From NCBI RefSeq assembly GCF_900459225.1, contig NZ_UHFH01000003.1, forward strand, positions 92,501 to 156,500: a DNA stretch of 64,000 nucleotides, read 5' to 3'. The stretch is from Streptococcus dysgalactiae subsp. dysgalactiae (GTDB taxonomy: Bacteria > Bacillota > Bacilli > Lactobacillales > Streptococcaceae). The notes beneath the pieces were generated by a model that saw only the letters and a list, made by a program, of their open reading frames with translations, searched no databases and was not told the origin of the DNA. The position numbers were made by a program, and so were the translations under genes. Below, one piece after another: positions 1 through 64,000 of this stretch. Numbering within the stretch: the first letter of the stretch is position 1; each line of letters starts with the position of its first letter.

Positions 1-19
1 CCCTCTCTTTCCATCCTAA

Positions 20-90
20 ACGGGCATAGTTTAAAGGTAGAACTAAGGTCTCCAAAACCTTCAGTGTGGGTTCGATTCCTACTGCCCGTG
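20..90 (+). tRNA. tRNA-Trp (anticodon CCA)
   Basis: The acceptor stem pairs positions 20-26 with 83-89. The anticodon stem AAGGT/ACCTT encloses the loop CTCCAAA, giving anticodon CCA. A TTCGATT T-loop is present. It is the first of four closely spaced tRNA genes and no CCA end is encoded. The cluster is probably the tail of an rRNA operon lying before the window, which is inferred. Confidence 0.95.
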
Positions 91-100
91 TTAGAATATG

Positions 101-173
101 GCGGGTGTGGTGAAGTGGTTAACACATCAGATTGTGGCTCTGACATTCGTGGGTTCGATTCCCATCACTCGCC
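101..173 (+). tRNA. tRNA-His (anticodon GTG)
   Basis: The acceptor stem pairs 101-107 with 166-172. The anticodon loop TTGTGGC gives GTG. The base before the stem (position 100) is G and faces the discriminator C at 173, as expected for the extra G-1 of bacterial tRNA-His. It lies 10 bp after tRNA-Trp. Confidence 0.95.
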
Positions 174-181
174 TATTTTAT

Positions 182-253
182 TGGGGTATAGCCAAGCGGT
201 AAGGCAAGGGACTTTGACTCCCTCATGCGTTGGTTCGAATCCAGCTACCCCAG
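182..253 (+). tRNA. tRNA-Gln (anticodon TTG)
   Basis: The acceptor stem pairs 182-188 with 246-252. The anticodon loop CTTTGAC sits between AGGGA and TCCCT and gives TTG. The T-arm TTCGAAT is present. It lies in the same tRNA cluster, 8 bp after tRNA-His. Confidence 0.95.
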
Positions 254-272
254 TTTAAATATTATATTTAAA

Positions 273-356
273 GCCGGCGTGGCGGAATTGGCAGACGCGC
301 TGGACTCAAAATCCAGTGTCCTCACGGACGTGCCGGTTCGACCCCGGCCGCCGGTA
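273..356 (+). tRNA. tRNA-Leu (anticodon CAA)
   Basis: This is a class II tRNA of 84 nt with a long variable arm. The acceptor stem pairs 273-279 with 349-355, with one G-U pair. The anticodon stem CTGGA/TCCAG encloses CTCAAAA, giving CAA. It is the last tRNA of the cluster, followed at once by a terminator. Confidence 0.95.
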
Positions 357-366
357 TACTTGAAAA

Positions 367-395
367 GACAAGGTTTAATGACCTTGTTTTTTGTT
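367..395 (+). terminator. Rho-independent terminator of the tRNA cluster
   Basis: A stem of ACAAGGT (368-374) and ACCTTGT (381-387) has a 6-nt loop and a following T-run. It ends the tRNA transcript. Confidence 0.85.
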
Positions 396-588
396 TTGTC
401 TCAACTTCCACTTATATATTATGCCTTATCCTACTGATAGGGTCTGTTTAATGATTTAGCTTTGTGGTATGATAACTATGCATAAATATTTTTGGGGTTG
501 CTACTGTTGTGTGTTGTTACTCTCTTTGGATTGGGAAACTAGTTGTTAATTTGTTTAGGGTATTTTGTGAGTTTTGTGGAGGCTTATG

Positions 589-1173
589 ATGAGTGAATTG
601 TGGGATATTTATACTGCTAATCGGGTGAAGACGGGCCGGGTGATGGAGCGTGGTTCTTTGTTTAAGCAAGGGGACTATCATTTGGTGGTGCATATTTGTT
701 TGTTCAACGATAGGGGTGAGATGCTGATTCAGCAACGCCAAGCAGATAAAGCTGGATGGCCAGGACTTTGGGATGTAACTGTTGGTGGGAGTGCGCTTGC
801 GGGTGAGACAGCACAACAGGCAGCTATGCGAGAGCTTGAGGAAGAATTGGGAATTTTTTTAGACTTGACTGGAGTCAGACCTCATTTCACTATTAATTTT
901 GGCGAAGGATTTGATGATACGTTTTTAGTGACTGTTCCTTATCTTGGTGATTTGCAAAGTTTGGTTCTTCAGGAAGAAGAAGTTCAGGCAGTTCGTTGGG
1001 CTAATCGTCACGAAATTTTACGTATGATTGATGAAGGCTCATTTATCCCTTACCTGAAAAGCAAGATAGATTTGTGTTTTGATATGGTCGGTCAGTATGG
1101 CGCCCATCAGTCTCAAATGAAACGATTCTTTTCATCTTTAATTAAATATTTTATTATTTTTCTATTATTGTGA
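589..1173 (+). CDS. NUDIX hydrolase (Idi-like group)
   Basis: This encodes a 194-aa NUDIX-fold hydrolase that likely cleaves a nucleoside diphosphate-linked or isoprenoid-type diphosphate substrate. The Nudix box is clear: G-x5-E, then seven residues, then REL-x-EELG, about residues 75-97. The N-terminus resembles NUDIX proteins often annotated next to isopentenyl-diphosphate isomerase. A Shine-Dalgarno GGAGG at 578-582 is 6 nt from ATG 589, so I prefer that start to ATG 586 or TTG 574. The gene sits alone between the tRNA terminator and menA. No respiratory role can be read from the sequence, and the exact substrate is unknown. Confidence 0.85.
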   Translation: MSELWDIYTANRVKTGRVMERGSLFKQGDYHLVVHICLFNDRGEMLIQQRQADKAGWPGLWDVTVGGSALAGETAQQAAMRELEEELGIFLDLTGVRPHFTINFGEGFDDTFLVTVPYLGDLQSLVLQEEEVQAVRWANRHEILRMIDEGSFIPYLKSKIDLCFDMVGQYGAHQSQMKRFFSSLIKYFIIFLLL

Positions 1174-1258
1174 AATAATTTAATTCAATTTATTTGCAAT
1201 TGCTTTCTTTTTCTCTATAATAGTAATGTTAGAGATTTGGTGTGACAAGGGGGTTCTC

Positions 1259-2158
1259 ATGACGATTCCTGTTTTCTTGGAATTGGTTGAAATCAAAGCA
1301 AAAACGGCTAGTATTCTTCCCTTCCTTATTGGTATTTGTTTTAGTTACTACTATTATGGAAATATTCATCCTTGGTTGGTGTTCTTGTTTTTTATTTCCA
1401 TGCTGTTATTCAACATGTTTGTGGATATTTGGGATAATTATAATGATTACTTGCATGCACATGATAGTCATTATCAACGGGACACTAATATTATTGGTAG
1501 GGAGAAGCTTTCTTTGACGGTTGTCAGGAGGCTGATGCTTGTTTTGTTTGTGGTTTCTGTTGTGATTGGTTTTGTACTAGCTTGGTTGGTGGGATGGCCT
1601 TTGCTACTGATGGGTGGTTTTTGTTATGCTGTAGGTATTTTGTATTCTGCAGGGCCAAGACCTCTGTATAGTTTACCTTTAGGTGAGGTTTTTTCAGGCT
1701 TTACTATGGGCTTCATGATTAGCTTAATCTGTGTTTATTTGAACACTTATCAACAATTTAGTTTGGATTGGCAGCGCTTAGCTAGTATTTTTTTGATTTC
1801 TCTTCCTAATACTTTATGGATTGCTAACTTGATGTTGGCTAATAACCTCTGTGATAAGGAAGAGGATGAACGTAATTATCGCTTTACTCTAGTCCACTAC
1901 ACGGGAACTAGAGGGGGCTTAATATTATTTTCTCTAAGCAATATTTTGGCTCTTTGTGCGATTGTGTTAGAATTTCTTTTTGGACTTGCTCCAGCTACTA
2001 TTTTATTGACCTTGTTATTGATTCCTTTTATCTATAAACAGACCAAGCTATTGTGGTTGAAACAAATTAAAAAAGAGACATTTAGTTGTGCGATTCGTAT
2101 TTTGGCTTTGGGTTCTACTTTACAAGCCTTTACTTACGTTATCGGTATTCTTTTATGA
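1259..2158 (+). CDS. menA: 1,4-dihydroxy-2-naphthoate polyprenyltransferase (MenA, UbiA family)
   Basis: This is a membrane prenyltransferase that attaches the isoprenoid tail in menaquinone or demethylmenaquinone synthesis. The open frame gives 299 aa with about eight or nine hydrophobic segments. The first Asp-rich motif is DIWDNYNDY (about residues 61-69). The second is CDKEEDE (about 199-205). An AAGGGGG Shine-Dalgarno at 1247-1253 supports ATG 1259 over ATG 1226. It is the only gene of the respiratory module here that stays open. Its partners downstream (ndh, cydABCD, the polyprenyl synthase) are all broken, so it may be an orphan on its way to decay or may use another prenyl donor. The family call is strong; activity is not shown. 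Confidence 0.85.
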   Translation: MTIPVFLELVEIKAKTASILPFLIGICFSYYYYGNIHPWLVFLFFISMLLFNMFVDIWDNYNDYLHAHDSHYQRDTNIIGREKLSLTVVRRLMLVLFVVSVVIGFVLAWLVGWPLLLMGGFCYAVGILYSAGPRPLYSLPLGEVFSGFTMGFMISLICVYLNTYQQFSLDWQRLASIFLISLPNTLWIANLMLANNLCDKEEDERNYRFTLVHYTGTRGGLILFSLSNILALCAIVLEFLFGLAPATILLTLLLIPFIYKQTKLLWLKQIKKETFSCAIRILALGSTLQAFTYVIGILL

Positions 2159-2172
2159 GGAGACATGTAACA

Positions 2173-3381
2173 ATGCAAGAAGTCTTAGTTTTAGGCGCAG
2201 GCTATGCTGGCTTAAAAGCAGTACGACAATTACAAAAATAAAAAGATGATTTCCATATTACCTTGATTGATCGTAATAGTTATCATTATGAGGCGACAGA
2301 ACTTTATGAGGTGGCGGCAGGATTCCATTCAAAGGAGAAAATTTCTTATCCGATTTTGGATGTTATTAATCCTGATAAGGTGACTTTTTTACAAGATGAA
2401 GTGATTCAAGTTAATCGTGAGGCTCAGACGGTAACTATGAAGGAAAATGGAACCTTAACTTATGACTATTTGATTGTGTCATTGGGCTTTACATCAGAAA
2501 CGTTTGGTATTCCTGGGGCACAAGAAAATGCGCTTCAGATGGTTAATATTGAGACGGCTGAAGCTGTTCATGAGCATATTTTAAAAACGATGGCTAGTTA
2601 CTGTGAGACTAAAGATGAGACATCTCTGCGTCTGTTGATTTGCGGAGCTGGGTTTACAGGAATTGAATTGGCGGGTGCCTTTGTGGATGAACGCCAACGC
2701 TATGCAAAACTTGCTGGTGTTGCTCCTGAGCAGATTGAGATTATTTGTGTGGAAGCAGCTAATCGTATTCTACCAATGTTTGATGACGCTCTTGCTCAGC
2801 ATGGTGTTAATTTATTAAAGAAGCTCGGTGTGAAGTTGATGCTTGGCTGCACGATTAAAGAAATTCGACCCGGTCATGTCTTATATGCGGTTGATTCTGA
2901 AGATATGGCTTTACAGTCTCTTGCTGCTGGGACAATTGTTTGGACCACAGGTGTGAGTGGTAGTCCAGTAATGGGGTAGTCAGGGTTTAACCAGCGTCGC
3001 GGTCGTGTGGTTGTGGGAAATGATTTGCGTGATCCTGAACATGATAATGTTTATGTGATTGGAGATGTATCAGCCTTTATGGACACGTCTTGTAATCGTC
3101 CGTTCCCAACAACTGCACAAATTGCAACACGCATGGGAACACATGCAGCCAAAAATGTGCTTCACTAATTAAGAGGGGAAGCGACAGAAGACTTTAGCTA
3201 TCAACCTTTGGGAACAGTGGCATCGGTAGGGAATACACGTGCCTTTGGTTTGGTCGGTAAATTGCCAGTTAAGTCTTATCTTGCTTCTGTTATCAAAAAG
3301 AGTATTATGAACAAATCCCTTTTAGATATTGGAGGCTTAAAGGAGCTATTGGCGAAGGGTCGTTTTGACTTGTACCATTAA
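2173..3381 (+). pseudogene. ndh: Type II NADH dehydrogenase, three in-frame stops
   Basis: The frame from ATG 2173 to TAA 3379-3381 keeps a constant phase over 402 codons and reads as a type II NADH:quinone oxidoreductase. An N-terminal FAD-binding GAGYAG motif (residues 8-13) and a second GAGFTGIELAG motif for NADH are visible. The frame is cut by TAA at 2239-2241 (codon 23), TAG at 2977-2979 (codon 269) and TAA at 3166-3168 (codon 332). There are no frameshifts, so the decay is by point mutation. Intact, it would pass electrons from NADH to the quinone made with MenA and on to the bd oxidase encoded next. It starts 14 bp after menA. Confidence 0.9.
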
Positions 3382-3495
3382 TAAGATAAGTTGCTCTGCA
3401 ATTAGCGGTAATCGCAGTTGTTGGCGAGGTAGATAACAAATTGTTGTTGGGTTAAGGCATGTCGGTCTAAACCGATTTGAAACTGGAGGAAATTT

Positions 3496-4922
3496 ATGAC
3501 TATTGAGGCGTTGGCACGTTTTCAATTTGCAATGACAACTATTTTTCACTTTTTCTTTGTTCCTTTTTCTATTGGAATGTGTTTAATTGTTGCTATTTTA
3601 GAAACGTGTTATGTGGTCACTAAGAATGAAGACTACAAAAAGTTGACAAAATTTTGGGGTAACATGATGCTCTTGAGTTTTGCAGTTGGAGTTGTAACGG
3701 GGATTATTCAGGAATTTCAGTTTGGAATGAACTGATCAGACTACTCACGTTTTGTGGGGGATATTTTGGTGCTCCCCTTGCAGTCGAAGCATTATTGGCT
3801 TTCTTTATGGAATCAACCTTCTTAGGGTTATGGATGTTTACTTGGGATAATCAAAAAGTCAGTAAGAAAGTTCATTTGAGTTTTATCTGGTTGGTTATTT
3901 TTGGCTCTTTGATGTCTGCGATGTGGATTTTGATTGCCAATAGCTTTATGCAACATCCTGTTGGTTATACCATTGAAAATGGTCGTGCTCAAATGACAGA
4001 CTTCTTTGCGTTGATTACCAATCCCCCAGTTTTTCTATGAGTACAGCCATGTGATTACTGGTGCTATTACCATGGGTGGTATCTTGGTTGCAGGGATGTC
4101 GGCTTTCAAATTATTGAAAAAGAGACGCTAAAAGAAACAACAGTTTCTCTTTACAAGAAATCTATTCGTATTGGGCTAGTTATTTCCCTTTTTGGCTCTT
4201 TGGCAGTTATGGGAGCAGGGGACTTGCAAATGAAAGCTTTATTCCATGAGCAACCCATGAAATTTGCTGCTATGGAAGGGGATTATGAAGATTCAGGTGA
4301 TCCGGCTGCTTGGACAGTGGTTGCCTGGGCTAATGAAGCCGATAAAAAGCAAGTGTTTGGCATTAAAGTGCCTTACATGCTAAGTATTTTATCTTATGGC
4401 AAGCCATCAGGTGCAGTTCCTGGAATGAATACCGCTAATAAGGACTTGGTTAAGAAGTACGGGGAACGTAACTATTTCCCTATGGTTAATCTCCTGTTTT
4501 ACAGCTTCCGATTGATGGCTGGTTTTGGGATGTTGATGCTTGGAGTATCTGTACTTGGTTTATTCTTGACACGAAAGAAAAAGCCAGTGCTTTATCAGCA
4601 GAAGTGGCTGTTACGCATTATGGCACTGACGACATTTGCGCCATTTATTGCTAATACACTTGGTTGGATTATTACTGAGCAAGGGCGTTATCCTTGGACT
4701 GTTTATGGCTTGTTTACGGTTAAAGATAGTGTGTCACCTAATGTTTCTGCGGCATCACTCTTAATATCAAATAGTGTTTATTTTGTATTATTTAGTGGAC
4801 TTGGTGCGATGATGGTAAGTTTAGTGATTCGAGAATTGCATAAAGGTCCTGAACACGAAGAGGCGCACTTATCAGTAGCCAGTCAATCTTCTATTGATCC
4901 ATTTGAGAAGGGGGCATATTAA
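3496..4922 (+). pseudogene. cydA: Cytochrome bd oxidase subunit I, one stop and three frameshifts
   Basis: Joining the frames gives about 475 aa of CydA, which binds hemes b558, b595 and d. The start ATG 3496 follows a GGAGGA site. Lesions in order: TGA at 3733-3735 where the family has Trp (after GMN); loss of one T in the run near 3764-3767; one extra T in the run at 4030-4034; loss of one base near 4120 after LLKK. The last segment is open to TAA 4920-4922. The net change of one base fits a full-length ancestral gene with no large deletion. cydB starts directly after the stop codon. Confidence 0.9.
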
Positions 4923-5752
4923 ATGATGGCGTTACAATTCTTTTGGTTCTTTCTTATCGGTCTCTTGTTTGCAGGATTTTTCTTCTTAGAAGGTTTTGAT
5001 TTTGGCGTTGGGATGGCTGTGCAAACCTTAGCCCATAATGAGCATGAAAAAGATCAGATTGTCGAAACTATAGGCCCTGTATGGGATGGTAATGAGGTCT
5101 GGTTGTTAACGGCAGGTGGTGCTATGTTTGCCTCATTCCCTTATTGGTATGCCTCATTATTTAGTGGTTATTACCTGATTCTACTAACCATTTTGTGTGG
5201 TCTGATTATTCGCGGGGTTTCCTTTGAATTTAGACACAAGGTTCCAGCGGAGCAAAAAAACATTTGGAATTGAACCCTAACCATTGGTTCAGCCCTTGTT
5301 CCCTTCTTCTTTGGGGTTATGTTTATTAGTTTGATTCAGGGTGTACCTCTTGATGCTAAAGGAAATATGATGGCTCACTTTGGGGATTATATTAATTTCT
5401 TTTCACTTGTTGGTGGGGTGGCTGTGTTACTCTTATCTTACTTGCATGGTTTGAATTACATCAGCTTAAAAACGACTGATCCTGTTAGGGATTGGGCTCG
5501 TAATTATGCAGCCTTTTTATACTGGGTCTTGTACCTTGGCTTGCTTGTTTTTGCCATTCTTTTGTTCCTCAAAACAGATTTTTTTAGCCAACATGCTTTA
5601 GGAACACTAGTTTTATTGGTCGTGATTGTGGCTTTGTCCCTTTTTGCGCATGCTAGTGTCTTTAAGCAACATGAAATGTCTGCTTTTATAGCAAGTGGGC
5701 TGACCTTTGTTGCTTTGGTCGCGCTCTTATTCCAAGGACTTTTCCCAAGGGT
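4923..5752 (+). pseudogene. cydB: Cytochrome bd oxidase subunit II, stop codon and lost 3' end
   Basis: This reads as CydB from ATG 4923, with the typical EGFDFGVG and GPVWDGNEVWLL motifs early on. TGA at 5271-5273 replaces a Trp codon, and the frame then continues in phase. After about codon 276 (FPRV) the CydB sequence stops abruptly and the DNA continues as the middle of an ABC exporter gene. The final part of cydB, roughly 60 codons by family length, and the beginning of the next gene are therefore deleted. Even without the stop the protein would lack its last membrane helices. Confidence 0.9.
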
Positions 5753-6871
5753 TGCGAGGCATTGATACCTTGACATTTTTTGGTATTAGCAAGCGTTATG
5801 GCAAAAGCATTTATCGTAGCAGTGAAGCTTTTCGTAAGGCAACCATGAGTAGTTTAAGGATAGGGATTATATCTACTTTTGCCTTGGATTTTTTCTCAAC
5901 CTTGTCGATTGCCGTTGTTGCTATTCTTTTGGGACTTCGTTTGATTAAAGGAGAAATCTTACTCTTTCCAGCCTTGACGGTGCTGATTTTGTCACCAGAA
6001 TATTTTTTACCAGTGCGTGATTTTTCTAGTGATTACCATGCGACTTTGGATGGTAAAAATGCCTTTCAGGCTATTCAGAAGATTCTTAATCGTCCAAGTC
6101 ATCGTAAGGCGCAACTAAAGCTTCCAAGATGGAGTACCGACAGTCAGTTGGTCTTAGATAATATTGCCATTCAGTATGGGGATAAAGATTTACTCGAAGG
6201 AACTCACTTTGCTGTCAGTGGTTTTCAAAAAGTTGGCATTATTGGGATGAGTGGTTCAGGGAAAACCAGTCTGATTAATCTCTTGAGTGGCTTTTTAGAA
6301 ACGAGTGCTGGTCAAATTCGTTTGGGAGATCAAGTGCTTGATGAACTAAATCAGGAGGCTTGGCGTCAGCAGTTATTGTATATTCCTCAAAATCCATATG
6401 TTTTTGAAAGTAGTCTGAGAAACAACATAACCTTTTACACACCAGATGCCAGTGATCAGGAAGTTTGGGAAGCCATTCGTGTGGTTGGTTTGGAAGAATT
6501 GGTAACAGAATTGCCAGACGGTTTGGACACACGCATCGGAAATGGGGCAAGGCCCCTAAGTGGTGGTCAGGCACAACGGATTGCCCTAGCGCGCGCTTTT
6601 TTTAGATAAGAACCGTCGCGTTATGATTTTTGATGAACCAACTGCCCATCTTGATATTGAGACAGAACTAGAACTGAAAGAAAAAATGATTCCTTTAATG
6701 GAAAACCGTTTAGTCTTTTTTGCAACACATCGGTTGCACTGGCTTAATCAGATGGATGTGATTTTAGTGCTTGAAGACGGTCGCTTGGTTGAAATGGGAG
6801 ATTATAGTAGCCTTATTGCTCAAAAAGGCAAGTTGTATCAGTCGACAGCAGCTATGGGAGGTGATGTGTGA
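5749..6871 (+). pseudogene. cydC: CydCD-type ABC exporter, 5' part deleted and frameshifted
   Basis: This is the remnant of the first of two ABC half-transporters that export reduced thiols for cytochrome bd assembly. It begins inside the membrane domain at the deletion junction (GLRGIDTLTFFG) and lacks about 200 N-terminal residues by family length. Walker A GMSGSGKTS, signature LSGGQ and Walker B MIFDEPTAHLD are still recognisable. One extra T in the 7-T run at 6597-6603 shifts the frame between ALARAF and LDKNRR. The stop TGA 6869-6871 overlaps the next gene's ATG. The cydC/cydD naming follows the lactococcal order and could be swapped. Confidence 0.85.
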
Positions 6872-8616
6872 TGAAAATTCCTTTATGTGATTCCCTGAAG
6901 CATGATGACTGGGTAAAATCCTATTTGAAACAATACCGAATCCCACTGGTTTTAGCCCTGTTTTTAGGATTTTGTACCTTCTTTTCAGCTGCGGCTTTGA
7001 TGTTTAACTCTGGCTTTTTAATTAGCAAATCGGCTTCTTTGCCGACTAATGTTTTGTTGGTTTACATTCCCATTGTTTTGACCCGTGCCTTTGGAATAGG
7101 ACGTCCTGTCTTCAGGTATTTGGAACGTTTGACAAGCCATAACTGGGTGTTAAAAATGACCTCTAATCTTCGTTTAAAGCTTTATGAAGCTATTGAACAA
7201 GATGCTGTTTTTATGAAGCGTGATTATCGCTTGGGAGATGTGATGGGGTTACTGGCTGAAGATATTAATCATCTTCAGAACCTCTACTTACGAACAATTT
7301 TTCCAACCATTATTGCTTGGTTGCTCTATTTTTGCTATTATTATCGGACTTGGATTTTTCTCTCCTTTCTTTGCCATTATGATGGCGCTCTATTTTTTAA
7401 TTATTTTAGTGCTATTTCCTTTGTGATCTGTGGTGGTTAATGGAGCTAGGCAAAAGCGGGAAAAGGCTTTGAAGAATGCACTGTATACAGACCTAACTGA
7501 TAATGTGATGGGGATTTCTGATTGGATTTTTAGCCAACGGGGACAGGATTATGTGCAGTTGCATGAGGCTTCTCAAGCAGACTTACAAGCCGTGCAGCAA
7601 CAAATGCGTCATTTTCATCATGTACGAAGTTTGTTATTTGAATTGGTATTTGGATTTCTAGTGGTCTTAACCATTATTTGGACCTCAATGACCTTTTCTG
7701 GGGATCATGGTGGTCAAGCCAATTGGATTGCGGCGTTTGTCTTATCTGTCTTTCCTTTGGTGGATGCCTTTGCTGGTTTATCGGTAGCAAGTCAAGAGAC
7801 GAATGTCTACGCTGACTCAATTAGTCGTCTCAATGACCTACCTCACCCGAAAGAAAGCGAAACACAAGCTTTATCACCTCAGGTACCTCTTGATTTTCAT
7901 ATTGAGAATCTGACATTTCGTTATGGGCCAGAGGAGAAAAAAGTCTTGGATCAGTTTAGTCTGGACATTAAGACTGGTGAGAAATTAGCTATTCTAGGTC
8001 GTAGCGGCTCTGGGAAAAGCACTTTAGCGACTCTTTTACGTGGTGATTTACTTGCTGAAGAAGGCCAAATCTTGTTAGGAGGTGTTCCTGTGACCCAATT
8101 AGGTAATCAGGTTGCTGAATATATTGGTGTTATCCAACAGGCTCCTTATCTCTTCAACACAACACTGCTTAATAACTTGCGTTTGGGAAATGAAGATGCC
8201 AGCTTATCTCAGGTTTGGGAGGTTTTAGACCGTGTTGGCCTGCGTAAAATGGTAGAGCAGTTACCAGATGGCTTGAACACTATGGTTGATGAAGCAGGCT
8301 TGCGTTTTTCAGGCGGGGAAAGACATCGTTTAGCTTTGGCTCGTATTTTACTGCAAGAAAGCCCAATTGTTATATTGGATGAACCAACTGTTGGGCTAGA
8401 TCCCATTACTGAAAAAACTTGTTAGTCACTTTTATGGAAGCTTTGGAAGGTAAGACCTTAATTTGGATTACCCATCATTTGAAAGGGATTGAACATGCTG
8501 ATCGTGTGATTTTCTTAGAAGGTGGTAAACTTGAAATGGTAGGAACTCCAAAGCAACTCTATGCTACCAGTGACAGGTATCGTCACCTGAAAGCCATTGA
8601 TGATGGCAAGTGGTAA
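6871..8616 (+). pseudogene. cydD: CydCD-type ABC exporter, two frameshifts and a stop
   Basis: This is the second half of the CydCD exporter, full length (about 581 codons once repaired) but inactive. Lesions: one extra T in the run 7329-7333; TGA at 7424-7426, where Trp is expected after FPL; loss of one A in the run 8412-8417, just after the Walker B segment ILDEPTVGLDP. The nucleotide-binding domain otherwise shows Walker A GRSGSGKST and signature FSGGE. The ATG overlaps the preceding stop, so the four cyd genes once formed one tight operon. A strong terminator follows. Confidence 0.88.
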
Positions 8617-8625
8617 TACAATAAC

Positions 8626-8675
8626 AAAGAAGCCTGAGACAGCGTGTTATGCTGTTTCAGGCTTCTTTGGGTTTT
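8626..8675. terminator. Strong bidirectional terminator
   Basis: A hairpin pairs 8626-8643 with 8651-8668, with one mismatch and a 7-nt loop. It separates the plus-strand cyd remnants from the convergent minus-strand prenyl synthase gene, so it probably works in both directions. Confidence 0.85.
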
Positions 8676-8680
8676 AAAAC

Positions 8681-9660
8681 TTAGATATGACGTTTAAGCA
8701 GGTTATCTGTTAATTGCAGCAGTTGCTTTTGAGCTTTGATTTTTGGTAATTGTTTGATGTCAATGATAGCTTTTTCGGTAAAGCGTCTTGCGAGTTGCCG
8801 AGAAGCTTCAATACCACCAATGTCTATAACTTTTTGGGAGACTAATTGTCGCTCTGCTAGGGTGATTGCTCTGCCTTTATCAAGGAGAGGTTTGAAACTT
8901 GTTGGTTTTTTTGTAGGGCAAAAAGGAGAGGCAAACTATAAACACCTGTTGTTAGGTCTTCCAAGACAGGTTTGTTAAAGGTATTCTGATCTGCGGTATA
9001 GTCTAAAATATCGTCTAAAATCTGAAAGGCCATACCTATATTAAAGCCGATTCTACCAGCTAAAGCGACAATTTTGCCATCTGCTCCTCCAAAATACGCT
9101 CCTTCTTTACTTGCTAGTCTAAAAAGTTCTGCTGTTTTACCAGAAATAGAATAGAGATAGCTACGGATGGTTTGTTCTTGATTAAATTGTAGATGCATTT
9201 GGTTAAGCTCACCCATTAAAATTTTCTTCATGGTTTTGGCGTTTACCGTCATGTAAGGAGTATCTGCCATGCTTTCTAAAATTAACTCAAAAAAGACGGT
9301 GAAGAGTAAGTCCCCAGTATAAACAGCGACATCTTTCCCAAATTGACTTTGAATGGTTTCTTGCCCTCGTCTGAGAGGCGAATCATCGACAATGTCATCG
9401 TGGATGAGGGTTGCCATGTGTAGAATTTCAAGTGAAGTAGCAATTTTAAGCAGTTTGTCTTCATCCACAGATTCTTCTTGTCCAAATTCTGAGAAAAGAT
9501 AGAAGAAAGCAGGACGGAGGTATTTTCCCCCTGCGGTGCTGAGGTCAACAATAGCAGTTTCGATAGCGGGGTTTCTAACTGCGACTCGTTTGTCAATTAA
9601 GGCACAGATTTTGTTAATTTTGGCCTGCATACGAGGGTTTTTGCTCTAAAACGAAGACAT
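8681..9660 (-). pseudogene. Long-chain polyprenyl diphosphate synthase, stop at codon 5 and frameshift
   Basis: This trans-prenyl synthase would make the menaquinone side chain. Repaired, it is about 326 aa, normal for the family. The first Asp-rich motif is DDIVDD and the second is DDILD. The natural start is ATG at 9658-9660 with an AAGGAG site upstream, but codon 5 is TAG (9646-9648). Re-initiation at ATG 9630 could bypass this stop. One base is missing in the 7-T run 8906-8912 (plus-strand view), after LLFALQKN. Downstream codons in the other frame continue to TAA at 8681 and end in DNLLKRHI. It lies convergent to the cyd cluster and shares its fate. Confidence 0.88.
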
Positions 9661-9916
9661 AGTGTGCTCCTTGGTTACTTTATTTCTTTATTTTACCGTA
9701 TTTAAAGCACTATTACTAGGATTAGAATTAAGAAATCTTTTGCTTTTTAGAGGGGATTAAGAGAAGTCTATTTTTAGAAGCGATTTTACGAATGGATAGA
9801 TAAGATCATTTCAAAATACGAGAAGGAGACTTGCTTTAGAAAGAATACATTTATTTGAATTTTTCTCGAGGTTTGTGTATATTTGTTAGTGTAACGACAA
9901 TAGAGTAAGGAGTATT

Positions 9917-10768
9917 ATGGTGACAATCATTGAGAGAGCTCCTGCAAAAATCAATTTAGGGCTGGATATTCAGGGAAAACGCTCAGATGGATATCATGAT
10001 TTGTCCATGGTTATGGTTAGTATTGACTTATGCGACTATGTGACTGTTGATCATTTGGACGAGGACAGGATTGTTTTTTCATCCAATTGTCCTAAAATGC
10101 CTACTAATCACAACAATAATGTCTATAAGGCTGCTCAGTTAATGAAAGACCGCTTTCAGATTAAAACAGGAGTGTCACTTTTTTTAGAAAAACGCATTCC
10201 AGTTTGTGCTGGCATGGGTGGCGGATCGAGCGATGCAGCAGCAACCATCAGAGCATTGAATCAATTATGGCACTTAGATCTCAGTCAGAAAGATATGATT
10301 GAAATAGGAATGCAGATTGGTAGTGATGTTCCTTATTGTTTAGTTGCAGGATGTGCCCAAGTGACAGGTAAAGGAGAAGTGGTCAGCCAACTTGCTGGTC
10401 AGTTATCGTCTTGGGTGGTTTTGGTAAAACCAGAATTTGGCATTTCAACACGCACAGTATTTTCGGATATTAATTGTGACACCATTTCAAGAGTGTCTAT
10501 TGCTAATTTGGTTGCTGCGATTGAAGCGGGTGACTATAATGGCATATTGGCTGAAATGGGCAATTCTTTAGAAGATATTTCCATTGCGAAGCATCCCTTT
10601 ATTCAAAAAATAAAGGACAAAATGATACAATCTGGTGCTGACATTGCCTTGATGACAGGCAGTGGACCAACGGTTTTTGCCCTGTGTCAAACAGAAACGC
10701 AGGCTAACCGAGTGGTCAATAGTTTAAAAGGGTTTTGTAAGGAAGTTTATAAGGTGAGAACCCTGTAA
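9917..10768 (+). CDS. ispE: 4-diphosphocytidyl-2-C-methyl-D-erythritol kinase-like GHMP kinase
   Basis: This is a GHMP-superfamily kinase of 283 aa, normal for IspE. The ATP-binding loop reads PVCAGMGGGSSDAAA (about residues 94-108). N-terminal PAKINLGL and C-terminal MTGSGPTVFA motifs fit the family. In the non-mevalonate pathway IspE phosphorylates CDP-methylerythritol. Streptococci as a group use the mevalonate route, so the real role of this orphan homologue is uncertain. The start ATG has an AAGGAG site 5 nt upstream. The gene is intact, in contrast to the broken cluster before it. It is followed by the promoter of adcR. Confidence 0.85.
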   Translation: MVTIIERAPAKINLGLDIQGKRSDGYHDLSMVMVSIDLCDYVTVDHLDEDRIVFSSNCPKMPTNHNNNVYKAAQLMKDRFQIKTGVSLFLEKRIPVCAGMGGGSSDAAATIRALNQLWHLDLSQKDMIEIGMQIGSDVPYCLVAGCAQVTGKGEVVSQLAGQLSSWVVLVKPEFGISTRTVFSDINCDTISRVSIANLVAAIEAGDYNGILAEMGNSLEDISIAKHPFIQKIKDKMIQSGADIALMTGSGPTVFALCQTETQANRVVNSLKGFCKEVYKVRTL

Positions 10769-10781
10769 ATCCGTTCTGGGT

Positions 10782-10821
10782 TTGCTTCTTTAGGGGCTTC
10801 ATGTTATAATTAACTGGTTAA
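10782..10821 (+). promoter_or_regulatory. adcR promoter with Adc (zinc) operator
   Basis: A -35 box TTGCTT (10782-10787) and a -10 box TATAAT (10805-10810) are 17 bp apart. The palindrome TTAACTGGTTAA (10810-10821) overlaps the last base of the -10 box and matches the AdcR operator consensus TTAACYRGTTAA. Zinc-loaded AdcR bound here should block its own operon. Confidence 0.9.
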
Positions 10822-10836
10822 TGAAAGAGGGTAGTT

Positions 10837-11280
10837 ATGGGGACTTTAGAAAAAAAACTGGATAGTTTAGTAAATGCGATTTTGATGAAGGCTGAAAATC
10901 AGCATGAATTATTGTTTGGGGCTTGTCAAAGCGATGTCAAGCTTACCAATACACAAGAACATATCCTAATGTTGTTATCGCAAGAACGTCTGACCAATAC
11001 AGACTTGGCTAAAAAACTAAATATCAGTCAGGCAGCTGTTACCAAAGCTATTAAAAGTTTGGTGAAACAAGACATGTTAGCAGGGACTAAAGATACTGTC
11101 GATGCTAGGGTGACTTATTTTGAACTAACAGAATTAGCTAAACCGATTGCTAAAGAGCATACCCACCATCATGACGAAACCTTAAATGTTTACAGCCGCT
11201 TGTTGAAGAAATTCTCCGCAGAAGAACAAGAGGTGGTCGACAAGTTTTTAACAGTTTTCGCGGAGGAATTAGAAGGGTAG
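10837..11280 (+). CDS. adcR: Zinc-responsive MarR-family repressor AdcR
   Basis: This 147-aa winged-helix MarR-family protein represses zinc-uptake genes when zinc is plentiful. The recognition region reads NISQAAVTKAIKSL (about residues 65-78). A His cluster HTHHHD (about 108-113) supplies likely zinc ligands, as in other AdcR proteins. It is the first gene of adcR-adcC-adcB, and its own promoter carries an Adc box. adcC starts 3 bp after its stop codon, so the three genes are co-transcribed. Confidence 0.95.
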   Translation: MGTLEKKLDSLVNAILMKAENQHELLFGACQSDVKLTNTQEHILMLLSQERLTNTDLAKKLNISQAAVTKAIKSLVKQDMLAGTKDTVDARVTYFELTELAKPIAKEHTHHHDETLNVYSRLLKKFSAEEQEVVDKFLTVFAEELEG

Positions 11281-11283
11281 TCC

Positions 11284-12003
11284 ATGAGATACATATCAGT
11301 GGAAAATCTCTCCTTTCAATATGAGAGTGAGCCTGTTTTAGAAGGCATCACTTACCATTTAGATAGTGGAGAATTTGTCACCATGACTGGCGAAAATGGT
11401 GCCGCAAAGTCAACCTTGATTAAGGCGACCTTAGGCATTCTCAAGCCAAAAGTTGGTCAAGTTACCATTGCCAAGAAAAATAAAGATGGTAAAAAATTAA
11501 GAATTGCTTATTTGCCACAACAAGTGGCTAGTTTTAATGCTGGTTTTCCCTCTACCGTTTATGAGTTTGTCAAGTCAGGTCGATACCCACGCAGTGGTTG
11601 GTTTAGACACTTAAACAAACATGATGAGGAACATGTTCAAGCAAGTCTTGAAGCTGTTGGCATGTGGGAAAGTCGCTATAAGAGAATTGGTAGTTTATCA
11701 GGTGGTCAAAAACAACGTGTGGTTATCGCTCGTATGTTTGCTTCTGACCCAGATATTTTTGTGCTAGATGAGCCAACGACAGGAATGGACAGTGGGACAA
11801 CTGATACTTTCTATGAATTGATGCATCATAGTGCGCATAAACATGGCAAATCGGTATTGATGATTACTCATGATCCCGAAGAAGTAAACGCCTATGCTGA
11901 TCGCAATATTCATTTGATTAGGAATCAAAAGCTTCCTTGGCGTTGTTTCAACATTCATGATGTTGAAGCGGACGATGATAAAGGAGGTCATGCGCATGCT
12001 TGA
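11284..12003 (+). CDS. adcC: Zinc ABC transporter ATPase AdcC
   Basis: This 239-aa ATP-binding subunit powers zinc import. It shows Walker [10 protein letters not shown] (about residues 37-45), signature LSGGQ, Walker B IFVLDEP and a switch His in MITHD. A His/Asp-rich tail (GGHAHA) ends the protein, a common feature of zinc-transport ATPases. The gene overlaps adcB by a few bases. It needs a lipoprotein such as AdcA, which is not in this window. Confidence 0.95.
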
Positions 12004-12808
12004 TATTTTGTCTTATGACTTTATGCAACGGGCGGTAATGGCTGTTGTGGCAATCAGTATTTTTGCTCCAATTTTAGGGATTTTTCTCATTTTACGTCGT
12101 CAGAGTTTAATGAGTGATACTCTTAGTCACGTTTCTCTAGCTGGGGTAGCTTTTGGGGTGGTTCTTGGGATTTCACCAACTATCACCACTATTATCGTGG
12201 TAGTTTTGGCTGCGATTTTACTAGAATACCTGCGTGTTGTTTACAAGCACTATATGGAAATTTCGACGGCTATTTTGATGTCACTTGGTTTGGCCTTGTC
12301 CTTGATTATCATGAGTAAGTCTAACAGTTCTTCCAACATGAGTTTGGAACAGTATCTTTTTGGGTCTATTATCACAATTAGCATGGAGCAAGTCATTGCC
12401 TTATTTGCTATCGCGGTGATTATTTTGGTTTTGACCATTCTGTTCATTCGTCCAATGTATATTTTGACCTTTGATGAGGACACTGCTTTTGTAGATGGTC
12501 TACCTGTTCGCTTGATGTCTGTTCTGTTTAATATTGTGACAGGGGTAGCCATTGCCCTGACTATTCCGGCAGCAGGAGCACTCTTGGTTTCAACGATTAT
12601 GGTTTTGCCAGCAAGTATTGCCATGAGATTGGGTAAAAATTTCAAATCTGTTATCTTTATTGGTATTGTTATCGGTTTTGTTGGTATGCTTTGTGGTATT
12701 TTCCTTTCTTACTATTGGGAAACGCCAGCCAGTGCAACTATTACGATGATTTTCATTAGTATCTTCCTTGTGGTGAACCTTTTGGCGTTGATTCGTAAAA
12801 AACTATAA
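11996..12808 (+). CDS. adcB: Zinc ABC transporter permease AdcB
   Basis: This 270-aa membrane permease of the ZnuB/AdcB family has about eight hydrophobic segments. The conserved [13 protein letters not shown] stretch lies near residues 39-51. An AAGGAGG site at 11981-11987 is 8 nt from ATG 11996, which makes that a better start than ATG 11990. The start lies inside the last codons of adcC, so the two are translationally coupled. A terminator follows. Confidence 0.93.
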
Positions 12809-12814
12809 AAAATA

Positions 12815-12846
12815 AGAGCTTAGAACGACTGTTCTGAGCTCTTTAG
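12815..12846. terminator. Bidirectional terminator between adcB and tyrS
   Basis: A 12-bp stem pairs AGAGCTTAGAAC (12815-12826) with 12831-12842, with a 4-nt loop. A-rich sequence lies before it and T-rich after it, so it can end both the adc operon and the convergent tyrS. Confidence 0.85.
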
Positions 12847-12856
12847 TTATTGCTGT

Positions 12857-14113
12857 TTAGTAAGTTAAGACAGCGTATTTTTTCTTACCACGGCGAACCA
12901 CAGTTAGTTGGTTGTCGATTTTATCGGTGTCAGACAAGGTATAATCCAACTCTTGAACACGCTCGCCATTAATATAGATGGCACCATTTTGCACATCTTC
13001 ACGCGCTTGGCGTTTTGATGGCGAAATACCTGCGGTGACAAGCATGTCAACAAGGTTAAGACTGTCTGCGGATTGAACGTGATAATTTGGTACGTTGCTC
13101 AATCCTTGTTTTAATTCATTTGCAGAAAGATTTTGGACGTTTCCAGCAAATAACTGCTCGGTAATGTTAAGGGCTTGTTTATAAGCTTCTTCGCCATGAA
13201 CTAAGGTAACTACTTCACGGGCTAACGTTTTTTGAGCGAGACGTTCGTGACGGGCAGCGTTAAATTGATTTTCAATGTCTGCAATCTCATTTAAAGATAA
13301 GAAAGTGAAGATTTTCAAGAAACGCACCGCATCGTCATCCATGACATTTAACCAGAATTGGTACATCTCGTAAGGAGAAGTCTTATCGGCATCAAGCCAG
13401 ACTGCATTGCCCTCTGATTTCCCGAATTTTTTCCCAGTTGAATCGGTGATGAGTGGTACAGTCATGACATGACAGGTTTTATCAGCTTTCCTGCGCAGCA
13501 ATTCTGTTCCTGCGGTCATATTGCCCCATTGGTCTGAGCCGCCAATTTGTAAGGTGATGTTATGTTTATTATTGAGTTCGTAAAAGTCGTAACCTTGCAT
13601 GATTTGGTAAGCAAACTCAGTGTAAGAAATGCCTGTTTCGATACGCTTTTTAACAGAGTCTTTGCTCATCATGTAGTTAACAGTGAAGTATTTACCAACA
13701 TCGCGTAAGAAGTCGATGAAGCTAATCTGAGAGAACCAGTCGTAGTTATTCATGAGCTCTGCTTTATTATCTCCATTTTCGAAATCAAGGAAAGTAGACA
13801 ACTGCCCTTTAATCTTGTCGCTCCATTCGAGGACAGTCTCTTTAGTTTGAAGGCTGCGCTCTGCATCTTTAAAGGAAGGGTCACCAATTAGCCCTGTTGC
13901 TCCACCAACCAATGCATAAGGTTTATGACCGGCTAATTGCAAGCGACGAGATGTTAAAATAGCAACCAAATGGCCAAGATGAAGGCTGTCGGCGGTTGGA
14001 TCATAACCAGTGTAATAGGATACTTGCCCTTCTGTTAGTGCTTTAACAAGGGCTTCTTCATCGGTCGTTTGAAAGACCAAGCCACGTGCTTTGAGTTCTT
14101 CAAAAATATTCAT
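12857..14113 (-). CDS. tyrS: Tyrosyl-tRNA synthetase
   Basis: This 418-aa class I aminoacyl-tRNA synthetase charges tRNA-Tyr. It carries the HIGH motif as HLGH (about residues 45-48), the KMSKS motif as KFGKS (about 228-232) and a C-terminal S4-type RNA-binding domain. The start is ATG 14111-14113 ([11 protein letters not shown]), preceded by GGAGA; a longer in-frame extension upstream has no support. No T-box leader fits in the short gap to pbp1b. The promoter lies in the divergent intergenic region. Confidence 0.95.
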
Positions 14114-14149
14114 AGGCTTTCTCCGTTTTCCGTTATAGTTTCGGAAATC

Positions 14150-14202
14150 ATTATACCAAAAACTGTTGTGGCTATGCAACCTTTATCAAAGTTTGGTATA
14201 AT
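14150..14202. promoter_or_regulatory. Divergent promoters of tyrS and pbp1b
   Basis: For tyrS (minus strand): a -35 TTGCAT at 14174-14179 and a -10 TATAAT at 14150-14155, 18 bp apart. For pbp1b (plus strand): a -10 TATAAT at 14197-14202 with no convincing -35. Confidence 0.7.
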
Positions 14203-14219
14203 AGAGGTTGAGGTATTTT

Positions 14220-16520
14220 ATGGTGAAATGGAACACAAAACGAAAAAGAAAAGGTGAGCAAGGGTTAGGTCTCTTAGATTTGGGATCTGTTCTTTTGCGT
14301 ACCTTGAAACTCATGTCTAACTTTTTTTACATTATCATCTTCCTTTTTGGAATGATGGGAGCTGGTATGGCTTTGGGCTATTTGGCTAGTCAAATTGACT
14401 CAGTCAAGATCCCAAGTAAAGCTAGTTTAGTCAAACAAGTTAAATCCTTAACCATGATTTCACAGATGAACTATTCTGATAATAGCGTGATTGCAACTCT
14501 AGATACAGATTTGCTCAGAACACCAGTAGGGAATGAGGCTATTTCAGATAATATTAAAAAGGCTATTGTCTCCACTGAGGATGAGAATTTCCAAGGACAC
14601 CAAGGTGTTGTGCCAAAAGCTATTTTTCGAGCAACGTTAGCTTCAGTGCTAGGGTTTGGTGAATCAAGTGGTGGTTCAACCTTGACACAGCAGTTGGTCA
14701 AACAGCAGGTATTGGGTGATGATCCAACCTTTAAACGGAAATCTAAGGAAATTATCTATGCTCTTGCCTTGGAGCGTTATATGTCCAAGGATGATATTTT
14801 GTCTAACTATTTGAATGTTTCTCCTTTTGGGCGTAATAATAAGGGACAAAATATTGCTGGTGTGGAAGAAGCAGCGCGTGGCATTTTTGGAGTGTCAGCC
14901 AAGGACTTAACTGTTCCGCAGGCAGCTTTCCTAGCTGGACTTCCGCAGAGTCCTATTGTTTATTCCCCTTATATGTCAACGGGTCAAATGAAATCAGAAG
15001 AGGACATGTCTTATGGCATCAAGCGTCAGCAAAACGTGTTATACAATATGTATCGGACTGGTGTCCTAACGAAAAAGGAATACGACGATTACAAAGATTA
15101 CCCAATTAGTAAGGACTTTATTCAGCCAGGAAGTGTTACTGTTACAAATCACGATTACCTCTATTACACGGTTTTGGCAGATGCTAAAAAGGCTATGTAT
15201 AGCTATTTAATCAAACGAGACAAGGTCTCTAGTCGTGACTTGAAAAATGATGCAACCAAAGCAGCATATGAAGAAAGAGCATTGACAGAACTGCAACAAG
15301 GTGGCTACACGATTACCACAACGATTAACAAGCCGATTTACGACGCTATGCAGACAGCGGCAGCGCAATTTGGTGGCCTTTTAGATGATGGGACAGGCAC
15401 TGTTCAAATGGGAAATGTCTTGACTGATAATGCAACCGGAGCTATCCTAGGTTTTGTTGGTGGTAGAGACTATGCCCTTAACCAAAACAATCATGCATTT
15501 GATACGGTTCGTTCTCCAGGATCTAGCATTAAACCAGTTATATCTTACGGCCCTGCTATCGACCAAGGGCTAATGGGAAGCGCTAGCGTTCTATCTAACT
15601 ACCCAACGACCTATTCTAGTGGCCAAAAGATTATGCACGCTGATAGTGAGGGGACAGCCATGATGCCTCTTCAAGAAGCGATTAATACATCTTGGAATAT
15701 TCCTGCCTTTTGGACACAGAAATTATTACGTGAAAAAGGTGTTGATGTTGAAGACTACATGACCAAGATGGGTTATAAGATTGCAGACTATTCTATTGAA
15801 AGTCTACCACTTGGTGGAGGAATCGAAGTGTCTGTTGCTCAACAAACCAATGCCTATCAAATGATTTCAAATAATGGAATGTATCAAAAGCAATACCTTG
15901 TGGACAAGATTACTGCCAGTGATGGAACAGTGGTTTACCAGCATGAAAGGAAGCCAGTTCGTGTCTTTTCTGCACCAACAGCCACTATTTTGCAAGATTT
16001 ATTGCGAGGTCCAGTCTCTTCAGGAGCTACGACAACCTTCAAGAGTCGTTTGGGAGCAATCAATCCTAGTTTAGCTAATGCGGATTGGATTGGTAAGACA
16101 GGAACAACCGAGAATTACACTGATGTTTGGCTTGTTCTGGCGACGCCAAGGGCTACTTTAGGAGGTTGGGCAGGCCACGATGATAATACCTCACTGGCAC
16201 CAATGACAGGTTATAACAATCACTCTAATTACCTTGCTCATTTAGCTAATGCTATTAATCAGGCTGATCCCAATGTTCTTGGTGGCGGGCAACGCTTTGC
16301 ACTTGATCCAGGAGTTGTCAAAGCTTCAGTCTTGAAGTCAACGGGTCTGCAACCAGGAACGGTCACGGTCAATGGCCGAGCCTTCTCTGTCGGAGGAGAA
16401 ATGACGACTAGCTTATGGGCTCAAAAGGGTCCGGGAGCGATGACTTACCGATTTGCCATCGGAGGAACAGATGCTGACTATCAAAAAGCTTGGGCAAGTT
16501 TTGGTGGTAAGAAAAATTAA
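14220..16520 (+). CDS. pbp1b: Bifunctional penicillin-binding protein 1B
   Basis: This class A PBP of 766 aa polymerises and cross-links peptidoglycan. A short basic cytoplasmic N-terminus is followed by one membrane segment (about residues 37-62). The glycosyltransferase domain shows [12 protein letters not shown] (about 118-129) and [12 protein letters not shown] (about 150-161). The transpeptidase domain has SSIK with nucleophile Ser435 and KTG at 626-628. No obvious target-site resistance change was recognised by eye. The start ATG 14220 follows GAGG; a TTG start four codons earlier is possible. It is divergent from tyrS and followed by the rpoB leader. Confidence 0.93.
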
Positions 16521-16521
16521 G

Positions 16522-16550
16522 TTGCATTTTGTCGGAAAATAGTGTATAAT
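16522..16550 (+). promoter_or_regulatory. Promoter of rpoBC
   Basis: A -35 TTGCAT (16522-16527) and a -10 TATAAT (16545-16550) lie 17 bp apart. This leaves a leader of about 225 nt before the rpoB start. Confidence 0.75.
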
Positions 16551-16574
16551 ATCTGTAACTATTTGTCGTCCAAT

Positions 16575-16650
16575 CTAGCTGAAATATTGTCCAGCTAGGA
16601 AGAACAGCAGTTAAATCAAACTGATAAAGTCAGATTTAGCTGCTCTTTTT
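16575..16650 (+). promoter_or_regulatory. Structured rpoB leader with terminator-like hairpin
   Basis: The leader holds two hairpins. The first pairs CTAGCTG (16575-16581) with CAGCTAG (16592-16598). The second pairs AGCAGTTAAATC (16606-16617) with 16633-16644, followed by CTTTTT. The second has the form of an intrinsic terminator placed between promoter and gene, so it may attenuate rpoBC transcription. No known riboswitch family was recognised. Confidence 0.65.
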
Positions 16651-16783
16651 GTGCCTATTTTTAAGAAAAATAGGGTTTGTAACCCATATTTAAAGATTCT
16701 AAAAATTCACACTAGGGACAAATAATCATTTAGTTGCGATTTGCTGAAACAGCAAAGCTTAAAAAGAAGAAGGAGCTAAAAAC

Positions 16784-19700
16784 TTGGCAGGACATGAAGT
16801 TCGATACGGAAAACACCGTACACGTCGTAGCTTTTCAAGAATCAAAGAAGTTCTTGATTTACCAAATTTAATTGAAATTCAAACTGACTCATTCCAAGAT
16901 TTCCTTGATTCAGGCTTGAAAGAAGTATTTGAAGATGTACTTCCTATTTCAAACTTTACGGATACTATGGAACTTGAATTTGTTGGTTACGAATTCAAAG
17001 AACCAAAATACACCCTTGAAGAGGCTCGTATCCACGATGCAAGTTACTCTGCACCAATCTTTGTTACTTTCCGCTTGGTCAATAAAGAAACTGGTGAAAT
17101 CAAGACACAAGAAGTTTTCTTCGGTGACTTCCCTATCATGACGGAAATGGGTACTTTTATCATCAATGGTGGTGAACGTATTATCGTTTCTCAGTTGGTT
17201 CGTTCTCCTGGTGTTTATTTCAACGATAAGGTTGATAAAAACGGTAAGGTTGGTTACGGATCAACAGTGATTCCTAACCGTGGTGCTTGGTTGGAGTTGG
17301 AAACTGACTCAAAAGACATTGCCTATACTCGTATTGACCGTACGCGTAAGATTCCATTCACAACCTTGGTTCGTGCACTTGGATTCTCAGGTGATGATGA
17401 AATTGTTGATATTTTTGGAGAAAGTGACCTCGTTCGCAATACCATTGAAAAAGATATCCACAAAAACCCAAGCGATTCTCGTACAGATGAAGCCCTTAAA
17501 GAAATTTATGAGCGTCTTCGTCCAGGTGAGCCAAAAACTGCAGATAGCTCTCGTAGCCTATTGATTGCACGTTTCTTTGATGCTCGCCGTTACGATTTGG
17601 CTGCGGTTGGTCGCTATAAAGTGAACAAAAAGCTTAACATCAAGACTCGTCTCTTGAACCAAATCATTGCTGAAAACCTTGTGGATGCTGAAACTGGTGA
17701 AATCTTGGTAGAAGCTGGAACTGAAATGACACGTAGCGTCATTGAATCTATCGAAGAACATCTTGATGGTGATTTGAACAAGTTTGTTTACACTCCAAAT
17801 GATTATGCGGTGATTACAGAACCTGTTGTTCTTCAAAAATTCAAGGTTGTGTCACCAATTGACCCTGATCGCGTGGTAACTATTGTTGGTAATGCCAATC
17901 CAGATGACAAGGTACGTGCTTTGACACCTGCTGATATTTTGGCAGAAATGTCTTATTTCTTGAACCTTGCTGAAGGTCTTGGAAAAGTTGACGATATTGA
18001 CCACTTGGGTAACCGTCGTATCCGTGCCGTTGGTGAGTTGCTTGCCAACCAATTCCGCATTGGTCTTGCTCGTATGGAGCGTAACGTGCGTGAGCGTATG
18101 TCTGTTCAAGACAACGATGTGTTAACACCACAACAAATCATCAATATCCGTCCTGTCACAGCAGCTGTTAAAGAATTCTTCGGTTCTTCTCAGTTATCAC
18201 AATTCATGGACCAACACAACCCATTGTCAGAGTTGTCTCACAAACGTCGTTTATCTGCCTTAGGACCTGGTGGTTTGACACGTGACCGTGCTGGTTATGA
18301 GGTTCGTGACGTGCATTACACGCATTATGGCCGTATGTGTCCGATTGAAACGCCTGAAGGACCAAACATTGGTTTGATTAACAACTTGTCTTCATTTGGA
18401 CATCTTAACAAATATGGTTTCATCCAAACACCTTACCGTAAGGTTGACCGTGCGACTGGTAGGGTAACTAACGAAATTGTTTGGTTGACTGCTGATGAAG
18501 AAGACGAGTACACAGTTGCACAGGCTAATTCTAAACTAAACGAAGATGGTACTTTTGCTGAAGAAATTGTTATGGGTCGTCACCAAGGTAATAACCAAGA
18601 ATTTTCTGCAAGTGTTGTTGATTTCGTTGACGTTTCTCCAAAACAGGTAGTTGCTGTTGCGACGGCATGTATTCCTTTCTTGGAAAACGATGACTCCAAC
18701 CGTGCCCTCATGGGTGCTAACATGCAACGTCAGGCTGTGCCATTGATTGATCCCAAAGCGCCATTTGTTGGTACTGGTATGGAATATCAAGCTGCCCATG
18801 ACTCTGGAGCTGCGGTTATTGCTCAGCATAATGGTAAAGTTGTCTTTTCTGATGCTGAAAAAGTTGAAGTTCGTCGTGAAGATGGCTCACTTGATGTTTA
18901 TCACATTACTAAATTCCGTCGTTCAAACTCAGGAACTGCCTATAACCAACGTACTCTTGTTAAAGTAGGAGATATTGTTGAAAAAGGTGACTTCATTGCT
19001 GATGGACCATCTATGGAAAATGGTGAAATGGCCCTTGGACAAAACCCAGTCGTTGCTTATATGACTTGGGAAGGTTACAACTTCGAGGATGCCGTTATCA
19101 TGAGTGAGCGTCTTGTGAAAGAAGATGTCTACACATCTGTTCACTTGGAAGAATTTGAATCAGAGACACGTGACACAAAGCTTGGGCCTGAAGAAATCAC
19201 CCGCGAAATTCCAAACGTTGGTGAAGAAGCGCTCAAAGACCTTGACGAAATGGGAATTATCCGTATCGGTGCTGAGGTTAAAGAAGGCGACATCTTAGTA
19301 GGTAAAGTCACACCTAAAGGTGAAAAAGACCTTTCTGCTGAAGAGCGTCTCTTGCATGCCATCTTTGGAGATAAATCACGTGAAGTTCGTGATACGTCCC
19401 TTCGTGTACCTCACGGTGGTGATGGTATCGTTCGTGATGTGAAAATCTTTACACGCGCTAACGGCGATGAATTGCAATCAGGTGTTAATATGCTTGTGCG
19501 TGTTTACATTGCTCAAAAACGTAAGATCAAAGTCGGAGATAAAATGGCTGGTCGTCACGGAAACAAGGGTGTCGTTTCACGTATTGTACCAGTTGAAGAC
19601 ATGCCATACCTTCCAGATGGAACACCAGTTGACATCATGTTGAACCCTCTTGGGGTGCCATCACGGATGAACATTGGTCAGGTTATGGAACTTCACCTTG

Positions 19701-20350
19701 GTATGGCTGCTCGTAATCTTGGTATTCACATTGCAACACCTGTCTTTGACGGGGCTTCATCAGAAGACCTTTGGGACACTGTTCGTGAAGCTGGTATGGA
19801 TAGCGATGCTAAGACGGTCCTTTATGATGGACGTACTGGCGAACCATTTGACAACCGTGTATCCGTTGGTGTCATGTACATGATTAAACTCCACCACATG
19901 GTTGATGATAAACTCCATGCCCGCTCAGTAGGACCATACTCACTTGTTACCCAACAACCACTTGGAGGTAAAGCTCAATTTGGTGGACAACGTTTTGGTG
20001 AGATGGAGGTTTGGGCCCTTGAAGCTTATGGAGCATCAAATGTTCTTCAAGAAATCTTGACTTACAAGTCAGATGATGTGACTGGACGTTTGAAAGCTTA
20101 TGAAGCCATTACTAAAGGTAAACCAATTCCAAAACCAGGTGTACCAGAATCCTTCCGCGTTCTTGTGAAAGAATTGCAATCTCTTGGTCTTGATATGCGT
20201 GTCCTTGATGAAGATGACAATGAAGTGGAACTTCGTGATCTTGATGAAGGTGAAGACGACGACGTGATGCACGTTGATGATCTTGAAAAAGCGCGTGAAA
20301 AACAAGTCCAAGAAACGCAAGAAGTTTCTGAAGCAATTGACGAAAAATAA
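16784..20350 (+). CDS. rpoB: RNA polymerase beta subunit
   Basis: This 1188-aa beta subunit of RNA polymerase forms half of the catalytic cleft. It starts with TTG 16784 behind AAGGAG; there is no ATG that keeps the conserved [10 protein letters not shown] start. The rifampicin-pocket stretch [10 protein letters not shown] to [12 protein letters not shown] looks wild type. The active-site region GRHGNKGV is present. The tail is unusually acidic ([11 protein letters not shown]). It is the first gene of rpoB-rpoC, separated from rpoC by 95 bp. Confidence 0.98.
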
Positions 20351-20445
20351 GCAATCAACTCTTATAAACAATTATTTACTAGTTTAGGGCAGATGAGTCT
20401 TGCCCTTAGACTGGTAAAGTCATCAAAGGCAGAAAGGTAAAACTA

Positions 20446-23400
20446 GTGGTTGACGTAAATCGTTTTAAAAGTATGCAAATCACATTAGCTTCACCAAGTA
20501 AGGTCCGTTCATGGTCTTATGGTGAAGTTAAAAAACCTGAAACAATCAACTACCGTACACTGAAACCAGAACGTGAAGGACTCTTTGACGAAGTCATCTT
20601 TGGTCCAACAAAAGACTGGGAATGTGCGTGTGGGAAATACAAACGTATCCGTTATAAAGGAATCGTGTGTGACCGCTGTGGGGTTGAGGTAACTCGTGCC
20701 AAAGTACGTCGTGAACGTATGGGGCATATTGAACTAAAAGCTCCTGTATCACACATCTGGTACTTCAAAGGGATTCCATCACGTATGGGATTGACTCTTG
20801 ACATGAGCCCTCGTGCCCTTGAAGAAGTTATTTATTTTGCGGCTTATGTGGTCATTGACCCAATGGATACTCCGCTTGAACCAAAATCATTATTAACAGA
20901 ACGCGAATACCGTGAAAAACTTCAGGAGTATGGACACGGATCATTCATTGCTAAAATGGGTGCCGAAGCCATTCAAGATCTCTTGAAACGTGTTGATTTG
21001 GCAGCTGAAATCGCTGAATTAAAAGAAGAATTAAAATCTGCTTCTGGTCAAAAACGGATTAAGGCAGTTCGTCGTTTGGACGTGCTTGATGCCTTCCACA
21101 AATCTGGAAACAAACCAGAGTGGATGGTTCTGAACATCTTGCCAGTTATTCCGCCAGATCTTCGTCCGATGGTTCAATTGGATGGTGGCCGTTTTGCGGC
21201 ATCAGATTTGAATGACTTGTACCGTCGTGTCATTAACCGTAACAACCGTTTGGCACGTTTGTTAGAACTTAATGCCCCAGGTATTATCGTTCAGAATGAA
21301 AAGCGGATGCTTCAAGAGGCGGTAGATGCGCTGATTGACAACGGTCGTCGTGGTCGTCCAATTACTGGACCAGGTAGTCGTCCATTGAAATCATTGAGCC
21401 ACATGCTTAAAGGTAAACAAGGACGTTTCCGTCAAAACTTGCTTGGTAAACGTGTAGATTTCTCTGGACGTTCCGTTATCGCTGTTGGTCCAACTCTTAA
21501 AATGTACCAATGTGGTGTCCCACGTGAAATGGCTATCGAGCTCTTTAAACCATTTGTAATGCGCGAAATTGTTGCCAAAGAATATGCTGGTAACGTTAAA
21601 GCTGCTAAACGTATGGTTGAACGTGGCGACGAACGTATCTGGGATATCTTAGAAGAAGTTATCAAAGAACACCCAGTTCTTCTTAACCGCGCACCGACTC
21701 TTCACAGACTTGGTATTCAAGCTTTTGAACCCGTTCTTATTGACGGTAAGGCACTTCGTCTTCACCCACTTGTGTGTGAGGCCTATAATGCCGACTTCGA
21801 TGGAGACCAAATGGCTATCCATGTGCCATTGTCTGAAGAAGCACAAGCTGAAGCTCGTCTCTTAATGCTTGCCGCAGAGCACATCTTGAACCCTAAAGAC
21901 GGTAAACCTGTTGTTACCCCATCTCAGGATATGGTTTTGGGTAACTATTACCTTACGATGGAAGATGCTGGTCGCGAAGGCGAAGGCATGATTTTCAAGG
22001 ATAAAGACGAAGCTGTGATGGCATATCGTAATGGTTATGCTCACTTGCATAGTCGGGTGGGTATCGCTGTTGACAGCATGCCCAACAAACCTTGGAAAGA
22101 TAGCCAAAGACATAAAATCATGGTGACAACTGTTGGTAAGATTTTGTTTAACGACATCATGCCAGAGGACCTTCCTTACCTCCAAGAGCCAAACAATGCC
22201 AACTTGACAGAAGGAACACCTGATAAATACTTCCTTGAACCTGGTCAAGACATCCAAGAAGTCCTCGATTGCTTGGAAATCAATGTGCCCTTCAAGAAGA
22301 AAAACCTCGGTAACATCATTGCGGAAACCTTCAAACGTTTCCGTACAACAGAGACATCAGCCTTCCTTGACCGTTTGAAAGACCTTGGTTACTATCATTC
22401 AACCCTTGCTGGTTTGACAGTGGGTATCGCTGACATCCCAGTTATCGATAACAAAGCAGAAATCATTGATGCTGCTCACCATCGTGTTGAAGAAATCAAC
22501 AAGGCTTTCCGTCGTGGTTTGATGACAGATGATGACCGTTATGTTGCCGTTACAACAACATGGCGTGAAGCTAAAGAAGCCCTTGAAAAACGTCTGATTG
22601 AAACACAAGATCCTAAGAACCCAATCGTTATGATGATGGACTCAGGAGCTCGTGGTAACATTTCTAACTTCTCACAGCTTGCGGGTATGCGTGGTTTGAT
22701 GGCTGCTCCTAACGGACGCATCATGGAACTTCCTATCTTGTCAAACTTCCGTGAAGGTTTGAGCGTTTTGGAAATGTTCTTCTCAACCCACGGTGCACGT
22801 AAAGGGATGACCGATACGGCCCTTAAAACAGCCGACTCAGGTTACCTTACTCGTCGTTTGGTTTACGTTGCCCAAGATGTTATCATTCGTGAGGACGATT
22901 GTGGCACTGACCGTGGTCTTCTTATCCGTGCTATTACAGATGGTAAAGAGGTTACCGAAACCCTTGAAGAACGTCTTCAAGGTCGTTACACACGTAAATC
23001 AGTCAAACACCCTGAAACTGGTGAAGTCTTGATTGGTGCTGACCAATTAATCACTGAAGACATGGCACATAAGATTGTTGATGCGGGCGTTGAAGAAGTG
23101 ACCATTCGTTCTGTCTTTACCTGTGCGACTCGTCATGGTGTCTGCCGTCACTGTTATGGTATCAACCTTGCAACTGGTGATGCTGTTGAAGTTGGTGAAG
23201 CAGTTGGTACTATCGCTGCCCAATCTATCGGTGAGCCTGGTACTCAGCTTACTATGCGTACCTTCCACACGGGTGGTGTAGCCTCAAATACCGATATCAC
23301 ACAGGGTCTTCCTCGTATTCAAGAAATCTTTGAAGCACGTAACCCTAAAGGGGAAGCGGTCATTACTGAAGTGAAAGGTAATGTCGTTGAGATTGAAGAA

Positions 23401-24087
23401 GATGCGTCAACTCGTACCAAGAAAGTCTACGTTCAAGGTAAAACTGGCATGGGCGAATACGTCGTACCATTTACAGCACGTATGAAAGTTGAAGTTGGCG
23501 ACGAAGTTAATCGCGGAGCTGCTCTTACAGAAGGGTCAATCCAACCGAAACGCCTCCTTGAAGTGCGTGATACCTTGTCAGTTGAAACTTATCTTCTTGC
23601 AGAAGTACAAAAAGTTTACCGTAGCCAAGGGGTAGAAATCGGTGACAAACACGTTGAGGTAATGGTTCGCCAAATGCTTCGTAAAGTTCGTGTCATGGAT
23701 CCAGGTGATACAGACCTCCTTCCAGGAACATTGATGGATATTTCTGATTTCACAGATGCTAATAAAGATATTGTTATCTCTGGTGGTATCCCTGCGACAT
23801 CTCGTCCAGTCCTTATGGGAATTACGAAAGCTTCCCTTGAAACCAATTCCTTCTTATCAGCTGCATCCTTCCAAGAAACAACTCGTGTTCTTACAGATGC
23901 TGCCATCCGTGGTAAAAAAGATCATCTTCTTGGCCTTAAAGAAAATGTTATCATTGGTAAGATCATACCAGCTGGTACTGGTATGGCGCGCTACCGTAAC
24001 ATTGAACCACAAGCAATCAATGATGTTGAAGTTATTGACAAGCCAGAAGTTTCTGAAGAAACAGTTGCTGCAACTGAAACAGAATAA
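20446..24087 (+). CDS. rpoC: RNA polymerase beta' subunit
   Basis: This 1213-aa beta' subunit starts at GTG 20446. The N-terminal zinc ribbon Cys residues (CACGKY, CDRCG), the magnesium-binding NADFDGDQ (residues 448-455) and the trigger-loop stretch TQLTMRTFH (933-941) are all present. One residue is striking: in the bridge helix the near-invariant RRLVDVAQ reads RRLVYVAQ, with Tyr807 (codon TAC at 22864-22866) in place of Asp. The gene is otherwise ordinary and ends with the acidic tail ATETE. A terminator follows. Confidence 0.98.
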
Positions 24088-24091
24088 TATT

Positions 24092-24118
24092 AAAAAGAGT
24101 CCTGAGGGGCTCTTTTTG
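24092..24118 (+). terminator. Terminator of rpoBC
   Basis: A hairpin of AAAAAGAGTCC and GGGGCTCTTTTT with a short TGA loop, starting 5 bp after the rpoC stop. Confidence 0.9.
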
Positions 24119-24290
24119 TGATATTGAGAAGTAAGCGAGGAAGACTTGTAGTTATTGCGGTAACTATCACAATAACTGTCCTCTTAAGATATCATAGCCC
24201 GATGACAAAGTAATAGAAGTCCCCCAATGAGCAGATATTTTTCAAAAACCTTCTAATTTAGCTATAATAAGCATAAGAGGAATAGGTATT

Positions 24291-24656
24291 ATGTATCAAG
24301 TGATAAAAATGTATGGTGATTGGGAACCCTGGTGGTTCATCGATGGGTGGCAAGATGATATTTTAGAAGAAAAGAAGTTTGATGAGTGGACAGAAGCTTT
24401 TTCCTATTTTGAGGAAGAATGGCAGAGCATGAGAAATCATTTTCCAAGTTACCACAGTCAAAAGAATCTCCTGGCTACGTTTTGGGAGAAAAAAGATACG
24501 AGATGGTGTGAGGATTGTGGTGAAGATTTACAGCAATATCATTCTATACTACTGTTGAAAAATAGGGATATTGTGCCCAATACACATTATATGCCTGATT
24601 TTGAACAGAGAAATGACTCACCTCAAAATGCATCATTCTGTAAGCTAAATTTATAA
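24291..24656 (+). CDS. DUF1033 family protein
   Basis: This small soluble protein of 121 aa is rich in Trp and acidic residues (YGDWEPWWFIDGWQDD near the N-terminus). A CEDCGED pair of cysteines near residue 70 could bind a metal. It matches my memory of the DUF1033 proteins found between rpoC and the comY operon in many streptococci. Function is unknown. It has its own terminator, so it is not part of the competence operon. Confidence 0.75.
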   Translation: MYQVIKMYGDWEPWWFIDGWQDDILEEKKFDEWTEAFSYFEEEWQSMRNHFPSYHSQKNLLATFWEKKDTRWCEDCGEDLQQYHSILLLKNRDIVPNTHYMPDFEQRNDSPQNASFCKLNL

Positions 24657-24672
24657 ACGCGCTCAAAACAGA

Positions 24673-24710
24673 AGAAAATGTCATTAGTTTGGCATTTTCT
24701 TTTTTGTTTT
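24673..24710 (+). terminator. Terminator before comYA
   Basis: The stem pairs AGAAAATG (24673-24680) with CATTTTCT (24693-24700) and is followed by a long T-run. The same T-run forms the T-rich lead of the adjacent SigX box. Confidence 0.75.
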
Positions 24711-24717
24711 ACGAATA
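24710..24717 (+). promoter_or_regulatory. SigX (ComX) cin-box of the comY operon
   Basis: The octamer TACGAATA preceded by T-rich sequence is the streptococcal competence sigma-factor box. It lies 18 bp before the comYA start. Confidence 0.9.
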
Positions 24718-24735
24718 AATCAATGAGGGGGCATT

Positions 24736-25677
24736 ATGGTACAAGCATTAGCAAAATCTATTTTGAAAGAAGCTGAGCAGGTTCAAGCTCAAGATATCTA
24801 TATTTTGCCAAAGGAAGATCAGTATGAGTTATTGGTAAGGGTAGGAGACGAAAGGAGATTGGTGGATGTTTATCGGGGCGATCGGATGGCTCATCTTATT
24901 AGTCACTTTAAGTTCGTTGCAGGAATGACTGTCGGTGAGAAACGACGCTGTCAAGTCGGTTCTTGTGATTATGATATCGGTGAAGACACACTTTTGTCTC
25001 TACGCCTATCTAGTGTTGGAAATTACCGTGGACAAGAGAGTTTAGTGATTCGGTTACTGCATCATCGACAAAGAAGTTTACACTACTGGTTTGACGGACT
25101 GAAAACAGTCGCACGTCAGATTGGAGGCCGAGGGCTCTATCTTTTTGCAGGTCCAGTCGGATCAGGGAAAACAACTTTGATGCACCAATTGATTGCTGAT
25201 TATTATCAGGGAGCACAGGTCATTAGCATAGAGGATCCGGTGGAAATCAAAAATCATCAAGCGCTCCAATTACAAGTTAATGATAGTATTGGCATGACTT
25301 ACGACAACTTGATCAAACTATCTTTACGGCATCGCCCTGATATTTTAATCATTGGTGAAATTCGAGACAGCCAGACAGCTAGAGCGGTTATTAGAGCAAG
25401 TTTAACAGGTGCCTTAGTATTTTCAACAGTGCATGCCAAAAGCATTTCTGGTGTTTATGCCAGATTACTAGAACTAGGAGTGACAAGAGCAGAATTAGAC
25501 AATTGTTTGGCTTTTGTTGCTTACCAACGATTGCTTAATGGAGGGGCATTAATTGACTCAACTCAAACAGAATTTGAACACTACTCACCAAACCAATGGA
25601 ATCAACAAATTGATGACCTTCTTGCAGCGGGACATCTCAGTCCGAAGCAAGCAAGGATCGAAAAAATTATCCAGTAA
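24736..25677 (+). CDS. comYA: Competence pilus ATPase ComYA (ComGA)
   Basis: This 313-aa secretion ATPase of the type II/type IV pilus family powers assembly of the DNA-uptake pseudopilus. Walker A GPVGSGKTT is near residues 139-147, Walker B-like DILIIGEIRD near 206-215, and an AspBox-type SIEDPVE lies between. It is the first gene of comYABCDEFG and carries the SigX box. comYB starts inside its 3' end in another frame. The whole operon is open, so the uptake machine looks functional. Confidence 0.95.
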   Translation: MVQALAKSILKEAEQVQAQDIYILPKEDQYELLVRVGDERRLVDVYRGDRMAHLISHFKFVAGMTVGEKRRCQVGSCDYDIGEDTLLSLRLSSVGNYRGQESLVIRLLHHRQRSLHYWFDGLKTVARQIGGRGLYLFAGPVGSGKTTLMHQLIADYYQGAQVISIEDPVEIKNHQALQLQVNDSIGMTYDNLIKLSLRHRPDILIIGEIRDSQTARAVIRASLTGALVFSTVHAKSISGVYARLLELGVTRAELDNCLAFVAYQRLLNGGALIDSTQTEFEHYSPNQWNQQIDDLLAAGHLSPKQARIEKIIQ

Positions 25678-26644
25678 GGAACGATACAAACTAATTCAGC
25701 TATTAGCTAACCTTTTGTTAACAGGATTTAACCTGACGGAGATAATAGCTTTCTTAACAAAAAGTCATCTGATTCCCGAGCCCTATGTTCTTCGTATGGA
25801 AGAAGCACTCTTAAAAGGTCGAGGGCTGGCAGATATGTTAGCTGGGATAGGTTTTTCGGATGCTATTTTAACTCAAATTAGTTTAGCAGATGGTCACGGG
25901 AACATTGAGACGACGCTTGTTAATATTCAGGGCTATCTCAACCAAATGGCTAAACTTAAACGAAAAACCATTGAAGTCGTCACCTATCCGATTATTCTTC
26001 TGGTATTTCTTTTTGTAATGATGTTAGGGTTAAGGCATTATGTTATGCCTCACTTAGAAGCTCAAAATCAGCTTACTATTTTTCTCACTCATTTTCCAGC
26101 TATTTTCTTTGGTATTATCCTTTTTATCGGTGTACTGTTAGGAGGAATTTGGCTGCATTGGCGATCGCAAAGTCACCTCAAGCTTTTTACTCACCTCAGT
26201 GCTTATCCTGTTTTAGGGAAACTCTTACAACAGTATCTGACGGCTTATTATGCTAGAGAATGGGGAACATTGATTGGACAGGGACTTGAATTACCAGTCA
26301 TTCTGGATATTATGACCATGGAGAAATCTTTATTTATGCAAGAATTGGCTGAAGATATTCGAGTTAGTTTACTGGCAGGACAAGCTTTTCATGATAAGGT
26401 AGCTACCTATCCTTTCTTTAAAAAAGAGTTAAGTTTGATGATTACTTATGGAGAGATTAAATCCAAGTTAGGAAGTGAACTAGAGATTTATGCTCAAGAG
26501 AGTTGGGCTCAGTTTTTTAGCCAACTTCATCAAGCAACTCAGTTTATTCAACCGATTATCTTTTTAGTGATTGCTCTGACGATTGTCATGATTTATGCAG
26601 CAATTTTATTACCAATTTATCAAAATATGGGAGGCGTTTTATAA
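25613..26644 (+). CDS. comYB: Competence pilus platform protein ComYB (ComGB)
   Basis: This 343-aa GspF/PilC-type inner-membrane platform protein works with ComYA. It has three or four strong hydrophobic segments, including one at the C-terminus (IFLVIALTIVMIYAAILLP). I take ATG 25613 (MTFLQRDISV) as the start, overlapping comYA by 65 bp; an upstream in-frame ATG at 25553 would give a less typical N-terminus. Confidence 0.92.
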   Translation: MTFLQRDISVRSKQGSKKLSSKERYKLIQLLANLLLTGFNLTEIIAFLTKSHLIPEPYVLRMEEALLKGRGLADMLAGIGFSDAILTQISLADGHGNIETTLVNIQGYLNQMAKLKRKTIEVVTYPIILLVFLFVMMLGLRHYVMPHLEAQNQLTIFLTHFPAIFFGIILFIGVLLGGIWLHWRSQSHLKLFTHLSAYPVLGKLLQQYLTAYYAREWGTLIGQGLELPVILDIMTMEKSLFMQELAEDIRVSLLAGQAFHDKVATYPFFKKELSLMITYGEIKSKLGSELEIYAQESWAQFFSQLHQATQFIQPIIFLVIALTIVMIYAAILLPIYQNMGGVL

Positions 26645-26645
26645 A

Positions 26646-26972
26646 ATGAAAAACCAATGGAAACCATTACGGCAATACCAACTACAAGCTTTCACACTTC
26701 TAGAAATGTTGCTGGTGATTTTAGTCATCAGTGTCTTAATGCTCTTATTTGTACCTAATTTAAGCAAACAAAAAGATAGGGTTACCGAAACAGGAAATGC
26801 TGCTGTTGTCAAATTAGTGGAGAATCAAGCAGAGTTGTATGAATTATCGCAAGGATCAAAACCAAGTTTACAACAGTTGAAGAACGATGGCAGTATTACA
26901 GATAAACAGGTAAAAGCTTACACAGACTATTACGAAAAACATACCAATGAAAAGTCCAGTCTTAAACCTTAA
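26646..26972 (+). CDS. comYC: Major competence pseudopilin ComYC (ComGC)
   Basis: This 108-aa main subunit of the transformation pilus carries the prepilin signal QAFTLLEMLLVI, cut by the prepilin peptidase just before the hydrophobic helix, near residue 15. The start ATG 26646 directly follows the comYB stop, and a longer frame upstream lies inside comYB. It overlaps comYD by 26 bp. Confidence 0.93.
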   Translation: MKNQWKPLRQYQLQAFTLLEMLLVILVISVLMLLFVPNLSKQKDRVTETGNAAVVKLVENQAELYELSQGSKPSLQQLKNDGSITDKQVKAYTDYYEKHTNEKSSLKP

Positions 26973-27375
26973 AGCTTATACGCTGCTTGAAAGCTTATTA
27001 ACGCTATCAGTAACAAGTTTTATTGTCTTGGGGTTATCTGTGCCTGTGACAAGTAGTTATCGAAGGGTTCAGGAACAGCTTTTTTTCACTCGTTTTGAGC
27101 ACTTTTATCGTCACCAACAAAAGTTGGCTATTTTGGAACATGATCAACGAGTTTTGACAATTTCTTCGAAACAAATGCTAGCGGCAGAGGAGTGGTTAAC
27201 AATACCTGAGTCGATAAGGGTTAAGAATAGTCAGCAATTGGTTATTGATCAAATGGGAGGAAATCATTCTTTAGCAAAGATAATATTCGAGACGACTGAT
27301 CAACGGGTAACTTATCAATTTTATCTAGGGAGTGGAAATTATCAAAAAACAAGTCAAAGCTTACATCGCTCTTGA
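26947..27375 (+). CDS. comYD: Minor pseudopilin ComYD (ComGD)
   Basis: This 142-aa minor pseudopilin has an N-terminal KAYTLLESLLTLSV prepilin motif with the conserved Glu at +5. It overlaps both neighbours, typical of this operon. It probably helps prime pilus assembly, as the family does. Confidence 0.9.
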   Translation: MKSPVLNLKAYTLLESLLTLSVTSFIVLGLSVPVTSSYRRVQEQLFFTRFEHFYRHQQKLAILEHDQRVLTISSKQMLAAEEWLTIPESIRVKNSQQLVIDQMGGNHSLAKIIFETTDQRVTYQFYLGSGNYQKTSQSLHRS

Positions 27376-27628
27376 GAGTGTCATGGCAACAGGCCTCCTC
27401 GTGGCTATTGTCATACTGGTTCTAACAAGTTTGAAGCAAAGTCAGACAAGGTTGACATATTATCGCAGCCAACAAGAAAAGCTCAACCTAGCTCTGATGG
27501 CGGTACAAACTGGTCAAGCATCTCTCAATATGAATGATTGTCGTCTGACGGTTTCACGCACAGAAAAAACACTTATCGTTAGGGATCAGGAAGGAGAGGT
27601 TATTAGAATTGAAAAAAAGGACAGGTAG
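27332..27628 (+). CDS. comYE: Minor pseudopilin ComYE (ComGE)
   Basis: This 98-aa protein starts with GTG at 27332. It carries the motif KAYIALESVMATGLL, with the class III prepilin cleavage pattern and one hydrophobic helix. It lies in the comY operon and overlaps comYD by 44 bp and comYF by 20 bp. Confidence 0.85.
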   Translation: MEIIKKQVKAYIALESVMATGLLVAIVILVLTSLKQSQTRLTYYRSQQEKLNLALMAVQTGQASLNMNDCRLTVSRTEKTLIVRDQEGEVIRIEKKDR

Positions 27629-28049
27629 GGTCCAAGCATTTACTTTTTTAGAGGCTTTGATTGCCTTGCTGGTGATATCAGGTTCTCTTCTAGTGTATCA
27701 AGGGTTGACCAAAACACTCCTTAGCCACAGTCGCTACCTTACCAACCATGATCAAGACCATTGGCTTTTATTCTCCCAGCAGCTACGAGAAGAGTTAAGT
27801 GGAGTGCGATTTCACAAAGTAGAAAACAATAAATTATATATTGAAAAAGGCAAGAAAAAACTAGTTTTAGGACAATTTAAAAGCCATGACTTTCGAAAAT
27901 CGGCAGGCAATGGACAAGGTTATCAACCCATGCTGTTTGGTCTGTCTCATAGTCATATACAAGCAGAACAGTCTCGTATTCGTATTACCCTTCACTGGAA
28001 AAGTGGACTAGAAAGGACCTTCTACTATGCGTTTCAAGACCAACCTTAA
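27609..28049 (+). CDS. comYF: Minor pseudopilin ComYF (ComGF)
   Basis: This 146-aa protein starts with TTG at 27609, chosen because an AAGGAGAGG site lies about 10 nt upstream. The N-terminus VQAFTFLEALIALLV is a prepilin motif. The C-terminal part is polar. It overlaps comYG by 23 bp. Confidence 0.87.
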   Translation: MKKRTGRVQAFTFLEALIALLVISGSLLVYQGLTKTLLSHSRYLTNHDQDHWLLFSQQLREELSGVRFHKVENNKLYIEKGKKKLVLGQFKSHDFRKSAGNGQGYQPMLFGLSHSHIQAEQSRIRITLHWKSGLERTFYYAFQDQP

Positions 28050-28401
28050 AGCAGGGATACTGTTGTATACCATGTTTATGGCTTGTGTTTTTATGTTGGT
28101 TTTGCAGGTCTATCTTTATCAAATCTCTTATTGTCATAAAGAATACCAAGCTCAGACAGCCTATGTGAGAGCAAGGTTAATGGCAGAAATGGTTTATCAG
28201 ACGCAAAATCAAGACGTTGAGCGCGTTGTCTTTGAAGGAGGAGTGGTTACGTCACGTTTTAATAAGAATCAACACGTAATGACTGTCACTCTTGGTCGAA
28301 AAAAGCACTACCAATTTTACTACCCGAGAAATACTAAACAGCCATCCAAGGAGAATGCGAGTCGAGGCATCCTATTATCAGACGGGACTCTTTCTCCATA
28401 A
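28027..28401 (+). CDS. comYG: Competence protein ComYG (ComGG)
   Basis: This 124-aa protein has an N-terminal helix (AGILLYTMFMACVFMLVLQVYLY) following a short basic stretch and lacks the classic Glu+5, as is usual for ComGG. It is the last pseudopilus gene of the operon. A 62-bp gap with no clear terminator separates it from the methyltransferase gene, so read-through is likely. Confidence 0.85.
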   Translation: MRFKTNLKAGILLYTMFMACVFMLVLQVYLYQISYCHKEYQAQTAYVRARLMAEMVYQTQNQDVERVVFEGGVVTSRFNKNQHVMTVTLGRKKHYQFYYPRNTKQPSKENASRGILLSDGTLSP

Positions 28402-28463
28402 ACTTAGGGGATTTAAGATCAGGATTCCTTTTCATTTAAGGTGTAATCTGATATGATAGGTAT

Positions 28464-29417
28464 ATGAATTTTGAAAAAATTGAAGAAGCCTATCAGTTAC
28501 TTTTAGAGAATAGTCAACTGATTGAAAACGATCTAAAAACACATATTTATGATGCCATCGTTGAGCAAAACTCTTTTTATTTAGGTGCTGAGGGAGCTAG
28601 TCCTCAAGTTGCCCAGAACATTAACAAACTGAAAGCCTTACACCTGACTAAAGAAGAATGGCGTAGAGCTTACCAGTTTATTTTTATTAAGGCAGCTCAG
28701 ACTGAGCAGCTCCAAGCAAACCATCAGTTCACGCCAGATGCTATTGGTTTCATTCTGCTGTATCTTTTGGAACAATTGAGTGACAAAGATAGCCTAGAAG
28801 TCCTTGAAATTGGCAGTGGTACGGGAAATCTAGCACAAACTCTCCTCAATAATACGAGTAAGAAACTTGATTATGTAGGGATTGAACTTGATGACCTCTT
28901 AATTGATTTATCAGCAAGTATTGCTGAAGTAATGGACTCTTCAGCTCGTTTTATTCAAGAAGATGCGGTAAGACCGCAATTGTTAAAAGAAAGCGACGTT
29001 GTTATCAGTGACTTGCCAGTGGGTTATTATCCTAATGATGACATTGCTAAGCGCTATAAGGTAGCTAGTTCTGAGGAACACACCTATGCTCATCATTTAC
29101 TCATGGAACAATCTTTAAAGTATTTGAAAAAAGATGGTTTTGCCATTTTCTTGGCACCTGTCAATTTGTTAACAAGCTCTCAGAGCCAATTGTTGAAAAA
29201 TTGGTTAACTGGCTATGCCCAGGTAGTGGCCTTGATTACTCTACCAGATTCTATATTTGGTCATCCCTCAAATGCTAAGTCCATTATTGTCTTGCAAAAG
29301 CAGACAGACCATCCGACGGAAACCTTTGTTTATCCTATTCGAGACTTGAAACTTGCAGAGAATATTCATGACTTTATGCAAAATTTCAAAAAATGGAAAC
29401 AGGATAATGTCAATTAA
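28464..29417 (+). CDS. Class I SAM-dependent methyltransferase (ComYH-like)
   Basis: This 317-aa Rossmann-fold methyltransferase resembles N6-adenine DNA methylases. It shows the SAM loop EIGSGTGNLAQ (about residues 112-122) and a catalytic-type SDLPVGYYP in place of NPPY (about 182-190). Streptococci usually carry it after comYG, where it is sometimes called comYH. The substrate is unknown, and no target-recognition domain is visible. ackA follows after 58 bp with its own promoter. Confidence 0.85.
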   Translation: MNFEKIEEAYQLLLENSQLIENDLKTHIYDAIVEQNSFYLGAEGASPQVAQNINKLKALHLTKEEWRRAYQFIFIKAAQTEQLQANHQFTPDAIGFILLYLLEQLSDKDSLEVLEIGSGTGNLAQTLLNNTSKKLDYVGIELDDLLIDLSASIAEVMDSSARFIQEDAVRPQLLKESDVVISDLPVGYYPNDDIAKRYKVASSEEHTYAHHLLMEQSLKYLKKDGFAIFLAPVNLLTSSQSQLLKNWLTGYAQVVALITLPDSIFGHPSNAKSIIVLQKQTDHPTETFVYPIRDLKLAENIHDFMQNFKKWKQDNVN

Positions 29418-29429
29418 CTGATTTTTTGT

Positions 29430-29462
29430 TATAATAAAATAGCATCACAGAAAACGATTTCA
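29430..29462 (+). promoter_or_regulatory. ackA promoter with CcpA (cre) site
   Basis: The -10 TATAAT lies at 29430-29435, with a weak -35 ATGTCA 17 bp upstream. AGAAAACGATTTCA at 29449-29462 matches the cre consensus TGWAANCGNTNWCA at 13 of 14 positions. It lies just downstream of the likely transcription start. Confidence 0.75.
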
Positions 29463-29475
29463 AGAGAGGTTAAAA

Positions 29476-30672
29476 ATGTCAAAGACAATTGCAATTAATG
29501 CAGGTAGTTCTAGTTTAAAATGGCAACTTTATCAGATGCCAGAAGAAGAAGTGTTAGCACAAGGAATCATTGAGCGTATTGGTCTCAAAGACTCTATCTC
29601 AACTGTTAAGTACGATGGTAAAAAAGAAGAGCAAATTCTTGATATTCACGATCATACCGAAGCCGTTAAAATCTTGTTGAATGATTTGATTCATTTTGGT
29701 ATTATCGCTGCTTATGATGAAATTACAGGTGTTGGTCACCGCATCGTCGCAGGTGGTGAATATTTTAAAGAATCAGTTGTTGTCGACGATACTGTTGTCG
29801 AACAAGTTGAAGAATTATCAGCCTTAGCTCCACTTCACAATCCTGGAGCGGCGGCAGGGATTCGTGCCTTCCGTGATATTTTGCCAGATATTACCAGTGT
29901 TTGTGTGTTTGACACATCATTCCACACCAGCATGGCAAAACATACTTACCTTTACCCAATCCCTCAAAAATATTATACGGATTATAAAGTTCGTAAATAT
30001 GGAGCTCATGGGACAAGTCATAAATATGTGGCAGAAGAAGCTGCAAAAATGCTTGGTCGTCCATTAGAAGAATTAAAACTAATTACTGCTCATATTGGAA
30101 ATGGTGTCTCAATTACAGCTAATTACCACGGTAAATCAGTTGATACCTCAATGGGATTCACTCCATTAGCTGGTCCTATGATGGGAACACGTTCTGGTGA
30201 CATTGACCCAGCTATCATTCCTTATTTAATTGAGCAAGACCCAGAGTTAAAAGACGCTGCTGACGTTGTTAATATGTTAAACAAAAAATCAGGTCTTGGA
30301 GGAGTATCAGGTATTTCCAGCGATATGCGTGATATCGAGGCTGGCCTACAAGAAAACAATCCAGATGCTGTTTTAGCTTACAATATTTTCATTGATCGCA
30401 TTAAAAAATTCATCGGTCAATACTTTGCTGTTTTGAATGGGGCAGATGCTTTGGTCTTTACAGCTGGTATGGGTGAGAATGCACCGTTGATGCGTCAAGA
30501 TGTTATTGGTGGCTTAACGTGGTTCGGAATGGACATTGATCCTGAGAAAAATGTTTTCGGATACCGTGGTGACATTTCAACTCCTGAGTCAAAAGTGAAG
30601 GTGCTTGTTATCTCCACAGACGAAGAATTGTGTATTGCGCGTGACGTTGAACGTTTAAAAAATACAAAATAA
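29476..30672 (+). CDS. ackA: Acetate kinase
   Basis: This 398-aa ASKHA-fold kinase converts acetyl phosphate and ADP to acetate and ATP, the ATP-yielding end of mixed-acid fermentation. The N-terminal [11 protein letters not shown] and later GNGVSITA and GTRSGDIDP motifs match the family. With respiration lost (see the cyd cluster), this route and lactate formation should carry energy metabolism, which is an inference. The cre site upstream suggests carbon control by CcpA. A terminator follows. Confidence 0.97.
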
Positions 30673-30695
30673 AAGAGACTAAGTCTCAATAGATT

Positions 30696-30740
30696 AACCA
30701 AGTAAGGTAAAGTCATTGCTTTCCCTACTTGGTTTTTTGA
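30696..30740 (+). terminator. Terminator of ackA
   Basis: A long stem pairs AACCAAGTA and following bases (30696-30712) with 30719-30734, ending in T6. One or two mismatches. Confidence 0.85.
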
Positions 30741-30911
30741 TAGTCTTCAAATGATTTCCCGTTGCTGTTATCATTACAGCCAAGTAGTGAGGAAAGATAT
30801 CTAAGGTGGTACATTGAGAGGGAAATCTGATAAAAAGAACTACGGTTCCAGACAATTAGAAGTTGATTTTCAGTAACACTATTTTAAAATGACAAATAAG
30901 CGAGAAAAGTA
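30741..30911. other. Intergenic stretch without recognised genes
   Basis: Together with the flanking terminator and promoter, the gap between ackA and the next gene is about 310 bp. I see no coding signal, tRNA or repeat in this middle part. Confidence 0.5.
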
Positions 30912-30952
30912 TTGACAAAAAATGTAAAGGAAACTATACTATAAATGTAAAG
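30912..30952 (+). promoter_or_regulatory. Promoter with paired direct repeats (likely operator)
   Basis: TTGACA (30912-30917) and TATACT (30935-30940) are 17 bp apart. ATGTAAAG occurs at 30922-30929 and again at 30945-30952, a 23-bp period straddling the -10 box. This layout fits autorepression by the Cro/CI-type protein encoded next. Confidence 0.75.
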
Positions 30953-30981
30953 TTAACTTGACATAATTTTTGGAGGATGAT

Positions 30982-31188
30982 ATGGATAATCGTATTCAGG
31001 AACTCCGTAAAGCTAGACATATTAGCCAAGCAGAACTAGCGGATGCTATGAGTGTGACAAGGCAGACGATTATTTCTTTGGAAAAAGGTAGATATAATGC
31101 TTCTCTTGAGTTAGCTTATAAACTTGCTATTTTTTTTCAACTAAGCATAGAAGAAATTTTCTTGTTTGATCAAGAAGAGAGTGATTAG
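30982..31188 (+). CDS. Small Cro/CI-type (HTH_3) transcriptional regulator
   Basis: This 68-aa DNA-binding protein is one helix-turn-helix domain (LADAMSVTRQTIISLEKGRY, about residues 21-40) with almost no tail. GGAGG precedes ATG 30982. It heads a group of membrane-protein genes. Small regulators of this type next to membrane proteins often control an envelope-stress or peptide-defence module. The direct repeats at its promoter probably form its operator. Confidence 0.85.
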   Translation: MDNRIQELRKARHISQAELADAMSVTRQTIISLEKGRYNASLELAYKLAIFFQLSIEEIFLFDQEESD

Positions 31189-31190
31189 CG

Positions 31191-31295
31191 GTGGAGCGAA
31201 AAAACAAGGAGAGTTTTATTAGTTACTATATTTGGGGAATGTTTTCCAGTAGTCTAGCTATTTATTTTAGAAAATGCATAAGGAAATTAGGTTGA
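31191..31295 (+). pseudogene. Short ORF, possible remnant of a membrane-protein gene
   Basis: GTG at 31191 opens a 34-codon frame 2 bp after the regulator stop. It codes for a polar start (VERKNKESF) and part of a hydrophobic segment (YYIWGMFSSSLAIYF), then a basic tail and a stop. It looks like the first quarter of a membrane protein cut short. I do not recognise the family, and it may not be translated. Confidence 0.35.
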
Positions 31296-31949
31296 CAACG
31301 GGATATGTTACTAAGTTAAAAACAATATTTGCTAGCTCTGATAGTGATAGTATTGGAACAGCTGCTAACCTTATGGATTAGGAAAGGACAGCCTTTTGGA
31401 CAGGTTCTCATCATCACAGGTATTTTGTTACTAATCGCAACAGTTGTTTTTTATTTTGGGAAAAAGCTTGGTTTGTTAGGCAATAAAAGGGTTTCTGAGG
31501 ATGAGTATCGTTGGCTATGGATTGGGTTAGGACTTGTTTCCTTATTTGCTGTTCAGATTATCGGTAAAATGATTTTAGTCATTGAGAAAGGCCAACAGGC
31601 TAATACAGTGAATCAATCGGCGATTCTTGGGGTGGGAATGCATCCGATTCTTCTGGTAACTTTGGTAGGACTTGTGGCTCCTATTGTTGAGGAAATTGTT
31701 TTTCGTGGTTTACTATATGATAAATCATTTGGACCTTCCTATATAGGTCTGATGTTTAGCAGTTTCATGTTTGGTCTTATTCATGTGCCCACTGATTTTG
31801 GAAGCTGGATTATTTATGTTGGTATGGGGCTTATTTTGGGGCTTGTGTATCGAAAAACACAAAAATTAGAACACGTCATGTTGATTCACTTTTTGAATAA
31901 CGGCATAGCCCTGATATTGATTACTTTTGTGACAAAGATGATTTCTTAA
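31274..31949 (+). pseudogene. CPBP intramembrane protease, probable frameshift near the start
   Basis: Most of the gene (from TTG 31329) reads as a CPBP (Abi/CAAX) membrane protease, with motifs EEIVFRG, FGLIHVP and HFLNN and several hydrophobic helices. Upstream, ATG 31274 opens another frame (MHKEIRLTTGYVTKLKTIF) that joins smoothly to LIVIVLEQLL if one base near 31335-31340 is removed. The open part, 206 aa, keeps all catalytic motifs and could still be expressed from TTG 31329, so loss of function is likely but not certain. Confidence 0.6.
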
Positions 31950-31966
31950 AATAAGGAGATTGAGGT

Positions 31967-32404
31967 ATGAAAAAGGAACCTTCACTTAAACAAAAATGCC
32001 AGTATTGGGAAAAGGTCTATACTCGAATTGGCCATGTATTGGTTGCTTTAGGCTTTTTATCCGCGACTTGGGGTCTTTGGTTAATGACACGTGGAAATAT
32101 GAGACAGGGAACTCTGTTCTTCTTCTTTGCCCCTTTGTTTTTGATTGCTTCAACTTTTTTCTTTTATGTGTTTACAGAACCTACTGATTTAAAAAACTAT
32201 TTGGTGGCTCTACATGATGAGCGTAACCGTGCCATTCGAAAACAGACACAGGTTTACTGCTTTTACGTAATCATTAATCTTTTTATTGCTTTATACTTTT
32301 TCTTCCCCCAATTAACTATTCGAGACCTTGTGTCGTATAAATTGCCTTTGATTTTGGCTTATCTTTATTTATTCCTTAGACATTGGGTTTCTAAAAAAAT
32401 GTAA
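31967..32404 (+). CDS. Four-helix membrane protein of unknown function
   Basis: This 145-aa integral membrane protein has four hydrophobic segments in two pairs (about 21-40, 47-68, 97-115, 120-137) and a central polar loop with LHDERNRAIRKQ. An AGGAG site precedes ATG 31967. It is the last gene of the group headed by the small regulator. Its layout resembles two-pair membrane proteins often found with such regulators, but I cannot assign a function. Confidence 0.7.
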   Translation: MKKEPSLKQKCQYWEKVYTRIGHVLVALGFLSATWGLWLMTRGNMRQGTLFFFFAPLFLIASTFFFYVFTEPTDLKNYLVALHDERNRAIRKQTQVYCFYVIINLFIALYFFFPQLTIRDLVSYKLPLILAYLYLFLRHWVSKKM

Positions 32405-32527
32405 CCCTATCTTGAACATTTTAAAGACGCGAAAACACCCCTGTTTGAGACTGCTTCAACTTCCTTGTTAGCTGTATTGTCTAACAAGAAGATGAGTTAT
32501 CCTTGAACGGGGTATTTTGCTAAGTAG

Positions 32528-32550
32528 GGTGCTTGGTAGCACCTATTTTT
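32528..32550 (+). terminator. Terminator of the regulator/membrane-protein group
   Basis: The stem pairs GGTGCT (32528-32533) with AGCACC (32538-32543), followed by TATTTTT. It overlaps the stop codon of the convergent proC. A second hairpin, TTGTTAG/CTAACAA, lies about 50 bp upstream. Confidence 0.65.
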
Positions 32551-33319
32551 GTAAATGTTTAGCCTTATCAATGGTTTTGTCAATGGCAGAGCTGACAGTG
32601 GCTGTGAGGCCGAGGCGTTCTAATTCCATCAGCCCAGCAATAGTCGTTCCTCCAGGACTGCAGATGGCGTCAATAAAGTCATTAGGACTTTGTTGACTGG
32701 CCAAAAGGTTATTGGCGCTCGCCAAAACAGTCTGGGTAATAATGTCAAGAGCTTTTGGTTTAGGAAGACCATTGTTAACCCCGGCTTTGGCCAAGGCCTC
32801 AATAAAGAGGTAAATGTAAGCTGGGCTTGATCCTGCTAGAGCAGTAAAGGTATCAAAGTCTTTTTCGTCAATGATAAAAGTGCTGCCAAAACTATCGGTT
32901 AGCTCCTGCACGCTTGCTTGTAATTCCTTGGAGACCAAAGCATTTCCAGTAAGGGCAGTGCTACTTTGGAGAATTTGAGCATTCATGTTTGGCATAATAC
33001 GTAGTAAAGGGAGGTCTTCCCCTACTAAGGTTGCTAGGTCTTGGAGCGAAATACCAGCGGCCATAGAGATAATAGGCTGTCTAAAATGGAGTGGGTGGAG
33101 AACAGCGTTAAACAGCTGAGGTTTAATGCCTAAAATAACGAGATCTACTTGATCAATAAGCTCTTGATGAGATGAAGCGTAACTAAGTGATAACTGCTCT
33201 GCAATCTCTCTAGACCGTTCCAAGGAAGATCCAGAGATGATCAGTTCATGTGGTGTTTTTTTTAAGCCTGTAATCATAGCGCTAGCCATTTTGCCAACAC
33301 CAATAATGCCAATTTTCAT
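32543..33319 (-). CDS. proC: Pyrroline-5-carboxylate reductase
   Basis: This 258-aa NAD(P)H-dependent enzyme performs the last step of proline synthesis. The Rossmann motif GIIGVGKMASAM starts at residue 4, and the C-terminal family signature is around SPGGTTIAGL. It is on the minus strand 46 bp after pepA, likely the same transcript. It ends in the shared terminator region. Confidence 0.94.
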   Translation of the reverse strand: MKIGIIGVGKMASAMITGLKKTPHELIISGSSLERSREIAEQLSLSYASSHQELIDQVDLVILGIKPQLFNAVLHPLHFRQPIISMAAGISLQDLATLVGEDLPLLRIMPNMNAQILQSSTALTGNALVSKELQASVQELTDSFGSTFIIDEKDFDTFTALAGSSPAYIYLFIEALAKAGVNNGLPKPKALDIITQTVLASANNLLASQQSPNDFIDAICSPGGTTIAGLMELERLGLTATVSSAIDKTIDKAKHLQK

Positions 33320-33365
33320 GTTGCAACTCCTTGTGAATAGTTGTGATACACCTGGTCTTCGACTG

Positions 33366-34433
33366 TTAATAACGTTTGATTAAGTCAACGGTTGAGCGAT
33401 CAAGTTTTTTGACAATGGCTTGTAAGAAGGTTTGTGCTTCTACGAAATCATCCATAGCGTAGAGGGTTTGGTGAGAGTGAATGTAACGTGCACAGACCCC
33501 GATGGTAGTAGATGGAACGCCACTATTTTGAAGATGTGCTGCTCCTGCGTCGGTACCACCTTTACCACAATAGTATTGGAAACTTACGCCGGCTTCCTCA
33601 GCCGTTGTGAGTAAGAAGTCACGCATATCCTTGAGCATGACATGGCCTGGGTCGTAAAAGCGCAATAAGGTGCCCTCTCCGATTGTTCCAGGATTGCCAT
33701 AAATATCGCCAGCAGGGGAGCAATCCACCGCAAAGAATAATTCAGGGTCGAACTTGGTGGTTGACACGTGGGCTCCGCGCAGGCCAACTTCTTCCTGAAC
33801 ATTTGCTCCTGCAATGAGGGTATTGTTAAGGTCTTGTCTTTTTAGAGCTTCAAGCATTTCTGTTACCATGAGGACGCCATAGCGATTATCCCAAGCTTTT
33901 GAAATGATGTTTTTTTGATTAGCTGTTAGGATAGTTTCAGATTGAGGGACGATGATATCTCCCGGTGTAATACCAAAGCTTTCAGCTTCTGCCTTATCTG
34001 TAAAACCACCATCAAACACAATATCTTCGATATTTGGTAGACTAGCAGAGCCATTTGCCCCACGTAAAAAATGAGGAGGTACTGATCCTGAGATCAGTGG
34101 GATAGCCTGTCCAGTACGGGTGTAGAGAGTAAACCGTTGTGAACTGACAACAAGTGGGTTCCAGCCACCGATACCAACCACGCGCAGTGTGCCGTCAGCT
34201 TTGATGTCACTCACCATAAACCCGACTTCATCCATATGAGCAGCCACTAAAATACGGGGTGCTTGGTCAGCTTTACTATCTCTAATACCAAAAATGCCCC
34301 CGAGGCCATCTGTTTCAACACGGTCAACCAGTGGGGTTATTTTTGTACGGAGATAATCGCGGACACTGTGCTCATAGCCGGCAATGCCATCTAATTCTGT
34401 CACTTCTTTGATTTTTGAAAATAAGTCTGTCAT
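33366..34433 (-). CDS. pepA: Glutamyl aminopeptidase PepA (M42 family)
   Basis: This 355-aa cytoplasmic metallo-aminopeptidase removes N-terminal Glu or Asp from peptides. Metal ligands and catalytic residues appear in AAHMDEVGF (about 64-72), WDNRYG, NVQEEVGLRG and the C-terminal RYIHSHQT. The start ATG 34433 is 175 bp from the small upstream gene. The pepA-proC order matches other pyogenic streptococci. Confidence 0.95.
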   Translation of the reverse strand: MTDLFSKIKEVTELDGIAGYEHSVRDYLRTKITPLVDRVETDGLGGIFGIRDSKADQAPRILVAAHMDEVGFMVSDIKADGTLRVVGIGGWNPLVVSSQRFTLYTRTGQAIPLISGSVPPHFLRGANGSASLPNIEDIVFDGGFTDKAEAESFGITPGDIIVPQSETILTANQKNIISKAWDNRYGVLMVTEMLEALKRQDLNNTLIAGANVQEEVGLRGAHVSTTKFDPELFFAVDCSPAGDIYGNPGTIGEGTLLRFYDPGHVMLKDMRDFLLTTAEEAGVSFQYYCGKGGTDAGAAHLQNSGVPSTTIGVCARYIHSHQTLYAMDDFVEAQTFLQAIVKKLDRSTVDLIKRY

Positions 34434-34594
34434 CTGTTACTCCATTAATAAGGGTTTAGACAAGTCTATGCTTGTCGTCTATCTTATATTCTACCACTTT
34501 TTAGGTAAGAATGGATGATCATTTCAAGGATGGAGACTGGAGAAAAAATAATCAGAAAGCTCACAGTAAGGGGAAATGATGTTAACACTAAGCA

Positions 34595-34626
34595 AAAATC
34601 CTAGAGATTAAAACTCTCTAGGATTT
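34595..34626 (-). terminator. Terminator hairpin overlapping the end of a small gene
   Basis: AAATCCTAGAGA and TCTCTAGGATTT form a perfect 12-bp stem around a 7-nt loop. The stop codon of the minus-strand gene (34608-34610) lies in this hairpin. Confidence 0.75.
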
Positions 34627-34781
34627 CTATGAAGGGGAGATACCTTTTTGCCATAAGCTGTTTTTTTAGGAAGCAAGGTAATTATCAAAATGATAAAGCA
34701 AAGGCTGGTCAGTAAGAATAGTAGGGCGCTTACGATGCGAAAAGACTCTCCACTGGCGAAAAGTAAGGATAATGGGGTCAT
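34608..34781 (-). CDS. Small single-pass membrane protein
   Basis: This 57-aa protein has one strong hydrophobic helix (about residues 12-36) and a basic C-terminal tail (LPKKTAYGKKVS). ATG 34779-34781 has a GGAAGG site 7 nt upstream. Support for a real gene: a minus-strand promoter (TTGACA at 34887-34892 and TAAACT at 34864-34869, 17 bp apart), a 5' hairpin and a perfect terminator at the stop codon. I do not recognise the family. It is divergent from the DUF4651 gene. Confidence 0.6.
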   Translation of the reverse strand: MTPLSLLFASGESFRIVSALLFLLTSLCFIILIITLLPKKTAYGKKVSPLHRNPREF

Positions 34782-34818
34782 AAAGTAACCTTCCATCTTC
34801 TATCAATTAATTTTTGCG

Positions 34819-34846
34819 GTATAGTTAATAAATAAATAAACTATAC
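34819..34846. repeat. Inverted repeat in the 5' leader of the small membrane protein gene
   Basis: GTATAGTT (34819-34826) and AACTATAC (34839-34846) are exact inverted copies 12 bp apart. The repeat lies between the inferred promoter and the start codon of the minus-strand gene. It could be an operator or an mRNA hairpin. Confidence 0.7.
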
Positions 34847-34982
34847 TTAATCATTATAAATTAAGTTTAATTGCTTTTGTATTCTTTGTCAAGTCTTAAA
34901 GAGATAAAAATATTATTTTTCCTTGTAGCTTAGCCTCTCTTTTTGAATTTGGGCTAGCCCATTTAAACTATTTTGTGATAAA

Positions 34983-35276
34983 ATGAAAAGTATGAACAAA
35001 AAGCAAACAGGTATCATTTCAGGCCTCTTGGGGGCAGGGCTTGTCCTAGGTCTTGGATTAATGATAAATGACTATTATCAAGAAAAAGAACGTCAGCACA
35101 TCACAAGGGACTTGCGTGCCTTTTTTTCAAACTTGGGACACATTGACGTTTTATATGTAACCCCTAAATTGCCTAGAGTAGCTCAGGTTTCAGGTGGCGT
35201 GGTCATGGCAGATGGTAGACACTACACGTACACTTATGATAGAGGACAGATTAGCGTTGAGGAGGAACGAATATGA
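34983..35276 (+). CDS. DUF4651 membrane-anchored protein
   Basis: This 97-aa protein has one N-terminal membrane helix (GIISGLLGAGLVLGLGLMI) and an extracellular domain with DVLYVTP and GRHYTYTYDRGQI. It fits the streptococcal DUF4651 family found next to the thioredoxin-like gene and ytpR. It overlaps the thioredoxin-like gene by 4 bp, so the two are coupled. Function is unknown; a redox or envelope role is only suggested by the neighbour. Confidence 0.75.
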   Translation: MKSMNKKQTGIISGLLGAGLVLGLGLMINDYYQEKERQHITRDLRAFFSNLGHIDVLYVTPKLPRVAQVSGGVVMADGRHYTYTYDRGQISVEEERI

Positions 35277-35590
35277 TTGTGCCAAGCACTTATGAGGAAC
35301 TAGTAGGATTGATTGAAAATGAAGGTAAACTGGTTTTGTTTTTCACAGCTGATTGGTGTCCAGATTGCCAATTTATCTATCCTGTGATGCCAGATATTGA
35401 GGCAGAACATACCAATATGACCTTTGTGCGCGTTAACCGAGACCAGTTTATGGAAGTGGCACAAAAGTGGGATATTTTTGGTATTCCTAGTTTTGTCGTG
35501 ATTGAAAAAGGTCAGGAAGTAGGGCGTCTGGTTAACAAAATGAGAAAAACCAAGGCTGAGATTACTCATTTTTTAGCGGCTTACGATTAA
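35273..35590 (+). CDS. Thioredoxin-family protein
   Basis: This 105-aa thioredoxin fold has the active site WCPDC (residues 27-31) and the cis-Pro loop IPSF. The CPDC pair differs from the usual CGPC, so its redox potential and partners may differ. It has no signal peptide and is probably cytoplasmic. It lies in a three-gene run with DUF4651 and ytpR. Confidence 0.87.
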   Translation: MIVPSTYEELVGLIENEGKLVLFFTADWCPDCQFIYPVMPDIEAEHTNMTFVRVNRDQFMEVAQKWDIFGIPSFVVIEKGQEVGRLVNKMRKTKAEITHFLAAYD

Positions 35591-35608
35591 TAGAAAAGGA
35601 AGAATGAC

Positions 35609-36235
35609 ATGATTTTTGCATACAATAAAGAGCAAGTTGGCGACGTGTTGATGGTAATCTCACAAGAGACAACAACTATGAAACGTCAAGTGGAACGTAG
35701 AGGGAAAGTGGCTCGTGTTTTTGCAGAGGAAAACGGCAAAACCCTTGCTTGGAATATCTTTGACGCGTCGAGTTTAGTTACCCTTACTGGTAATGGGCAA
35801 GTCTTTTTAACTGATGAAGATGTGGCTACTTTAAATGATGAATTGGCTAAAGAAGGATTTTCAGAAAGACTTGAACCGACTGCGGGACCTGTTTTTGTCG
35901 TTGGTCAAATCGTTGAGATGGTGGCTCATCCAGATAGCGACCATTTGAATATTTGCCAAGTGGCTATTGGTGAGAATCAAACGGTTCAAATCGTAGCGGG
36001 CGCACCAAATGCTGCACTTGGTTTAAAAACGATTGTTGCCCTACCAGGTGCTATGATGCCAAGTGGGAGTTTGATTTTCCCAGGGAAACTGCGCGGCGAA
36101 GAAAGTTATGGCATGATGTGCTCTCCTCGTGAGTTGGCCTTGCCAAATGCACCACAAAAACGTGGCATTATTGAACTTGATGAGTCAGCTGTAGTAGGGG
36201 AAGCTTTTGACCCAGCTAAACATTGGAAAGGTTAA
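35609..36235 (+). CDS. ytpR: YtpR-type tRNA-binding domain protein
   Basis: This 208-aa protein has an N-terminal DUF4479-type domain and a C-terminal EMAPII-like OB fold (HPDSDHLNICQV, IVAGAPNA, RGEESYGMMCSPREL). It resembles the tRNA-binding domain of phenylalanyl-tRNA synthetase beta. The cellular role is not established. It follows the thioredoxin gene by 18 bp. Confidence 0.85.
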   Translation: MIFAYNKEQVGDVLMVISQETTTMKRQVERRGKVARVFAEENGKTLAWNIFDASSLVTLTGNGQVFLTDEDVATLNDELAKEGFSERLEPTAGPVFVVGQIVEMVAHPDSDHLNICQVAIGENQTVQIVAGAPNAALGLKTIVALPGAMMPSGSLIFPGKLRGEESYGMMCSPRELALPNAPQKRGIIELDESAVVGEAFDPAKHWKG

Positions 36236-36303
36236 ATGAATCAGCTGAGCAATAATGACAGAAAGTCGTTGTCATCAATGATTAGTTTTAGAAGCACAAA
36301 AAT

Positions 36304-36378
36304 AAGTCTAGGAAAACCAGCCTTATCATTAGTCTTTAATGATTAATGAGTAAGATTGGATTTTCTTAGACTTTTTAG
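36304..36378. terminator. Long bidirectional terminator hairpin
   Basis: The outer arms are AAGTCTAGGAAAA (36304-36316) and TTTTCTTAGACTT (36361-36373). A second inverted repeat lies inside (CTTATCATTA against TAATGAGTAAG). The genes on both sides converge on it, and A- and T-rich tails lie at its ends. Confidence 0.8.
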
Positions 36379-37103
36379 TTAAAGCTAGTTTTGTTCTTTT
36401 TTAGGATTAAGTGTTGTAAAAAAGCAATGTCTTTATAGGGTTTTAGGTCACAAATAGCCAATTCCATCTCAAGCAAGTTTTCTCGCCATCCTTCAGTCGT
36501 TTTAAAAGCATTTGGTTGCAATTCGTAGACGGTTCTGATGCCGTAGTAATGCTGCAGGGGTAGTTGTGTTTTTGACAAGAGGTCTTCAATGCTAAAGGTT
36601 TGTCCATCAGAAAAAGATAGACTTTCAAAAGCATCTCCATTTAGCAACTGCATGGCTTTTTGGCAGTCATTTTCAAAGACAACAGAATGAAGAACCTTTC
36701 CAACGTGATTGTGCTTAATCAGGGACAATGTTCCACCTTGTTTTAAGATGCGTTCAAATTCCTTTAGGTAAACAGGATGGTCTTCGGGGCTAATATATTC
36801 TAGGACATTATGGCAAATAATCAGATCGAAGGTGTTATCAGCATAGTGGTGAAGACTTTCAAGAGAACCGTTTATTTTAGTAATAGTGTCCTGGGTATGT
36901 GCAAAAAGTAAATCAGAATTTGGTTCAATAGCGATGACCTGATTGTTGGCAGCTAGATGTTCGGCAGTCAGACAAAAACCTGCTCCAAAGTCCAATACGT
37001 GCTGATTCTGATGATGGCCTAGTTGCGCAAAAATAATATCGTACATTAACCGACTCCATGGTTGTTGTAACATGTCTTTATAAGCTTCAAGATTAGCAGT
37101 CAT
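36375..37103 (-). CDS. Class I SAM-dependent methyltransferase
   Basis: This 242-aa methyltransferase has motif I VLDFGAGFCLTAEHLA (about residues 36-51), motif II IAIEPN and motif IV LIICHNVLEYI. It is of the small-molecule or tRNA-modifying type with no extra domain that would tell the substrate. It is convergent to ytpR and divergent from ssbB. Confidence 0.82.
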   Translation of the reverse strand: MTANLEAYKDMLQQPWSRLMYDIIFAQLGHHQNQHVLDFGAGFCLTAEHLAANNQVIAIEPNSDLLFAHTQDTITKINGSLESLHHYADNTFDLIICHNVLEYISPEDHPVYLKEFERILKQGGTLSLIKHNHVGKVLHSVVFENDCQKAMQLLNGDAFESLSFSDGQTFSIEDLLSKTQLPLQHYYGIRTVYELQPNAFKTTEGWRENLLEMELAICDLKPYKDIAFLQHLILKKNKTSFN

Positions 37104-37153
37104 TAGCAGTTCTTTTCTTTAGTTTAAGATATTATTTATTTTACCATAGTTTT

Positions 37154-37161
37154 TACGAATA
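37154..37161 (+). promoter_or_regulatory. SigX (ComX) cin-box of ssbB
   Basis: TACGAATA after a T5 run, 19 bp before the ssbB start and identical to the box before comYA. Confidence 0.9.
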
Positions 37162-37180
37162 ATAAGGTAAGGAGGTTGAT

Positions 37181-37576
37181 ATGTATAATAAAGTGATTAT
37201 GATCGGTCGTTTGGTGGCTAAACCAGAATTGGTAAAAACAGCTACCGATAAGCATGTAGCACGTCTCTCTTTGGCTGTTAATCGAAGATTTAAAAATGCT
37301 TCAGGAGAGCGAGAAGCAGATTTTATTTCTGTTGTTGTTTGGGGAAAGTTAGCAGAAACCTTAGTTTCTTATGCTAGCAAAGGTAGTTTGATGTCTATTG
37401 ACGGTGAACTTAGAACCCGCAAATATGATAAAGATGGGCAAGTGCATTATGTGACAGAAGTGCTATGCCAGTCTTTTCAGTTATTAGAAAGTCGTGCTCA
37501 GCGTGCGATGCGAGAAAATAATGTCGCCAATGACTTGGTAGATCTGGTTCTAGAAGAGGAGGAGTTGCCTTTTTAA
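37181..37576 (+). CDS. ssbB: Competence-induced single-stranded DNA-binding protein SsbB
   Basis: This 131-aa OB-fold SSB has the start MYNKVIMIGRLVAKPEL. It is shorter than the housekeeping SSB, without a glycine-rich linker, but ends in the acidic tip EEEELPF used for partner binding. It protects incoming single-stranded DNA during transformation. The SigX box upstream and strong AAGGAGG site support a competence gene. Confidence 0.93.
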   Translation: MYNKVIMIGRLVAKPELVKTATDKHVARLSLAVNRRFKNASGEREADFISVVVWGKLAETLVSYASKGSLMSIDGELRTRKYDKDGQVHYVTEVLCQSFQLLESRAQRAMRENNVANDLVDLVLEEEELPF

Positions 37577-37741
37577 GCAGGTGTAGTTAATCCTTTAGAG
37601 GTGTAATATTATTTGAAAAGGTCTCTTTTTTACGAGTTGAATGCTCTAAAAATATTTCTGAGTCAGCTCTTTTTATCAATTGTTAGAATATTACCAAGAA
37701 ACCGAAAATTCCATAAATAACAAAAAATAAGTTAAAAAGTC

Positions 37742-37770
37742 TTGACAGTGTTTAAAAAAAGGGTTAGAAT
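37742..37770 (+). promoter_or_regulatory. Promoter of the leader peptide and ABC transporter operon
   Basis: TTGACA (37742-37747) and TAGAAT (37765-37770) lie 17 bp apart. Transcription should start near 37777, about 33 nt before the leader ATG. Confidence 0.8.
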
Positions 37771-37809
37771 GTTAAACAATTAAGACGAAAGAAAACAGGA
37801 GGTGCTGAT

Positions 37810-37872
37810 ATGGTATCAAATAGCACAACTCATACGATGACTAAGCGTTATTACTATAGCTTCTTTAGATAG
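37810..37872 (+). CDS. Leader peptide rich in Tyr and Phe (20 aa)
   Basis: ATG 37810 is preceded by a near-perfect AGGAGGTG ribosome site and opens a 20-codon frame ending at TAG 37870-37872. The peptide ends KRYYYSFFR: codons 14-16 are TAT TAC TAT and codons 18-19 TTC TTT. A clustered run of one amino acid near the end of a tiny, well-initiated ORF is the mark of a ribosome-stalling attenuator. The stop codon abuts the first of several alternative hairpins, and the operon downstream encodes an ABC importer of a family that includes tryptophan transporters. The likely sensed amino acid is tyrosine. Confidence 0.85.
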   Translation: MVSNSTTHTMTKRYYYSFFR

Positions 37873-38060
37873 TGTTTGTAGACATGGGAAACATGGGTAC
37901 AAACACGGTAAACGTTACGTTTGTATCTATGAGGCTATGGCTGTTTGAGTTGTTTGTCCGCATAGATGATATATCTAAGTGGACACCATACAGCGCGTAT
38001 TTTGTTATACCATTGCACGTGTATAAGACCATTTAGGTAATTCTAAATGGTCTTATTTTT
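37872..38060 (+). promoter_or_regulatory. Transcription attenuator with alternating hairpins and terminator
   Basis: These pairings can be drawn directly. A: 37872-37880 with 37898-37906 (9 bp). B: 37898-37904 with 37919-37925 (7 bp), excluding A. C: 37925-37931 with 37961-37967 (7 bp), touching B at one base. D: 37955-37959 with 37981-37985, enclosing TAGAT/ATCTA (37963-37967 with 37973-37977), excluding C. Antiterminator: CTAAGTGG (37975-37982) with CCATTTAG (38029-38036). Terminator: 38024-38036 with 38043-38055, 13 perfect bp, then T5. A ribosome stalled at the Tyr codons permits A and C, leaving the antiterminator free. A ribosome at the stop codon blocks A and favours B, D and termination. 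Confidence 0.75.
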
Positions 38061-38085
38061 ATGCAATAAAGAAAGAGGAAATAAC

Positions 38086-39048
38086 ATGGGATTTAAAAAA
38101 GCATCACTCATCGCCTTTATAAGCTTGGCAACTTTATCACTGGCTGCTTGTCGCAAGGAGGCAGGGCAGGCCCATCAATCAGCTAAGGTCGGCATTATTC
38201 AATATGCAGAACACTCTGCTTTAAATGCTGCGCGTGAAGGATTTATTGAAGCCTTGGCAGAAGGAGGTTTCAAGGAAGGCAAAACGCTGACAGTGACAAC
38301 TCGAAATGCTCAAGGGGATCAAGCAAACCTCCAAACCATGGTAGAACAGTTAGCTGGTAAAAATGACTTGAATTTTGCCATTGCTACACCAGCTGCTCAG
38401 GCTTTGTTAAATAGCGATCAAGAGACGCCAGCTGTTTTCACGGCAGTAACGGATCCTGTTTCAGCAGGCCTAGTGGATTCTTTGGCTAAGCCAGGTGGGA
38501 ATATGACAGGATCAATTGATGCCACAGATGTAGCTGGGCAAATTGATTTATTGACAAAGGCTTTGCCACAAGCTAAAACCGTTGGTATTTTTTACAATTC
38601 AAGCGAGGTGAATTCTGAAGTACAGGCCAAAGCAGCTAAGAAAGCTCTGGAGAAAAAGGGGCTCAAGGTTCTTGTTAAGACGGTTACCACAACTAATGAT
38701 GTGCAACAAGTCATGACGAGCTTAGCTAATCAAGTAGATGCCGTTTACCTACCGACAGATAATACTGTAGCTTCTACAGCCAGCACTATCGGTGATATTC
38801 TGAAAGAAGCCAAGGTGCCTTCTATGGGAAGCGACGATTCTTACCTATCAGCTGTTCTGTTTACATCAGGAGTAGACTACAAAGCTATTGGGAAGCAAGC
38901 CGGCAAAGAAGCGGTAGCTATTCTAAAAGGGAAAAGTCCAGCAACTATTAAGGTAGCGAAACCTGAAAAGGCTAAAATTGCCGTTAATGACGACATGGCA
39001 AAAGCATTGGGGATGGATTCCCAAGCCATCAAAGCACTTGGGAAATAG
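38086..39048 (+). CDS. ABC transporter substrate-binding lipoprotein (PF04392 type)
   Basis: This 320-aa lipoprotein has a signal peptide and lipobox LSLAAC. The mature part resembles ABC_sub_bind proteins, the family of the streptococcal tryptophan-binding protein TrpX (VGIIQYAEH, TPAAQALL, FTAVTDPVSAGLV). ATG 38086 has a GAGGAA site. It is the first structural gene after the attenuator. A paralogue follows at once and a permease comes next. The Tyr/Phe-rich leader suggests an aromatic amino acid as ligand, which is an inference. Confidence 0.87.
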   Translation: MGFKKASLIAFISLATLSLAACRKEAGQAHQSAKVGIIQYAEHSALNAAREGFIEALAEGGFKEGKTLTVTTRNAQGDQANLQTMVEQLAGKNDLNFAIATPAAQALLNSDQETPAVFTAVTDPVSAGLVDSLAKPGGNMTGSIDATDVAGQIDLLTKALPQAKTVGIFYNSSEVNSEVQAKAAKKALEKKGLKVLVKTVTTTNDVQQVMTSLANQVDAVYLPTDNTVASTASTIGDILKEAKVPSMGSDDSYLSAVLFTSGVDYKAIGKQAGKEAVAILKGKSPATIKVAKPEKAKIAVNDDMAKALGMDSQAIKALGK

Positions 39049-39077
39049 AATCAGTTTTAAACAGATAGGAGAAGAGG

Positions 39078-40037
39078 ATGAAAAAAGTTTATTATCTCGT
39101 CATCATGGCATTAGCGACGCTAACACTAGCTGCTTGCCGGTCTACTAAAGACCAAGTGGCTAACCAGAAGGATATTCACGTAGGTATTTTGCAGTATATG
39201 GAGCATGATTCCTTGTCTTCAGCCCGTAAGGGATTTGAGGCGGAGTTAGAGGCTGAGGGCTATAAAAAAGGTAAAAACCTGACGTTAGATTACCAAAATG
39301 CTCAAGGTGACCAGTCCAACCTACAGACTATTTCAGAACAATTGATTTCTAAAAATGATTTGATTTTGGCTATCGCAACCCCTGCTGCCCAGTCTTTGGC
39401 AACTGTATCAACAGAAACACCAGTTGTTTTTACGGCAGTAACAGATGCCCTATCAGCTGATTTAGTGGACAGTATTAAAAAACCTGGAGGCTTGATAACA
39501 GGAACAAGCGACCAGGCACCAATAGACAAGCAAATTGACTTGCTTGGTCAGGCCCTTCCCGAGGCTAAAAGAATTGGAATATTATACACTACTAGCGAAC
39601 GTAACTCAGAAGTTCAGGTGAATGAAGCTGAAAAACTCATGACCAAGGCGGGCTATCAGGTTGTCAAAAAAGGCATTTCTAGTTCCAATGATGTGCAAGA
39701 TGCGGCTAACAGCTTGATGAAAGATGTAGATGCTATTTTTGTTCCAACAGATAATACGGTTGCCTCAACCATGACCATGTTGGGAGAACTGTCTATTGCC
39801 AATCAAGTTCCCATTATCGGTGGGTCAACAGATATGGTAGATGCTGGAGGCTTGCTAACCTACGGTACTAACTACGAGAGTCTTGGAAAACAAGTTGGGA
39901 AAATGGCAGTCAAAATTTTAAAAGGGGAAAAGCCAGCTAATCTCGCCGTTGAACACCCTAAAACAGTTGAATTGCACATTAATCAAGAGATGGCTAAAGC
40001 CCTCAATATTGATGTGTCACAATTAACAGCAGATTAA
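39078..40037 (+). CDS. Second ABC transporter substrate-binding lipoprotein
   Basis: This 319-aa lipoprotein (lipobox LTLAAC) is clearly paralogous to the preceding protein; both share the series HVGILQYMEHDSLS/VGIIQYAEHSALN and AQGDQSNLQT/AQGDQANLQT. It lies 29 bp downstream. Two binding proteins with one permease suggest one transporter serving two related ligands or one ligand over two affinity ranges. Confidence 0.87.
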   Translation: MKKVYYLVIMALATLTLAACRSTKDQVANQKDIHVGILQYMEHDSLSSARKGFEAELEAEGYKKGKNLTLDYQNAQGDQSNLQTISEQLISKNDLILAIATPAAQSLATVSTETPVVFTAVTDALSADLVDSIKKPGGLITGTSDQAPIDKQIDLLGQALPEAKRIGILYTTSERNSEVQVNEAEKLMTKAGYQVVKKGISSSNDVQDAANSLMKDVDAIFVPTDNTVASTMTMLGELSIANQVPIIGGSTDMVDAGGLLTYGTNYESLGKQVGKMAVKILKGEKPANLAVEHPKTVELHINQEMAKALNIDVSQLTAD

Positions 40038-40077
40038 GAAAGCTATTACCATTAGATAAATTTATAAAGGAGAAAAC

Positions 40078-40962
40078 ATGTCACTCGTTTTATCAAGCTT
40101 GTCTCAAGGTTTACTGTGGTCTATCATGGCTATTGGTGTTTACCTCACTTTCCGTATTTTGGATATTGCGGATTTGACGGCTGAGGGTTCTTATCCTCTG
40201 GGCGCAGCTATTTGTGCGACAGGTATCGTCTCAGGCTTAAACCCTCTGTTAGCAACCATGCTCGCTTTTGGAGGTGGCCTATTAGCAGGATTGGTGTCAG
40301 GACTTATTCATACCAAATTAAAAATTCCAGCTCTGTTAACAGGGATTGTCACTTTGACAGGACTTTATTCCATAAATCTCAAGGTTTTAGGCAAGGCCAA
40401 TGTGGCCCTTCTTCGACAAAAAACCTTGGTAACGCAACTTTACGATATGGGATTTACTAAGATTGCGGCGGTGATGATTATTGGTGCTCTCTTTGCAGTA
40501 GTGGTGATTGCTCTCTTAACCCTTTTGATGAAAACCCAAATTGGTTTGGCGCTGCGCTCCACAGGGGATAATATTCCTATGAGTGAATCAAACGGCATTA
40601 AGACAGAACACATGAAAATGCTTGGCTACATGGTGTCCAATGGTTTAATTGCTTTGTGTGGTGCTCTTCTTTGTCAAAATAATGGCTACGCCGATTTAAA
40701 TGCAGGGGTAGGAACGATTGTTATAGGTCTAGCTTCTATTATCATTGCCGAAGTCATGATTCGCAATTTGAGCATTGGTTGGCGCTTAGCTTCCATTGTC
40801 TTGGGATCAATCGTTTACCGTTTGATTATCTTGGCTATTCTAGCTATTCCAGGCATGGATGCCGATCTAGTAAAACTTTTCTCAGCTATTTTGCTAGCAA
40901 CCGTGCTATTTGTCCCAGAATTGCAAAAGAAATTGAACATTCGTAAACCCAAATTAGGATAG
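40078..40962 (+). CDS. ABC transporter permease (TrpY-like)
   Basis: This 294-aa membrane protein has about eight to nine helices of the BPD_transp_2 type (DIADLTAEGSYPLGAA near the start, and ALRSTGDNIPMSESNG in the cytoplasmic coupling loop). It resembles permeases paired with PF04392 binding proteins. The cognate ATPase would normally follow directly, but an IS110-family element lies between them. Confidence 0.88.
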   Translation: MSLVLSSLSQGLLWSIMAIGVYLTFRILDIADLTAEGSYPLGAAICATGIVSGLNPLLATMLAFGGGLLAGLVSGLIHTKLKIPALLTGIVTLTGLYSINLKVLGKANVALLRQKTLVTQLYDMGFTKIAAVMIIGALFAVVVIALLTLLMKTQIGLALRSTGDNIPMSESNGIKTEHMKMLGYMVSNGLIALCGALLCQNNGYADLNAGVGTIVIGLASIIIAEVMIRNLSIGWRLASIVLGSIVYRLIILAILAIPGMDADLVKLFSAILLATVLFVPELQKKLNIRKPKLG

Positions 40963-41054
40963 GAGAAGTTTGAAAAAAATAAAAGCTAATTGATTTATTG
41001 TTTATCCTGATTTTGGGCGCACTAAAAAGAGGTGTTGAAACCTGATTTTTGAGA

Positions 41055-42284
41055 TTAAGCGACATTGAATCCGTGCTGTTGTGCAAAACGAACAGCGTCT
41101 TGAACAGACATCGTTTTATCAGGATTTCGTATTTGGGTCAGTCCTTGTAAAACAGGATTGTAGTCTTCTTTTTTCCGTAGCACTTGGTACACAGAAACCA
41201 GTAATCTGCGACAGATAGCGATAATTGCTTTTCGGTGTCCACGGCGTTTCTTGAGTTTAAGATACTTGTTTCTCAATTCTGGATGCTTATCAGATTTGAC
41301 AACAGCGTTTGCGACTTGAACAAGGAAAGGTTTCAGGTATTTTCCCCCTTTAGAAATGCGCGTAGAAAACTTTTTCCCAGCACTTTCATTGTTGGCAGGG
41401 ACAAGTCCAGCCCAGGAACACAGTTTGGCAGCTGAATCAAAGACTGTCATATCGCAATCAATTTCTGAGATGATTCTGAGAGCAGATAAGTCTTCTTTGA
41501 AACCAGGTACGGTTTGAATTAGTTTTACTTGATGTTGATAGTCTTGTCCCAGTTCCCGAATCATCTGTTCCAAATCTTCTTTACAGATAGCTAAGGCATC
41601 ATAATGAGCTTTGATAACTCTGATTTTCTCAGCTTGTTCAGGTGTTAAAGCACCTTCCATAGCGATTTCAAAGTCTTGGACTTTATTCTTCATTCTCTTG
41701 TGAACCAGTTGCTCAATACTGGGTTTATCTTGTGGATTGTCAAGGATGCTCTTAATAATAGCTTGAGCACTTTTTCCGAAAACATCGGAAACGACACTTG
41801 CAATTTGAAGATTAGACCAAGTGAGACAGTTCTGATACCGATTTTTCTCGCCAACCTGAAGTTGTGTTAGCTTCATGCGATATCTGAAAAGGTCACGGAG
41901 TTGTCTGATTTTGAGCTGGGGAATAAAGCTAGAAGCAACTAAATCATGCTTGAAAAGGTCGGCTATCCATTGCGCATCTTTCTTGTCGGTTTTCTTTCCT
42001 CGAATAGCTTTGACATATTTGGGATGAGCTAAGCAGACATTGGTCTGTTCTTCTAGGATATTGAAACCAGGAATCCAGTATTTACCAGTAGATTCCATAC
42101 AGACATCGAAGCAGGAATAATATTCCAACCAATCACGTAGCTGAGTGAGTCCATTGGTAAAGGTGGAGAAGCGTTTACGATGGTACTCAGTAATTCCTTG
42201 ATTATTGGTGATGGCAATAACTGCTACGACAAAAGTTTTATGCACATCAATTCCACAACAATTAGGATAAACGATTTTTAACAT
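41055..42284 (-). CDS. IS110-family transposase
   Basis: This 409-aa recombinase has an N-terminal RuvC-like DEDD domain: GIDVHKTF supplies the first Asp, CMESTGKYW the Glu and KTDKKDAQWIADL two Asp residues. The C-terminal Tnp20 region (SWAGLVPANNESAGK, GGKYLKPFLVQ) carries the expected Ser. The frame is intact. The start ATG 42282-42284 follows AAAGGAG; the longer frame upstream is not needed. Confidence 0.92.
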   Translation of the reverse strand: MLKIVYPNCCGIDVHKTFVVAVIAITNNQGITEYHRKRFSTFTNGLTQLRDWLEYYSCFDVCMESTGKYWIPGFNILEEQTNVCLAHPKYVKAIRGKKTDKKDAQWIADLFKHDLVASSFIPQLKIRQLRDLFRYRMKLTQLQVGEKNRYQNCLTWSNLQIASVVSDVFGKSAQAIIKSILDNPQDKPSIEQLVHKRMKNKVQDFEIAMEGALTPEQAEKIRVIKAHYDALAICKEDLEQMIRELGQDYQHQVKLIQTVPGFKEDLSALRIISEIDCDMTVFDSAAKLCSWAGLVPANNESAGKKFSTRISKGGKYLKPFLVQVANAVVKSDKHPELRNKYLKLKKRRGHRKAIIAICRRLLVSVYQVLRKKEDYNPVLQGLTQIRNPDKTMSVQDAVRFAQQHGFNVA

Positions 42285-42555
42285 AGGAGGAAACTCCTTT
42301 CTCAAAAGTAGAGAAGCTCCTATCCCTTGACTGCTCTTCCCTTTCACAAACGAGTCGCTTATCCAAGTATAAGTTTACGTGCTCTTAGTCACAGTTAGTT
42401 GTGCTTGATAGGAAGAACCACACCTATAATTATTCGAGGTAGTAGCTGAACTACTCACTTACTCTCCTCCCCGTGATTTGTAGTAGTGATAGGGCATCTC
42501 ACTGTTATTATAGACAAAAATAAAGAGCGTAACACCTTTTTATTCAGTGTTATGC
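42285..42555 (-). ncRNA. Candidate bridge RNA region of the IS110 element
   Basis: IS110-group elements encode a structured bridge RNA in the non-coding end upstream of the transposase, which pairs with target and donor DNA. This element has about 250-270 nt of non-coding sequence in that place and only about 40 nt at the other end, so the RNA should lie here on the minus strand. I see several short inverted repeats but have not folded it, so its limits are unknown. Confidence 0.45.
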
Positions 42556-42587
42556 CTTGAGTGAAACGAAAGGAATAAATTATAATT

Positions 42588-43391
42588 ATGACGACGAGAT
42601 TATCCATTCAAGCTATTCACAAAACCTTTGAAGCAGGAACCATTAATGAAAATCATGTTTTAAGAGGGTTATCTCTAGATGTGGCAGAAGGGGATTTTAT
42701 TTCCATCATTGGAGGCAATGGGGCTGGTAAATCTACTCTCATGAATACTCTAGCTGGAACATTCCCTATTGACCAAGGCGATATTTTACTAGATGGTCAA
42801 TCCATCAAGAAATTACCAGCCTCAAAACGTGCTAAGGATATTAGTCGAGTCTTTCAGGATCCTAAAATGGGAACAGCTTCACGTCTCACGATTGAAGAAA
42901 ACATGGCTATTGCTCATCGTCGAGGCAAATCACGAGGGTTAAGTTGGGGAGTGAAAGACAAGGACCGTCAGTTATTTAAGGAAGCCTTGAAAGAATTAGG
43001 GTTACATTTAGAGAACCGTCTGAAAGTAGATACCCAATTCTTGTCAGGTGGTCAACGCCAAGCCTTGACTCTCTTGATGGCCTCATTGGAAAAGCCAAAA
43101 GTCTTACTCTTAGACGAACATACAGCTGCCCTTGACCCTAAAACTAGTGCGATGGTCATGGAATTGACTCAAAAAATCGTCGAGAACCATGGCCTAACGA
43201 CCCTTATGATTACTCACAATATGGAAAATGCTATTGATTATGGCAATCGGCTGGTCATGCTCCATCAGGGGAAAATTGTAGTCGATGTGAAAGGGGACGA
43301 AAAGAAAAACTTAACAGTTGCCCAGTTGATGGAACTCTTCCATCAAAATAGTGGCCAAGTATTGACAGATGACGCCCTTGTTCTAGGTTAA
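42588..43391 (+). CDS. ABC transporter ATPase (TrpZ-like)
   Basis: This 267-aa ATP-binding subunit shows Walker A GGNGAGKST (about 43-51), signature LSGGQ, Walker B VLLLDEH and a switch His in MITHN. DEH instead of DEP after Walker B is typical of this subfamily. It belongs with the two binding proteins and permease upstream but is now separated by the IS element, so its transcription may depend on read-through or on an outward promoter. A terminator follows. Confidence 0.88.
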   Translation: MTTRLSIQAIHKTFEAGTINENHVLRGLSLDVAEGDFISIIGGNGAGKSTLMNTLAGTFPIDQGDILLDGQSIKKLPASKRAKDISRVFQDPKMGTASRLTIEENMAIAHRRGKSRGLSWGVKDKDRQLFKEALKELGLHLENRLKVDTQFLSGGQRQALTLLMASLEKPKVLLLDEHTAALDPKTSAMVMELTQKIVENHGLTTLMITHNMENAIDYGNRLVMLHQGKIVVDVKGDEKKNLTVAQLMELFHQNSGQVLTDDALVLG

Positions 43392-43430
43392 TCTGCTTTA
43401 GGAAAAGTTGGGAGTCTTGTCTAATAGCTA

Positions 43431-43470
43431 AAAACCCTCTGCTAACCTTAGAATTAGCAGAGGGTTTTAG
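43431..43470. terminator. Terminator after the ABC operon
   Basis: AAAACCCTCTGCTAA (43431-43445) pairs perfectly with 43454-43468. The A- and T-rich ends suit both directions; the kinase gene converges on it. Confidence 0.85.
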
Positions 43471-43526
43471 TTATGTTTTGGTAGGATGGATGATTGTCTC
43501 TGGTCTCCACTCCTAGCAGAGGACGA

Positions 43527-44168
43527 TTATAAGAGATCCAACTCTTTGAGTTTGTCATCAACCATTTGTAATACAGTTGCTAAGTCGTCTGGGTTCTTAA
43601 CAAAATCAAGAGAGTTACCATCAATTTTCATCTTTGGAGATACCTTGTAGTCTTCATACCAAGTTGGGTATTCTTCGTGAACTTGGTGATAATATTGTTC
43701 GAGTTCAGGATTGTTCCTAACCTGCTCAAAACTTCGACCCCGATTTTCGATGCGTTCAAGCATTTTTTCAAAAGAGACATCGATGTAGATAAGGAGGTCA
43801 GGACGTTTCTTAGGCATGCCCTCTAGTTCTTCAAGCATGTTTTCAAGTAACTCTTGGTAGATTTCTAGTTCTGTCTTGGTAACATTGCCATTTTTATAGT
43901 TTAGTTTCAAGAAAAGTTCGTCTTCAAAAATAGAACGATCAAGAATATTATTATCAGATTGATAAGCCTCTTTAATTGATTTAAACCGTTTATTTAAAAA
44001 GAAAATTTGAAGCAAGAAGGCATATTTTTTAGGATTTTGGTAATAAAGATCAAGCACAGGATTGTTATCAACTGCTTCATAAAATACCTCAGTTCCCAAA
44101 TGATTTCCTAGTGCAGCAGCAAGAGAACTCTTGCCTGCCCCAATTGTTCCTGCTAGTACAATCAACAT
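43527..44168 (-). CDS. Deoxynucleoside kinase (dAK/dGK type)
   Basis: This 213-aa P-loop kinase phosphorylates deoxynucleosides for salvage. P-loop GTIGAGKSS is at residues 7-15, the substrate DRS motif in LDRSIFED, and the LID Arg cluster in ENRGRSFE. ATG 44168 has an AAGGAGA site; the longer frame upstream overlaps the dus gene and is not supported. It is the last gene of the hslO-dus-kinase run. Confidence 0.9.
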   Translation of the reverse strand: MLIVLAGTIGAGKSSLAAALGNHLGTEVFYEAVDNNPVLDLYYQNPKKYAFLLQIFFLNKRFKSIKEAYQSDNNILDRSIFEDELFLKLNYKNGNVTKTELEIYQELLENMLEELEGMPKKRPDLLIYIDVSFEKMLERIENRGRSFEQVRNNPELEQYYHQVHEEYPTWYEDYKVSPKMKIDGNSLDFVKNPDDLATVLQMVDDKLKELDLL

Positions 44169-44187
44169 GTGTCTCCTTCTAATATTT

Positions 44188-45165
44188 TTAGCGTACTTGT
44201 GCAAAAATCGCTTCAACCTCAGCTAAAGTCTCAGCGCGTGAAACAGCTCCCCGAACTTTGGCAGCACCAGCTGTTCCACGAAGATAGTGTGGTGCTAAAC
44301 CACGAAATTCCCGAACAGCGATGGTTTCACCTTTTAGTTTAATTAGACGCCTAAGATGTTCTTCGGCGATGTCAAGTTTCTTGGTAAAGGGAAGATCTGG
44401 CAATTCTTGTCCGCACTCAAAGAAATGATTGATTTGAGTGAAAAGGTAAGGATTGTTCATGGCTGCGCGGCCAATCATCACAGCATCCACACCGATTTCT
44501 TCAATCATAAATTTGGCGTCTTGGACGGAACGGACATCCCCATTTCCAATAAATGGAATCTTAGTGATAGCCTTAGAAACTTGGGCCAATGTCTCATGGT
44601 CGCAGGTTCCTGTATACATTTGTTCACGGGTACGACCATGCATGGCAAGAGCAGATACGCCAGCAGACTCAGCGGCAAGGGCATTCTCAACGGCAAGCGA
44701 ACTGTCAGCCCAGCCAGTACGCATCTTAACAGTCAGTGGAATATCTAAAACAGATGTGACTTCCTTGATGATGTGGTAAATCTTATCAGGGTCGCGGAGC
44801 CACTTAGCACCAGCCTCATTTTTGACGACCTTATTAACAGGGCAACCCATGTTAATATCAACAATGTCGGCCTTGGTGTTGGTTTGGATAAAGTCAGCTG
44901 CACGTTTCAGTCCTTCTGTGTCACCACCAAATAATTGAATGGACATAGGATGTTCATTCTCATCAATATGGAGCATATGAAGGGTTTTTTCATTGTTGTA
45001 AAGAAGTCCTTTTTCGGAAATCATTTCCATGACCACTAAGCCAGCACCAAATTCTTTAGCGATGGTACGGAAGGCAGAATTGGTCACACCAGCCATGGGA
45101 GCAAGTACGGTACGGTGAGGGATTTCCACATTACCGATTGTAAAGGAAGAATTAAGTTTTGTCAT
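44188..45165 (-). CDS. tRNA-dihydrouridine synthase (DusB-like)
   Basis: This 325-aa FMN-dependent enzyme reduces specific uridines in the tRNA D-loop. A TIM-barrel start is seen in [13 protein letters not shown], the [16 protein letters not shown] segment carries the catalytic region, and GNGDV and IGRAAM contribute to FMN binding. Start ATG 45163-45165 lies within the last codons of hslO (14-bp overlap). Confidence 0.92.
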
Positions 45166-46024
45166 TGATGAGGGCCTCCAAATCATTTTCATTAAATTGG
45201 TACTTGGTGCCGCAGAATTGGCAGACAATTTCAGCACCCTTATCTTCGTCAATCATGGCCTGTAAGTCTGCTTTGGGTAAAGTCATTAAGGCTGCTTCAA
45301 AACGTTCTCTAGAACAGTCACATTGGAAGTTTAGCGGTTCTTCAGAAAGACGTTTGTAAGGTTCATCTCCATAGATGGCATCCAAAAGGGCATCCACATG
45401 ATTTTCAGAAGCTAGTAGTTGAGAAATGGCAGGCATTTCTTGCAGGCGTTTTTCATAGCGAGCAATCTCTTCTTCGGAAGCCCCAGGTAACACTTGTAGC
45501 ATGAATCCGCCAGCAACTTTGACCTTATCATTTTCATCGAGAAGCACATTAAGCCCAATAGCAGAGGGTGTTTGCTCTGATTCGGTTAAATAATAGGCAA
45601 AATCTTCGCCAATTTCCCCAGTAATAAGAGGCGTTGTAGAGGTGTAGGGATTACCTGTTCCATAGTCAATAATTGTTACAAAATGACCTTTGCCCATAAA
45701 AGGACCAACCAGCACTTCACCTGTTGCTGTTTTTTTTATGTCAACGCCAGTGTTTTGAATGTAACCCTTTACATGTCCCTTAGTATCTGCTACAGATATA
45801 ACATGTCCAAAGGAAGAATCACCAATTACTTTAACCGTAATCTTGCTGTCGCCTTTTTGATTGGCTGCTAATATTTGATTGGCAATCAAGGTACGACCAA
45901 GAGCCACTGTTGACGACGATAGGGTATTATGTTTTTCCTGGGCCAATTTAACTGTTTCAGTGCTATCAAGAACATAAGCCCGAAAAGCACCTGATTGAGA
46001 AATTGATTTAATAATTTTATCCAT
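45152..46024 (-). CDS. hslO: Redox-regulated chaperone Hsp33
   Basis: This 290-aa holdase is activated by oxidation. The zinc-binding redox switch has Cys235, Cys237 (CDC), Cys268 and Cys271 (CQFC). The start [12 protein letters not shown] is the conserved one, yet no ribosome site precedes it. The only promoter-like box is so close that the mRNA probably begins at the start codon. In S. pyogenes the FCT pilus region begins just after this gene, as here the adhesin region does. Confidence 0.95.
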
Positions 46025-46716
46025 AGCTTACATTATAGCATAAAGCTCTAGCTTCTTGAGTATGAATTAATTGAAAATTTGTTTGAGAACGATAATAGCG
46101 CTAGTTTTTGATAGATTAATAAGTCTCTCTCAAATGAGGTAAAAGCGGGCGTTGAAGCGTATTCTATGATATTAAGAGCATTAGACGTTAGAAAAAGTTT
46201 TACTCTTTTATTGTCACAGATGAGTTGGATAAGGATTAATGATTAACTTTAAAAACAATAGGTGTGTTTTTCCTCACCTATCAGAGCTATCAGCTATTGA
46301 GTTATATTTTGTAATGGATGAGTGTAAACATTGCTTATCCAAGAGAAAATGATTGGTTTTATTGTCTTGAAAATCAATCACAACTACTACAGGACATGTG
46401 TTGGCTAACCGTAAAGATTTTATGAGGGTTCCTCCTGACTTTAAAGATCATTATATTTATAAAATAGTGAAAAATTCTGCAAGGACAGTTATGTTCATGA
46501 TGAAAATGAATAATAATCTTGATAAATTAGAAGTAGCTTCTTCTCAAAAAATGAGGAATTGACTTCAATTTTAGAGCAATTCCTCATGTTATGTTTCTAT
46601 GAAATGGATTGAGACAACTTCGCAGTGGTCTCTAATATGGCTTCATGACTTTTATTTTCTACAAATGTTTATCTATACAATGATTGGTAGAAAAAGGTCT
46701 ATATTGAAGCTTGTGA
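46025..46716. other. AT-rich stretch without a confident gene
   Basis: This 690-bp gap holds the hslO promoter, a terminator-like hairpin (ATGAGGAATTG at 46551-46561 with 46577-46587) and scattered short frames, such as a 35-codon ORF from ATG 46318 without a ribosome site. Another frame just after it continues for about 60 codons to 46562. It may be the remains of a decayed gene. I recognise no family. Confidence 0.45.
46032..46040 (-). promoter_or_regulatory. Extended -10 promoter of hslO
   Basis: On the minus strand TGCTATAAT is an extended -10 element, with TATAAT at 46037-46032. Only 7 bp separate it from the hslO ATG at 46024, which predicts a leaderless transcript. Confidence 0.7.
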
Positions 46717-47412
46717 TTATTCTGACTTATATCTTATTAAAAGGGTGATAGCAATTATCACTTCTAAAATAGTTAATAAGAGAAAACTATTTCCAATAAA
46801 TGAAAACGATTGAGCTACATCAGTAAGAAGTATATAATCCCAAACAGCGTGATAAATGACTAATAACGTGATGCTTTTAGTATAGTTATAGACAGCTGCA
46901 AAGAAGATGCCTGCTAAAAAGGTACTAACTAGTTGCGCAATCATTGAAGAGATTGATAGGCCACCTAGGACATTAATACTGTGGAGTAAAGAAAAAATTA
47001 ATGCTGATATTAGTATACCTTTAAATATGCCTTTTTCTTTTGCTATATTAGTGAAGACAATACCTCTAAAAACTAACTCTTCTGATATACCAACAAAAAT
47101 ACCATCTATTAAAGGTATCAAAAATACCATAGACAATTCAAATTTGTTAATGACTGTAAATATTCCAAGTAAAATGACTGGGATAAACATAGTCATAAAC
47201 AAACGGTATCTGGGTTTATGATTGCCCAAGTTTTGCTTATACTTGAAATAAGTGAATATCGAAAATGGGACTAAAATAAAATATGTTGGTAAAAATGTAT
47301 GAGAGAATCTAGGGTCACCGTAGCTGACTCCATAAATATGATAGGTGATATACATTGCTATCGCCATAATTAATATAAATGCAACAGGTATTTTGTATAG
47401 TTTCTTCATCAT
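46717..47412 (-). CDS. CPBP family intramembrane metalloprotease
   Basis: This 231-aa membrane protein has about seven helices and the three family motifs EELVFRG (about 111-117), FSLLHS (about 140-145) and HAVWDY (about 189-194). Such proteins are often linked to bacteriocin immunity or prenyl-protein processing. Codon use is more AT-rich than in the housekeeping genes, suggesting acquisition. It stands alone between two long non-coding stretches. Confidence 0.85.
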   Translation of the reverse strand: MMKKLYKIPVAFILIMAIAMYITYHIYGVSYGDPRFSHTFLPTYFILVPFSIFTYFKYKQNLGNHKPRYRLFMTMFIPVILLGIFTVINKFELSMVFLIPLIDGIFVGISEELVFRGIVFTNIAKEKGIFKGILISALIFSLLHSINVLGGLSISSMIAQLVSTFLAGIFFAAVYNYTKSITLLVIYHAVWDYILLTDVAQSFSFIGNSFLLLTILEVIIAITLLIRYKSE

Positions 47413-47843
47413 AAATTAACTCAGTATAGATTGAGTCTTGTTCACCACCTTTTTAAACATTTAAATATTGGTTTTCAGATATCTGAACCATTTCAATATT
47501 ATTTTTTCATTTTATATTCATTTTGTCAAGATAATTCACAACATAATTAAGTTTTTTCTTAGAAAATTTTGGATTATAAATGGTGAGATAAGCTAAAACA
47601 TGACAAAATAGCTATCGAGTCATATTAGTTAGGATGATTGATCCATCTAGTGAAGCATATTATTTTGATGACAAATAAAAAATTTTAACCCATAAGAAGT
47701 TTCAATGTCTCTAATGATTTCAGGTTTAAATGATCCAATATCCAATAATTGTAAGGGTCATATTAGTTTTGGTTTCAGTTCACTTTGTAGTTACTTTATT
47801 GAACTCATACTAGAGATATATCTTATCAGTGGAGAAGAGCTTT
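47413..47843. other. AT-rich non-coding stretch
   Basis: These 430 bp between the CPBP protease and the RofA-type regulator show no ORF with a ribosome site. One minus-strand frame of about 30 codons (GSFKPEIIRDIE, near 47640-47740) is open but has no start. I see no repeats or RNA genes. Confidence 0.4.
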
Positions 47844-49364
47844 TTACTTTGCCGACGATGTCAATTGTTCAGCGATGATTTTCGCATATTTTTCCTCTTT
47901 AAGTAGCAAGATATGCTTCTGTAATTGGGTAGTAAAACGATTAACGTCAGCATAAGAGCAATCAAGGGTTAATGCATTGAAAGCTAGTTCTTTCTTGATA
48001 AACGGAAGAAGGCGTTGGTCACTAATAACGAGATCAGGATTCAGATTCTTCACTTTATAAATATCATCTGTTAAAAGATGAAAGGAGTGAAAAGCAACAC
48101 TTTTAGTTGAAATTTGTGAGGAGATAATATTCTTGAGAAGATCAATATTGATATAATTAGTTGTAATAAGAACAATCGTAATAGGTGGTAAGGCATTTTT
48201 GAGCAACTGTTCTAAGTGATAACAGAGTAAAAAGAGATGCTGTTGATTAGATTCTTTAATCCCTATGCTAAGTAGCCATTGTGTAATCGTTTGATTGATG
48301 ATTTGAAAAACTTCAATATTACCTGTGTAGTAATGAGAAGGAAAACGCACGTGTCCGGGTATGAGATGTTGTAAGTTAAGGATAAAGTATACAGAAAAAT
48401 AAATTAAAATTCTAACTAACTCGGGGTGATTTTTGTCAAATAATGGTGAGAGCTTCTGAATAGATTGTAATAATTGTTGAAAGTTAGGATTGTTTTCAAA
48501 GATAGTACGTGTTTTTAAAGAGTGTTCAAGGGACCATTTTTTTGCGCCAAAGGAATTATTGGCAGTCAGGTAGATTAAAAAGAGATAATCTAAGTCATTT
48601 TGACCAAACGTCATTCCTGTGTGAGGCTGAATAATTTCCCGAATACTGGTAGCCAAATTATTGTAGATAAATATTTCTTTTAACTCGTTGAGAATTTGTG
48701 ATTCGGGGATAAAAACGTCTTTGTCGTGACGTTTCCAGGACAGAGCTAAAAGAACATCATAAAAAATAAAGGTCTCAGATAATAAATGTGAGGCTCTAAG
48801 ATTAGTCATACCATTAAAAAGAAAATGACGAATGATAAACTTATCTTTGTGACTTAATTGATAGACTTCAATACCAAATTTAGTCTGCAAAAAAGCGATC
48901 AGGTAACGAATACGGTACTCATCTCCGACAATACTATTTTTTTCGATGCTTAGTCCAATTTTTTCAATATAAGGTAATAAACTGTCTTTAAGACGGTAGG
49001 CAGAAGCAGTCGAGATAAATTGTGTTTTAGCAAATTGAGCCAGAGACATCCCATTCTGGATAGGATTCGTAACGAAAAATCGGAGTAATTGCAAAATTTT
49101 TGATTGATTATACAAAGGGTACAAAAAATCTTCAATCGGACATAGTGCCAAGACCTCAATCTGTATGCTGGTTTTGTTGAGATTAATCATCAGTTTATCT
49201 TCAAAGAGTTGATTCAGCTCTTTACAATACTGACGGACTTGTTGATCGGATAAACCAGTCGCGTCTCGAATATCCTGTATGGAAATGGATGGTGCATTAA
49301 AAAAAAGCGTTACTAATAATACTTTATCTCTGACGGTTTGTTCAATGTAATGATTCTCTAGCAA
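47844..49364 (-). CDS. RofA-like (RALP) transcriptional regulator
   Basis: This 506-aa regulator is strongly similar in layout to RofA and Nra of S. pyogenes: an N-terminal helix-turn-helix pair (ISIQDIRDATGLSDQQVRQYCKEL and the region FAKTQFISTASAYRLKDSL), central PTS-regulation-like domains (VGDEYRIRYLIAFLQTKFGI) and a C-terminal EIIB-like part (PPITIVLITTNYINIDLL). I start at TTG 49362-49364, after GAGGGAGAG. It is divergent from the serine-rich adhesin gene. RofA controls the adjacent pilus genes in S. pyogenes, so it probably controls the adhesin here. Confidence 0.9.
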   Translation of the reverse strand: MLENHYIEQTVRDKVLLVTLFFNAPSISIQDIRDATGLSDQQVRQYCKELNQLFEDKLMINLNKTSIQIEVLALCPIEDFLYPLYNQSKILQLLRFFVTNPIQNGMSLAQFAKTQFISTASAYRLKDSLLPYIEKIGLSIEKNSIVGDEYRIRYLIAFLQTKFGIEVYQLSHKDKFIIRHFLFNGMTNLRASHLLSETFIFYDVLLALSWKRHDKDVFIPESQILNELKEIFIYNNLATSIREIIQPHTGMTFGQNDLDYLFLIYLTANNSFGAKKWSLEHSLKTRTIFENNPNFQQLLQSIQKLSPLFDKNHPELVRILIYFSVYFILNLQHLIPGHVRFPSHYYTGNIEVFQIINQTITQWLLSIGIKESNQQHLFLLCYHLEQLLKNALPPITIVLITTNYINIDLLKNIISSQISTKSVAFHSFHLLTDDIYKVKNLNPDLVISDQRLLPFIKKELAFNALTLDCSYADVNRFTTQLQKHILLLKEEKYAKIIAEQLTSSAK

Positions 49365-49795
49365 GACTCTCTCCCTCTCTTTTCTTACTAAGAAAAATAC
49401 TATATTTATAAAGATTATAGTCGGCAAGCATTAAAAAATCAAAGAAATGGATTTGGAATCCTGTAATATTTAGAAACATTACTGACGTAGTAGAACTGTA
49501 AATTTCTCAAAACAACCTTTAAAAAACTTAAAAATTGAGAAAATAAATTATTTTCAATATGGAAATAGCTTTCTCTATGGGTTAGAATAGTCAAAATATA
49601 TTCGTTCGACAAGGTAGCCAGTTTAAAGTTATATTATTAGGGCAAAATCCTTCGTTAGCTTTACTTCTCTATAGTGTCTTTGAAATGTTAGATAACTATG
49701 GAAAGCAGAGTTTTTTATTTTGCTTTGAAAATAACTAGCACCATGAGTAGACGGAAATATGATTATTGACTATTGGAATGTTTATGGAGAGAAAC
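49365..49795. other. Divergent regulatory region between regulator and adhesin
   Basis: These 431 bp are AT-rich and must hold the promoters of both genes; I cannot place the boxes with confidence. A 50-codon open stretch without a start (49586-49738, reading FKVILLGQNPSLALLLYS) looks protein-like and may be the remnant of another gene. Confidence 0.5.
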
Positions 49796-52700
49796 ATGAT
49801 GTTAAAGAAACACTATCATTTGGAAGAGTCTTCCCGAAAAACGCGCGTTAAGATGCATAAGTCGGGCAAGCAATGGGTACGTACTGTTATGTCCAGCATT
49901 GGACTATTGCGTCTTTTTAAAGGCATTTCGACGGAAGAAGTGAAGATTCAGGAGGGAAAAACTGAATTCCAAAACCATTCGCACGCTATTAACCTCTTAA
50001 AAGGGTTAGCTGCCACTGGGGCTATGCTTGGAGGCTCAGTGATTATGGCAGATCAGGTTATGGCTGAAGAAGTTACAACAGAGGGAGTCCAGCCTTTAGC
50101 AACTGCAAATACTGTTGTTATGACTGCTACTGAAGACAATCCAGTTACAGTGACAACTGTTGAAGCAAAAAGTCAAGAAAGCACCTCATTATCAGCTTCT
50201 GAGTCTACCTCAGTTAGTCAATCACAGTCTTTGTCCAGCAGTGAAAGTACTTCAGCATCGGAAGCTGCTCTATCCTCGGAAACTGAACTAACAAGAGCTA
50301 TTCAACCAAGAGCAGTACGATCTGTGAGCGAAGAACCAGAGATGGAGCCCTTGCCGATGGAAGCTTTGGAGCTGCCAAAAGCTGAAGCGATGGTAGTTGG
50401 AAAAGATGTGACGAATGAGTTGCAGAATGTAACAATTTCTATTTTGCCAGAAAAAGAAAATCAAACACAGAGCGAACTATTAATTGATAAAGGAGAATCA
50501 TTAAGGTTTACTTTAAATTTTAATATTAAAGACTTTAAAAAAGGTGATTTTTTTGAAATCGATTTGTCAAGTAATATTGATACTCAGGGAATAACTAAAG
50601 ATAATTTTGAAGTTGATGAAATTGTAACTAATTATGGAACTATTGCTACAGGTCGTTATAATGCTGAAGAGCATAAGATTATTTATACATTTACTCAAAA
50701 TCTTACCAATGTAAAAGCACATTTAGATTCTTCTATACATATTGATGATAGAGTTGTTAAAAATAGTAGCGACTTAGAAAGAGTTCTTATAAGAGTAGGT
50801 AAAACAGAACATGTGTATGAAACTAAAGTAACATATGCTAATCCTCTACGTCATTCTACTGTTGCGGGAATTCTAAATGAGAAATCAAGAGTAATATATG
50901 CGGGAGAAGATGGGACTACCTATGTTACGCAAATTAATCCTGATGGAGAAAACTTAGGAGGAGCGCTGTGGGATTTAACTACAGAAATACGAAATAATGA
51001 TCAAAGTCAGGTAAATTTTAAAGACGCCGATATAAAGATATATAAAGCTCTATCTAATACTAGTCTTTCGCAAAGTGGAAACGATCAGTATGATGATCCC
51101 TCTAAATTTTTAGATGTTACACAGCAGTTTAATCTATTAGTAACACCAGAAAATATAAAAATTAATTGGGGATCGAGAATAGCTAACGATAAATATGTTA
51201 TCAAGATAAAGTCAATTAACAAAAGTATAAATCTGGGAACGGTACTTGCGTATGGGAACAATGGTATAAAATATAACGCTTCATTTGTTACAAAGAGAGG
51301 ATATGGGGATGGAACTGCTGAAGATCGTGCTTCAGAATCGGCTTCTACCTCAAGTAGCTTAAGTGCTTCAATGAGCACCAGCGTATCAAGTTCAGAATCT
51401 GCTTCAACGTCAAGTAGCTTAAGTGAATCGACAAGTACCAGCGTGTCCGCTTCAGAGTCTGCTTCTACCTCAATTAGCATGAGTGCTTCAATGAGCACTA
51501 GCATGTCAAGTTCAGAATCTGCTTCAACGTCAAGTAGTTTAAGTGAATCAACAAGTACCAGCGTGTCAAGTTCAGAATCGGCTTCAACGTCAAGTAGTTT
51601 AAGTGAATCGACAAGCGTTAGCGTATCAAGCTCAGAATCTGCTTCAACCTCAAGTAGCTTAAGTGCTTCAATGAGCACCAGCGTATCAAGTTCAGAGTCT
51701 GCTTCAACCTCAAGTAGCTTAAGTGCTTCAACAAGCGTTAGCGTGTCAAGCTCAGAATCGGCTTCAACGTCAAGTAGTTTAAGTGAATCGACAAGCGTTA
51801 GCGTATCAAGTTCAGAGTCTGCTTCTACCTCAATTAGCATGAGTGCTTCAATGAGCACTAGCATGTCAAGTTCAGAATCTGCTTCAACGTCAAGTAGTTT
51901 AAGTGAATCAACAAGTACCAGCGTGTCAAGTTCAGAATCGGCTTCAACGTCAAGTAGTTTAAGTGAATCGACAAGCGTTAGCGTATCAAGCTCAGAATCT
52001 GCTTCAACCTCAAGTAGCTTAAGTGCTTCAATGAGCACCAGCGTATCAAGTTCAGAGTCTGCTTCAACCTCAAGTAGCTTAAGTGCTTCAACAAGCGTTA
52101 GCGTGTCAAGCTCAGAATCTGCTTCAACGTCAAGTAGTTTAAGTGAATCGACAAGCGTTAGCGTATCAAGTTCAGAGTCTGCTTCTACCTCAATTAGCAT
52201 GAGTGCTTCAATGAGCACTAGCATGTCAAGTTCAGAATCTGCTTCAACGTCAAGTAGTTTAAGTGAATCAACAAGTACCAGCGTGTCAAGTTCAGAATCG
52301 GCTTCAACGTCAAGTAGTTTAAGTGAATCGACAAGCGTTAGCGTATCAAGCTCAGAATCTGCTTCAACCTCAAGTAGCTTAAGTGCTTCAATGAGCACCA
52401 GCGTATCAAGTTCAGAGTCTGCTTCAACCTCAAGTAGTTTAAGTGCCTCAACAAGCGTTAGCGTGTCAAGCTCAGAATCTGCTTCAACGTCAAGTAGTTT
52501 AAGTGAATCGACAAGCGTTAGCGTATCAAGTTCAGAGTCTGCTTCTACCTCAATTAGCATGAGTGCTTCAATGAGCACTAGCATGTCAAGTTCAGAATCT
52601 GCTTCAACGTCAAGTAGTTTAAGTGAATCAACAAGTACCAGCGTGTCAAGTTCAGAGTCCGCTTCTACCTCAATTAGCATGAGTGCTTCAACAAGTACCA

Positions 52701-53425
52701 GCGTGTCAAGTTCAGAATCGGCTTCAACGTCAAGTAGCTTAAGTGCTTCAACAAGTACCAGCGTGTCAAGTTCAGAATCGGCTTCAACGTCAAGTAGCTT
52801 AAGTACTTCAATGAGCACCAGCGTGTCCGCTTCAACCTCAAGTAGCTTAAGTGCTTCAACAAGTACCAGCGTGTCAAGTTCAGAGTCCGCTTCAACCTCA
52901 AGTAGTTTAAGTGCCTCAACAAGCACCAGCGTGTCAAGTTCAGAATCTGCTTCAACCTCAAGTAGTTTAAGTGCCTCAACAAGCACTAGCGTGTCAAGCT
53001 CAGAATCTGCTTCAACCTCAAGTAGCTTAAGTGCTTCAATGAGCACCAGCGTATCAAGTTCAGAATCTGCTTCAACGTCAAGTAGCTTAAGTGCTTCAAT
53101 GAGCACCAGCGTATCCAGTTCAGAGTCTGCTTCAATGTCAAGTAGCATGAGTGCTTCAACAAGTACCAGCGTATCCAGTTCAGAATCTGCTTCAACGTCA
53201 AGTAGCATGAGTGCTTCAACAAGCGTTAGCGTGTCAAGTTCAGAGTCCGCTTCAACGTCAAGTAGCTTGATGGCTTCTGATAGCCATACTCCTTCAGGCT
53301 CAGAGTCCGCTAAGGTGTCGCCGGCTCTTCCTAAGACTGGTGAGCGAGAGTCCTTAGCAGCCGTAATTGGTGTCGGGGCCTTGCTAAGTGGTGGTCTTCT
53401 TGGTAAGAAAAAGAAGTCACATTAA
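49796..53425 (+). CDS. Serine-rich repeat glycoprotein adhesin, LPXTG-anchored
   Basis: This 1209-aa surface adhesin starts at ATG 49796 or 49799, behind GGAGAG. Order of parts: KxYKxGKxW-type signal (KMHKSGKQW, 19-27) and hydrophobic core (67-90); a short Ser-rich stretch (about 122-160); a non-repeat binding region (about 165-510); a long Ser-rich region (about 512-1160); LPKTG at 1178-1182, a hydrophobic helix and a basic tail. The binding region contains IYTFT (296-300), like the TYTFTD latch motif of fibrinogen-binding MSCRAMMs. It is exported by the SecA2/SecY2 system encoded next and glycosylated by the Gtf proteins. It resembles Srr1/Srr2 of S. agalactiae in design; the ligand is unproven. 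Confidence 0.93.
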   Translation: MMLKKHYHLEESSRKTRVKMHKSGKQWVRTVMSSIGLLRLFKGISTEEVKIQEGKTEFQNHSHAINLLKGLAATGAMLGGSVIMADQVMAEEVTTEGVQPLATANTVVMTATEDNPVTVTTVEAKSQESTSLSASESTSVSQSQSLSSSESTSASEAALSSETELTRAIQPRAVRSVSEEPEMEPLPMEALELPKAEAMVVGKDVTNELQNVTISILPEKENQTQSELLIDKGESLRFTLNFNIKDFKKGDFFEIDLSSNIDTQGITKDNFEVDEIVTNYGTIATGRYNAEEHKIIYTFTQNLTNVKAHLDSSIHIDDRVVKNSSDLERVLIRVGKTEHVYETKVTYANPLRHSTVAGILNEKSRVIYAGEDGTTYVTQINPDGENLGGALWDLTTEIRNNDQSQVNFKDADIKIYKALSNTSLSQSGNDQYDDPSKFLDVTQQFNLLVTPENIKINWGSRIANDKYVIKIKSINKSINLGTVLAYGNNGIKYNASFVTKRGYGDGTAEDRASESASTSSSLSASMSTSVSSSESASTSSSLSESTSTSVSASESASTSISMSASMSTSMSSSESASTSSSLSESTSTSVSSSESASTSSSLSESTSVSVSSSESASTSSSLSASMSTSVSSSESASTSSSLSASTSVSVSSSESASTSSSLSESTSVSVSSSESASTSISMSASMSTSMSSSESASTSSSLSESTSTSVSSSESASTSSSLSESTSVSVSSSESASTSSSLSASMSTSVSSSESASTSSSLSASTSVSVSSSESASTSSSLSESTSVSVSSSESASTSISMSASMSTSMSSSESASTSSSLSESTSTSVSSSESASTSSSLSESTSVSVSSSESASTSSSLSASMSTSVSSSESASTSSSLSASTSVSVSSSESASTSSSLSESTSVSVSSSESASTSISMSASMSTSMSSSESASTSSSLSESTSTSVSSSESASTSISMSASTSTSVSSSESASTSSSLSASTSTSVSSSESASTSSSLSTSMSTSVSASTSSSLSASTSTSVSSSESASTSSSLSASTSTSVSSSESASTSSSLSASTSTSVSSSESASTSSSLSASMSTSVSSSESASTSSSLSASMSTSVSSSESASMSSSMSASTSTSVSSSESASTSSSMSASTSVSVSSSESASTSSSLMASDSHTPSGSESAKVSPALPKTGERESLAAVIGVGALLSGGLLGKKKKSH
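51331..53274 (+). repeat. Serine-rich repeat array with 60-bp period and 360-bp super-repeat
   Basis: The basic unit is 60 bp (20 aa, SASTSSSLSAST-type). From 51481 a higher-order block of 360 bp (six units) repeats three times (51481-51840, 51841-52200, 52201-52560) with a few substitutions, and a fourth copy begins at 52561. One 48-bp unit near 52801-52848 has lost four residues. These are marks of recent block duplication. Confidence 0.92.
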
Positions 53426-53476
53426 CATAACTAGCTAGAGCATCTAAAACGATTTGTCCTTATTCTAACCATTGAT

Positions 53477-53520
53477 AAAGAAATTCCCACAGATGATGGT
53501 CTTCGTGGGAATTTCTTTAC
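53477..53520 (+). terminator. Terminator after the adhesin gene
   Basis: AAAGAAATTCCCAC (53477-53490) pairs with GTGGGAATTTCTTT (53505-53518), a 14-bp stem. It separates adhesin transcription from the secretion genes. Confidence 0.85.
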
Positions 53521-53602
53521 TCTAAATGAGCTGATTGACATTGTTATGGTCTAATAACAACGGTTTTTTGGAGAAGAGAAGTCAGGTTTTTTGTGGGAAA
53601 TT

Positions 53603-53611
53603 TGCTATAAT
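53603..53611 (+). promoter_or_regulatory. Extended -10 promoter of the secretion operon
   Basis: TGCTATAAT at 53603-53611, about 53 bp before secY2, with no clear -35. The secY2-asp-secA2-gtf genes can therefore be made independently of the adhesin. Confidence 0.7.
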
Positions 53612-53663
53612 AACCAGTAGGTAGTCTTTTAGTTAGTGATAAATAGGAAGCGAAGAGGACAAG

Positions 53664-54902
53664 ATGAAAAACTCCTTATTAGGTAAAAAAATAGCATGGA
53701 CATTTGGAATTGTTTTTCTTTATTTATTAGGTCGAACCATTCCCATTGGAACAGTTTCTTTAAATGCCGCTATGTTTCAATCACAAGTTTCCAAGAATCT
53801 CATGGCTGCCTTAGCCTCTGTGTCGGGAGGTCAGTTTGAGATGACAACTTTGTTTACACTAGGTATTGGTCCCTATATGACCATGATGATTCTTTGGCGA
53901 AGCTTAATGATTTTTAACGTTCCTGGCATTACTTCGTTAACTAAGAAAGTAAGTTGGTTTTGGCAAAACATCTTGGCTCTTACCATTGGAATTATTCAAG
54001 CTTTTGGATTAACGGCATCCTTAACCTATGTCAGTTTTGCACCAAGTTATCTGGACAATGCCTTATTAGGTCGACTAACAACCATGGTCGTTCTGATTTC
54101 AGGAAGTATGGTATTAACCTGGTTGACCCAGGTTAATACCAGGTATGGTTTAGGTGGACCGGTAATCATTATTTTAGTCAACATGTGTCTCAATCTACTA
54201 GAGAATGCAAGGTCATTATTTGCGGAATGTTATAACAGACATCTGATTGACTGGGTGCTCTTAGTAGGTTTTATAGCTTTGCTTTTGGGTTTGGTTTTTT
54301 GGACAGTACTTATTTATCGAGCAGAGTACCGTATCCCTTTAAGACGTATATCGATTTATAGTCGTTTTGCACAATCGACCTACCTTCCTATTCGTTTAAT
54401 GCCAGCGGGAGGGATGCCTTTTATGTATAGTATGACGTTAATGACTATCCCTCCTCTTTTATTCCAAGGCTTGTTAAGCTTTTTTCCGGAGTCTGTACTC
54501 CTTCAGTATTGGCTAGAAAATAGCAGTCTTGACACCCTACCAGGAGCGATTATCTATTTGCTTATTCTTTATATCTTGTCTATAGGTTTTGCTTATTTTA
54601 ATTATGACGCTCAGAAAATGACTAAACAGTTTCAATATCATGGTGACTATATAGATCAGATTCGTCCAGGAAAGGCTACTTATTGCTATATTCAGCGAAC
54701 CATTCGTCTGTTTGCTCATTTTGGTGCTTTTTTAGTAACGCTGGTAGGGGGATTACCGATTTTGATCAATCTTTATGCGCACCAACCGATTCATTTTGCC
54801 ATGATGGTGAGCAATAGTTTTATCATGATCAATCTTATGATGACTATTGCTGAACAAGTTGAAGCTTTAAGAATCTGGGAACAGTATGACCCATTAGTCT
54901 AA
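53664..54902 (+). CDS. secY2: Accessory Sec translocase channel SecY2
   Basis: This 412-aa membrane channel is shorter than SecY and has about ten helices. The first helix region reads WTFGIVFLYLLGRTIPIG, and the plug/helix-2 region has SGGQFEMTTLFTLGIGPYMT. It forms the dedicated pore for the adhesin with SecA2. It is the first gene of the secretion operon; asp1 follows by 9 bp. Confidence 0.94.
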   Translation: MKNSLLGKKIAWTFGIVFLYLLGRTIPIGTVSLNAAMFQSQVSKNLMAALASVSGGQFEMTTLFTLGIGPYMTMMILWRSLMIFNVPGITSLTKKVSWFWQNILALTIGIIQAFGLTASLTYVSFAPSYLDNALLGRLTTMVVLISGSMVLTWLTQVNTRYGLGGPVIIILVNMCLNLLENARSLFAECYNRHLIDWVLLVGFIALLLGLVFWTVLIYRAEYRIPLRRISIYSRFAQSTYLPIRLMPAGGMPFMYSMTLMTIPPLLFQGLLSFFPESVLLQYWLENSSLDTLPGAIIYLLILYILSIGFAYFNYDAQKMTKQFQYHGDYIDQIRPGKATYCYIQRTIRLFAHFGAFLVTLVGGLPILINLYAHQPIHFAMMVSNSFIMINLMMTIAEQVEALRIWEQYDPLV

Positions 54903-54911
54903 AGGAGTTTT

Positions 54912-56462
54912 ATGTTTTATTTTATTCCTTCTTGGTATCCTGCCAATCGTCAGTGGTATCATCAAACGCCTGTCTGGTATCGATTTAATCAGGAGATGGC
55001 ATTTGATGATACAATCAATCAGGTAAAACTTTTTCGAGAAGATATGACACAGGTGGCTTTGTTGGTGTTGAATTATCAGCCACAGCTGCGCTATTTTTTG
55101 CATCAACAAGATCTGTTAGGTCTTCAGTATTGGTCTTTTTTTGATGATATTCAAAATAGTCATGACAGACAGACCAAGGCTATCGACTTTAAGAAATTGA
55201 ATTGGCCAAAAGGAGTTCGCTTTATCTATACGGCTTTTGCGGTGGTGGTAAGGATAGGAAAAATCGATTTAGCAACGGTTCATTTTGCTCACAATGGCAA
55301 TTTACACAGTATTTGTTATAAAGACAAAGGGCAAATAAGCAAAGAGTATGTCTTTGATGACCGTGGCTTTTTATCGAGTTTATTGGTGTACAAAGAAGGA
55401 CAGGTTCATCATCAGGATTACCTCAATCCTAACGGCGTTTGGCAAGTTCGAGAATATTTTGAAAAAAACCAAAGAGTCTTAGAAATCAATCCTCAGTCTG
55501 ATAAGGTGTTTGGCAAACAGTTCTACGCTTCTTGGGAGGAATTGATTAGTGAAAGACTAGCGCTCTTAAAAGAACAACAGTTTCAAGCAAAAGATAAGCT
55601 GGTTATTGCTGCTCATCAGCAACATAATTATTTACTGACTAGTCTTTTTTCAGACCAAAAAAAGATTATCTCCTTTTTTGGTCAGCGGCTTACCTTTAAA
55701 CATAGCCCTCAAATGGTAGGGATATTGTCCGAAGCTCAATTAATCATAGTAGACACTCAAGAAAAAGAAAACTCTTTGAAGGAAATGATGGCCAAACAAT
55801 TGACTCAGGAGTGTCCAGTGCTTAGAATGACTCCTTTTGATACCCGTCTACGCCTAGGACACAGTCAAAATTACAGGGAGCTAGAAGTTTACTATTTCAT
55901 TGATACTATTGATGAAATAGCTTATGAGGAAAGTCTTTTGATTTTACTGGAGCAAATGCAAAAGCATGAAAACATGACCTTGAAGATAGTCAGCTTTGAT
56001 TCACGACGTCATCAAGAAGCAATGTTAGCCCATATAGAAGAGTTGATTAACACTCATTTTAATCAAGAAAACTTTTATCAAGAACAAACTATTGGTGAAA
56101 ATCAACTGGAAGAAAGACTTGTTTTGGATCGCATTCAGCTGCAATGGATAACTAGCGAGCGTGAACTCATCGTAGCCCTTGATAAAGTACGTTTAGTACT
56201 TGATTTGGGAGATAAGCCTGATTTGTATACGCAGATTGCTAGTATCTCAGCCGGTATTCCACAGATTAATCGAGTAGCAAGTGAGTATGTGAGCCATCAG
56301 AAAAATGGGTGGATTTTGGCTTCTTTAGAGGAATTGAGCCTTGCTTTAGATTATTATTTGACAGGATTGTCTAATTGGAACAAGGCTTTGGTGCATACGG
56401 TTCAAAAAATGTCAAATTATAGCAGTGGCGAGTTGTTAGAACAGTGGAAAAAATATTTATAA
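54912..56462 (+). CDS. asp1: Accessory Sec protein Asp1
   Basis: This 516-aa cytosolic protein of the accessory Sec complex has a GT-B-like fold in known relatives but no sugar-transfer activity. The typical start MFYFIPSWYPANRQWY is present. It acts with Asp2 and Asp3 in adhesin targeting. Gaps to the neighbouring genes are 9 bp on both sides. Confidence 0.93.
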   Translation: MFYFIPSWYPANRQWYHQTPVWYRFNQEMAFDDTINQVKLFREDMTQVALLVLNYQPQLRYFLHQQDLLGLQYWSFFDDIQNSHDRQTKAIDFKKLNWPKGVRFIYTAFAVVVRIGKIDLATVHFAHNGNLHSICYKDKGQISKEYVFDDRGFLSSLLVYKEGQVHHQDYLNPNGVWQVREYFEKNQRVLEINPQSDKVFGKQFYASWEELISERLALLKEQQFQAKDKLVIAAHQQHNYLLTSLFSDQKKIISFFGQRLTFKHSPQMVGILSEAQLIIVDTQEKENSLKEMMAKQLTQECPVLRMTPFDTRLRLGHSQNYRELEVYYFIDTIDEIAYEESLLILLEQMQKHENMTLKIVSFDSRRHQEAMLAHIEELINTHFNQENFYQEQTIGENQLEERLVLDRIQLQWITSERELIVALDKVRLVLDLGDKPDLYTQIASISAGIPQINRVASEYVSHQKNGWILASLEELSLALDYYLTGLSNWNKALVHTVQKMSNYSSGELLEQWKKYL

Positions 56463-56471
56463 GGAGAGGAC

Positions 56472-58073
56472 ATGTCTGAAATGATGCGTATCTTGCAAGT
56501 AGGTGGAAAAGACAAGTCACTTGATCTCAGCTTGCCAGATCAGATGGAATGGCACTATGTTTCTGCTGAAGGATTAGAAATTTACTTAAAGACTCTCTTA
56601 GAAAAAGAAATACCAGCTGAGAATAATAGACCTGGACTTCAAGAAGTTGGCAAATCAGTTGTTTTGACACCTAATTGGCAATTTGACGCTGTTTTACTGA
56701 TGACTTATCTGGATGAAGCGAAACTTGAGCCCTTATCTGCATGGGTAGAGGCACATGCCGTTTTCTATGCTAAAACTCTATCGATGTCAGCCAGTCAAAC
56801 GGGGTTTTTGAGACGCAAAATGGCTCGACCTTTGGATTTATTGACACAAGATGATTCTAGTGAGCTTGTTTCTTTTTTTCAACTAGCCTTGTTTAAGGGA
56901 CAATACGGTGATAAGTTACACGTATCTGATAGTGATATTTTTTCTGATTTTCGTGGAGAGATTTCTTTTCAAGGGCATGCAAGCTTAACTTTTGAAGGTG
57001 ACTTTGGAGAAGAGTTAACACCACTTTTTACGTTTAAGTATGGGATTCCTATGGAAAAAGTTGCGACGGCATTATGGTGGGAGTTTGAAAGAGAGGGAGT
57101 AGTGACGCTTGCCCTCTCCATAGACCATATTTATGCTGGAGCTATTGATGAAATCAAGAATAGTCAAATGGTTTCTGATGACGCTTTGAGCAGTCCTATT
57201 TTGCTTTACCCTGATGCGGAGGTCGGACAGTATAATGTCACGGTTTATGCCAAAGGGAAAGGAAAGCTCTTGTCTGGCCCTTTACACCGTCGATTATCAC
57301 GTCTGGGGTTAGGAGAGCTTCTTGTTGGTGGACAGGTTTATCGGAATGATAAAAGGCAAGAAGTGTTGACTTATTTTCATCCTGGGGATATGAAACCTCC
57401 ATTATCCGTTTACTTTTCTGGTTTTCGCAGTGCTGAAGGCTTTGAAGGCTTTCACATGATGAAAGCGATGGGAACTCCCTTTTTGCTAATATCTGATCCA
57501 CGATTAGAAGGAGGATCCTTCTATATAGGGAACTCTGACTATCAGGAAATAATTGTGTCAGCAATCAAAGAAGCCTTAGATTATCTAGGTTTTGATAATT
57601 CTCAACTCATTCTTTCTGGTCTTTCGATGGGAACTTACGGCGCTCTTTATTATGCGGCTGATTTGGAACCATATGCTCTTATTGTAGGAAAACCGTTTAC
57701 TAACATTGGCGATACAGCTATGAACATGTGTTTAAAGCGTCCAGATGATTTTGAAACTAGTGCCGATATCCTGTTAGGATTGGTTGGGGCTAATGACTCA
57801 GTTGCTGCTGAGCAGGTGGATGCTCAATTTTGGGAACATTTTAAGCAGGCTGATTTTTCTAAAACCCAGTTTGCGATTGCTTATATGTTAGATGATGACT
57901 ACGACCAGAAGGCTTATGATCGTTTGCTGACCTATGCTTCTGATAAATCGTTTCATCTGTTTGGTAAAGGGTATACAGGCCGGCATAATGATAATAGTGA
58001 GGCTATCATCAAATGGTTCTTAGATCAGTATCGCATATTCCTAGAAGATGATTTTGGAAGGAGCAGGATATGA
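56472..58073 (+). CDS. asp2: Accessory Sec protein Asp2 (O-acetyltransferase)
   Basis: This 533-aa protein has a C-terminal alpha/beta-hydrolase-type domain with nucleophile motif GLSMG (Ser385). In characterised relatives Asp2 acetylates GlcNAc on the adhesin and is needed for its export. A candidate catalytic His lies in GRHND near residue 505. It overlaps asp3 by 4 bp (ATGA). Confidence 0.93.
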   Translation: MSEMMRILQVGGKDKSLDLSLPDQMEWHYVSAEGLEIYLKTLLEKEIPAENNRPGLQEVGKSVVLTPNWQFDAVLLMTYLDEAKLEPLSAWVEAHAVFYAKTLSMSASQTGFLRRKMARPLDLLTQDDSSELVSFFQLALFKGQYGDKLHVSDSDIFSDFRGEISFQGHASLTFEGDFGEELTPLFTFKYGIPMEKVATALWWEFEREGVVTLALSIDHIYAGAIDEIKNSQMVSDDALSSPILLYPDAEVGQYNVTVYAKGKGKLLSGPLHRRLSRLGLGELLVGGQVYRNDKRQEVLTYFHPGDMKPPLSVYFSGFRSAEGFEGFHMMKAMGTPFLLISDPRLEGGSFYIGNSDYQEIIVSAIKEALDYLGFDNSQLILSGLSMGTYGALYYAADLEPYALIVGKPFTNIGDTAMNMCLKRPDDFETSADILLGLVGANDSVAAEQVDAQFWEHFKQADFSKTQFAIAYMLDDDYDQKAYDRLLTYASDKSFHLFGKGYTGRHNDNSEAIIKWFLDQYRIFLEDDFGRSRI

Positions 58074-58606
58074 GCAAATCACTGATACTTAACTTAAAGT
58101 CAACTGAACTTTCTCGATGGGACACGTATTTGTATGGTACATACCTCTCAAAAGATACAGAAGGGCTGCTGTTTGATAATCCCTGTTTAGCACCTGGAAA
58201 GGCGCTCTTAGGTTGGTATTCTAAAAGGCATTATCAGATGCATCGTGTCTGTCCAGACTTACCTTTGATTATTCCTGGACATCACTATCAATTAAGTTAT
58301 CACGTCCAAGTTCTATCGGAAGGGACTTGCTATCTTCAAGTGAGGTTCAAAAATCAGCAAGATGAGGTGATTGAGGTTTTAACCGTTCGTGAAAGAGAAT
58401 GTCATTTTACTTGTCCAGCAGATACCTATCATTATGATATTTCTCTGATGACAGCAGGATGTCATCGTTTGCTATTTCAGGGGATTAAGTTATATGCTTG
58501 TGATACCTCTGAGAGTTGGCAGAAGGTTGAGGAAGCTAGTTCTTACAGGGAACAAGATTTACCAGAAGATTTAGATCTCATTCGCTTTCTTATTCCATTA
58601 ACATAG
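58070..58606 (+). CDS. asp3: Accessory Sec protein Asp3
   Basis: This 178-aa beta-rich protein (start MSKSLILNLKSTELSRWDTY) binds unfolded Ser-rich regions as a chaperone in characterised systems. ATG 58070 overlaps the asp2 stop, and secA2 begins 10 bp after it. No asp4 or asp5 gene lies between asp3 and secA2, as in the S. agalactiae srr1 type of locus. Confidence 0.92.
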   Translation: MSKSLILNLKSTELSRWDTYLYGTYLSKDTEGLLFDNPCLAPGKALLGWYSKRHYQMHRVCPDLPLIIPGHHYQLSYHVQVLSEGTCYLQVRFKNQQDEVIEVLTVRERECHFTCPADTYHYDISLMTAGCHRLLFQGIKLYACDTSESWQKVEEASSYREQDLPEDLDLIRFLIPLT

Positions 58607-58616
58607 AAGGAAAAAC

Positions 58617-61004
58617 ATGACAAGAAAGGTTTCATTAGCCTTGTCGGCTTTAAAGTTAAAACCGATTAAAGGTATTTTAAAGAGAGTTAACCAGCTCAGT
58701 CAGCAATGGGCTAGCATGTCTGATAAAGACTTGCGCTATCAAACGTATCTTTTGAGACAGCGACTAGCCGAGGGTGACAGTTTAGATATGATTTTGCCAG
58801 AAGCCTTTGCAACAGTACGAGAAGCTGCAAAGCGGGTTTTAGGTATGTATCCTTTTGATGTCCAAGTGATGGGAGCAATAGTGCTTCATCAGGGACGCAT
58901 CGCTGAAATGAAAACAGGAGAAGGTAAGACTCTGACAGCAACTATGCCTCTCTATCTCAATGCTTTGGAAGGTAAAGGAGCCATCTTAGTTACTACTAAC
59001 GAGTATTTAGCGGTGCGTGATGCTAAGGAGATGGAACCCTTATATCATTTTTTAGGCTTAAATGTTGGCATTGGTGTTACTGAGAACAAAGAGAATAATC
59101 TGACTGTGGACCAAAAAAGAGATATCTATCAATCTGATATTGTTTACACCACAAGTGCTGCATTGGGATTTGATTATTTAATAGAGAATTTAGCTAGTTC
59201 TAGTCATGAAAAATTTCTGAGAGGTTTTCACTATATCATTGTGGATGAAGCAGATGCAATTTTATTAGATATTGCTCAAACACCTTTGATTATCTCTGGA
59301 TCGCCTCGAGTACAATCAAATCTGTATATGGTTTGCCAACGGTTTGTAGAAACGCTCAAGGAAAACCTCGAGTACAAATATGATAAGGATAAGCAAACAG
59401 TCTATCTCTTGGAAGAAGGAATGGATTGGGCGGAGACTTTCTTTAATGTAACAGATATTTACGATGGTGACTTTGCTGAGCTCAATCGTCACATTAATCT
59501 AGCATTACGTGCTAAGCACCTTTATCAAAAAGGGAGAGATTATGTGGTTCAAGATGAGGAAGTCAAGTTGTTAGACAATCGAACAGGACGGCTATTGGAA
59601 GGGACACGCCTTCAATCTGGAATTCACCAAGCTATTGAGACCAAAGAAGGGCTCAATAGAAGTCAAGAGAGTCGTGCTATGGCTTCAATCACTTATCAGA
59701 ATTTGTTTAACCTGTTTCCTAAATTATCTGGCATGACAGGGACAGGTAAGTCAGTGGAAAGTGAGCTCTTAGAAACTTATGGTATGGATGTGGTTCTTAT
59801 CCCGACACACCGTCCAGTTCAGCGGCAAGATTTGCCTGATCAGATCTTTGTCACTTTACCTGAGAAACTTTATGCGACACTAGGTGAAGTGAAAAGACGT
59901 CATAGTACTGGACAGCCTATTTTACTGATTTCTGGAACAGTTGAAGTGGCGGAAATTTATTCGAAAATGCTGTTGCAAGAAGGAATTGCTCACTCTCTCT
60001 TGACAGCTAATAATCTTGCTAAAGAAGCGATGATTATTAAAGAAGCTGGACAACTAGGAGCCGTTACAGTTGCAACTTCACTAGCAGGACGAGGGACCGA
60101 TATCAAATTAGGAGTAGAAGTGGCATCTCTTGGTGGTCTCGCTGTTTTGGGGACAGAAAGGATGGCCAATAGTCGTATAGATTGGCAGCTGAGAGGTCGT
60201 GCAGGACGGCAAGGTGATCCTGGAATAAGTCAATTTTTTATCTCACTCGAAGATGACTTAATTCTTAAACAAGGACCAAAATGGTTAAAAGATTATTTTG
60301 AGAAAAATGATCACGCTAACCGTTCCAACTATGGTTTTCCTCTGAAAGCTAGGCGATTTAAGCGAGCTATTAATCAGGCTCAGTTAAAAAGTGAAGATGA
60401 AGCTGCAGATAGGCGATACCAAACGGTACAGTTTGATGAAGCTTTACGAATTCAAAGACAGTTAGTTTATGGTCTACGCGAAAAGCTTATCAATCAGCAA
60501 GGAAGTTTAGCTCAGGCTGTCGAAAAAATTGTTAACGAAATGATAGAGGACTTTGTAGAACAACGGGAAAATGACAGTGAAGCCACTTTAAAGCGTCATA
60601 TTTTGGAGAACTATAGTTACCAGTTTAAGCAATTACCTGGTAGCGTTAACCCAGGTTCAGATAAAGAGGTCAAAGCACTACTTTGGAAATTATTTTCTGA
60701 TGAAATGACCAAAAAGCAACAATTACTTAAGTCTCAAGAAAGTCAAGAAGAATTTTTTCGTTTGTGTGTCTTAAAAGCTATTGACAGTTGTTGGATTGAA
60801 GAAGTAGATCATTTGCAACAACTTAAAGCGGTTGTAATCAGTCGTTCTTTGGCTCAACGTAATAGTATGTATGAGTATTATCAAGAAGCCTTTCGTTCTT
60901 ACGAAGATATGGCCCGTGCCGTTAAAGTAGAAGTGATTCGACATGCCATGCTCAGTACCATACGAATATCAAGAGATGGGGAAAAATCTATTTATTTCGC
61001 ATAA
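58617..61004 (+). CDS. secA2: Accessory preprotein translocase ATPase SecA2
   Basis: This 795-aa motor ATPase drives adhesin export through SecY2. Walker A MKTGEGKTLTATMP is near residues 98-111, the DEAD-like motif reads VDEADAILLD, and the GRAGRQGDPG motif is intact. It lacks the C-terminal zinc-binding tail of SecA1, as SecA2 proteins of this type do. gtfA follows by 15 bp. Confidence 0.95.
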   Translation: MTRKVSLALSALKLKPIKGILKRVNQLSQQWASMSDKDLRYQTYLLRQRLAEGDSLDMILPEAFATVREAAKRVLGMYPFDVQVMGAIVLHQGRIAEMKTGEGKTLTATMPLYLNALEGKGAILVTTNEYLAVRDAKEMEPLYHFLGLNVGIGVTENKENNLTVDQKRDIYQSDIVYTTSAALGFDYLIENLASSSHEKFLRGFHYIIVDEADAILLDIAQTPLIISGSPRVQSNLYMVCQRFVETLKENLEYKYDKDKQTVYLLEEGMDWAETFFNVTDIYDGDFAELNRHINLALRAKHLYQKGRDYVVQDEEVKLLDNRTGRLLEGTRLQSGIHQAIETKEGLNRSQESRAMASITYQNLFNLFPKLSGMTGTGKSVESELLETYGMDVVLIPTHRPVQRQDLPDQIFVTLPEKLYATLGEVKRRHSTGQPILLISGTVEVAEIYSKMLLQEGIAHSLLTANNLAKEAMIIKEAGQLGAVTVATSLAGRGTDIKLGVEVASLGGLAVLGTERMANSRIDWQLRGRAGRQGDPGISQFFISLEDDLILKQGPKWLKDYFEKNDHANRSNYGFPLKARRFKRAINQAQLKSEDEAADRRYQTVQFDEALRIQRQLVYGLREKLINQQGSLAQAVEKIVNEMIEDFVEQRENDSEATLKRHILENYSYQFKQLPGSVNPGSDKEVKALLWKLFSDEMTKKQQLLKSQESQEEFFRLCVLKAIDSCWIEEVDHLQQLKAVVISRSLAQRNSMYEYYQEAFRSYEDMARAVKVEVIRHAMLSTIRISRDGEKSIYFA

Positions 61005-61019
61005 GCTTAAGGAGAGAAG

Positions 61020-62531
61020 ATGACAGTATATAATATTAATCTAGGCATTGGTTGGGCCAGCTCAGGGGTTGAATATGCTCAGGCATACCGTGCCACCCTC
61101 TTTAGAAAATTAGGTGTTACTGCTAAATTTATCTTTACAGATTTTATCGCAGGTGAAAATATTCAGCACCTGACCCAGAATATGGGCTTCAAAGATAACG
61201 AGGTTCTTTGGCTTTATAGCTTTTTCACAGATATTCCTATTGCTCCAACAAGTGTGACATTGACAGATTTGCAAGAGAGTATGACCTGTCCTATCCAACG
61301 AGAAGAGCGTCAAGGTAAGGTGGTTCGTTATTTTAACGATGATAGTGATTTTTTCATGACTGCCTACTGTAACGATGCGAACAGTCAATTGGTTCAGCGA
61401 GTGGAGTATGTTTCAAAAGGGATTTTGATTCGAAAGGATTATTTCACTTCGACTCGTTTGTTTTCGGAATACTATGCTCCTAAAGATGGGAGAGCTACGG
61501 TTTATTTGCGTCGCTTCTTTAACCAAGATGGTAGTGTGGCTTACGAGGAAAATGTGGATGGTACTCAGAGTGTTTTTCGTTTCAAACAAGAAATTTTTGA
61601 TGACAAGTCCCAACTTCTTAAGGAGATGTTGCATCGACTTCAATTAAGTAAAGATGATCTGATTATCCTAGATAGATCAACTGGTATTGGACAAGCTGTT
61701 TTTCAAGAAAAAGGCGAAGCAAAGCTTGCAGTTGTCATTCATGCAGAACATTTCAGTCCTCATAATGTTACTCCAGATACTATTTTATGGAATAATTTTT
61801 ACGACTATCAATTCACTAATGCTGATAAAGTGGATGCTTTTATTTGTGCGACCTCCGTTCAAAGCCAATTACTGGCAGATCACATGCAAGTTTATCAATC
61901 GTGTCAACCGCAAATTGTGACAATTCCTGTGGGGAGTCTGGTCACTTGTCGTCATCCAGAAAAAGATCGAAAACCTTTTTCCTTGGTGACTGTTTCTCGT
62001 CTAGCTTCTGAAAAACATGTGGATTGGTTGGTTAAAGCAGTTATTGAATCTAAGCAATGTTTACCAGGACTCAGTTTTGACATTTATGGAACAGGTGGTG
62101 AAGAGGCCAAACTAAGGGACTTGATTGCAAAGAATCACGCTCAGGATTACATTCGATTACTAGGGCATAGACAGATGGAAGAGCTTTACCAAGATTACGA
62201 AGTCTATCTTGCAGGCTCAACAAGTGAGGGATTTGGGTTAAGCTTAATGGAAGCAGTAGGGTCAGGCTTAGCTTTAATAGGACTTGATGTGCGATATGGT
62301 AATCAGACGTTTATTAAAGATGGACAAAATGGCTATTTGATTCCAAGACAAGAGCCTGATGACAGTAAACAAATGGTCAAAGCTTTCGCAGAAAAAATTA
62401 TAGATCTGTACAGCAAAGCAGACTTGGATGCCTTTAGATATAAATCTTATCAGATAGCTGAATCTTTTTTAGAAGACGCTATCATGAAGAAATGGCGATA
62501 TTTTCTTGAGGAGGTAGTAGGAAATGATTAG
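61020..62531 (+). CDS. gtfA: Adhesin glycosyltransferase GtfA
   Basis: This 503-aa GT-B fold enzyme is of the GT4 type. It transfers GlcNAc from UDP-GlcNAc to Ser/Thr of the adhesin when bound to GtfB. The start MTVYNINLGIGWASSGVEYAQ and the C-terminal GSTSEGFGLSLMEAVGSGL nucleotide-sugar motif are typical. It overlaps gtfB by 8 bp. Confidence 0.95.
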   Translation: MTVYNINLGIGWASSGVEYAQAYRATLFRKLGVTAKFIFTDFIAGENIQHLTQNMGFKDNEVLWLYSFFTDIPIAPTSVTLTDLQESMTCPIQREERQGKVVRYFNDDSDFFMTAYCNDANSQLVQRVEYVSKGILIRKDYFTSTRLFSEYYAPKDGRATVYLRRFFNQDGSVAYEENVDGTQSVFRFKQEIFDDKSQLLKEMLHRLQLSKDDLIILDRSTGIGQAVFQEKGEAKLAVVIHAEHFSPHNVTPDTILWNNFYDYQFTNADKVDAFICATSVQSQLLADHMQVYQSCQPQIVTIPVGSLVTCRHPEKDRKPFSLVTVSRLASEKHVDWLVKAVIESKQCLPGLSFDIYGTGGEEAKLRDLIAKNHAQDYIRLLGHRQMEELYQDYEVYLAGSTSEGFGLSLMEAVGSGLALIGLDVRYGNQTFIKDGQNGYLIPRQEPDDSKQMVKAFAEKIIDLYSKADLDAFRYKSYQIAESFLEDAIMKKWRYFLEEVVGND

Positions 62532-63855
62532 ACTATATGACTGGCCAAATCAAGAAAGTTTTGATTTGGATAATTCCTTAAACCAAGCAGGTTTTTTTGG
62601 GTGGTCTATTGTGATTAATGACCATGGCTTCTTACCTTCAAACATGGAGTCACCCTATGGTTATTTCTGTGGTATGTTAGAGCAAGAAGGGAAACCCTTG
62701 TATTTTAATCAGGTGCCTGTACCAGAGTTTTGGCAAATTGTAGGAAATAATCATCAGGCCGAAGTCTTAGATGGGGAAGTTAAACGAGCTAATATCTTCT
62801 ACATAGAACCCAAACAAAATCGTCATGTTAAAAATGTGGATTGGTTCGATCGACAAGGGAACGTACGATTTACCGATCATTTTAACCAATGGGGTTGGAA
62901 GTTTGCTCAAACAGCTTTTGATACTTCACAAACAGTTACACTTAAGACTTATTATAATGCTTCTGGGCATGAAATCATTGTTGAAAATTTTAAAACGGGA
63001 GACATTATCTTAAATTGGAAAGATTGTTCTTATTTCTTTAAAAATCGTGTCGAATTGCTAGCCTTTTATTTCAAAGAAAGGCAATTTGATACAGAAGTCA
63101 TCTGGTATAATTCTTTGTCAACTCCCTTTTTTGTAAGTCGTTATCTATCACATCGTACTGTTCATCAGGATATTCTTTTTTGGCAGGAAGAAATTGGAGA
63201 TGATATTCCTGGTAATATGCGTTTGATCTTTGAGCAAGATAGGGAATGTACGCAACAGGTGGTTGTCCAAAAATACAGTAGTTACCAAAGATTATTAAAA
63301 CTGTTACCAGAAGTTTATCATGAGAAAGTCTATTATTTGGGTTACCTTTACTCGATAGCTCAAGAAGCTAAAGATCGCAGCAGGGTATTTATCTTGACTA
63401 ATTCAGATCAGATTGAGAGTTTAGAAGATTTGGTTGATCAATTGCCTAAACTCCATTTTCATATTGCGGCTTATACAGAAATGTCCCCACGATTGATGGC
63501 TTTTGATGACAAAAACAATGTGTCCTTGTATCCGAATAGTTCAAGATCTTTTGTTTTGGAAAACTTTAAAAAATGTGGTATCTACTTGGATATTAATCAT
63601 CAAAATGAGGTGGATAATAGCGTTCGTCAAGCCTTTGAGCAAGGTGCTTTGATATTGTCTTATGTTAAGACTGTTCATAATCGAGAACTTATCGCTCCTC
63701 AACATATTTTTGACCAGCAAGATCAACTGATTACTTGCCTAAAAAAAATACTGGTATCTCAAGAAACTTTTCAGAACATGTTGGTTGATCAACAGCAGGG
63801 GGCTAACCATTCAACCTTAGGTGACTACCAAAGGGTATTGAAAATGGAGGGATAA
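62524..63855 (+). CDS. gtfB: Glycosyltransferase-stabilising protein GtfB
   Basis: This 443-aa non-catalytic partner of GtfA has a GT-B-like fold and helps bind the Ser-rich substrate. The start MIRLYDWPNQESFDLDNSL is typical. It overlaps gtfA and is followed 6 bp later by the next transferase gene. Confidence 0.94.
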   Translation: MIRLYDWPNQESFDLDNSLNQAGFFGWSIVINDHGFLPSNMESPYGYFCGMLEQEGKPLYFNQVPVPEFWQIVGNNHQAEVLDGEVKRANIFYIEPKQNRHVKNVDWFDRQGNVRFTDHFNQWGWKFAQTAFDTSQTVTLKTYYNASGHEIIVENFKTGDIILNWKDCSYFFKNRVELLAFYFKERQFDTEVIWYNSLSTPFFVSRYLSHRTVHQDILFWQEEIGDDIPGNMRLIFEQDRECTQQVVVQKYSSYQRLLKLLPEVYHEKVYYLGYLYSIAQEAKDRSRVFILTNSDQIESLEDLVDQLPKLHFHIAAYTEMSPRLMAFDDKNNVSLYPNSSRSFVLENFKKCGIYLDINHQNEVDNSVRQAFEQGALILSYVKTVHNRELIAPQHIFDQQDQLITCLKKILVSQETFQNMLVDQQQGANHSTLGDYQRVLKMEG

Positions 63856-63861
63856 AAGGAG

Positions 63862-64000
63862 ATGAAAGTTCATATAACCAATCTGCGAGGAATGGCAGCT
63901 TCTAGTACAGCGCAAGTAGCACAAAATAAAGTGGCAAAAATTGCGCGTGACCTAGGCTTTTATGAAATTGGTGTTTATTTTTTTGATACTAAATCAGATT
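63862..64000 (+). CDS. Gtf3-like (Nss) sugar transferase, cut by the window end
   Basis: Only the first 46 codons are in the window. The start MKVHITNLRGMAASSTAQVAQ, with an AAAGGAG site, resembles Gtf3/Nss proteins, which add the second sugar (glucose) to GlcNAc on the adhesin. It continues the gtf operon. The family call rests on the N-terminus alone. Confidence 0.75.
   Translation, partial: MKVHITNLRGMAASSTAQVAQNKVAKIARDLGFYEIGVYFFDTKSD

Follow-up and report, generated by a model that had tools for sequence, protein, structure and literature searches.

A probable ribosome-mediated attenuator with Tyr/Phe leader codons ahead of aromatic amino acid importer and biosynthesis genes in Lactobacillales

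The trp and phe operons of enteric bacteria are governed by ribosome-mediated attenuators, with which the element described here shares a short ORF carrying a run of the regulated codons, overlapping helices, a choice between terminator and antiterminator, and a predicted OFF state without translation. Firmicutes are thought to control their amino-acid genes mainly by the T-box, an antiterminator that senses tRNA charging, and aromatic amino-acid regulation in low-GC Gram-positives is said to have been treated by Panina et al. in 2003. The accessible part of a report on a His leader in bacilli described the presence of regular leader peptides in Firmicutes as notable and stated that, apart from the atypical ermC leader, its authors knew of no earlier demonstration of a leader-peptide system beyond Proteobacteria and Actinobacteria (PMC2965389). 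By its description in the accessible text of PMC8632094, the uORFC-13-1 motif is similar to our element in that a DAHP synthase gene is preceded by a terminator and by a proposed ORF for a leader peptide with Phe codon(s), but the gene is aroF of Acholeplasma, another taxon, and the motif has 24 representatives. In Streptococcus agalactiae, the gbs1262 and gbs2033 elements were reported in 2015 before paralogous ABC operons as candidate riboswitches conserved in Lactobacillales, and all 11 elements of that study outside Rfam yielded a short RNA and a long transcript from one start (PMC4448216, accessible part). The gbs2033 element resembles ours in its length (270 nt), its position before an ABC importer that is paralogous to a second such operon, and its occurrence in Lactobacillales, including E. 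faecium aroFBC-tyrA; it differs in that the accessible text describes a new riboswitch without a leader peptide. Judged by these described features and not by sequence, the two are very probably identical, and it appears that a terminated and a read-through RNA from one start are already on record for the apparent S. agalactiae homologue (PMC4448216, accessible part). The element was not found in the accessible text of PMC6431027 or PMC6296669, and within the open PMC literature (subscription papers lie outside this scope) no title or abstract start names it as a leader-peptide attenuator.

The window analysed here is a stretch of 64,000 nucleotides from Streptococcus dysgalactiae subsp. dysgalactiae, whose relevant features are collected in Table 1. 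An earlier note on this DNA had pointed to a 20-codon ORF with a strong ribosome site and the C-terminal sequence KRYYYSFFR, and such an ORF is present as described, with its ATG at 37810 and a UAG stop codon at 37870-37872. Its translation is inferred from the ribosome site and from the family-wide comparison below. Upstream, the putative -35 and -10 hexamers are separated by 17 nt. The importer binding protein is closest to those of S. castoreus (83% identity) and other streptococci, and homology suggests an aromatic amino acid as the substrate. An IS110-family transposase gene in the opposite orientation (41055-42347, minus strand) lies between the permease and ATPase genes. The importer genes are consecutive in 32 of the loci read, unlike in this IS110-split copy; in the window's isolate, the insertion may thus have weakened the importer or altered its expression. 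Just 5′ of the leader lies a gene (37181-37576, plus strand) for a 131-residue protein that was recognised by eye as single-stranded-DNA-binding-like.

Table 1. Features of the leader and of the importer genes in the window (all coordinates are window positions)
Feature	Coordinates	Strand	Pairing or basis
Sigma-70-type promoter (putative)	37742..37770	+	-35 TTGACA 37742-37747, -10 TAGAAT 37765-37770; consensus match only
Shine-Dalgarno AGGAGGT of leader ORF	37797..37803	+	sequence; frame control in relatives
Leader ORF MVSNSTTHTMTKRYYYSFFR	37810..37872	+	sequence; counterparts in relatives
Regulatory codons Tyr-Tyr-Tyr-Ser-Phe-Phe	37849..37866	+	codon table of 121 non-redundant leaders
Helix E	37854..37940	+	37854-63/37931-40 and 37866-71/37924-29; leader codons paired; predicted default OFF
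Helix A	37873..37905	+	37873-80/37898-905 and 37883-86/37892-95; starts directly after the stop codon
Helix B	37892..37931	+	37892-904/37919-931, 13 bp; excludes A, C, E
Helix C	37925..37967	+	37925-31/37961-67 and 37933-34/37958-59; excludes B, D, E
Helix D	37956..37984	+	37956-61/37979-84 and 37963-67/37973-77; sequesters the antiterminator strand
Antiterminator	37974..38037	+	37974-82 with 38029-37; arms covary
Intrinsic terminator	38023..38060	+	38023-36/38043-56 plus U run
Substrate-binding protein 1, PF04392	38086..39048	+	nearest solved chain by sequence 6HNI (tyrosine-bound CD0873)
Substrate-binding protein 2, PF04392	39078..40037	+	nearest solved chain by sequence 6HNI
Permease, PF02653	40078..40962	+	domain match
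Importer ATPase, PF00005	42588..43391	+	domain PF00005; insertion sequence parts its gene from the permease gene

Searches with Rfam models placed the leader in a catalogued family. The full-length model RF02863 ("Enterococcus sRNA 2410"; positions 1-196) aligned with 37856-38046 at 54.2 bits (E 3.9e-8), below its gathering score of 61 bits, and it begins inside the leader codons. The same model matched 215 of 395 genomes of the order, inferred to be Lactobacillales, in 52 of 80 genera and often in two or more copies per genome; 98 of the 395 genomes have a match above the gathering score. Its matches in a class-wide sample comprised 35 of 398 genomes, five of them outside the order, and the leader DNA itself matched 100 of the 197 genomes of the genus (E up to 0.001). 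As far as sequence can tell, RF02863 and the window element are the same element, yet Rfam classes this homologue as an sRNA gene. The statement in the earlier note that no described family was recognised thus did not hold, the element being RF02863 and very probably also the published candidate riboswitch (PMC4448216, accessible part). The RNA was already known; what is new for it is the proposed mechanism, leader-peptide attenuation, itself of a known kind. Like the T-box, the element would be a Firmicute antiterminator sensing tRNA charging; a T-box was rejected, however, as none matched at the gathering score in the window or up to an E of 5 in 37600-38100. The other Rfam matches to 37600-38100 were weak and far below gathering scores; one of them, to the trpB motif (RF04312), led to a sister element elsewhere in the genome (see below).

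The genes behind the element fall into two classes, both concerned with aromatic amino acids. In 165 of 210 loci read, the first downstream gene was one of the importer cluster, and in 41 it was a gene for shikimate or Tyr/Phe synthesis; a gene of the latter kind came second in one locus, and other genes followed in three. Some of these loci were gathered via the importer's binding protein, so the sample leans to importers. Its 110 non-streptococcal loci (L090-L199) comprise the 30 best RF02863 matches and 80 among the matches listed, which were hand-picked for spread of genera and for second copies; these are not a random draw, and two repeat the 30 best. Representatives scored over the curated NCBIfam cut-offs as shikimate dehydrogenase, DAHP synthase, 3-dehydroquinate synthase, chorismate synthase, and prephenate dehydrogenase, with a prephenate dehydratase match below its cut-off. 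As in an attenuator, the downstream genes would thus make or import the same amino acid that the leader encodes. This bears on the possibility that the terminated leader is itself the product, a trans-acting small RNA, as RF02863 and a study of E. faecium class it. The accessible part of that study reports sRNA_2410 as a 195-nt RNA with two transcripts by Northern blot (PMC5593968), and the RF02863 match of 54.2 bits (E 3.9e-8) on the window fits such a class; however, 207 of the 210 loci lie ahead of aromatic importer or biosynthesis genes, and the RNA contains an ORF as well as an antiterminator that excludes the terminator, which makes a function in trans scarcely credible.

The aromatic codons of the leader are conserved throughout the family. 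A seven-codon motif, exemplified by KRYYYSFFR, HTYFYGYFR, NNFYFSYFR, and NSFDFSFFR, scored at least 6 of 7 in 207 of 210 loci with a located core. The three below this score (L063, L064, and L227) were left out and the window was added; removal of near-duplicates reduced the resulting 208 leaders to 121, of which 33 are streptococcal and 88 are not. In this non-redundant set, Tyr or Phe occupies codon 1 in 109 leaders, the second in 115, and codons 3, 5, and 6 in all 121. Five aromatic codons occur in 103 leaders and four in 18. The register was set by the best match to the aromatic pattern, which favours these counts; in nearly all of the rows shown, its distance from the aligned core was the same. 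Codon 1, for which TAT, TAC, TTT, and TTC are used, lies outside every helix counted. Trp is absent from the motif in all 121 leaders. The earlier note had made loss of the Tyr run a refutation test; the aromatic run is kept, albeit as Tyr-or-Phe and not as Tyr alone. Such clustering of conserved Tyr-or-Phe codons near the end of an ORF, and the layout as a whole, in which a candidate ribosome binding site leads a short ORF between promoter and terminator, are those of a ribosome-mediated attenuator as far as sequence comparison goes. The stop codon follows the motif directly in 106 of the 121 leaders, one codon earlier in 2, and three later in 13, so that the 5′ arm of helix A lies at or just past the stop in most of them. 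As a frame control, we searched for an ATG with a Shine-Dalgarno match of at least 5/6, within 30 codons and open into the motif; one was found for 87 of 121 leaders in the leader frame, compared with 0 and 1 of 121 in the two alternative frames. This rules out a coincidental ORF. Among the loci set aside, the two from Gemella (L063 and L064) have a shorter ORF ending YYYSSS or YYYSHS, and L227 has a YYFGWFS motif with one Trp.

The leader RNA is strongly structured. Its 324 nt fold at -106.8 kcal/mol, whereas 100 shuffled sequences average -68.97 (z -7.93). All pairs of A, C, D, the antiterminator, and the terminator are canonical in the window sequence. Of the four chained helices listed in the earlier note, A, C, and D were recovered, whereas its helix B (37898-37925) is only a piece of a 13-bp helix; since this longer B pairs 37892-904 with 37919-931 and overlaps the 5′ arm of C, B and C are mutually exclusive, and B also overlaps most of the 3′ side of A. 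The proposed pairing of an antiterminator strand (37975-37982) with the 5′ arm of the terminator was likewise found, as canonical pairs between 37974-82 and 38029-37. Missing from that list for 37742-38060 was helix E, although it is present in the minimum-energy structure. E competes with B and C, as 37919-940 can pair with the leader codons, with the 3′ side of A, or with 37958-967.

Covariation was assessed on a MAFFT alignment (A1) of 118 sequences, obtained from the 121 leaders by leaving out L016, L051, and L185 for want of a clear terminator. The ON structure (A, C, and antiterminator) was paired in 92.0% of cells, with double changes in 21 of 31 pairs and 128 double-change cells versus 21.3 in shuffles. 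The OFF structure with E (E, A, D, and terminator) reached 92.1%, 37 of 49 pairs, and 495 cells versus 140.6, and the OFF structure with B (B, D, and terminator) 88.9%, 26 of 36 pairs, and 414 versus 128.4. None of 500 shuffles attained any of the observed measures, a comparison inflated by the relatedness of the sequences; sliding the partners by 1 to 3 columns, a control that preserves this relatedness but is biased towards a structure taken from one member of the alignment, left only 28-44% of cells paired. Together with the z-score, these controls rule out a chance fold. By piece, pairing amounted to 98.4 and 91.7% in A, 90.1 and 95.4% in B, 90.3 and 89.0% in C, 80.6% in D, 78.1 and 95.1% in the antiterminator, 91.3 and 86.7% in the terminator, and 97.9% and 98.9% in E (14 pairs counted), so that the exclusive helices are 78-99% paired over the 118 non-redundant leaders. 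The inner pairs are the weakest part of D, kept in 52/110 to 111/114 cells. The counted structures omit three pairs: 37872-37906, the outermost of A (52/111), 37862-37932 (38/118), and 37863-37931 (112/117). The most telling covariation is at 37856-37938, paired in 118 of 118 sequences (UA 61, UG 38, AU 19): position 37856 is the middle base of the third aromatic codon, A for Tyr or U for Phe, and its partner follows. In the antiterminator, 37979-38032 is GC in 41, GU in 38, AU in 26, CG in 4, UG in 1, and other in 8. The compensating pairs that the earlier note had set as a refutation test are thus conserved, with double changes in the helices of the ON structure and of each OFF structure, and mutually exclusive, covarying helices link the ORF to the terminator, as in attenuators.

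Collectively, these features make it probable that the element is a ribosome-mediated transcription attenuator that senses whether tRNA-Tyr and, for most family members, also tRNA-Phe are charged. With charged tRNAs, the ribosome would get to the stop codon and occlude the 5′ arm of A, freeing the 3′ part of that helix to pair with 37919-931 as B, which would block C, whereupon D would form, the antiterminator strand would be hidden, and the terminator would end transcription (OFF). A ribosome stalled on the first aromatic codons, presumably upon starvation, would cover the 5′ arm of E and leave A free to form. A would block B, C would form next, as the inferred co-transcriptional order has it, and block D, and 37974-82 would capture the 5′ arm of the terminator, letting RNA polymerase enter the importer genes (ON). 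Without translation, E and A would form together, followed by D, again giving OFF. The attenuation logic of the earlier note thereby acquires a second OFF route in place of a single one, with helix E adding the OFF state without translation. Likened by these features to the enteric trp and phe attenuators, the family differs in the extra relay helices B and D between ribosome and terminator, in the pairing of its leader codons in helix E, and in its spread across Lactobacillales, before importers and shikimate operons.

Ribosome positions were modelled by folding the 118 leader RNAs to the end of the terminator 5′ arm with the ribosome-covered stretch removed. Without a ribosome, the medians were 0.98 for E, 0.80 for D, and 0.01 for the antiterminator; with a ribosome at the stop codon (RNA from 37885 on) they were 1.00 for B, 0.82 for D, and 0.02 for the antiterminator. 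A stall (RNA from 37869 on, edge at 37868) with A preformed gave 0.97 for C, 0.82 for the antiterminator, and 0.00 for D. The antiterminator exceeded D in 28, 33, and 90 of the 118 RNAs, respectively, the first two counts being foldings contrary to the model, and in 68 of 118 under the stall without forcing A. In a scan of the ribosome edge, also without forcing A, the median for the antiterminator climbed from 37858, exceeded D at 37864 to 37872 with a maximum of 0.69 at 37868-37870, and fell to 0.10 at 37874 and 0.02 at 37878; it returned from 37894, past any ribosome position on the leader ORF. The leading edge of a stalled ribosome is located about 12-13 nt 3′ of the first nucleotide of the codon in the vacant A site. 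By this measure, the antiterminator exceeded D in 59, 59, and 68 of 118 RNAs for stalls at codons 1 (~37862), 2 (~37864), and 3 (~37868), and in 43 and 35 for stalls at codons 5 (~37874) and 6 (~37876). Over much of the family, modelled folding therefore favours the antiterminator when the ribosome edge has cleared E without reaching A. A stall at codon 5 or 6, both Phe codons in the window copy, is predicted to be mostly OFF or weak, and since codons 1-3 are all Tyr there, this copy may read mainly Tyr.

The window's own RNA behaved less clearly. OFF was favoured by 15 kcal/mol with the ribosome at the stop and by 16 kcal/mol without a ribosome, whereas under the stall A with C and the antiterminator (-27.0 kcal/mol) stood against A with D (-27.8 kcal/mol), leaving D at 0.95 and the antiterminator at 0.05 at equilibrium. 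In the model, a stall thus shifts the window copy from firmly OFF to a balance. Because D still beats C at equilibrium, kinetics must be invoked; C is complete 17 nt before D, so that the order of synthesis may decide. For the earlier note, this means that the opposed chains from stall through A and C to the antiterminator, and from stop through B and D to the terminator, are borne out by masked folding over the family but find the window's own sequence near balance, and that the ribosome-constrained folds proposed there give OFF at the stop without giving ON under the stall.

A sister element allowed the leader codons to be compared with the binding pocket of the importer. RF04312 (trpB motif) occurs in the window's own genome (L234, at G000:C3:1270906-1271015), where its leader, MAQTQHLTNWQSWHR, precedes a TrpX-type binding protein. 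In the loci read, the Rfam model starts 3′ of the Trp codons of the leader, and the element precedes importers of the TrpX type or, judging by eye, trpB. Upstream of all 38 best-scoring loci, namely 8 loci (16 of 59 genomes matched) and 30 loci (114 of 198 matched), lay a leader ORF encoding W-[QN]-x-W or WQSR. TGG at codon 2 is built in, as the Trp motif sets the register; TGG recurs at codon 5 in 35 of 38, codon 4 reads AGC in 18 loci and AAC in 11, AGA stands at codon 7 in 26, and a stop at codon 8 in 28. RF04312 thus resembles the window element in that a Ser or Asn codon, an Arg codon, and the stop of its leader peptide stand in a similar register, but it has TGG in place of TAY/TTY at codons 2 and 5 and is shorter. 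It is apparently the gbs1262 element (PMC4448216, accessible part). The binding protein behind the Trp element of the window's genome scores 443.3 against the NCBIfam TrpX cut-off of 390 and is nearest to 3LFT, whereas the window's two binding proteins stay below that cut-off (284 and 346) and are nearest to 6HNI. According to the accessible part of PMC6816091, 6HNI (CD0873) holds tyrosine, 3LFT (SP1069) tryptophan, and 3LKV (VC_1101) phenylalanine, and Glu263 and Tyr279 of CD0873 are two selectivity positions. Among 124 non-redundant proteins behind Tyr/Phe leaders, the Tyr279 position is Tyr in 114 and Phe in 10, with Gln in 0 of 195 before dereplication; behind Trp leaders all 29 non-redundant proteins have Gln there, as do 31 of 31 before dereplication (7 of the 38 Trp loci had no binding protein of usable length or kind). 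The Glu263 position is Ser in 113, Ala in 7, Gly in 2, Glu in 1, and Asn in 1 of the former set, and Val in 28 and Ala in 1 of the latter; the window's two proteins have Ser and Tyr there. Leader codons and pocket residue go together, although leaders and importers may have split together once, so that the cases are not independent.

This agreement fits attenuation by tRNA charging better than a riboswitch, which leaves it to chance. A metabolite riboswitch that directly binds tyrosine, phenylalanine, or a precursor is what was proposed for the apparent S. agalactiae homologue (PMC4448216, accessible part), and much of the RNA is indeed highly conserved, with strong alternative helices. However, the overlap of the helices accounts for much of that conservation, the conserved stretch starts in the coding end of an ORF with a Shine-Dalgarno-led start in one frame only, and the sister element has Trp codons in the same register together with a correspondingly different pocket residue; moreover, no word beginning with "peptide" occurs in the main text of PMC4448216. 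We regard direct metabolite binding as very improbable. If the attenuator reading is true, there is no ligand to be found for either proposed riboswitch, the cargo of an importer can be read from its leader codons in the sequence, and the Tyr/Phe versus Trp difference is a natural experiment on a change of attenuator specificity. An order-wide family and its sister, catalogued as an sRNA, an ncRNA motif, and a candidate riboswitch, would then look like classical attenuators.

In the 88 leaders from outside the streptococci, the aromatic run is mostly preceded by Gln-Leu-Asn (Q in 55, L in 57, N in 69), with Leu encoded by CTG, TTG, TTA, or CTA, and LN precedes the Trp codons in many Trp leaders as well (examples for both families are L090, L119, and L248). 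Codon reading does not explain this conservation, for which shared ancestry or a function of the nascent chain at the stop codon may account. A pairing of the Gln-Leu-Asn codons (UGAAUA) with UAUUCA in the arm of A was weighed by eye and then dropped, as L065, L075, and L077 keep the leader without UAUUCA. In TnaC, the nascent peptide holds the ribosome in a Trp-dependent manner. By analogy, a QLNN..FSYFR-stop peptide could hold the ribosome at the stop codon when free Tyr/Phe is high, giving B and OFF; the use of synonymous codons for Gln-Leu-Asn, its LN part before the Trp codons, and the Arg that precedes the stop in most leaders are consistent with such an arrest, yet Gln-Leu-Asn is not the rule among the 33 streptococcal leaders, the Ser and Arg codons sit in helix E, which is able to explain their conservation, and Arg is lost in some copies (L051, L052, L061, and L220-L222). 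Arrest of this kind is decidedly unlikely to replace the reading of tRNA charging. A composite account also seems rather unlikely: Lactobacillales would hold a pair of homologous Tyr/Phe and Trp attenuators, split by codon replacement within a shared register as the pocket residue of the importers diverged, whose leaders are read out twice, by a stall at early aromatic codons (ON) and by a peptide-assisted QLN..SYFR hold at the stop (OFF). If this were true, one transcript would sense both tRNA charging and the state of the nascent chain.

Beyond the order, genomes of one family (loci L220-L222 and L224-L225) have a Tyr/Phe leader before a gene of the DAHP synthase cluster, with a chorismate mutase gene as well, by eye, and two of these genomes have a second leader before a gene of the prephenate dehydratase cluster. 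No leader was recognisable at L223, whereas leaders were recognised at L224 and L225; these three loci did not enter the registered set. Elsewhere in the window, four tRNA genes lie within positions 20-356, and a Lacto-rpoB RNA (RF01709) is found at 16561-16618 on the plus strand (72.4 bits).
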